Under the pieces are notes generated by a model. It worked only from the letters and a program-made list of their open reading frames with translations. It had not been told where the DNA came from and did not search any database. From the NCBI GenBank assembly GCA_012719225.1, contig JAAYAT010000365.1:1-33953 (forward strand): DNA of 33,953 nucleotides, read 5' to 3'. Positions 1 to 33,953 of the stretch are shown piece by piece (positions within the stretch are counted from its first letter, which is position 1; each line of letters opens with the position of its first letter). The DNA is from Verrucomicrobiaceae bacterium. Its GTDB lineage: Bacteria > Verrucomicrobiota > Verrucomicrobiia > Verrucomicrobiales > DEV007. The position numbers and the translations under genes were made by a program.

Positions 1-1952
1 CCCGCGGCATCACGATCACATCCGCGGCGGTGACCTGCGAGTGGATGCAGACGGAGGAGGCCGGCGTCTACAAATCCTATTTCGGCGAGAAGCAACGGGT
101 CAACATCATCGACACGCCCGGTCACGTGGATTTCACGGCGGAAGTGGAGCGTTCCCTCCGGGTGCTCGACGGAGCGATCGTGGTTTTCTGCGGCGTGGCG
201 GGCGTGCAACCCCAGTCGGAAACGGTCTGGCGTCAGGCCGATAAATACCAGGTCCCGCGCCTCGTTTTCGTGAACAAGATGGATCGGGTCGGAGCGGATT
301 TCGACGCGGTCGTCGAGGATATCCGTTCCAAGCTCGGGGCGAACGCGCATCCTGTCCTGATCCCGATGGGGGCGGAGGACGAACTCAAGGGCCAGATCGA
401 TGTGATCAATCTCAAGGCAGTCCTCTACTCCGATGATGACCAGCTCGGTTCGACCTACGAGGTGACCGAGCTCACCGACGAGCAGCTTGAGTTGGCCCAA
501 GCGGCGCGTAAGTCTCTCTTGGAGGCCCTCGCGGATGTCGATGACGAGATCGGGCTGAAATTTCTCGACGAGTCCGAGATCCTTCCCGCGGACATCAAGG
601 CCGGGTTGCGCCGCGCCACCATCGCCAATGTCATCGTTCCGGTGGTCGGCGGTTCCGCGTTTAAAAACAAGGGGATCCAGTATCTGCTCGACGCGGTGGT
701 GGATTACCTCCCCAGTCCCCTCGAAATTCCCGCCGCCCAGGGAATGCGGGTGGACGATGAATCCGTCCTGATCGAGACACCGGCGGATGACAATGGCAAA
801 TTTTGCGCCCTTTCCTTCAAGCTGTGGTCGGACAAATTCGTCGGCAAGCTCGTTTTCATCCGCGTCTATTCGGGCAAGGTCTCGAAGGGGGACAAAGTCT
901 ACAACTCACGGACCGGCCGCGCCGAGCGGGTCGGTCGGCTCATCCAGATCCAGTCGAACGATCACAAGGACATCGACACCTGTTACGCCGGTGACATCGC
1001 CGCGATCGTCGGACCCAAGAACGTCCGCACCGGTGACACTCTCCACGCCGATGGCTTCGACATCATGCTCGAGCCGCCCGCTTTCCCCGATCCAGTGATT
1101 TCCATGGCGGTGGAGCCGAAAACGACGGCGGATTCCGACAAGCTCTCCGAAGCGCTTCAGCGTCTCGCCGAGGAAGATCCGACCTTTGTGGTTTCCACCA
1201 ACGAAGAGACCGGACAGACCATCATCGCCGGGATGGGGGAACTCCACCTCGAGATCATCCAGTCCCGTCTCCTCTCCGAATTCGCTGTTCGCACCAATGC
1301 GGGCAAGCCGCAGATCGCCTATCGCGAGGCGATCGGCCGGTCGGCGGACGGGGAATTCAAGCTGATCCGGCAAACCGGCGGCAAAGGCCAGTATGCCCAC
1401 GTCATCGTCCGCGTTTCTCCGAACGGGCGCGGCAAGGGCTTCACGATGGAGAACCGCGTTACGGACGGCGAGATTCCGAAGGAATTTATCGCCGCCTGCG
1501 AAAGCGGTGTCCGCGAATCGCTCGGCAACGGAGTGATTCTCGGTTACCCGGTGGTGGACGTGCATGCCGAGCTCCTCGGCGGTTCCAGCCACGACGTGGA
1601 TTCCAACGAGCATAGCTTTAAAATCGCCGCGATTCTCGCGATGCGTGAGGCGTTCGCCGCCGCCGGACCGATCCTCCTGGAGCCGGTCATGCGGGTGAGT
1701 GTGGACGTGCCGGATGAATATTCCGGTGATATTATCGGTGATCTGAATCGTCGTCGTGGTCGCATCCTGGAGGTGGATACGCGCAACGATCTCAGCCACA
1801 TCCAATCCGAGGTGCCGATGGCCGAGATGTTCGGTTATGCCACGGACATGAGGAGTCTTTCCAAAGGCCGCGCCAGTTTCGCGATGGAACCGCTGCGGTT
1901 TGAAGAGGTGCCAGCCGCCATTCTGGAGCGGATGACAGAGCAGTATGTGTGA
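1..1952 (+). CDS. fusA: Elongation factor G, 5'-truncated by window edge (frame open from nt 3: RGITITSAAVTCEW...)
   Basis: NIIDTPGHVDFTAEVERSLRVLDGAIVVF, NKMDR, GMGELHLEII and the C-terminal EF-G domains; open upstream of the listed GTG at 30. Confidence 0.97.
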   Translation, partial: RGITITSAAVTCEWMQTEEAGVYKSYFGEKQRVNIIDTPGHVDFTAEVERSLRVLDGAIVVFCGVAGVQPQSETVWRQADKYQVPRLVFVNKMDRVGADFDAVVEDIRSKLGANAHPVLIPMGAEDELKGQIDVINLKAVLYSDDDQLGSTYEVTELTDEQLELAQAARKSLLEALADVDDEIGLKFLDESEILPADIKAGLRRATIANVIVPVVGGSAFKNKGIQYLLDAVVDYLPSPLEIPAAQGMRVDDESVLIETPADDNGKFCALSFKLWSDKFVGKLVFIRVYSGKVSKGDKVYNSRTGRAERVGRLIQIQSNDHKDIDTCYAGDIAAIVGPKNVRTGDTLHADGFDIMLEPPAFPDPVISMAVEPKTTADSDKLSEALQRLAEEDPTFVVSTNEETGQTIIAGMGELHLEIIQSRLLSEFAVRTNAGKPQIAYREAIGRSADGEFKLIRQTGGKGQYAHVIVRVSPNGRGKGFTMENRVTDGEIPKEFIAACESGVRESLGNGVILGYPVVDVHAELLGGSSHDVDSNEHSFKIAAILAMREAFAAAGPILLEPVMRVSVDVPDEYSGDIIGDLNRRRGRILEVDTRNDLSHIQSEVPMAEMFGYATDMRSLSKGRASFAMEPLRFEEVPAAILERMTEQYV

Positions 1953-1988
1953 CGCTAAATCATTTATCATTTAAACGAGTAAACTGAA

Positions 1989-2297
1989 ATGCAGGGACAA
2001 AGTATTCGAATCAGGCTGCGGGCATACGACTCCAGGCTTCTTGACAAGTCGACCTTGGACATCGTCGAAACCGCCAAGCGCACCGGGGCCCGTGTCGCCG
2101 GACCGATCCCACTTCCGACCCGCATCGAGAAGTTCAGCGTGAACCGCTCTCCTCACGTCAACAAGAAGTCGGCCGAGCAATTCGAGATCCGGACGCACAA
2201 GCGTCTCCTCGACATCGTGGAACCGACTTCGCGGACGGTGGATGAATTGAAGAAGCTGAATCTCCCCGCTGGTGTCGACATCACCATCAAAATCTAA
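1989..2297 (+). CDS. rpsJ: 30S ribosomal protein S10
   Basis: [39 protein letters not shown]...; first gene of S10 operon. Confidence 0.98.
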
Positions 2298-2338
2298 GTG
2301 GTGCAAACCCCGTTACATTTTAAGGAAGGACGACTGCA

Positions 2339-3037
2339 ATGAGCATCGGATTAATTGGAAAAAAAGTAGGCATGACCCGCATCTTCAACGACGAGGGTGT
2401 GGCTGTCGCTGTGACTGTCATCGACATCAGCGACAACGTTTTTGTCCAGAAGAAGACTGCGGAAAAGGATGGCTATACGGCCGTTCAGGTGGGATACGGC
2501 GAGCAGAAAGAATCGCGTCTCAATCGCGCCGAACTCGGTCATTTGAAGGCCAACGGAGGTGCCCCGAAGAAGAAAATTCTCGAGTTTCGTCTGGAAAACG
2601 ACGAGCAACTCCCGGAGGTGGACCATCCCGGTCTCGACCTTTTTGACGAAGGCCAGTGGGTTGACGTCATCGGCACGAGCAAAGGCAAGGGCTTCCAGGG
2701 GGTCATGCGACGCCACAACTTCGCCGGCCAGCCCCAGGCGCACGGCCACATGATGCACCGGCGTCCGGGTGGTGTCGGGGCCGGCACCGACCCCGGCCGC
2801 ATTTGGAAAGGCAAGGCGATGCCCGGTCGTCAGGGCAATGACCGCAAGACGATCCAGAATCTCAAAATCGTGCAGAAGCGCCCCGAGGACAATGTCATCC
2901 TCGTCAGCGGAGCGATTCCCGGCGCCAACGGCGGCTACGTCGTGATTCGCCCGGCGAAGAAAAAAGAAGGCCCCGTGCAAAATCTCAAGGCCGGAGCCGC
3001 CAAGGCCGCCGCAACGGAGGAGAGCGCTGAGGGCTGA
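2339..3037 (+). CDS. rplC: 50S ribosomal protein L3
   Basis: IGLIGKKVGMTRIF...KGKGFQGVMRRHNFAGQPQAHGHMMHRRPGGVGAGTDPGRIWKGKAMPGRQGN; upstream aaggaagga SD. Confidence 0.98.
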   Translation: MSIGLIGKKVGMTRIFNDEGVAVAVTVIDISDNVFVQKKTAEKDGYTAVQVGYGEQKESRLNRAELGHLKANGGAPKKKILEFRLENDEQLPEVDHPGLDLFDEGQWVDVIGTSKGKGFQGVMRRHNFAGQPQAHGHMMHRRPGGVGAGTDPGRIWKGKAMPGRQGNDRKTIQNLKIVQKRPEDNVILVSGAIPGANGGYVVIRPAKKKEGPVQNLKAGAAKAAATEESAEG

Positions 3038-3084
3038 CCCCGGCGAGACGGCACTCCCGAACTGATAGAAGGAATATTTACACC

Positions 3085-3702
3085 ATGGCAGCTAAGACTC
3101 TCAATCTCGAAGGCGCGAAGAGCGCGAGCATCACCCTCGTGGAAGATGCCGACCGCGGTCTCCAAGCCGTGCATGACGTCATCGTGGCGATGCATGCGAA
3201 CCGCCGCAGTGGCACCGCGCATACCAAAACCCGCGGGGAAGTGTCTGCGACGGGCAAGAAACCGTTCAAGCAAAAAGGAACCGGCCGCGCTCGTCAGGGC
3301 GGCAACGCTTCCCCCATCCACCGGGGGGGCGGAGTGGCTTTCGGTCCTCGTCATCGCGACTATTCGAAGAAGGTGAACCGGGCGACACGTCGTCTCGCGT
3401 TTGCCAAGGTGCTGACCGAGCGGATCGCCGATGAAGATGTGCTCACGGTGGCGGACTTCGCCATCGCCGACGGCAAGACCGCGAGTTTCGTGAAGGAAAT
3501 CAAGGGCCTCGCCGGGGAGGTGAAACGCGTCCTCATCATCGGCAACGACTTCAGCGAGGAGACCAAGAGGGCGGCGCGCAACTGCCAGTCCGCCCAGCTC
3601 GTCTCGGCCCACGAGGTCAACAGCGAGCAAATCCTTCATTACAGCAAGATCTTGGTGGTGGAATCTGCCCTCGAAACTCTCGCCGCACGGACCTCTCACT
3701 GA
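3085..3702 (+). CDS. rplD: 50S ribosomal protein L4
   Basis: RSGTAHTKTRGEVSATGKKPFKQKGTGRARQGGNASPIHRGGGVAFGP motif; operon position. Confidence 0.97.
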   Translation: MAAKTLNLEGAKSASITLVEDADRGLQAVHDVIVAMHANRRSGTAHTKTRGEVSATGKKPFKQKGTGRARQGGNASPIHRGGGVAFGPRHRDYSKKVNRATRRLAFAKVLTERIADEDVLTVADFAIADGKTASFVKEIKGLAGEVKRVLIIGNDFSEETKRAARNCQSAQLVSAHEVNSEQILHYSKILVVESALETLAARTSH

Positions 3703-3722
3703 ACCAAAGCAAGGCACGCCTT

Positions 3723-4007
3723 ATGAAAGATATTTTTCAAGTCATCGACACCATTCAGCTGAGTGAGAAAGCCACGCTGCTGACCGAGACGAACAATGAG
3801 TACGTCCTCAAAGTGAATCGCCACGCGAACAAGCTGGAGATCCGCGAGGCCGTCGAGAAACTCTTCGGGAAAAAAGTCGCCGCGGTCCGCACCGCCAACT
3901 ACAGCGGCAAGAAGAAGCGCGAGCGCCGCGCTGACTTCGGCCGCACCAAAGCCTGGAAAAAAGCCTTCGTTCGTCTCGAGGACGGCGAGTCCATCGAATT
4001 TGTCTAA
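3723..4007 (+). CDS. rplW: 50S ribosomal protein L23
   Basis: [45 protein letters not shown]; operon position. Confidence 0.95.
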
Positions 4008-4027
4008 CCGTTACCGCTTCCAAAGCC

Positions 4028-4876
4028 ATGGGTTTAAAATCTTACAGACCAAACACACCGTCCAATCGGTATAAGCTGCTCCCCGACTTCGCCGAGGTGA
4101 CCGCCTCGAAGCCGGAGAAAAGCCTCTGCCGTCCCCTCAAGAAATCGGGTGGACGAAACAATCAGGGCCGTATCACCTGTCGTCACAAGGGCGGTGGTCA
4201 CAAACGCAAGTATCGTCTCATCGACTTCAAGCGCACCCGTCGCGACGAGGCGGCGAAGGTGGTATCCATTGAGTACGATCCCAATCGCACCGCCCGGATC
4301 GCTCTCATCGAGTATTCCGACGGCCAGCGTTCCTACATCATCGCTCCGAAGGGGCTGGAGGTGAACGCCGAGGTCTCCGCCGGAGAAAAGGCCCCGATCA
4401 AGCCGGGTTGTGCGCTCCCGCTGGGCAGCATCCTGACGGGTTCGACGATTCACAACGTGGAGCTGACCCCCGGCAAAGGCGGTCAGATCGCCCGCAGCGC
4501 CGGCCAGGGTTGCATCCTTTCCAACCGCGAAGGCAACTACGCCCTGGTCAAGCTTCCCTCGGGAGAGATCCGCAAGATCCACACGAGTTGTTACGCCAGC
4601 ATCGGCAGCGTCGGGAACGGCCAGCACGAGCAGGTCATCAGCGCCAAGGCGGGCCGCTCCCGCTGGCTCGGAATCCGTCCGACCGTCCGCGGGATGTGCA
4701 TGAACCCCGTCGATCACCCGAACGGTGGTGGTGAGGGCAAATCGAAATCGGGCGGTGGTCGTCAGCACCTCAAGAGCCCTTGGGGCCACGTCAAAGGACA
4801 GCGCACCCGGGAGAAATACAAGGGTAGTGACAAGTTCATCGTCGAGCGCCGCAAAGCGAAAAAGCGTCGTCGTTAA
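4028..4876 (+). CDS. rplB: 50S ribosomal protein L2
   Basis: [28 protein letters not shown]...[37 protein letters not shown]. Confidence 0.98.
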
Positions 4877-4904
4877 TCCAGTTTGAATTCAGAGAGAAAC
4901 TATT

Positions 4905-5183
4905 ATGGGTCGTTCACTTAAAAAAGGACCGTTTGTCGATCACAAGTTGCTGGTCAAGATCGATGACATGAATGGAGCCGGGCACAAACGCCCGATCAAG
5001 AATTGGTCGCGCCGCTCGATGATCACGCCGGACTTCGTGGGGCACACCTTCCTGGTTCACAACGGGAAAGAGTTCAACTCCGTCTTCGTGACCGAAAACA
5101 TGGTCGGCCACAAGCTCGGCGAATTCTCCTTCACCCGGAAATTCGGCGGTCACAGCGGCCACAATCCGAAAATCAAAGGCTAA
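4905..5183 (+). CDS. rpsS: 30S ribosomal protein S19
   Basis: [16 protein letters not shown]...[24 protein letters not shown]...[14 protein letters not shown]. Confidence 0.98.
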
Positions 5184-5235
5184 TCCGGACACCCTGATCC
5201 GCATCCCCTCGTTCTACCGTTCCATTTTTCCATCC

Positions 5236-6042
5236 ATGAGATTCCCCCGCGTCATCTTCCTGTCCGCCTGCTCCGCTTTTGCGGTTGCGGTGGCCGGGCT
5301 GTGCTCCGGCGGGGCGCTCGCGGCGCAGGAGAGCGGGACGGAGGAATCGGTGGAGGTGCGGGAGCTCCGGGCGGCCTTGCTCTTGTCCCGGAACCAGCTC
5401 GCCGCCGAGCGGGAGCGTGGCGGGGAACTCGAAGAGCAACGCCAGGTCCTCATCGAGAGCCTCGCGGAAGCAGTCCGCGTAAGTGAGGAACAGATGGCGG
5501 CGGCGCGGGAAACCAAGCTCAAGCTCGAGGCCTTCGGGGTCGATCTCTTCACCCAGGAAAACAACAGTTTGGAGCAGCGCCTCCTCAAGGCGGTCCGGGA
5601 CCTCGACATCGCCCAACAGGAGATCGAGCGTCAGTCCGGGGCGATCCGCCAGCTCAGCGAGCATTTTATGAAAGTCCTCCAATCCGCTCCCGAACTCACC
5701 GAGGCGCAGCGGACCGAGGCGGAAGCGGCCATCGCGGAGGCCGGTCGGACCCTCGCGGACCCGGCCGCCGGGAGCGAGGGCGAACAGGACATTTCCAAGG
5801 CCAAGGTTGTCAGCATCGACAGCGGTGTCGGACTCGTCGTCTTTGACGCCGGTCGTGGCAGCGGCGTCAGGATCGGGACTCCGATTACCGTGACGCGAGG
5901 CGACAGACCGATCTACTCCGCCATGATCGTGGACGTGAGGGAATCCATTTCCGGTGCCGTCCTGCAGGACAGGATGGCGGACGCGGGAGAGGTCGAGGTG
6001 GGTGACGGCATCCGTCTCCTGCCCGAGCAGAAAACTTTATAA
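5236..6042 (+). CDS. Hypothetical secreted/anchored coiled-coil protein with C-terminal beta-rich domain (MreC-like architecture), inserted between rpsS and rplV
   Basis: N-terminal signal peptide MRFPRVIFLSACSAFAVAVAGLCSGGALAAQE; long heptad-rich central region; C-terminal KAKVVSIDSGVGLVVFDAGRGSGVRIGTPITVTRGDRPIYSAMIVDVRESISGAVLQD. Confidence 0.8.
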   Translation: MRFPRVIFLSACSAFAVAVAGLCSGGALAAQESGTEESVEVRELRAALLLSRNQLAAERERGGELEEQRQVLIESLAEAVRVSEEQMAAARETKLKLEAFGVDLFTQENNSLEQRLLKAVRDLDIAQQEIERQSGAIRQLSEHFMKVLQSAPELTEAQRTEAEAAIAEAGRTLADPAAGSEGEQDISKAKVVSIDSGVGLVVFDAGRGSGVRIGTPITVTRGDRPIYSAMIVDVRESISGAVLQDRMADAGEVEVGDGIRLLPEQKTL

Positions 6043-6063
6043 GCGATAATTATTATTAGAACC

Positions 6064-6804
6064 ATGGACGTCACTTCGACATACAAATATGCCAGGATCT
6101 CGGCGCGCAAGGCTCGCGACGTGGCCAGAGAGATTCAGGGTCTCCCCGTTTCGGACGCTCTCGATATCCTGAACTTCACTCCCCGAAAAGGAGCGGAGCT
6201 GTTCAGCAAGACGATGAAAACGGCGCTCGCCGATGCCGAGAACAATTTCGAGCTTTCGGTCGACGGTCTTTTTGTGAAAAGCGCGGTGGTTGGCGAAGGC
6301 CCCACGTTCAAACGATTCAAGGCCCGTGCCCGCGGTTCGGCCGGTTCCATCCGCAAGCGCACCAGCCACCTCACCGTCGTCCTCTCGGACGAGGGTGGTC
6401 CCGAGGAAAAAGCTCCCAGAGCGGCCCGGAGTGCGAAAAAGGCCCCTGCGGCTCCTGCGAAAGAAGCTCCCGTGAAAGAGACGGCCGAACCCGAAGCCAA
6501 GAAGGCGCCGGAAGCGGCCGCAGAAAAAACCACTTCGGATGGAGCAAGGCTTGACGAAGCCCGCGGAATGGTCTATGACTCCGCCCCCGCCGAAGTCGAC
6601 AATCTCGAGGTGATCAGCGGAGTTGGCCCCGTTCTCGCGGAGAAGCTCAATTCCGTCGGTATCTATCGTTTTGAGCAAATCGCGAACTGGACCGAAGGGA
6701 ACGTGCGGGAATTTGACGAGCTTCTCTCGTTTGGTGGTCGCATCGAGAGGGAAGAATGGATTACGCAGGCCAAGACCCTGCTGGAGGAGAAACGAGGCAA
6801 CTGA
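6064..6804 (+). CDS. rplV: 50S ribosomal protein L22 with A/K/P/E linker and C-terminal helix-hairpin-helix-like domain
   Basis: N-terminal ~110 aa is L22 (TSTYKYARISARKARDVAREIQGLPVSDALDIL...RGSAGSIRKRTSHLTVVL); C-terminal LEVISGVGPVLAEKLNSVGIYRFEQIANWTEGNVREFDELLSFGGRIEREEWITQAKTLL is HhH-like. Confidence 0.93.
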   Translation: MDVTSTYKYARISARKARDVAREIQGLPVSDALDILNFTPRKGAELFSKTMKTALADAENNFELSVDGLFVKSAVVGEGPTFKRFKARARGSAGSIRKRTSHLTVVLSDEGGPEEKAPRAARSAKKAPAAPAKEAPVKETAEPEAKKAPEAAAEKTTSDGARLDEARGMVYDSAPAEVDNLEVISGVGPVLAEKLNSVGIYRFEQIANWTEGNVREFDELLSFGGRIEREEWITQAKTLLEEKRGN

Positions 6805-6829
6805 TTCACGACCAACCTAAGATTTTTAT

Positions 6830-7543
6830 ATGGGACAGAAAGTACATCCGATCGGTTTCCGGCTCGCCGTGAGCAAGGACTGGCAGTCCAAGTGGTACGC
6901 GCCGCAGGGCGAGTATGCCGAGCAGCTCCACGCCGACCTCAAGGTGCGTCGCTACCTCGAGGGCAGACTCCAGAAGGGCGCCGTTTCCCGCGTCGTCATC
7001 GAGCGCGCCTGGAACAGCGTCCGCGTCACCCTCCACACCTCCCGCCCCGGCCTCATCATCGGCAAGCGCGGCCAGGAGATCGAGATCATGACCGCCGACA
7101 TCAGCCGGATGTGCAAGGATTCCCAGGTCAAAATCGACATTTTTGAAATCCGCCAGCCCGAACTCGATTCCTCGTGGGTCGCCGCCCAGGTCGCGACGCA
7201 GTTGGAGCGCCGGGTTTCCTTCCGCCGCGCCATGAAGCGGGCGATCCAGACGGCGATGGATTTTGGGGCCGAAGGCATCCGGATCCGTTGTGCCGGTCGT
7301 CTCGGTGGTGCCGATATCGCACGCGCCGAAGCCTACCGCGAGGGCAAGGTGCCGCTGCAAACCCTCCGCGTGCCGATCGATTACGGTTTCGCCGAGGCGG
7401 AGACCACCTGGGGCATCATCGGAGTCAAAGTTTGGATCAACAAAAAAGAAGAAGTGCCGGGTGAAACACCGAAACGCCCCCGTCGCGACGGGGGTGGACG
7501 TGGTCCCGGCGGTCGCCCGCAACGCCGCGACTACAACGGCTGA
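6830..7543 (+). CDS. rpsC: 30S ribosomal protein S3 with R/G-rich C-terminal tail
   Basis: MGQKVHPIGFRLAVSKDWQSKWYA...GLIIGKRGQEIE...; GRLGGADIARAE. Confidence 0.98.
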   Translation: MGQKVHPIGFRLAVSKDWQSKWYAPQGEYAEQLHADLKVRRYLEGRLQKGAVSRVVIERAWNSVRVTLHTSRPGLIIGKRGQEIEIMTADISRMCKDSQVKIDIFEIRQPELDSSWVAAQVATQLERRVSFRRAMKRAIQTAMDFGAEGIRIRCAGRLGGADIARAEAYREGKVPLQTLRVPIDYGFAEAETTWGIIGVKVWINKKEEVPGETPKRPRRDGGGRGPGGRPQRRDYNG

Positions 7544-7591
7544 TCCGCCGAAAACCGTCACCCATCCATTTAAAGAAAAAGGAGACAAGTC

Positions 7592-8008
7592 ATGCCTTTG
7601 ATGCCCAAAAGAGTCAAGTTTCGCAAAACCCACCGCGGCAGCCGCGCGGGCAATGCGTCTCGTGGAACGAAAGTCAGCTTCGGTGAATACGGGCTTCAGT
7701 GCCTCGGCCGCGGCTGGATCACGAACCGTCAGATCGAAGCCTGCCGTATTTCGATCAACCGCTACCTCAAGCGGAAAGGAAAAGTCTGGATTCGCATTTT
7801 CCCCCACAAGCCGATCACGGCACGCCCGCCGGAAACCCGGATGGGGAAAGGGAAGGGACCGGTCGATGCCTGGGTGGCGGTCGTTCGCCCCGGCACCATG
7901 ATGTTCGAGATATCCGGCGTCCCGGAATCCGCCGCCAAGGAGGCGCTCCGGCTCGCCGCCAACAAACTCGGGATTCGTTGCCGCTTCGTGCGCCGTTCCG
8001 ATCAGTAA
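7592..8008 (+). CDS. rplP: 50S ribosomal protein L16 (alternative start 7601)
   Basis: [35 protein letters not shown]...[33 protein letters not shown]. Confidence 0.98.
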
Positions 8009-8035
8009 TCATTTATACCACCGAGGAGAATCACG

Positions 8036-8242
8036 ATGTCAAAATCCACCAAAGAACTGCGCGAACTGAATGTCGACGAACTGGCCGCGCGCCGTCGCGA
8101 ACTCAAGGAGGAAGCTCTCCTCCTCCGGGTTCAGAAAGAAGCGGGCCAGCTCGAGAACCCTTCGAGACTTCGTCAGGCCCGCCGCGAAGTGGCGAAGATT
8201 GAAACGCTCCTGAGCGAGAAGCGCAACGCCGCCCAGGCCTGA
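8036..8242 (+). CDS. rpmC: 50S ribosomal protein L29
   Basis: [58 protein letters not shown]. Confidence 0.95.
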
Positions 8243-8286
8243 ACTGTAGGATTCCGTGTTGTCCAAAACATTTGCAAGCATTACCC

Positions 8287-8556
8287 ATGAGCGAATCAGA
8301 GAATCAAATTGAAGCCGGATTGCGCAAGACGCGAGTCGGAGTGGTGACATCGGATGCGATGGATAAGACCATCGTGGTCGAGGTCCGTCGCCGGGTGCCG
8401 CACCCTCGATTCAAGAAAATCGTGAAACGCACCTCCACCTTTTTTGCTCACGACGAGGCGGGGGAAGCCAAGGTTGGTGACCGTGTCCTCATCGAAGAGA
8501 CCCGTCCCATCAGCAAGAGGAAGTGCTGGAAACTCAAAGAGGTGCTCTCGCACTGA
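8287..8556 (+). CDS. rpsQ: 30S ribosomal protein S17
   Basis: [45 protein letters not shown]...[23 protein letters not shown] at 8287 preferred over upstream start 8272. Confidence 0.96.
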
Positions 8557-8608
8557 TCCGATTCCCGGGCAGAATATTTTTTCGGTAAACTTTTACTATT
8601 ACAAAGTC

Positions 8609-8974
8609 ATGATTCAGATGGAATCCAAGGTGCAGGTGGCCGATAATACCGGTGCCCGCGTCGCAAAGATGATCGGTGTGCTCGGGACCCGTTCCCGCCA
8701 GGCCCGTGTTGGCGATATCATCACCGCCCACATTCGTGAGTCGATCCCGACGGCGAACGTGAAGAAAGGGGATGTGGTCCGTGCGGTGGTGGTGCGGACG
8801 GCTGCGCCGATCCGCCGGAGCGACGGTTCGGTCCTGCGTTTCGACAACAACGCGATCGTGATCATCGACAAGGATAAAAACCCCCGGGGCACCCGCATAT
8901 TCGGGCCCGTCGCACGCGAGTTGCGTGAGAAAAATTTCATGAAGATCGTCTCGCTCGCGCCGGAGGTCTTGTAA
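8609..8974 (+). CDS. rplN: 50S ribosomal protein L14
   Basis: [26 protein letters not shown]...; typical ~121-aa length from ATG 8609. Confidence 0.98.
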
Positions 8975-9006
8975 TTCACAACATCGTTTTCAAAAAGGGT
9001 ATCAGC

Positions 9007-9246
9007 ATGGCCAAGCGAGTAAAGACACACGTCAAAAAAGATGACCAGGTGGTCGTCATCACCGGCAACCACAAAGGAGACACGGGGCGCGTCCTGCAGG
9101 TGTTTCCCGAGAAGTCCCAGGTAATCGTGGAAGGTGTCCGCATGATGAAAAAACATGCCAAGCCGACCCAGGATCGCCCCGAAGGTGGCATCATTGAAAA
9201 AGAGGGTCCGATTCACATTTCGAACGTGAAGCTGGCCACCAAATAA
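9007..9246 (+). CDS. rplX: 50S ribosomal protein L24
   Basis: [72 protein letters not shown]. Confidence 0.97.
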
Positions 9247-9272
9247 TCCAAAAGCAGTCAGGTATCAAGGTC

Positions 9273-9830
9273 ATGGAACCAGCTCTCAAGACAGTCTACA
9301 AACAGAAGGTCGCCACCTCTCTCAAGGAGAAGTTCGCCTACGACAACGTCCACCGTATCCCCTCGATCGAGAAGGTGGTGATCAACGTGGGCTTTGGCAA
9401 AGCCGAGGACCGCAAGGCCGCGGCCGAGGCGGTGATCGAAGATCTCGGCAAAATCACCGGGCAGCGCGCCGTTCCGACCAAGGCGAAGAACGCCATCTCG
9501 AACTTCAAGCTCCGCGCCGGTGACACCATCGGTGCCCGCGTCACGCTGCGAGGTTCCCGCATGTGGGAATTCCTCGACCGCTTCATCAATGTGGCGGCAC
9601 CCACGATTCGGGATTTCCGGGGTCTTTCCCCCAAGTCCTTCGACGGACGCGGCAACTACACCTGCGGCATCGCCGATCACACCATTTTCCCCGAGATCGA
9701 ACTCGACAAGGTGACCCGCACGATCGGTTTCGATCTGACCATCGTGACCACCGCCGAGACCGACAACGAGGGGCGTGAGCTCCTCACTCTCCTCGGGATT
9801 CCCTTCCGCAAATCCGGCTCGGCCGCCTAA
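9273..9830 (+). CDS. rplE: 50S ribosomal protein L5
   Basis: IEKVVINVGFGKAEDRKAAAEAVIEDLGKITGQRAVPTKAKNAISNFKLRAGDTIGARVTLRG. Confidence 0.98.
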   Translation: MEPALKTVYKQKVATSLKEKFAYDNVHRIPSIEKVVINVGFGKAEDRKAAAEAVIEDLGKITGQRAVPTKAKNAISNFKLRAGDTIGARVTLRGSRMWEFLDRFINVAAPTIRDFRGLSPKSFDGRGNYTCGIADHTIFPEIELDKVTRTIGFDLTIVTTAETDNEGRELLTLLGIPFRKSGSAA

Positions 9831-9869
9831 CGAACTCACTTTATTTTTCAAATTCAAACTACCGGAACC

Positions 9870-10268
9870 ATGGCAGTCGTCAGCGATCCCATCTCAGATT
9901 TCCTCACCCGCTTCAAGAACGCCACGATGGCGCAGAAAGAAGAGTTCTCCGCTCCCTATTCGAAAGTGAAGGAGGAGATCGCCCGCATTCTCAAGGAAGA
10001 AGGCTATCTCTGGTCCTACCAGAAAGTGGGCGAAGGCGTCCGCGCGGAGATTCAGGCCAAACCCCGTTACTCGGGCCACACCCCCGCGCTGAAAAATCTC
10101 AAGCGCGTCAGCCGTCCCGGTCTTCGCCGTTACGTCGGCTGTGAGGACATTCCCAAGGTCCTCGGTGGCATGGGGATCACCATCCTCTCCACCTCAAAAG
10201 GAATCATGGCCGGTCACACCGCCCGCAAACAGAACATCGGTGGCGAGCTCCTCGCACTCGTCTGGTAA
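9870..10268 (+). CDS. rpsH: 30S ribosomal protein S8
   Basis: DPISDFLTRFKNATMAQKEEFSAPYSKVKEEIARILKEEGYL...GGMGITILSTSKGIMAGHTARKQNIGGELLALVW. Confidence 0.97.
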   Translation: MAVVSDPISDFLTRFKNATMAQKEEFSAPYSKVKEEIARILKEEGYLWSYQKVGEGVRAEIQAKPRYSGHTPALKNLKRVSRPGLRRYVGCEDIPKVLGGMGITILSTSKGIMAGHTARKQNIGGELLALVW

Positions 10269-10309
10269 ACAGCGCCGAATCATTCCGGAAACTCAAGTAT
10301 CGTACAGTC

Positions 10310-10852
10310 ATGTCGCGGATAGGTAGAAAGCAAATCACTCTCCCCGAGAAGGTGGAGATCAAGGTTCAGGACGGAAGCAATCTTCTCGTGGAAGGTCCCA
10401 AAGGTTCGCTCCAGTGGGCGCTCCCGAGCGGTCTTGCCATCGAGCAGGAGGACGGCACCGTGGTGGTCACCCGCAGTTCCGAGGAGCGCACCGTTCGGGC
10501 GATGCACGGGACCGCCCGCAGTCTCATCGCGAACATGGTCGAAGGGGTCGTCAACGGCTTCACCCGCCACCTGGAGATCATCGGAGTGGGTTTCCGGGCC
10601 GCTGTCAAAGGCAGCGATCTGGATCTCAGCCTCGGGTTTTCGCATCCCGTCCTCCATCCCATTCCGGCCGGTTTGACCGTCACGGTCGAGGGGAACACCA
10701 ATATCAAGATCGAAGGAATCGACAAGCAGCTCGTCGGCCAGTTCGCCGCCGATGTCCGCTCCTACTATCCGCCCGAGCCGTACAAGGGCAAAGGCGTTCG
10801 CTACAAGGGCGAACAAGTCCGTCGCAAACAGGGCAAGAGCGTGAAACGCTAA
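10310..10852 (+). CDS. rplF: 50S ribosomal protein L6
   Basis: MSRIGRKQITLPEKVEIKV...GTARSLIANMVEGVVNGFTRHLEIIGVGFRAAVKG...RSYYPPEPYKGKGVRYKGE. Confidence 0.98.
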   Translation: MSRIGRKQITLPEKVEIKVQDGSNLLVEGPKGSLQWALPSGLAIEQEDGTVVVTRSSEERTVRAMHGTARSLIANMVEGVVNGFTRHLEIIGVGFRAAVKGSDLDLSLGFSHPVLHPIPAGLTVTVEGNTNIKIEGIDKQLVGQFAADVRSYYPPEPYKGKGVRYKGEQVRRKQGKSVKR

Positions 10853-10879
10853 TCGTACATTTCAGAGGAGAACCAACAC

Positions 10880-11236
10880 ATGAGTCTTTACATTCGCAAA
10901 CAGGCCCGCGCCAAAGTCCGCGGCCGCATTCGGAAGAAAATTTCCGGTACCGCCGAGCGTCCCCGCCTCGCGATCCACTTCTCAAACCAGAACGTCTACG
11001 CCCAGCTCATCGACGATGTCGCTGGTCGCACTCTCGCCGCCGCCTCGACTCTCGACAAGGGCCTCGCGAGCAAGGGGACAAACAAGGAGTCCGCCGCCAA
11101 AGTGGGCGAAGCGGTCGCGAAAAAGGCCCGGAGTGCCAATATCGAGACCGTGGTCTTCGACCGGGGCGGTTTCCAGTTCCACGGAAAGGTCAAAGCCCTT
11201 GCCGATGCCGCCCGGGAAGCCGGTCTGAAATTCTAA
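10880..11236 (+). CDS. rplR: 50S ribosomal protein L18
   Basis: [47 protein letters not shown]...[26 protein letters not shown]. Confidence 0.97.
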
Positions 11237-11246
11237 TTTGATTGTA

Positions 11247-11999
11247 ATGAGCGACGATACCGTTAACGAAAATACGCCCGAAGAGGAAGTCACCAAAGAG
11301 GTGACAGCCGCGACCGAAGCCACCGGGGAAGTGGAAACCCCCGCTGCGGCGGAAACCGGGGCCGCCGCGACGGCGGAGGAATCCGCTCCCGCTCCTGCGA
11401 CCGCCGCGGAGGGCGAGGCACCCGCCGCCGAAGAGGGGACTGAACCCCGTTTCGACAAACTCAAGAAGGCCGAGGAAATCCTGCGCTCCAACGCCCCGCC
11501 GTCGGCGCGGGAGGAATTGGAGAACTCCTTCGAGAAGGTGGTTCACATCAATCGTTGCGCCAAGGTCGTCAAAGGCGGACGTCGTTTCAGCTTCAGCGCC
11601 CTCGTCGTCAGTGGTGACCGCGAAGGCAAGGTGGGTTTCGGATTCGGCAAGGCCCAGGAGGTCGCCGAGTGCATCAAGAAAGCCAGCGAAGCCTCCAAGA
11701 AATTCATGGTGGCCGTCAACATCACCAGCAACACCATCCCGCATCCGGTGATCGGTGAGCACGGTGGTGGCCGCGTCATGCTCCTTCCCGCCTCGCCGGG
11801 GACAGGACTCATCGCCGGAGGCGGCGTCCGCGCCGTCGTCGAAGCCGCCGGGGTCAAGGATGTCCTCGCCAAGTCGATGGGATCGAACAACCAGGCGAAC
11901 GTCGTCAAGGCCACGATCAACGCGCTGGAACAACTGCGCTCCAAGGAGCAAATCTACGCTATCCGCGGGAAGCGGGTGGCGGAAAAAAGAGCCCTGTAA
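11247..11999 (+). CDS. rpsE: 30S ribosomal protein S5 with ~90-aa acidic/Ala-rich N-terminal extension
   Basis: Core FEKVVHINRCAKVVKGGRRFSFSALVVSGDREGKVGFGFGKAQEVAECIKKA...GGGVRAVVEAAGVKDVLAKSMGSNN; low-complexity N-terminus; ATG at 11247. Confidence 0.96.
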   Translation: MSDDTVNENTPEEEVTKEVTAATEATGEVETPAAAETGAAATAEESAPAPATAAEGEAPAAEEGTEPRFDKLKKAEEILRSNAPPSAREELENSFEKVVHINRCAKVVKGGRRFSFSALVVSGDREGKVGFGFGKAQEVAECIKKASEASKKFMVAVNITSNTIPHPVIGEHGGGRVMLLPASPGTGLIAGGGVRAVVEAAGVKDVLAKSMGSNNQANVVKATINALEQLRSKEQIYAIRGKRVAEKRAL

Positions 12000-12023
12000 T
12001 TTTTCTGATTGGAGATACGATTC

Positions 12024-12470
12024 ATGAGACTGCACGATTTAAAACCCGCTCCCGGATCCAAACACCGCCGCCGCCGCATCGGTCGCGGGGAGAGTTCCGG
12101 ACTCGGTAAAACCAGCGGCAAGGGGCACAAGGGACAAAAGGCCCGCTCCGGTGCCTCGATCCGCCCCGGCTTCGAGGGCGGTCAGATGCCCCTGGCCCGC
12201 CGCCTTCCGAAAAAAGGCTTCAACAACGCCCAATTCAAAACCCGCTACGCCATCGTCAATCTCGCCGATCTGGAGCGCAAGTTCGCCGATGGGGACGAGG
12301 TCAACGAACAGACCCTCCGCAACGCCGGTCTGGTCAAGGGAACTTTTGACGGAGTGAAAGTGCTCGGCAACGGCGAGCTTGGCAAGAAGCTGACGGTTGC
12401 GGTCGAAAAGGTCTCGGCCACCGCGAAGGAAAAGATCGAAAAAGCGGGTGGTTCTGTCGCGGAGGCCTGA
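12024..12470 (+). CDS. rplO: 50S ribosomal protein L15
   Basis: [66 protein letters not shown]. Confidence 0.98.
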
Positions 12471-12566
12471 TCCGCTCCGCCGGACAACCCTCTTTGCCGA
12501 CCGGTTCAACCCTGTTGAATCCTCGCCTCCCTCTTTCCCTTCTGAGTCCATCCCCCGTTTTCTTCA

Positions 12567-14075
12567 ATGATCTCCGCTTTTGCCAACACCTTCAAAATCC
12601 CGGAACTTCGTTCGAGGATTCTTTTCACCCTGCTCATCATCGTCATCATCCGCCTCGGTGCGGTCATCACCCTCCCCGGGGTGGATGCGAGCGTGCTGCA
12701 GGACTGGTATGGGCAGGTCGAGGAGCAGTCGGGCGATAGCCGTGGCCTCACCGCGGTGCTGGCGTTGATGAACGTGTTCAGCGGCGGCGGTCTCCAGAAC
12801 TCGGCGCTGTTCGCTTTGGGCATCATGCCCTACATCAGCGCCGCGATCATGATGCAGTTGCTCACGGCGGTGGTTCCCACGCTCGGCAAACTGTCTCGGG
12901 AAGAAGGGGGCAGACAAAAGATCAGCCTCTACACCAGGGTTCTCACCATCGCGCTCTGTGTGTTCCAGGGGTGGATGCTGGCCAAATCTCTCGTGACACC
13001 CGAGGCCAACCCTTTCCTGCGCGATATCGCGAGCAGTTCGACGCGTGAACTGGTGCCCGACGCGGGGGTTTTCTTCATCGTCAATTCGGTCATCATCATC
13101 ACCGGGGGCACTATGTTCCTGACGTGGATGGGCGATCAGATCACCGAGCGGGGGATTGGCAACGGGGTTTCCATCATCATTACGGTGAACATCATTTTTG
13201 CTCTCCCGGGAGCGCTGTTCCAGGTCTACAACACCTATGTGGCGAGTGCCGGGGACAATCTCCTGCGTCCCTTCCAACTCGTCGCCCTGATCGCCTTCCT
13301 CTTTTTCGTGGTGGCGGCGGTCATCGCGATCACCCAGGCGAACCGTCGCGTTCCGATCAACTACGCCAAACAGGTTCGCGGGGGCAAGATGTACGGCGGG
13401 CAGTCCCAGCACATGCCGCTGAAGGTGAACTACGCCGGGGTCATGCCCATCATTTTCGCGCAGGCCATCCTGATGTTCCCCTCGCAGATTATCGGCTGGG
13501 CTTTCCCCAACGAAGTCTGGGCGCAGAATCTCTCGATCACCCTCGGGGGCGGCGGAAACGGTCTGGTCTTTTACGCCCTCACCGGTCTGATGATTTTCTT
13601 CTTCAGTTATTTCTGGGTGGCGACGATGTTCCAGCCGAATCAGATCGCGGATGATCTCAAGAAAAACGGCGGCTACATCCCCGGCGTCCGCCCCGGAAAG
13701 CCCACCGCCGAGTTTCTCGACCGCACGATGAGCCGCCTCACCTTCGCCGGGGCGATTTTCCTCACGATTGTGGCGATCCTCCCACCCATCCTCACCGCGT
13801 TGATGGGAGTGCCGCCGCTCGCGTCGCAATTTTTCGGGGGCACCGGTCTCCTCATCATGGTCGGGGTGCTCCTCGATGTGATGCGCCAGGTCGAGACGCA
13901 CCTGATCCAGCGCCACTACGATGGCTTCCTCCGCAAAGGCAAGATGCGGGGACGCTACGAGCGGCCCGGTATCAAGGGGGCTCCCGCCAGTGGCAACCAG
14001 ATTCTCTGGCTCCTCGTGATCGCCGCGATTCTCATCATCGGCGGTATCGTTTACTACGAGGTGGCAAAGCTATAG
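12567..14075 (+). CDS. secY: Preprotein translocase subunit SecY
   Basis: Multi-span membrane protein; IPELRSRILFTLLIIVIIRLGAVITLPGVD, GIGNGVSIII, PNQIADDLKKNGGYIPGVRPGKPT. Confidence 0.98.
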   Translation: MISAFANTFKIPELRSRILFTLLIIVIIRLGAVITLPGVDASVLQDWYGQVEEQSGDSRGLTAVLALMNVFSGGGLQNSALFALGIMPYISAAIMMQLLTAVVPTLGKLSREEGGRQKISLYTRVLTIALCVFQGWMLAKSLVTPEANPFLRDIASSSTRELVPDAGVFFIVNSVIIITGGTMFLTWMGDQITERGIGNGVSIIITVNIIFALPGALFQVYNTYVASAGDNLLRPFQLVALIAFLFFVVAAVIAITQANRRVPINYAKQVRGGKMYGGQSQHMPLKVNYAGVMPIIFAQAILMFPSQIIGWAFPNEVWAQNLSITLGGGGNGLVFYALTGLMIFFFSYFWVATMFQPNQIADDLKKNGGYIPGVRPGKPTAEFLDRTMSRLTFAGAIFLTIVAILPPILTALMGVPPLASQFFGGTGLLIMVGVLLDVMRQVETHLIQRHYDGFLRKGKMRGRYERPGIKGAPASGNQILWLLVIAAILIIGGIVYYEVAKL

Positions 14076-14092
14076 TCGTCGTCGCTTTTGCC

Positions 14093-14908
14093 ATGGCCAA
14101 GAGGAAGTCCAGAATCCAGCTCCGTTCCGGGAGCGAACTCGACGGGTTGCGCGAGGCCGGAGCCAAAGCGGCGGAAGTCCTCCAACTTTCCGCCGAACTG
14201 GCCAAGGCCGGGACCACCACCGGGGAGATCGATCTCGCGGCCCGCGATTTCATGGCGGACCGCTCCTGCGTCAGCGCCTTTCTCGGCTACAAGGGATTCC
14301 CCGGTCAGATCTGCATTTCAGTCAACGAGGAAGTGGTCCACGGCATCGGCGGTTCCCGCGTGCTCGAGGAGGGCGATGTCGTCAAAATCGATGTGGGCAT
14401 CCGCACGGAAAGCGGTTGGATCGGGGACAATGCGAAGAGCGTTCCCGTGGGTGCGATCCCAGCGGACGCGACCCGACTGCTCGCGACCTCCGAAGAGTCG
14501 CTCCACCTCGCGATCAATCAGGCGAGAGAAGGGGAACTGCTCTCCTCGGTTTGCGGAGCGGTCGAGGCGCATGTCGGCACATTCGGCTACACCGTGGTGA
14601 AGCAGTTCGTCGGACACGGGGTCGGACGCAAACTGCACGAGGAACCCCAGGTCCCGAACTACTGGGATCCCGCGGAGATGAAGGCCCGCCATTTTAAAAA
14701 TCCGCGGCTCCAGGCCGGCATGGTCCTGGCGATCGAGCCGATGGTGAACGCCGGAACGGAGGATGTCCTCATTCTGGAGGACGGCTGGACCGTGATCACC
14801 GCGGATCGCGCCCTCTCCGCCCACTTCGAACACATGATCGTAATCACCACGGATGAGCCGGAGATCCTCACCCCGCGGGCAAGAAGCTATGCTCCGGCAG
14901 AGATTTGA
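14093..14908 (+). CDS. map: Methionine aminopeptidase, type I
   Basis: SVNEEVVHGI, DVGIRTESGWIGDNAKSV, VGHGVGRKLHEEPQVPNY, GMVLAIEPMVNAG, FEHMIVITTDEPEILT. Confidence 0.96.
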   Translation: MAKRKSRIQLRSGSELDGLREAGAKAAEVLQLSAELAKAGTTTGEIDLAARDFMADRSCVSAFLGYKGFPGQICISVNEEVVHGIGGSRVLEEGDVVKIDVGIRTESGWIGDNAKSVPVGAIPADATRLLATSEESLHLAINQAREGELLSSVCGAVEAHVGTFGYTVVKQFVGHGVGRKLHEEPQVPNYWDPAEMKARHFKNPRLQAGMVLAIEPMVNAGTEDVLILEDGWTVITADRALSAHFEHMIVITTDEPEILTPRARSYAPAEI

Positions 14909-15106
14909 GCCCGTCTGGTTTTCTCACGGCAGGATCATAAAAACTTTTCAAAAATCCCGAGATTCGGACAAAACACTGGTTGCGAGACTGAAAATCTGTA
15001 GTACACATTCCATCCCCGCGCCCGAAATCCTTCGGGGGTCACGTTTTTGAGGAGTCCGGGCGAAATTCCCTCCTCGATCCACGACCAGCGCATTCCCCTT
15101 TTTTCC

Positions 15107-15220
15107 ATGAAAGTCAGGCCATCAGTAAAACGTCTTTGCAGTGATTGTCGCATCATCAAGCGGCAGGGTGTTCTCCGTGTCATTTGCACGAATCCCCGTC
15201 ACAAACAGCGTCAGGGCTAA
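15107..15220 (+). CDS. rpmJ: 50S ribosomal protein L36 (37 aa, zinc-binding C+ form); not in supplied ORF track
   Basis: Hand translation [37 protein letters not shown] with CxxC...CxxxxH ligands; sits between map and rpsM as expected. Confidence 0.96.
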
Positions 15221-15244
15221 TCTTTTTCCAAGTCTACTTACATT

Positions 15245-15616
15245 ATGGCACGCCTACTCGGAGTCGAAATCCCCAACGAGAAACGCATCGAAGCGTCTCT
15301 CCCCTACATCTTTGGCATCGGTCCGGCCACGGCCGGTAAAATCCTTGAGGAAGCGGGCGTCGACCCGAACATTCGCACCGGCGAACTCTCGGACGAGCAG
15401 ATGAGCCGCATCGTCAACGCCATCACCGGTGGCGGCGTGATGATCGAGGGGGACCTCCGCCGCGATCTGCAAGGACACCTCAAGCGACTCACTTCCATCA
15501 ACTGCTACCGCGGATTCCGCCATCGTCGGAACCTCCCGGTGCGCGGTCAGCGGACCTCCACCAACGCTAGAACACGCAAGGGTCGCCGCAAGACGGTCGG
15601 TGTGGTCCGCAAGTAA
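15245..15616 (+). CDS. rpsM: 30S ribosomal protein S13
   Basis: MARLLGVEIPNEKRIEASLPYIFGIGPATAGKILEEAGVDPNIRTGELSDEQMSRI...RGFRHRRNLPVRGQRTSTNARTRKG. Confidence 0.98.
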   Translation: MARLLGVEIPNEKRIEASLPYIFGIGPATAGKILEEAGVDPNIRTGELSDEQMSRIVNAITGGGVMIEGDLRRDLQGHLKRLTSINCYRGFRHRRNLPVRGQRTSTNARTRKGRRKTVGVVRK

Positions 15617-15639
15617 TATTTTAGAAGGCACAAACTACG

Positions 15640-16233
15640 ATGGCTGAAGAAGAGAACAATCAGGAAGTGGCCGCAGCGGCGGCGGATGCCGCGGATACCG
15701 TCAGCGCGACGGGTGGCGCGGATGTGGCGGAGGCTGCGGAGACGGCCCCGGCGAAGGCGGAAACGCCCGCACCGGAAGCGCGCAAGGAGAAAGAGCGCCC
15801 CCGCACCGCCGAGGACATTTTCCTGGAAATGGAAGGTGCCGAGGGCGCGGAAAAGCCGAAGATTCTCAAAGCCAAAGGCAGCAAGAACGTGCATTCCGGC
15901 GTGGTTCATGTCGCCGCGACTTTCAACAACACCATCGTCTCGGTCTCGGACCAGAATGGCAATGTCATCGGCTGGTCGAGTTCCGGCAAGATGGGCTTCC
16001 GTGGTTCCCGCAAAAGCACCGCCTACGCGGCCCAGCTCGTCGCGCAGGATGCCTGCCGTCAAGCGATGTCACACGGTCTCAAGCAGGCGGAAGTGCGAGT
16101 CAAAGGTCCGGGCGCGGGTCGGGAGTCCGCTGTGCGCGCGGTTCAGGGCCTGGGAATTGATGTTCTCAAAATTTGTGATGTCACCCCGGTGCCCCACAAC
16201 GGTTGCCGCCCCAAGAAAGCCCGTCGGGTCTAA
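15640..16233 (+). CDS. rpsK: 30S ribosomal protein S11 with ~75-aa acidic/Ala-rich N-terminal extension
   Basis: Core [52 protein letters not shown]...[18 protein letters not shown]. Confidence 0.97.
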
Positions 16234-16274
16234 GGGCTCGCCCACCGATTATTACCCCTTTTTTATACTGAGCC

Positions 16275-16886
16275 ATGGCTAGAGACACAGGTCCTACAGA
16301 TAGAATCAGCCGCCGCTTCGGAGTGGCGCTTTTCGGTCCCTCCAAAGCGCTGGAGCGCCGCCCGTATCCTCCGGGACAACACGGTGCCCGCGGCGCCCGC
16401 CGCAAGAAGAGCGACTACTCCGTCGCCCTTGGCGAAAAACAGAAGCTCCGTTTCCAGTATGGCGTCATGGAGAAGCAGTTCCGCCGCTACTTCGCAGAAG
16501 CGCAGCGCGTTCGCGGGATCACCGGTGATCATCTCGTGCAGCTCCTCGAGACTCGCCTCGACAACGTGTGTTATCGTCTCGGACTTGGCGTGACCCGCCG
16601 CGGTGCCCGTCAGCTCGTCGGTCACGGTCACATTCTCGTGAACGGTCGTCGTGTCGACGTCCCTTCTTTCCGGGTCCGCCCCGGAGATGTCATCTCGGTC
16701 CACGAGAACACCCGCTCGGTGCAGTTGGCCAACCGTGCCATCGACCAGACTTCCGCCCGTCCGGTGATGGATTGGCTTTCCTTCGACAAGGACAAGTTGA
16801 CGGGAGTTCTCAATCGCGTTCCCGAAGCGGAAGAGATCGATACGATGGTGAACGTCAGCCTCGTGGTGGAACTTTACTCCCGCTAA
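16275..16886 (+). CDS. rpsD: 30S ribosomal protein S4 (cysteine-free N-terminus, C- form)
   Basis: YPPGQHGARGARRKKSDYSVALGEKQKLRFQYGVMEKQFRRYF...LLETRLDNVCYRLGLGVTRRGARQLVGHGHILVNGRRVDVPSF. Confidence 0.98.
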   Translation: MARDTGPTDRISRRFGVALFGPSKALERRPYPPGQHGARGARRKKSDYSVALGEKQKLRFQYGVMEKQFRRYFAEAQRVRGITGDHLVQLLETRLDNVCYRLGLGVTRRGARQLVGHGHILVNGRRVDVPSFRVRPGDVISVHENTRSVQLANRAIDQTSARPVMDWLSFDKDKLTGVLNRVPEAEEIDTMVNVSLVVELYSR

Positions 16887-16904
16887 TTTTTCTCGTCTCC
16901 CTTT

Positions 16905-16953
16905 GCAAATGTGGCTTTCGGCGTTCTCAGGATCTCCGGAAGTCACATTTTTG
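16905..16953 (+). terminator. Putative terminator-like hairpin downstream of rpsD
   Basis: Imperfect inverted repeat gcaaatgtggctttcgg ... ccggaagtcacatttttgc with a T-rich 3' side; location just after the last r-protein gene. Confidence 0.45.
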
Positions 16954-17041
16954 CTTTTGGGAGAAATCGCTTTCAGTCGCTCAGGACAGTGACTATCTTC
17001 ATCCCCTTTCTATCCGGAAATCCGAGTCAACATCGCAGTCC

Positions 17042-17848
17042 ATGAAACGCCCTCTCCGTCGCCCTCTCCCGATCCTGAATCTCTTTCTCGTCGCCGCGCT
17101 CTCCACTCCTCTTTTCTCCTCGGCGCAGGAGACCGTGGAAGAGCAGGCCCGCAAGCTGCTCGAGCAGCACAAGTCTTCGCTCGTGGTGGTGACGGCAAAA
17201 GGAGTGCTCAAGGCAAAGACGACGGGAGATCCGCTCCCCGACCGGGACCAACAGCGCCGCACCCTCGGGGTAACCATAGGAGAAGACGGCCTCGTCGTCG
17301 TCTCGAACTCCGCGATCGATGCCAGCGTCGGTCTCGCCGGACAACAGGCGAGAATGGAAGAAGAGGTGGTCGAAATCCAGTCGGCTCTCACCGAGTTCAC
17401 CGAGGTGGAGATCAGCTACGGCGATTCCACCCTGCTCAAGGGAAAAGTGTTGCGTCAGGATGTCGAGGCCGATGTCGCCTTCATTCTCCCCGACCAAGAG
17501 GCCGCGAAGGCCGCCAACAAAGTCTTTGACCGGGTCGATCTCTCCCAGTTCGCCGCGACCGCCGAGGCGGCCGATCGGGTCGTGGGCCTCTCCCGTTCCT
17601 CGGCTGTCTACGGATACATGCCGACGCTGGTCATGGGGCGCATCACCGGCGTTTTCAAAGGAGACCGGACCTTCTTCGTGACCGATGCCGGGACCGCGCA
17701 GGGCATTCCCGTTTTCAGCCTCGACGGCAAGCCGGTCGGCGTGACCGTCGTCCGCATCATCGACGGCAGCCCTTCCGGGGTGTTGGGAACTCTCTCGGCG
17801 GGTTCGATCCACGTGATGGCCAATCTGGCTCGCGAGGCGATCGAGTGA
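17042..17848 (+). CDS. Secreted trypsin/HtrA-fold protein, probable inactive (pseudo)protease
   Basis: Signal peptide MKRPLRRPLPILNLFLVAALSTPLFSSAQE; EDGLVVVSNSAID (position of TNNHVV), DVEADVAFI, DAGTAQGIPVFSLDGKPVGV (position of NPGNSGGPL..DG.viGi). Confidence 0.7.
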   Translation: MKRPLRRPLPILNLFLVAALSTPLFSSAQETVEEQARKLLEQHKSSLVVVTAKGVLKAKTTGDPLPDRDQQRRTLGVTIGEDGLVVVSNSAIDASVGLAGQQARMEEEVVEIQSALTEFTEVEISYGDSTLLKGKVLRQDVEADVAFILPDQEAAKAANKVFDRVDLSQFAATAEAADRVVGLSRSSAVYGYMPTLVMGRITGVFKGDRTFFVTDAGTAQGIPVFSLDGKPVGVTVVRIIDGSPSGVLGTLSAGSIHVMANLAREAIE

Positions 17849-17868
17849 GTCGAGCCCCACTCTCCACG

Positions 17869-19347
17869 ATGTCCTACGACGCCCTTCGCAACCTGAGTCG
17901 CGAGCTGCAGCTCGTCTCGGATGCCGCCGCCCTCCTCGGATGGGATCAGGAGGTGTTGCTGCCGGCGAAAGGAGTCGCCTACCGCGCCGAGCAGATGGCC
18001 TGGTTCAGCGGCTACCTGCACGAGCGCTTCACCCGCTCCGAAGTGGGGGACTGGATCACCGCGGCGGAGGACGAGGCGGCCGCGTCGGAGGACCCCCACG
18101 CCGCGGCCAATCTCCGGGAATGGCGACGCCAATACACGCGATCCACCTGCCTTCCGAAAAAGCTCGTCGAAGAGTTCGCGGAATCCACCGCTCTCGCCCA
18201 GGCGGCCTGGGCCGAAGCGAGGGAAAAGTCGGACTTTTCTCACTTTGCCCCGCATCTTACGAAGCTCGTGGATCTTTCCCGCGAGCACGCCGAACGCTGG
18301 GGCTACGAGGACTGCCTCTACGACGCGTTGATCGACCAGTATGAGCGCGGGGCGACAACGCGTCGGCTCGGTGCGACCTTGGGAGCGCTGCGGGAATCGC
18401 TCCTGCCCGTGGTGCGGGAGGCCACCGCTCAAGCGCCCCCCGACCGCACGAAGTTCACCGCGCATTATCCCAGGGAAAAGCAGGAGGCCTTCAACCGGGA
18501 GGTCGCCGAGGCGATCGGTTTTGATTTCGAGGCGGGCCGGATCGACACGGCGGTGCATCCGTTTTGTTCCGGCATGGCCCCCTTTGACACGCGGTTGACG
18601 ACGCGTTACGACGAGGGGGATTTTCTCAGTTCACTGTTCGGTGTGCTCCACGAGGCGGGGCATGGACTCTACGAGCAGGGATTGGAGCGCGAACGGCGCG
18701 GGGAGCCAGTCGGCGCGGCGGTTTCCCTGGGCGTCCATGAATCGCAGTCCCGTCTCTGGGAAAATCACGTTGGACGCAGCCGTGCTTTCTGGGAAAAATG
18801 GCTCCCGCGGGCGGCGGAGTATTTTCCAAATCTCGCGGCGGTGTCGCCCGATGAGGTCTACGGATGGGTCAACCGGGCCGAGCTCAGTCCGATCCGGGTG
18901 GAGGCCGATGAAGTCACCTATGATCTCCACATTCTCTTGCGTTTCGAAATGGAGAGAGATCTTTTCGCCGGAAATCTCGAGATCGGGGACGTGCCGTCGG
19001 AGTGGAATCGCCGCTTCGAATCGCTCTTCGGCCGGAAGGTGGAATCCGATGCCGCGGGATGCCTGCAAGACATCCACTGGAGCTTCGGGATCTTCGGCTA
19101 TTTTCCCACTTACAGCCTCGGCAACATCAATGCGGCCCATCTCGTCGCGGCGGCACGCCGACAGGATCCGGCTCTGGCGGAAGAGATGGACCGGGGAGAA
19201 TATTCGGGGCTGCTCGATTGGACCCGGACCCACATCCACCGCCCCGGTAGTCTCTATCCGCCCGATGAGCTTGTCACTCGCGCGGCGGGAGGCCCCGCTA
19301 CCGCCGAAGCGCTCGTGGAGCATCTTCGCTCCCGCTATCTGCGGTGA
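17869..19347 (+). CDS. Carboxypeptidase Taq-type (M32) metallopeptidase (alternative GTG start at 17845 overlapping previous stop)
   Basis: GVLHEAGHGLYEQG (HExxH), GVHESQSRLWENHVGRS, DIHWSFGIFGYFPTYSLGNI. Confidence 0.95.
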   Translation: MSYDALRNLSRELQLVSDAAALLGWDQEVLLPAKGVAYRAEQMAWFSGYLHERFTRSEVGDWITAAEDEAAASEDPHAAANLREWRRQYTRSTCLPKKLVEEFAESTALAQAAWAEAREKSDFSHFAPHLTKLVDLSREHAERWGYEDCLYDALIDQYERGATTRRLGATLGALRESLLPVVREATAQAPPDRTKFTAHYPREKQEAFNREVAEAIGFDFEAGRIDTAVHPFCSGMAPFDTRLTTRYDEGDFLSSLFGVLHEAGHGLYEQGLERERRGEPVGAAVSLGVHESQSRLWENHVGRSRAFWEKWLPRAAEYFPNLAAVSPDEVYGWVNRAELSPIRVEADEVTYDLHILLRFEMERDLFAGNLEIGDVPSEWNRRFESLFGRKVESDAAGCLQDIHWSFGIFGYFPTYSLGNINAAHLVAAARRQDPALAEEMDRGEYSGLLDWTRTHIHRPGSLYPPDELVTRAAGGPATAEALVEHLRSRYLR

Positions 19348-19440
19348 GGCTAAAGGGAACCCAGCTCCTTTCAGTGGGTCCCCTGAGCACGGGGAAAGTT
19401 ACTATTTACAAGGCGGCGTATTTTGCTACCCTCGGTTTCG

Positions 19441-19959
19441 ATGCCCCTGTGCGGGCCGATTCGAATGGAATTCTCAAACACCGCCCCGATCAAACCTCTC
19501 AACCAGAGAGCCAGGATTGAGCCTGCCACGATCGACGATCTGCCGCGGCTCGTGGATCTCACGATGGCGCTCTTCGAGATAGAAGAAGACTTCCATCCGG
19601 ACCGAAGGAAGCAGGAACGCGGCCTGCGGGCGATCCTGGAGCAGCCGAACCGCGGACGCATTTTTGTCGTCCGGACCGATTACGAGATCATGGGGATGGT
19701 CAATGTCCTCTTTACCATCAGCACGGCCATGGGTGGTTTTGTCATCCTGCTGGAGGACGTCATCATCCACCCCGACTTTCGCCGACAGGGATACGGCTCC
19801 CAGTTGGTGGATTACGTGATCGCCTTCGCGCAACGAAAAGATTTCAAGCGAATCACCCTGCTCACGGACAAGATCAGCGAGGAGAGCCAGCGTTTCTTTG
19901 AAAGCTTGGATTTCCACCATTCCCACATGATTCCCATGCGCCGGACCTTTGGGGACTGA
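19441..19959 (+). CDS. GNAT family N-acetyltransferase (start uncertain: 19441 or 19465)
   Basis: IEPATIDDLPRLVDL...GFVILLEDVIIHPDFRRQGYGSQLVDYVIAFAQRKDFKRITLLTDKISEESQRFFESLDF. Confidence 0.88.
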   Translation: MPLCGPIRMEFSNTAPIKPLNQRARIEPATIDDLPRLVDLTMALFEIEEDFHPDRRKQERGLRAILEQPNRGRIFVVRTDYEIMGMVNVLFTISTAMGGFVILLEDVIIHPDFRRQGYGSQLVDYVIAFAQRKDFKRITLLTDKISEESQRFFESLDFHHSHMIPMRRTFGD

Positions 19960-19995
19960 TGGAACTTTTCGGACAAAAGCTGTGCTCATCCGGCC

Positions 19996-20442
19996 ATGAC
20001 GGCGAGTGAACGCCAGCAACGCCTCGTGGACGACTATCGTCTCATCGAAAACTCCTTCGAGAGATTCCAGATCGTCGTGGACACGGCACACGCGAAGGCG
20101 GCCCCGTTTCCGGAGGCCTCTCGCACGGAGGAGCACCTCGTTCCGGGATGCGTGTCGCGAGTCTGGCTGGCGGTGGCGAAACGCGAGGACGGGAGCTTCG
20201 AGGTGTGGATCGACTCCGAGGCCCCCGCGTTGAAAAGCATCGGGGCCCTCTTCTGCCACATCTATTCGGACGGGACGGAGGAGGAAATCGCGGCCACGCC
20301 TCCTGATTTCATCGAACAGCTCGCCCTCGATCGGCACCTCACCCCGACCCGTCTCCGCGGGCTCGGCCAGATCCGAAAGAAACTGCTGGAACGGATCGGT
20401 GAACTCGGCGTTTCCACCCATGACGCGGCGGGAGAGGGATGA
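19996..20442 (+). CDS. SufE-like cysteine desulfurase-associated sulfur acceptor
   Basis: PFPEASRTEEHLVPGCVSRVWLAVAKREDGSFEVWIDSEAPALKSIGALF... with conserved GC(V)S.VWL cysteine. Confidence 0.9.
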   Translation: MTASERQQRLVDDYRLIENSFERFQIVVDTAHAKAAPFPEASRTEEHLVPGCVSRVWLAVAKREDGSFEVWIDSEAPALKSIGALFCHIYSDGTEEEIAATPPDFIEQLALDRHLTPTRLRGLGQIRKKLLERIGELGVSTHDAAGEG

Positions 20443-21239
20443 CGGACAGCCACCTTCATCTGCAGGACGCCCGCCTCGGCGACCCCGGACCCATTCTCGC
20501 GGCGGTGCGTCGTGAAAAAATCCGCGCCCTCGTTGTGAACGGCACGCATCCGGAGGACTGGGGGGAGGTCGCCCGTCTCGCGCGGATCGCTCCCGAGGTG
20601 ATCCCCAGTTTCGGGCTGCATCCCTGGAGGGTGGGGGATGTTCCCTCCGACTGGCCCGAAACACTGGAGGGTCGGCTGCGGGAATTCCCCGAGGCGGGCG
20701 TGGGCGAGGCGGGCCTCGACCGCTGGATCCGGGGGCATGACCTGGAACGACAAAAAGAGGTCCTGCAGATCCAACTGGAACTGGCCGCCACCCTCCGTCG
20801 TCCGCTCTCCCTACACTGTTTGCAGGCCTGGGGAACCCTCTTGGAATGCCTCCGCAACGCGGATCTGTCGGCGGGATGTCTCCTTCATTCCTACGCGGGA
20901 CCGGTGGAAATGCTGGGAGATTTTATCGATCTGGGGGCGTATTTTTCCCTCTCGGGATATTTTTTCCGGGACGGCAAAGAGAAAAAATTGGAGACTTTTG
21001 AGAGTATCCCCCCGGAAAGAATTCTTCTGGAGAGCGATGCTCCGGACATGATGCCGCCGGAGCAATTTGTTCGCTTCCCGCTCCCCGAACGCGACGGCGA
21101 AGCGATCAATCATCCCGCGAATCTCGTCTCCCTCTACGAGGCCTACGCGCGCTGGCAGGGCTTGGCCACGGCGGACGCGATCCTCCGCATCCGGCGGAGC
21201 TTCGCATCGTGGTTTTTCGGCGGGGAGCGAAAGCACTAG
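20439..21239 (+). CDS. TatD-family metal-dependent hydrolase, ATGA overlap with sufE-like gene
   Basis: MTDSHLHLQD, FGLHPW, GEAGLDR, HCLQAWG, HSYAG, RILLESDAPDMMP, HPANLVSLYEAYA. Confidence 0.88.
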   Translation: MTDSHLHLQDARLGDPGPILAAVRREKIRALVVNGTHPEDWGEVARLARIAPEVIPSFGLHPWRVGDVPSDWPETLEGRLREFPEAGVGEAGLDRWIRGHDLERQKEVLQIQLELAATLRRPLSLHCLQAWGTLLECLRNADLSAGCLLHSYAGPVEMLGDFIDLGAYFSLSGYFFRDGKEKKLETFESIPPERILLESDAPDMMPPEQFVRFPLPERDGEAINHPANLVSLYEAYARWQGLATADAILRIRRSFASWFFGGERKH

Positions 21240-21258
21240 CTCGACCGGCGTCCGTCCC

Positions 21259-23100
21259 TCAGTGGGTCATAGCCGCGTCCATCGCCTCGGAGAGGGACCG
21301 CATCGAGTAGGGTTTCGGCAGGATCGCTGCGAAATTCCCGTTCAGGCCCTTGGCGAGGTCGCCCTCTTCAAAGTAGCCGCTCGTGGCGATGATGCGGGCG
21401 AGCGGATCGATGCGATGGATCTCTTTTGCCACCTCCATCCCCGAGAGTCCGCCGGGCAGGGTCATGTCGAGGAGGACGACATCGATGGCTTCGTCCGAAT
21501 CGAGATGTTCGCGGTAGCGGGCGATCGCTTCCTCTCCGTTGGCGGAGTGGAGGTTCTCGTAGCCGAGATGTTTGAGCAGGCCGCAGGCGGCCCGCGCGAC
21601 GTCGGCTTGGTCCTCCACGACGAGGACGCGTCCGCAGCCGCTGTCGGGTGTCACCAGCGAGGCTTCCGATTCCGGCGAAGGCGCCGAGGGAGCCGCGGGA
21701 CGGCTAGTGGCGAGGTTGGGAGAAAACGTGCCCGCGGGATCGGCGGCGGCGTCGGTGGAGGGCAGGAAGACGAGGAACTCGGTCCCGACACCCACTTTCG
21801 AGGCGACCCGGATCGCCCCGCCGTGGTGTTCCACGATGGCCTGACAGGAAGCCAGGCCGAAGCCGCTTCCCTCGGGCTTGGTGGTAAAATTGGGACTGAA
21901 GATGTGGGGGAGGATTTCGGGCGGGATGCCGCATCCGCGATCCTTTACCGAAGCCACCGTATAGCGTCCCGACGGCATGGAGTAGGGGTTGCCGTCGGTG
22001 AGGTCGGCATTGCCAGCGATGAGATGAATGGTGCCACCGCTGGGCATGGCCTGGCTGGCATTGATGACGAGATTGTGAAGGACCTGATAGATTCGGGTCG
22101 GGTCTCCCTCGACGCGGCGCAGGTGGGAGGGGACGAAGAGCTTGCATCGTATCCCCGATCCGGCGGAGCAGAGCCGGGACACCCGGACGAGCAAATCGCC
22201 GAGGCCGAACACTCGTTTGTTGTTTCCTTCGCCCCGGGTGAAGGCGAGCATCTGGTGGGCGAGGATCTCGGCGTCGCCCAGGGCGAGATGCGCCTCGTTG
22301 AGAAAAACGCCCAGTTTGCCTCCGCCCGGATTGTGGACGGCGGCGAGTTCGAGATTGGACTTGATCGTCTGCAGGGCGTTTTTGAAGTCGTGGGCCACGC
22401 CCGCCGCGGTGAGAGAAATCGCCTCGGTGCGCGAGACGGCGTAGTCCGTCGCGGTGGAGGGGTCAAGCGGCGGTGCCGTGACCGCGGTTTGCGTTGCGGG
22501 GGCGGCGGGAGATTCCGCCGCGGGCGGGGTGCGTGTGGTCGAGGCGGGGTTGGCGGCACGCTCCGCCGATGTCGCCGGTGACACCGATGGGTGCCGGGCG
22601 GATTTTGCCGTTGGCCTCGACGCGGTCTTTCCCGGTGCCGCACCGCGGAGAGCGGGGGTGCCCCTGAGCGAAACGACGACAGGCTTGATTGTTAGGGTAA
22701 AAAATCCGCGACCATCCCGTTCCCGGGTGGTTGAACGTATCGTCCAGCGGCAGGGGCGGCGGGTTCCTCCGTTCCGCATCAGCATCCGGTCCATGTAACA
22801 ATGGTTCGGGCGCGCCGCGATAACCGGCAGCTTTTCGATGAGAGCGGAGAGATCGGAGCGCTCGTAGAGAAGGCCCAGCGGCGACCCTATCAAGGAACTC
22901 ATTTCGTAGCCTGACAACCGGGCGATGCGTTCGTTGGCGTAGACGATCCGGGGTCCCAGCGGTGTGGTGGAACGGGCTTCGATGACGAGAACACCGACAC
23001 TTGCCTCCGGTGCGAGGGAGGTGGGTGGCTCGGTTGTTTCTACCAAACTCATCGGGCTTGTGGAATGGGAGTGCGGATCTTCCCGGAAGGGAACAACCAT
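21259..23100 (-). CDS. Hybrid histidine kinase: PAS - HisKA-like - HATPase_c - receiver
   Basis: PAS-like IVYANERIARLSGYEMSSLIGSPLGLLY; H-box GVAHDFKNALQTIKSNLELA; NLVINASQAM, KDRGCGIPPEILPHIFSPNFTTKPEGSGFGLA; receiver VLVVEDQADVA...VVLLDMTLPGGLSGMEV...ILPKPYS. Confidence 0.95.
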   Translation of the reverse strand: MVVPFREDPHSHSTSPMSLVETTEPPTSLAPEASVGVLVIEARSTTPLGPRIVYANERIARLSGYEMSSLIGSPLGLLYERSDLSALIEKLPVIAARPNHCYMDRMLMRNGGTRRPCRWTIRSTTRERDGRGFFTLTIKPVVVSLRGTPALRGAAPGKTASRPTAKSARHPSVSPATSAERAANPASTTRTPPAAESPAAPATQTAVTAPPLDPSTATDYAVSRTEAISLTAAGVAHDFKNALQTIKSNLELAAVHNPGGGKLGVFLNEAHLALGDAEILAHQMLAFTRGEGNNKRVFGLGDLLVRVSRLCSAGSGIRCKLFVPSHLRRVEGDPTRIYQVLHNLVINASQAMPSGGTIHLIAGNADLTDGNPYSMPSGRYTVASVKDRGCGIPPEILPHIFSPNFTTKPEGSGFGLASCQAIVEHHGGAIRVASKVGVGTEFLVFLPSTDAAADPAGTFSPNLATSRPAAPSAPSPESEASLVTPDSGCGRVLVVEDQADVARAACGLLKHLGYENLHSANGEEAIARYREHLDSDEAIDVVLLDMTLPGGLSGMEVAKEIHRIDPLARIIATSGYFEEGDLAKGLNGNFAAILPKPYSMRSLSEAMDAAMTH

Positions 23101-23176
23101 GTCTTTACGCGAAATTATTTAATTAAGAAAGCTTAAATTTCTCATTATTTCATTTCTTTGCGAAAACAGGCAAAAA

Positions 23177-23202
23177 AAGACCCGGAGTTTCCTCCGGGTC
23201 TT
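23177..23202. terminator. Intrinsic terminator, T-tracts on both sides (bidirectional potential); most likely ends the minus-strand DUF1501 operon
   Basis: Perfect 11-bp stem AAGACCCGGAG-TTTC-CTCCGGGTCTT flanked by A7 and T5 tracts. Confidence 0.88.
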
Positions 23203-23234
23203 CTTTTTGTGCGGGGTGAGCGGCTCGTCCGATC

Positions 23235-24554
23235 TCAGGAGAAGAGCTCCATGATCGGATGGCCTTCGGTCACGATCGCGTCCGTTTTGGGGTCGCGGGT
23301 GTGGCCAGCCACGAGGAAGGGGCGGCCGGATGGGGCGTAGATGACCTTGTTCAGGTCGAGTCCCATCGCATGTGCGATGGTTGCGTTGAAATCTTTGGCC
23401 TCGACCGGATTTTCTTTTACCGCGATGCCCTTGGCGTCAGAGGCACCGTAGACCTGGCCGCCGCGGATGCCGCCGCCGGCGAACATCGTGGAGAAGACGC
23501 GGGGGTGGTGGTCGCGGCCGCCATTGGCGTTGATGACAGGGGTGCGCCCGAATTCCGTTCCGAGAACGATGAGGGTTTTCTCGAAAAGACCTTCCGCCTT
23601 GAGATCGTCGATGAGGGAGGAGAGGGCCTGGTCGAGTTGACCGCCGGTGGTCGGGATGGCGTCCCAGAGGTCGTTGTGCATGTCCCATCCGCCGGAGACC
23701 ACTTCGATGAAACGCACTCCCGAACTGACGAGCCGCTTCGCGAGCATGGCACCTTTGCCGACGCGGGTGTTACCGTAGCGGGCCACCTTTTCTTCATATT
23801 TGTCCTCCAGAGAGAGGTCGAAGGTGGCGAGGTCCTCGCTCTTCATGAGCTTGAGGGTCTCTTCGTAGAACTGGGTGTAGGCCTTGACCTCGTCCGTCTG
23901 GAACTTGCGCCGGAAGGATTCGTCGAAGGTGTTCATGAGCTCGAGGCGCTTCTCGAAGAGATCCTCGCTGACACCCTGGTAGGGAGCGGAGTTCTGCACT
24001 CCCTTGTCGGGATCGCCGATGGGGAGGGGGGCGAGGGCGGGACCGAAGAAACCGGCCCCGGGGTGTTCGCCGCCTCCCCCGATCACGACGGAGTCGGGAA
24101 GGGTGTCGTGTTTCTTGCCGAGGAGGGTTTGCGCCCAGGGTCCCATGGAGGGGTGAATGATAGTGGCGCGGGGTTCGTAGCTGGTCCGCATCCAGTAGGC
24201 TCCGCCGCGGTGGTCGCCGGTCTTCTGCGTCATGGAGCGAACCACGGCGATGTCGTTGAAGCGTTTTGCCAACTGCGGCATGTATTCCGCGAGTTCCACA
24301 CCGGCCACGCCGGTCGAGATGCCCGTGGTTTTGCCCCCCGTTTCCGCACCGGGCTTGGGATCGAAGGTCTCCATGTGGGTCATGCCTCCCGACATGTAGA
24401 AGAAAATGCAGTGCTCGGCCTTGCCACCACCGGCGGCAAGCAGGCGGTTCGCTCCGCCGATGGGGAGGATGCTGACGCCGAGAGCGGTTTTGGCCGTGCG
24501 CGCCACGAATTGGCGGCGGCTGAGTTGGTCGAGTCGATTCAGAGAGTCTTTCAT
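23235..24554 (-). CDS. DUF1501 domain-containing (sulfatase-like) protein with Tat-like signal
   Basis: LSRRQFVARTAKTALGVSILPIGG N-terminus; CIFFYMSGGMTHMETFDPKPGA; VLGTEFGRTPVINANGGRDHHPRVFSTMFAGGGIRGGQVYGASD. Confidence 0.95.
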   Translation of the reverse strand: MKDSLNRLDQLSRRQFVARTAKTALGVSILPIGGANRLLAAGGGKAEHCIFFYMSGGMTHMETFDPKPGAETGGKTTGISTGVAGVELAEYMPQLAKRFNDIAVVRSMTQKTGDHRGGAYWMRTSYEPRATIIHPSMGPWAQTLLGKKHDTLPDSVVIGGGGEHPGAGFFGPALAPLPIGDPDKGVQNSAPYQGVSEDLFEKRLELMNTFDESFRRKFQTDEVKAYTQFYEETLKLMKSEDLATFDLSLEDKYEEKVARYGNTRVGKGAMLAKRLVSSGVRFIEVVSGGWDMHNDLWDAIPTTGGQLDQALSSLIDDLKAEGLFEKTLIVLGTEFGRTPVINANGGRDHHPRVFSTMFAGGGIRGGQVYGASDAKGIAVKENPVEAKDFNATIAHAMGLDLNKVIYAPSGRPFLVAGHTRDPKTDAIVTEGHPIMELFS

Positions 24555-24575
24555 GATGAGCTACAGAATAGGGAT

Positions 24576-24605
24576 GGGAAACAGGGGGCTGGGAAACAGG
24601 GGGCT
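24576..24605. repeat. 15-bp exact tandem duplication (gggaaacagggggct x2)
   Basis: Direct reading: gggaaacagggggct gggaaacagggggct, between DUF1549 stop and DUF1501 start. Confidence 0.95.
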
Positions 24606-24608
24606 GGT

Positions 24609-26831
24609 TTATTGGATGAACATGAATTCGCGGGTGTTGACGAGCGCCCAGATCACGTTGCCGATGGCGAGGGCTTCGGCCTCCAGTTTCTGGGCTTCGC
24701 TCATGTCGCGGTCGGTCCGGGCGCGCATCCCTGACTGGGCGACGGATTTCTCCTCGGAGGTGGGGTAGCGGGAGAGCACGCTGAGAAAAATCTTGTCGAT
24801 GTTGTCCCGCTTGGATCCTTTTCCGAAGGCGATCTCCTTGATGAGGTAGGCGTCGGGGCTGGTCAGCACCGCGTTGGTGATGGTGCCGTTGAGCAGGGCC
24901 ATGACCTGGGGAGCCGATCCGGTGGTGAACTGGTTCTCGATGAGCTGTTTGTCGGACTGACCGAACATCCGGAGGAAGTGATCGGGCCGCATGGGCTGGC
25001 GGAGCTCGGAGGCCCGGAACATCTGCACCCCGTCGACGGTGTCTTCGCGGGAGACGATTTCGCCGCTGTATTTCTGCAGCTTGCTGACGTTGCGGAAATC
25101 CTCCTTCCACTGGAGAATCTGTTCGGCGGTCTGGAGCGAGGCGGGATCGACGTTCATCACCTGCCGATATTCTTCGGCACCGCGCCGGATGACGGACTCG
25201 GGGTCGGCGGTGGTCAGGGCGACCAGCGAATCCCAGATCTGTTCGGCGGTCATGCGGCGAAGGATGGGACCGGGGAAGTGGTAGGTGCCTTTGTCCACCT
25301 GGGTGAGGCTGGGGGTGAGGGTTTCGGCCTCGCGCTGGTAGGCCTTGGTGTTGTAGATCACACGGAAAAAGTCTTTCACGCTGAAGTCGAGGTCTTTCAT
25401 CATCTCCTCGAGGAAGGTGAGGAGTTCGTAGTTCTGCGCCTGGCCGTCGAGGTGGCCGGGGATGTTGTAGACCGGTTCGATTTGGGCGAGGCCGAAGGCG
25501 ATTTTCCAGAAGCGGTTCACCACGTTGATGGTGAAGCGGGGGTTGCCGGGGGAGACGACCCATTCGGCGAAGGCTTCGCGGGGCGATTCGTGCTGGGAAA
25601 GATCGGTTTTGTCCCCGAAGTAGGTCCCGGGCTGGACTTTCATTTCCGGCTCGCCGTCGTCGTATTTGTAGTCGTGGGGCAGCTTGACGACATTGTTCTC
25701 CAGTTCCACGACCTGGGTGCGGTGGGTGCCGAACCACTGGCCGAGATTCTGGTCCACCGTCTGGTTCGGGCGGAGCTTGCCGGCGTCGAAGAGCACCTTG
25801 TTCATGCGGTCGATTTCGGCGCGGTAGTCGCCGCTGCCCATCATCATCATGGCGTTGCCGCCTCTCGCCCGCGTGTCGGTGGTGCCCATGAAGGCCGCCA
25901 TCTTATAGAAATCCATCTGGTAGACTTCCTCAAAGGGGTGATCGTGGCACTGGGCGCAGGTGATCTCGGTGCCCATGAAGATGGTGAAAGTGTTGGAAAG
26001 GTTGCAGAGCCGCATTCCCTGATCGGAGATGAGATATCCGACCGCCGGGTTTTCCCAGACCTTGCCCTTGGCGGTGAGGAGTTCGCGGACCAGCGCGTCG
26101 TAGGGCTTGTCTTCGCGGATGCTCTGTTTGATGAACTCCATGTAGGGATCGACTTTCAAGTCCCCGTTTCCCATCATGGTGATGCCTTCACGGATCCGGA
26201 GGATGTCGGCGTAGTAGGTGTACATCCGCATGACGAAGCCCTCGGAATCGAGCAGGTCGTTGATGAGGATGGCGCGCTTGTCGGGGGCGCGCTCGTTGAG
26301 GAAGGCTTCGGCCTCGTCGAAGGTGGGGATGCGTCCGGCGATGTCGAGGTAGATGCGGCGGAGGAACTGGTTGTCCGTGGTCATCTCGTTAGGGATGCAC
26401 ATCTGCATCTCCTTCTCGATTTCCTCTTTGCGCTTCACTTTCTCGTCGGCGGTGAGGTCCGTCTTCTGCGGCAGGGCGGCGAGTTCGTCACGGAGTCCGT
26501 AGTAGCTCTCCTTCAATTTGTTGAGAACGAGCTTGTCGATCTCGGCGGCGAGCGCGGCGGGATCGGTGGGCAGGTTCCCTTTCACAAAAAGGCGGTCGGC
26601 TTCGCTCAGTTTGGCGATGGGATAGCTGGTGACGGAACCGTCGGCGAGTTTCAATTTGACGACGGCATTCGCCCCGGCACCGGCCGTGCCGACGAAATCG
26701 GCTTGCAGGGTTTTCCCGTCGGCCGAGGTCCAGGTGCGCATTTCCGCCTGCACGGAGGACACGGACGCCATCGTCAGGACCAGCCCGCCGGAGAGGGCAA
26801 ACAAGAGGGTTTTGAAGGTTCGGGTAGTCAT
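24609..26831 (-). CDS. DUF1549/DUF1553 domain protein with signal peptide and SHD1-like N-terminal domain
   Basis: MTTRTFKTLLFALSGGLVLTMASVSSVQAEMRTWTSADGKTLQADFVG...; FLRRIYLDIAGRIPTFDEAEAFL; EITCAQCHDHPFEEVYQMDFYKMAAF; NRFWKIAFG. Confidence 0.94.
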   Translation of the reverse strand: MTTRTFKTLLFALSGGLVLTMASVSSVQAEMRTWTSADGKTLQADFVGTAGAGANAVVKLKLADGSVTSYPIAKLSEADRLFVKGNLPTDPAALAAEIDKLVLNKLKESYYGLRDELAALPQKTDLTADEKVKRKEEIEKEMQMCIPNEMTTDNQFLRRIYLDIAGRIPTFDEAEAFLNERAPDKRAILINDLLDSEGFVMRMYTYYADILRIREGITMMGNGDLKVDPYMEFIKQSIREDKPYDALVRELLTAKGKVWENPAVGYLISDQGMRLCNLSNTFTIFMGTEITCAQCHDHPFEEVYQMDFYKMAAFMGTTDTRARGGNAMMMMGSGDYRAEIDRMNKVLFDAGKLRPNQTVDQNLGQWFGTHRTQVVELENNVVKLPHDYKYDDGEPEMKVQPGTYFGDKTDLSQHESPREAFAEWVVSPGNPRFTINVVNRFWKIAFGLAQIEPVYNIPGHLDGQAQNYELLTFLEEMMKDLDFSVKDFFRVIYNTKAYQREAETLTPSLTQVDKGTYHFPGPILRRMTAEQIWDSLVALTTADPESVIRRGAEEYRQVMNVDPASLQTAEQILQWKEDFRNVSKLQKYSGEIVSREDTVDGVQMFRASELRQPMRPDHFLRMFGQSDKQLIENQFTTGSAPQVMALLNGTITNAVLTSPDAYLIKEIAFGKGSKRDNIDKIFLSVLSRYPTSEEKSVAQSGMRARTDRDMSEAQKLEAEALAIGNVIWALVNTREFMFIQ

Positions 26832-26949
26832 TGGAATGGGGAAACGGGATGAAACGAAGGGGTTCTACAGGGTATAACTCGACGACGGACTTTTGTGACA
26901 AGAAAAAGAGGTGCGATTATAGTAATTATAACGAGGGTTGGCGAGGAAA

Positions 26950-28542
26950 TCATTCGAGGAGATGTTGCATGGCCGGGGTCGAGATGGCTTCGCGGTAGAT
27001 GACGAGTTCGTCGATCCAGCCGTGGAATCCCTCCCGCGGGCCGCCCCCGAGCCGCAGGTGACCGACCCTGCCCCGGGGTATCGCGCCGGATCGGGAATCG
27101 CTCAGGGTCTCGGGGGTTCCGTCGACGAAAAGTTGCAGATGCGAGGTGATCGCGCTGTCGTCGCCGCCGATGAAACGATAGGCGACATGGTGCCAGTTCC
27201 CGTCGGCGAGATCGGTGCTCCCGATGACGTGGCCTTCCGGGCCGGCGACTTTGAGCGCCCCCCGTACCCCGCGTCCGGTTTCGAGGTTGCAGCTCACCTT
27301 CCAGGCGAGCCCCTCGCGTCCGTATTGGAGGATCTGCTCCTGTTCGTTCTCCCCGATTTTGGGCGGGAACTTCACCCAGAAGGCGATGGTGTGGGGGGAT
27401 TCGAGTCGGAAATCCCGGGAGAGGGGCACTTCGATGACTTCACCGGGTTGGAAAACGAGGCCGCCGCCCTTCTTTCCGGGACCGCGGCGGGGGGAACGGT
27501 CCAGTTCCCCGGGAGCGGTGATGCGGGCGTCAAACAGGGGCAGCGCCCCGGAATCCTCCACCAACGCTCCCGCCGTTTCATCGAAGAGATAGCGCAGGGC
27601 GGGCTGCGGAATGCTGGGGCTGCCGAGTCGCAGGGTGAAGTGATCGCCGGCGTAGGGGACGGGTTGCAGCTCGCTGCGGGTGCGGCTGTCGGCCCGCAGG
27701 GCGAGACCTTCGCGCACGAGGGTGGCGACCGAGTTGCCGCTGGTCCGGCTGGCTTTGACCTCGCCCTCCATGACGTGGAGTTCGGAATCCCCGTTCTCCT
27801 CCACCGTCACGCCGAAGCGGGTCCCGAGATCGACGGCGTTGAGACGGGGGGTGTTGACAGTGAAGCCGGTTGCGGCGGGTGGCACATCCGCGGTGAGCCG
27901 GCCCGATTGGAGGAACATGCGGTTGTTCGACTCGATACTGATTTGGGCGGGGCCTTCCACGAGGGCGGTGGCGCCGGAGTTGAAGGTGATCAGGAGGGTG
28001 CCGGACTCCACCTCGAGGAGTCCCGCCGAGAGCCATCCGTCGTCGCGGATGCGGGCGGCGGTGCCCTCGGCCCAGTGCAGGTTGTCGCTCCTTTCGATGC
28101 GGGCGGCGAACCCGCCGGCGGAGTGCGGGGCACCGGTTTGGGCGGCTCCGGGGCCGTTCCCGTCGAAAATGATGGTTTGCAAGAGCAGGAGCAGTCCGAT
28201 CGAGGCGGCGGCGGAGATCAGCCCGGTTTTGATCAGGAGAGGCCAGCGCAGCGGGCGGAGTCCTTCGCGTTCTTCGAGGATTTCGGTGAGGACGGATTTG
28301 GCGAAACCGCGGTGGTCGTCGGCCCCTTCCCTGCGGAGGCGGGCGAGGACGCCCTCGTGGAAGCTCGCTTTTTCCTTTTCCGCCGAGCCTCCCAAGAGAA
28401 CCCGGAGGGCCGCTTCCATCTGCGCCTGGACCACGAAGCTGGCGCGGAGATCGCTGTCATGACGGAGGACATGCTCCACCTGACCACGACCTTTTTCGTC
28501 GAGTTCGCCGGCGAGATACGCTTCCAGGTGTTCGGAGTTCAC
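26950..28542 (-). CDS. FecR-like transmembrane protein with C-terminal LamG/concanavalin-like domain (GTG start); probable anti-sigma-type partner of adjacent ECF sigma
   Basis: Zinc-finger-less anti-sigma-like N-terminus LEAYLAGELDEKGRGQVEHVLRHDSDLRASF, TM LLIKTGLISAAASIGLLLLLQTII, FecR-like LGTRFGVTVEENGDSELHVMEGEVKA, LamG-like TIAFWVKFPP...DGNWHHVAYRF...LFVDGTPETLSD...GWIDELVIYREAIS. Confidence 0.88.
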   Translation of the reverse strand: MNSEHLEAYLAGELDEKGRGQVEHVLRHDSDLRASFVVQAQMEAALRVLLGGSAEKEKASFHEGVLARLRREGADDHRGFAKSVLTEILEEREGLRPLRWPLLIKTGLISAAASIGLLLLLQTIIFDGNGPGAAQTGAPHSAGGFAARIERSDNLHWAEGTAARIRDDGWLSAGLLEVESGTLLITFNSGATALVEGPAQISIESNNRMFLQSGRLTADVPPAATGFTVNTPRLNAVDLGTRFGVTVEENGDSELHVMEGEVKASRTSGNSVATLVREGLALRADSRTRSELQPVPYAGDHFTLRLGSPSIPQPALRYLFDETAGALVEDSGALPLFDARITAPGELDRSPRRGPGKKGGGLVFQPGEVIEVPLSRDFRLESPHTIAFWVKFPPKIGENEQEQILQYGREGLAWKVSCNLETGRGVRGALKVAGPEGHVIGSTDLADGNWHHVAYRFIGGDDSAITSHLQLFVDGTPETLSDSRSGAIPRGRVGHLRLGGGPREGFHGWIDELVIYREAISTPAMQHLLE

Positions 28543-28545
28543 AGT

Positions 28546-28565
28546 GGGTGGTGGGTGGGAGGGGG
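28546..28565 (+). other. G-quadruplex-capable tract on + strand (C-rich on the transcript strand)
   Basis: GGG-TGGT-GGG-T-GGG-A-GGGGG. Confidence 0.6.
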
Positions 28566-28570
28566 AAAGG

Positions 28571-29158
28571 TCAGAGAAGCTCCGGAGAGCTGCTGATTTT
28601 TTGTTCGATGCACTGCCGCAGGCTGGTGCGGACCCGGCAGAGGGTGGTCCGCACCCAGGCCTCGCTCTGCCCGAAGTGGCTCGCGATCTCGCGGGAGGAT
28701 TCCGAGAGGGCGTACTTGCGATCCAGCAGGCTGCGTTGCTGTTCGGGGAGGCGGTTGAGACATTCTTCGAGGAAATTCACCAAAGGCAGATCGGGGGACA
28801 AATCCCCCCGGAGCGATTGCTGGACGAGGTGGTGTTCGAGGAATTTGTCTTTGTTCCGGGCGAGGCGCTGGTGGCGCAGGGTCTCCTTGCGAATGAGGTT
28901 GAAGGCGATCGCGCGGAGCCATTTTCCAAAATCGGTACCGGCCTTGAAGTCCATGATATGGCGGTGCGAGAACACGAAGGTCTCGTGGGCGATTTCATCT
29001 ATGAGGTGGGGGACGGGCAGTTTCATCGCGACGAAGGCACGCAGGTGCGAGCTGTGCAGTTCGAGGAGCTGCTCGAAGGCATCGAGATCGCCCTTCTGCA
29101 CGCGGAGGACGAGTTCGCTTTCCGCTTCCTTCTCCTCTTCCTTTTCCATTTCGCTCAC
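28571..29158 (-). CDS. ECF RNA polymerase sigma factor
   Basis: LVLRVQKGDLDAFEQLLELHSSHLRAFV...DEIAHETFVFSHRHIMDFKAGTDFGKWLRAIAFNLIRKE...CLNRLPEQQRSLLDRKYALSESSREIASHFGQSEAWVRTTLCRVRTSLRQCI. Confidence 0.92.
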   Translation of the reverse strand: MSEMEKEEEKEAESELVLRVQKGDLDAFEQLLELHSSHLRAFVAMKLPVPHLIDEIAHETFVFSHRHIMDFKAGTDFGKWLRAIAFNLIRKETLRHQRLARNKDKFLEHHLVQQSLRGDLSPDLPLVNFLEECLNRLPEQQRSLLDRKYALSESSREIASHFGQSEAWVRTTLCRVRTSLRQCIEQKISSSPELL

Positions 29159-29224
29159 GAGGAAGTATATCCCCGGATCCCCGTTTTGTTACAGCCGCTT
29201 TTTCCTCGGGAGAGTTCGGCGGAT

Positions 29225-30085
29225 TCAACGGGGGCGCGCCCGGGGAACGATTCCGATGAAGTTGCGCACCGTTTTGTAGGGTTCGACCAGGTGGGGTTCC
29301 CTCGCGCCGCCGCGTTCGTAGTAGAGTCCCGACGAGGTGCCGCCATCGAGATTGAGGGCGCGGTGGATCTTTCGCGAGGGGGAGAAGTCGGACCGGGCGA
29401 GGAGGTCGCCCAGTTCGGCGAGGGTGAAAGCGTCGGAAAGGCCGAAGGCGAACCATTTTCCCCCGTCGTGGAGGAGGAAGGTGCGCCGCCGCGATTTTTC
29501 CCCCGAGAGCCCCCGCACCGCGACTCCTTCATCGACGAGAAAAGGACCCGCCTGAAGGAGATCGGTGGCCTTGTATTTCCCCTTGTCGTACTCGGCCCGC
29601 CGCAGCAGATAGGGGTTGCGGTTTCCGCTCGAAAGCACCACCCCGCTGAGGAGGGCGCCCTTGCCGAAGCGGCCCAGCGCGGTCCCGTCGGCGATCATGA
29701 GGCCGGAGGGCTCGTGATTTTTCAGAAAAAATCCGCCGTTGCATCCCGCGAGGCATCCGTGCGCCCGCATCGCCGCCCCCAGACCGGGGTAACGCGGGGT
29801 TCCGGCGGGGCCGTTGTCGATCACTTGAAACGTGAAGTCCGCGGCGTGGAACCAGACCAGATCGATGCGTCGGGAGGAAAAAAGGCCGTTCTCCCCGGCG
29901 GGACGGACGATTTTTTTCTCAATCACGAGGGGGGAATCGGGACTCTGCGCCGGGGATTGATCCTCGATCCGCCAGTCCGCTCGAACCGGGACCGAGGGGA
30001 TCGCCGCCACCGCGAAGGCCAGGGCGAGGGCCGGAGACAATGCGGAGGCACCGGAGAGAAAAGCGGATGGAGCAAAGGAAAACAC
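29225..30085 (-). CDS. Secreted phosphodiester glycosidase (NAGPA/DUF2233-like)
   Basis: Signal peptide; HGCLAGCNGGFFLKNHEPSGLMIADGTALGRF; LNLDGGTSSGLYYERGG. Confidence 0.8.
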   Translation of the reverse strand: MFSFAPSAFLSGASALSPALALAFAVAAIPSVPVRADWRIEDQSPAQSPDSPLVIEKKIVRPAGENGLFSSRRIDLVWFHAADFTFQVIDNGPAGTPRYPGLGAAMRAHGCLAGCNGGFFLKNHEPSGLMIADGTALGRFGKGALLSGVVLSSGNRNPYLLRRAEYDKGKYKATDLLQAGPFLVDEGVAVRGLSGEKSRRRTFLLHDGGKWFAFGLSDAFTLAELGDLLARSDFSPSRKIHRALNLDGGTSSGLYYERGGAREPHLVEPYKTVRNFIGIVPRARPR

Positions 30086-30158
30086 GAGGCAAGGGAGAGG
30101 CGCGGGCCGGGGGAAAAAGGAGCGGGGAAGCCCCCGCGATTTCCGGGAGAATCTACCC

Positions 30159-31088
30159 TCACTTTTGCGCCAGCGCCATCACCGTCTGGAAGTACGGCGG
30201 GTCGGGCTCGCGATCCACCACCGAGATCTCGATCTCGCGGAACCCGGCGCTCTTCAGGAAACGGGAGATATCGAGCTCGGAGAAGCCCAGCCAGATGTCC
30301 GCGTAGAGATCGCGGGCGTCTTCGAACTGGTGCCGCAGCAGATCGAGGATGATGATGCGCCCGTCCGGCTTCAGGATGCGATGGGCCGCGGCGATGGCGC
30401 GGTCGGGATGCTCCGCGTGGTGCAGCGACTGACTGAAAAAGGCCAGATCCACGCTGCCCTCTTCGATGGGGGGCGACTCGATCTCGCCGAGGCGGTATTC
30501 GAGATTGCGGTAGCCGTTCTCCCGCGCGACCGACGCCCCGAATTCGACCATTTTTTCCGAGTTGTCCACCGCGATGACCTTTTCCGCCCGCTGCGCGAGG
30601 AGTTGGGAAAAAGTGCCCTCGCCCGCGCCGAGATCGGCGATGATCATCGGCGGCATCAATTTCAGAAGAGTCTCGGCGAGCGCTTTCCAGGACCGTCCCG
30701 GACAGTAGGTGCGGCCGAATTTTCCCGCGAGGGCGTCGAAGTAGGCGCGGGCCTTGTCCCGGCGCTTCGCGAGAGTCAGCTCGAGGGCGGCGACATCCTC
30801 GGCGATCTCCCCGACGCCCGACATGGCGAGGTCGAGTGCTTGCAGCAGCCTCTCGTCGAGCGGCATGTCATCGTTGCCGAAGGTGTAAATGATGTTTTTC
30901 CCCGAGCGGCGGTCCGTCACCAGCTTCGCGAGCCGCAACTGCGAGAGCTGCGAGGAGATCCGCGATTGCCCCATCCCGAGGATGTCCTGCAACTCCACCA
31001 CCGAGAGATCCTCGCGCCGGAGCAGGTGGAGAATCCGCAGGCGCGTCGGGTCCGCGATCAAGCGCAGTGATTTTAAAATTGACGACAT
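30159..31088 (-). CDS. ArsR-family regulator fused to SAM-dependent methyltransferase domain (SahR-like)
   Basis: N-terminal HTH LRLIADPTRLRILHLLRREDLSVVELQDILGMGQSRISSQLSQLRLAKLVTDRRSGKNIIYTF; C-terminal MTase IADLGAGEGTFSQLLAQRAEKVIAVDNSEKMVEF...AFFSQSLHHAEHPDRAIAAAHRILKPDGRIIILDL; divergent from metK. Confidence 0.92.
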   Translation of the reverse strand: MSSILKSLRLIADPTRLRILHLLRREDLSVVELQDILGMGQSRISSQLSQLRLAKLVTDRRSGKNIIYTFGNDDMPLDERLLQALDLAMSGVGEIAEDVAALELTLAKRRDKARAYFDALAGKFGRTYCPGRSWKALAETLLKLMPPMIIADLGAGEGTFSQLLAQRAEKVIAVDNSEKMVEFGASVARENGYRNLEYRLGEIESPPIEEGSVDLAFFSQSLHHAEHPDRAIAAAHRILKPDGRIIILDLLRHQFEDARDLYADIWLGFSELDISRFLKSAGFREIEISVVDREPDPPYFQTVMALAQK

Positions 31089-31100
31089 GATCCGTTGGGC

Positions 31101-31130
31101 TAGTTTATCAACGAATCAAGATTTGTAAAT
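31101..31130. promoter_or_regulatory. Divergent 47-bp regulator/metK intergenic region with candidate operator (tttATCAAcgaATCAAgatttgtaaa)
   Basis: Only non-coding space between divergent regulator and metK; contains ATCAA direct repeat within loosely symmetrical AT-rich block. Confidence 0.4.
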
Positions 31131-31135
31131 GCGAC

Positions 31136-32314
31136 ATGGCAAACTCCTATATTTTCTCGTCCGAATCCGTAACCGAAGGTCATCCCGACAAAGTGTGTGA
31201 CACCATCTCCGACTCCATCGTCGATGCGTGCTTCGGGCAGGACACCGCCTCGCGGGTCGCCTGTGAAACCATGGTCAAAGACAACGTCGTGGTCCTCGGC
31301 GGCGAGGTCACCACCGGTGCGACCTTCGACTACCGCGAGGTCGTCAAGGACGCCATCGTCGAAATCGGCTACACCAACGACGACTGCAAATTCAACGCCG
31401 ATTCCTTTTTCCTGTTCAACGCGATCGGCCAGCAGTCCCCCGACATCGCCCAGGGCGTCGACGCCGCCGCCGCCGACGGGAAGGAAACCGCCGAGCAGGG
31501 TGCCGGTGACCAGGGCATTATGTTCGGGTATGCCGTGCGCGAGACGCCCTCCCTCATGCCCGCGCCGGTCGCCTATTCGCACCAACTCGGACGCGCCATC
31601 ACCGACCTCCGCAAGAGTGGCGCGCACACCTGGCTGCGCCCCGACTCCAAGACCCAGGTCTCGATGGAATACGTGGACGGGAAACCCACCCGCGTCACCG
31701 CGGTGGTGGTTTCGACCCAGCACGCCGCCAGCATCACCACTGCCGAGATTCGCGAGATCCTGAAAAAAGAACTCATCGAAGCCGTCATTCCCGGCGAACT
31801 CCTCACCCCGGAGACCGAATACCACATCAACCCCACCGGGCTGTTCATCATCGGCGGTCCCGAAGGAGACTGCGGGCTCACCGGACGCAAGATCATCGTC
31901 GATACCTACGGCGGCATGGGGCGGCACGGAGGGGGTGCCTTTTCCGGCAAGGACCCGAGCAAAGTGGACCGCTCCGCCGCCTACATGGCGCGTTACGTCG
32001 CCAAAAACGTCGTTGCCGCGGGCCTCGCGGACCGTTGCGAACTGCAACTCGCCTACGCCATCGGTTACCCCCAGCCCGTCAGCATCCACGTCGACACCTT
32101 CGGAACCAACCAGGTGGACGACGCCAAAATCATCAAGGCGATCCGCGAAACCTTCTCTTTCAAGCCCGCCGACTTCATTCGCGAGCTGAACCTGCTGCGC
32201 CCCATCTACCGCAAGACCACCAACTACGGACACTTCGGCCGCGAAGACGACACCGACGCCCTCACCTGGGAGAAAACGGATAAGGCTGAGGCGCTTCGTT
32301 CCGCGTGCGCCTGA
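31136..32314 (+). CDS. metK: S-adenosylmethionine synthetase
   Basis: [92 protein letters not shown]. Confidence 0.98.
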
Positions 32315-32323
32315 GTTTGCTAG

Positions 32324-32345
32324 AGTTCAGTTTTCAGTGTTCAGC
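32324..32345 (+). repeat. Left terminal array: three 7-nt units AGTTCAG TTTTCAG TGTTCAG + C
   Basis: Direct reading; 16-nt AGTTTTCAGTGTTCAG (32329-32344) is the exact reverse complement of 32751-32766. Confidence 0.9.
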
Positions 32346-32355
32346 GGGAACCGCG

Positions 32356-32754
32356 ATGGCCTTGCAGACATTCGAGGATTTGGAAGTCTGGAAACGCGGT
32401 TGTCGCCTCGCTGTCGAAGTCTGCGTCGAGTTCGACGAGTGCAAAAACTTCACCCTGAAAGATCAGGCGCAACGCTCCGCGATTTCCATCCCCTCGAACA
32501 TCGCGGAAGGATCCGAAAGAGGGTCCGATGCCGACTTCGTCCGCTTCCTTCGCTATTCCAAAGGCTCCTGCGCCGAACTGAGAACCCAGCTCTACATCGC
32601 CCGAAAAGCATCCAAAAGACTCAACCGCCCCAACCTGGACATTCCCGACGAACTCATCACGGAGACCCGTGAAATTTCAGCAATGCTCCGGGGACTCGTC
32701 AACTCCATCGAAAAAAGAAGGCACACCACGCCACAGCCCCAGGCTGAAAACTGA
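32356..32754 (+). CDS. Four-helix bundle protein (23S rRNA intervening-sequence protein family, PF05635/TIGR02436-like)
   Basis: FEDLEVWKRGCRLAVEVCVEF...FTLKDQAQRSAISIPSNIAEGSERGSDADFVRFLRYSKGSCAELRTQLYIARK: matches family signature (F.dL.vW...; S.p.NIAEG; GS..EL.tql.ia). Confidence 0.92.
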   Translation: MALQTFEDLEVWKRGCRLAVEVCVEFDECKNFTLKDQAQRSAISIPSNIAEGSERGSDADFVRFLRYSKGSCAELRTQLYIARKASKRLNRPNLDIPDELITETREISAMLRGLVNSIEKRRHTTPQPQAEN

Positions 32755-32764
32755 ACACTGAAAA
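32743..32764 (-). repeat. Right terminal array (inverted): on minus strand TTTTCAG TGTTCAG TTTTCAG + C
   Basis: Direct reading; overlaps the stop codon of the four-helix-bundle gene (TGA 32752-32754). Confidence 0.9.
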
Positions 32765-32776
32765 CTAGAACACTTT

Positions 32777-33953
32777 ATGAGCATCAAAGAAGACTACAAA
32801 GTGGCCGATATCGGTCTCGCCAATTTCGGGCGTATGGAAATCGAAGTGGCCCAGCACGAGATGCCCGGCCTCATGGCGACCCGCGCCAAATACGCGGCGG
32901 AAAAGCCGCTCCAGGGAGTCCGCGTGATGGGCTCCCTGCACATGACCATCCAGACCGCCGTCCTCATCGAGACCCTCGTGGAACTCGGGGCCGACGTGCG
33001 TTGGTGCAGTTGCAATATTTTCTCGACCCAGGACCACGCCGCCGCCGCGATCGCCGCCGCCGGGGTGCCCGTCTTCGCCTGGAAAGGGGAGACGTTGGAG
33101 GAATACTGGGACTGCACCGAAGCGGCCCTCACCTGGCCCGACGGCAAAGGACCGCAACTCATCGTCGATGACGGCGGCGACGCGACCCTCCTCATCCACA
33201 AAGGAGCCGAACTCGAGGAAGGGGATCGATCCTTCCTCGACAGCCCCTCCGAGAGCGAAGAGGAAGAAGTCATTAAAAACCTCCTCCGCCGCATTCACGA
33301 AGAGGACCCCGCCAAGTTCACCAATTTCCTCAAGGATTGGAAAGGCGTTTCCGAAGAGACCACCACCGGCGTCCACCGCCTCTACCAGATGGCCGCGGCC
33401 GGAACCCTCCGCGTCCCCGCGATCAACGTGAACGATTCTGTGACCAAGTCCAAATTCGACAACCTCTACGGCTGCCGCGAGTCGCTCGTCGACGGCATCA
33501 AGCGCGCCACCGACGTGATGATCGCCGGCAAGGTCGCCGTGGTCTGCGGCTACGGAGATGTCGGCAAGGGCTGCGCCCAGACCCTCCGCGGTTTCGGCGC
33601 CCAGGTCGTCGTCACCGAGATTGACCCCATCTGTGCCCTGCAGGCCGCGATGGAAGGCTACCGGGTTCTTCCCGTCGAGGACACCCTCGGCTGGGCCGAC
33701 ATCTACGTGACCACCACCGGTAACAAGGACATCATCCGCCTCGACCACATGCTCGCGATGAAAGATCAGGCTGTCGTCTGCAACATCGGCCATTTCGACA
33801 ACGAGATCCAAGTCGCCAAACTCAACGGCCACGCCGGGGTCAGCAAAACCACGATCAAACCCCAGGTGGACCGCTACGACCTGCCCGACGGCAAACAGCT
33901 CTTCATGCTGGCCGAAGGTCGCCTCGTCAACCTCGGCTGCGCCACCGGCCACC
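32777..33953 (+). CDS. ahcY: Adenosylhomocysteinase, 3'-truncated by window end (not in supplied ORF track)
   Basis: Hand translation [67 protein letters not shown]...[52 protein letters not shown]...[10 protein letters not shown]. Confidence 0.98.

Follow-up and report, generated by a model that had tools for sequence, protein, structure and literature searches.

Genes of the widespread family PF05635 are annotated as encoding a '23S rRNA-intervening sequence protein' or a 'four helix bundle protein', and tandem arrays of 7-nt units are familiar from cyanobacteria as STRR sequences. The closest described system to the locus presented here is the 23S rRNA intervening sequence (IVS) of Coxiella burnetii, an element of 428 nt with an S23p open reading frame and a 28-bp stem of terminal inverted repeats, in which tandem GACAGAT heptamers are found and RNase III cuts at the first repeat (PMC4990558). 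IVS elements replace the tetraloop of rRNA helices, and their excision by RNase III without ligation has been published for rRNA IVS only (PMC4990558). PF05635 inserts are also contained in the rRNA genes of CPR bacteria (PMC11270868), and the homology between this family and Avd has already been noted (PMC10053308). Regarding the repeats, the available part of a report on Xanthomonas heptamers counts 70 and 75 inverted pairs in two genomes and treats the repeats alone, with no link to an IVP gene (PMC4692102). A general rule by which PF05635 genes sit within inverted arrays was not found described in open-access full text.

The window analysed here, by which we mean the whole stretch of 33,953 nt from a Verrucomicrobiaceae bacterium, carries one such gene in a 449-nt cassette that lies in the gap between the co-transcribed genes metK, whose TGA stop codon ends at 32314, and ahcY, which starts at 32777. 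The features of the locus are the following:

31136..32314, forward strand: metK (S-adenosylmethionine synthetase), the upstream host gene, recognized by its ORF, its sequence and its orthologues in relatives
32315..32319, forward strand: GTTTG outer flank, common to the four filled metK-ahcY loci and part of an extended outer stem in one of them (G064)
32320..32345, forward strand: left arm, CTAG + AGTTCAG + TTTTCAG + TGTTCAG + C
32356..32754, forward strand: IVP gene, 132 aa, PF05635/TIGR02436, by family search, structure prediction and fold comparison
32743..32768, forward strand: right arm, G + CTGAAAA + CTGAACA + CTGAAAA + CTAG, containing the IVP stop codon
32777..33953, forward strand: ahcY (adenosylhomocysteinase), the downstream host gene, which runs off the contig

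The original prediction of a cassette of about 449 bp, with a single 132-aa gene of the IVS family between metK and ahcY, agrees with these coordinates and with the PF05635 match, and the 16-nt terminal inverted repeat that it described is indeed exact (32329-32344, AGTTTTCAGTGTTCAG; 32751-32766, CTGAACACTGAAAACT). Aligned in register, the two arms of 26 nt, each built of three 7-nt units, match at 22 of 26 positions; any inverted repeat of at least 12 nt was present in only 18 of 500 shuffles of the region. The RNA fold of the region pairs both arms (z = -3.5), and the TGA stop codon of the IVP gene (32752-32754) lies inside the right arm. The cassette was also said to lack a transposase, and none was matched in it, PF05635 being the sole family found there. 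CTAG, which had been taken as the outer bound and is itself palindromic, stands at both ends of the cassette in the window, but it is not conserved at the other filled metK-ahcY loci: G013 and G066 differ, and in G064 the outer stem continues through its position (AAAGTTTGCTAG/CTAGCAACCTTT). CTAG is neither a general boundary nor a proven target duplication.

The IVP protein matches PF05635 with 99 bits (cut-off 33.8), as well as TIGR02436/NF008912, and is predicted to form a four-helix bundle (AlphaFold2, mean pLDDT 93). The solved folds nearest to the model are those of the free-standing proteins XCC0516 (2GSC) and BT_0352 (2RLD), which share family and fold with IVP. More distant comes Avd of the diversity-generating retroelements (4DWL, 8UBE), with a Foldseek probability of 1.0, a TM of about 0.57-0.63 (best chains) and a sequence identity of about 12%. 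Even though the fold is the same, the window cassette differs from Avd systems in having no reverse transcriptase, and both RVT_1 matches of its own genome are on other contigs. With the Coxiella IVS, the cassette shares its size (428 v 449 nt), a single ORF of the PF05635 family, a long terminal-repeat stem and the tandem heptamers in that stem; contrary to it, the cassette lies between two protein-coding genes and not in an rRNA helix. Since the anatomy is that of an IVS and the location is not, we call it IVS-type and not an rRNA IVS. The heptamers of Xanthomonas and Nostoc, as far as the available part of their description goes, resemble the arms in being 7-nt tandem arrays and in forming inverted pairs (PMC4692102). 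In REPIN/RAYT systems, too, gene gaps contain short inverted repeats, which in some cases include a gene and in others do not, but there is no RAYT/HUH transposase inside the cassette, the Y1_Tnp matches of its own genome are on other contigs, with no RAYT adjacent to the cassette, and the repeats are locus-specific rather than one genome-wide family. IS elements and MITEs are different in that the cassette has no transposase and its terminal repeats are not common to the copies, arms of different loci rarely matching.

Inverted arms are the usual surroundings of PF05635 genes. Each of the four such genes in the window's own genome (G000) has inverted short-repeat arms, made of a different repeat in each case (AGCTTTT, AGTAGTA, GGTAAAA/GGTGGAA and TTTTCAG). 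For a larger sample, the upstream flank was compared with the reverse complement of the downstream flank, a score of at least 12 counting as a pass. Among 94 usable genes from this genome and its relatives within the order, 87 passed, against 4.6% of mismatched flanks of different loci, 0.4% of shuffled flanks and 9 of 94 in direct orientation; across many phyla, the test was passed by 64 of 78 loci (mismatched arms, 4.9%), clear arms being absent at the remaining 14. When the same loci were shifted by 0.9-1.1 kb, only 3.8% and 1.1% passed. The expectation that inverted arrays would flank other family members was thus borne out, whereas identical termini on every copy were not found, each clade having its own 7-8-nt repeat; a search with the CTAG/TTCAG pattern, as had been proposed, would therefore miss the general pattern. 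The commonest repeat period at the order-level loci is 7, followed by 8, and period-7 arrays are scarce elsewhere, with a single one in a 400-kb sample of the relative G064. G exceeds C in the left arm of 147 loci and falls below it in 7, so the direction of the repeat is fixed relative to the gene. None of 20 other IVP loci matched rRNA models. A phage collection searched with one query gave no IVP match, and viral contigs gave 14. In the own genome, a DNA search with a made-up 63-nt TTCAG array had no match, and one with a 14-nt pattern returned the window and a few gene-less arrays. These arrays (CTGAAAA, CCTAAAA, GGTTTTAA) are located at G000:C304:2244-2299 (L010-L016), G000:C204:4261 (L009) and G000:C87:1985 (L008); L016 has no inverted partner nearby, and L009 has a weak one.

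The cassettes are placed tightly between genes, with a median of 4 nt separating the upstream stop codon from the left arm and a median of 12.5 nt separating the right arm from the downstream start codon. Both neighbours are co-directional with the IVP gene at 85 of 129 loci, a count in which some antisense calls are erroneous owing to simple ORF calling; the phage and cyanobacterial plasmid cassettes are antisense to their operons. The occupied junctions are functionally unrelated to each other. On a Nostoc plasmid, the IVP gene lies between nrdB and nrdA, within GGGAGTA arms of the kind known from Nostoc heptamers. Just 3' of the cysD stop codon, several congeners (L291-L318) have a second short palindrome (e.g. 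AAAATCGCCGCGGGCGATTTTA), outside the IVP arms, whose own arms vary yet stay complementary.

The arms are locus-specific in their pairing, and left and right change in concert. This was followed in 84 loci at 20 gene junctions, each represented in at least two genomes and including cysD-cysN, nuoI-nuoJ, pheS-pheT, metK-ahcY, sdhA-sdhB, livG-livF, ilvB-ilvN, purC-purF and gmk-nadD, the gene names being given by sequence inspection and not by family search. Within a junction, the left arm scores 19.8 against its own right arm and 11.6 against those from other genomes (P about 1e-13 in a paired test over 84 loci that are not fully independent). At one Flavobacterium junction, for example, the arms are of the AGGTTCAA type in L177, L179 and L183 and of the GAGTAGCT type in L185 and L186, on both sides. 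Across junctions, repeats are alike only where protein identity is about 60% or higher. The wobble test gives no support for selection on a stem in the sense RNA, arm mismatches compatible with G-U pairing in that RNA being fewer (185 v 243), and DNA-level processes may therefore suffice for the complementarity. The idea that palindromy generally extends into host sequence beyond the arms was rejected, own comparisons giving 5.92 and cross comparisons 5.71 matches of 15, even though G064 and L286 individually do look palindromic there.

Regarding mobility, the original prediction held that the cassette is a mobile element, and this is partly supported. The metK-ahcY junction is filled in G000, G013, G064 and G066, and most readable congeners have short spacers there, so that, as had been anticipated, the junctions of congeners are mostly without the cassette. 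The spacer of G009 (L072) is 150 nt long, with CCCTGTTAGGTC inverted repeats in place of an IVP cassette. Outside this junction, the closest relatives by protein (L101, L139, L107) adjoin sucC or sucD, and their arms, similar in being of the TTCAG type, are TTTTCAG or GGTTCAG; the clade, together with its repeat, thus appears to have changed operon on at least one occasion. In phages, one site is filled in L285 and empty in its 81% relative L286, where the genes overlap as TAATG; no clear target-site duplication is seen in a comparison made at 81% identity only. At a second phage junction, a gap as long as a cassette, with arms that match, is present in six contigs, and L269 has a gene-less 214-nt heptamer hairpin. 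Gene gaps of this phage group (L269, L265, L268, L272) contain several unrelated hairpins, among them gene-less heptamer hairpins and one with a longer repeat, and the gap behaves as a hot spot. The discreteness of the cassette, its patchy presence, the empty phage site, the same clade in different operons and the in-frame intragenic insertions described below speak for mobility; against free mobility, the clades track junctions. At metK-ahcY, one and the same IVP clade is present in several families of the order, and 19 junction labels on the IVP tree require 22 changes, the minimum being 18; most copies therefore seem to be old and to have come by vertical descent, with losses. Such losses leave scars: at cysD-cysN, four congeners retain only an array resembling the right arm, and at purC-purF of Chryseobacterium, L355 and L363 retain the 3' tail of the IVP gene. 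Mostly one clade per junction and scarred losses indicate that movement is rare. Near-identical copies at different sites of one genome were absent among the collected loci, close pairs sharing the same junction.

Cassettes are also found inside coding genes. Two contigs of viral collections, detected irrespective of frame, have an IVP cassette inside dnaE2, encoding an error-prone DNA polymerase (L249:2859-3471), and inside the BREX gene pglX (L253, about 3000-3400), respectively; two further cassettes (L204, L036), detected by an open-frame search, are embedded in long frames that encode methyltransferase domains. The host frame of all four is open through the entire cassette, always as the -1 frame relative to IVP, a frame that is open in only 2 of 159 other cassettes; since L204 and L036 were picked for their open frame, the count of four is biased, and only L249 and L253 are unbiased. 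The host proteins of these two would have an insertion of about 150-200 residues. The search may miss frame-disrupting insertions, and a first screen for open frames on both sides was uninformative because the arms abut gene ends. The methyltransferase-like gene of L204 (61-3552) has further in-frame heptamer arrays (SQLSVTDNRKLITDN-type) outside the IVP cassette.

We consider it probable, at roughly two chances in three, that the cassette belongs to the IVS type of element and lies in an mRNA spacer as a rarely spreading and tolerated passenger whose transcript is cut at the stem and whose arms are renewed jointly. With two inverted 7-nt arrays enclosing the S23p/IVP gene, a long stem could form in the DNA as well as in the transcript and hold the gene in its loop. 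The element would spread rarely, as a selfish or neutral passenger, surviving only where little harm is done: at the tips of rRNA hairpins, as is known, and presumably in operon gaps and at in-frame positions. By analogy with the action of RNase III in rRNA, the metK-ahcY message would be expected to be cut at the stem. The concerted change of the arms would most simply result from slippage and from copying one arm from the other, by template switching between inverted repeats, as in quasi-palindrome correction, with selection on the stem as a possible further contributor. The Avd-like protein probably binds the stem or aids the movement of the element.

A different account, in which the cassette is a domesticated intercistronic regulator whose stem-loop separates or tunes two operon genes and which is kept as useful at its junction, would fit the long persistence of about one clade per junction, as with the single clade at metK-ahcY in several families, and the predominance of co-directional neighbours (85 of 129). 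It would also fit purC-purF of Chryseobacterium (L341-L370), where most gene-less spacers fold into hairpins too. We nonetheless find it unlikely, since the cassette is absent at metK-ahcY in most congeners and at cysD-cysN in many, the junctions have no function in common, and some copies are antisense or lie inside dnaE2 and pglX. Somewhat less likely again is mobilization in trans, in which a hairpin-specific host transposase (Y1/RAYT type) or a reverse transcriptase would move a non-autonomous element and IVP would be its passenger or helper. The own genome does have 5 Y1_Tnp and 2 RVT_1 matches, and the fold of IVP is that of Avd, a helper of diversity-generating retroelements (PMC10053308), but none of these matches shares a contig with any of the four IVP genes, no 7-nt arrays border the ones whose flanks are readable, and the repeats vary by locus, unlike ends recognised by one transposase.

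The reverse order of events, where inverted heptamer hairpins arise in gene gaps by replication slippage and template switching and IVP genes either end up in their loops by chance or need them, appears very improbable to us. Gene-less 7-nt hairpins do occur at the second phage junction in L269, beyond the following gene in L265, and at purC-purF, and the arms turn over fast; however, nearly every IVP gene has inverted arms, whereas 400 kb of a relative has one period-7 array, and no periodic arrays accompany the reverse transcriptase genes or the Y1 transposase genes with readable flanks of the own genome.

Returning to the passenger element, locus-specific inverted heptamer arrays that usually enclose PF05635 genes amount to an anatomical rule for the whole family, which ties its free-standing genes to rRNA IVS elements and offers an origin for some heptamer repeats. 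Three questions become testable with it, namely the mechanism by which IVS elements move, their possible cleavage from mRNAs and the binding target of the protein. Since the same layout recurs in many phyla, and on chromosomes, plasmids and phages, rRNA intervening sequences seem to be a single branch within a far broader class of DNA elements. As a tentative and rather doubtful extension, PF05635 genes might mark bacteria-wide hairpin elements able to invade any transcript, be it rRNA, operon gap or coding frame, with ends renewed jointly by arm copying and an Avd-like protein acting on the hairpin; rRNA IVS, cyanobacterial heptamers and Xanthomonas inverted heptamers would then be one class. 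The dnaE2 and pglX copies with their open host frames are unexpected in themselves.

Two minor observations concern single groups of loci. The gene-less purC-purF spacers of Chryseobacterium measure 78-147 nt, and their hairpins have unrelated arm sequences, as if the junction retained a hairpin whether or not the IVP gene is present. In a KSB1 genome, two matches to the Acido-Lenti-1 sRNA lie near the IVP gene (L171:3489-3534 and 4062-4107).
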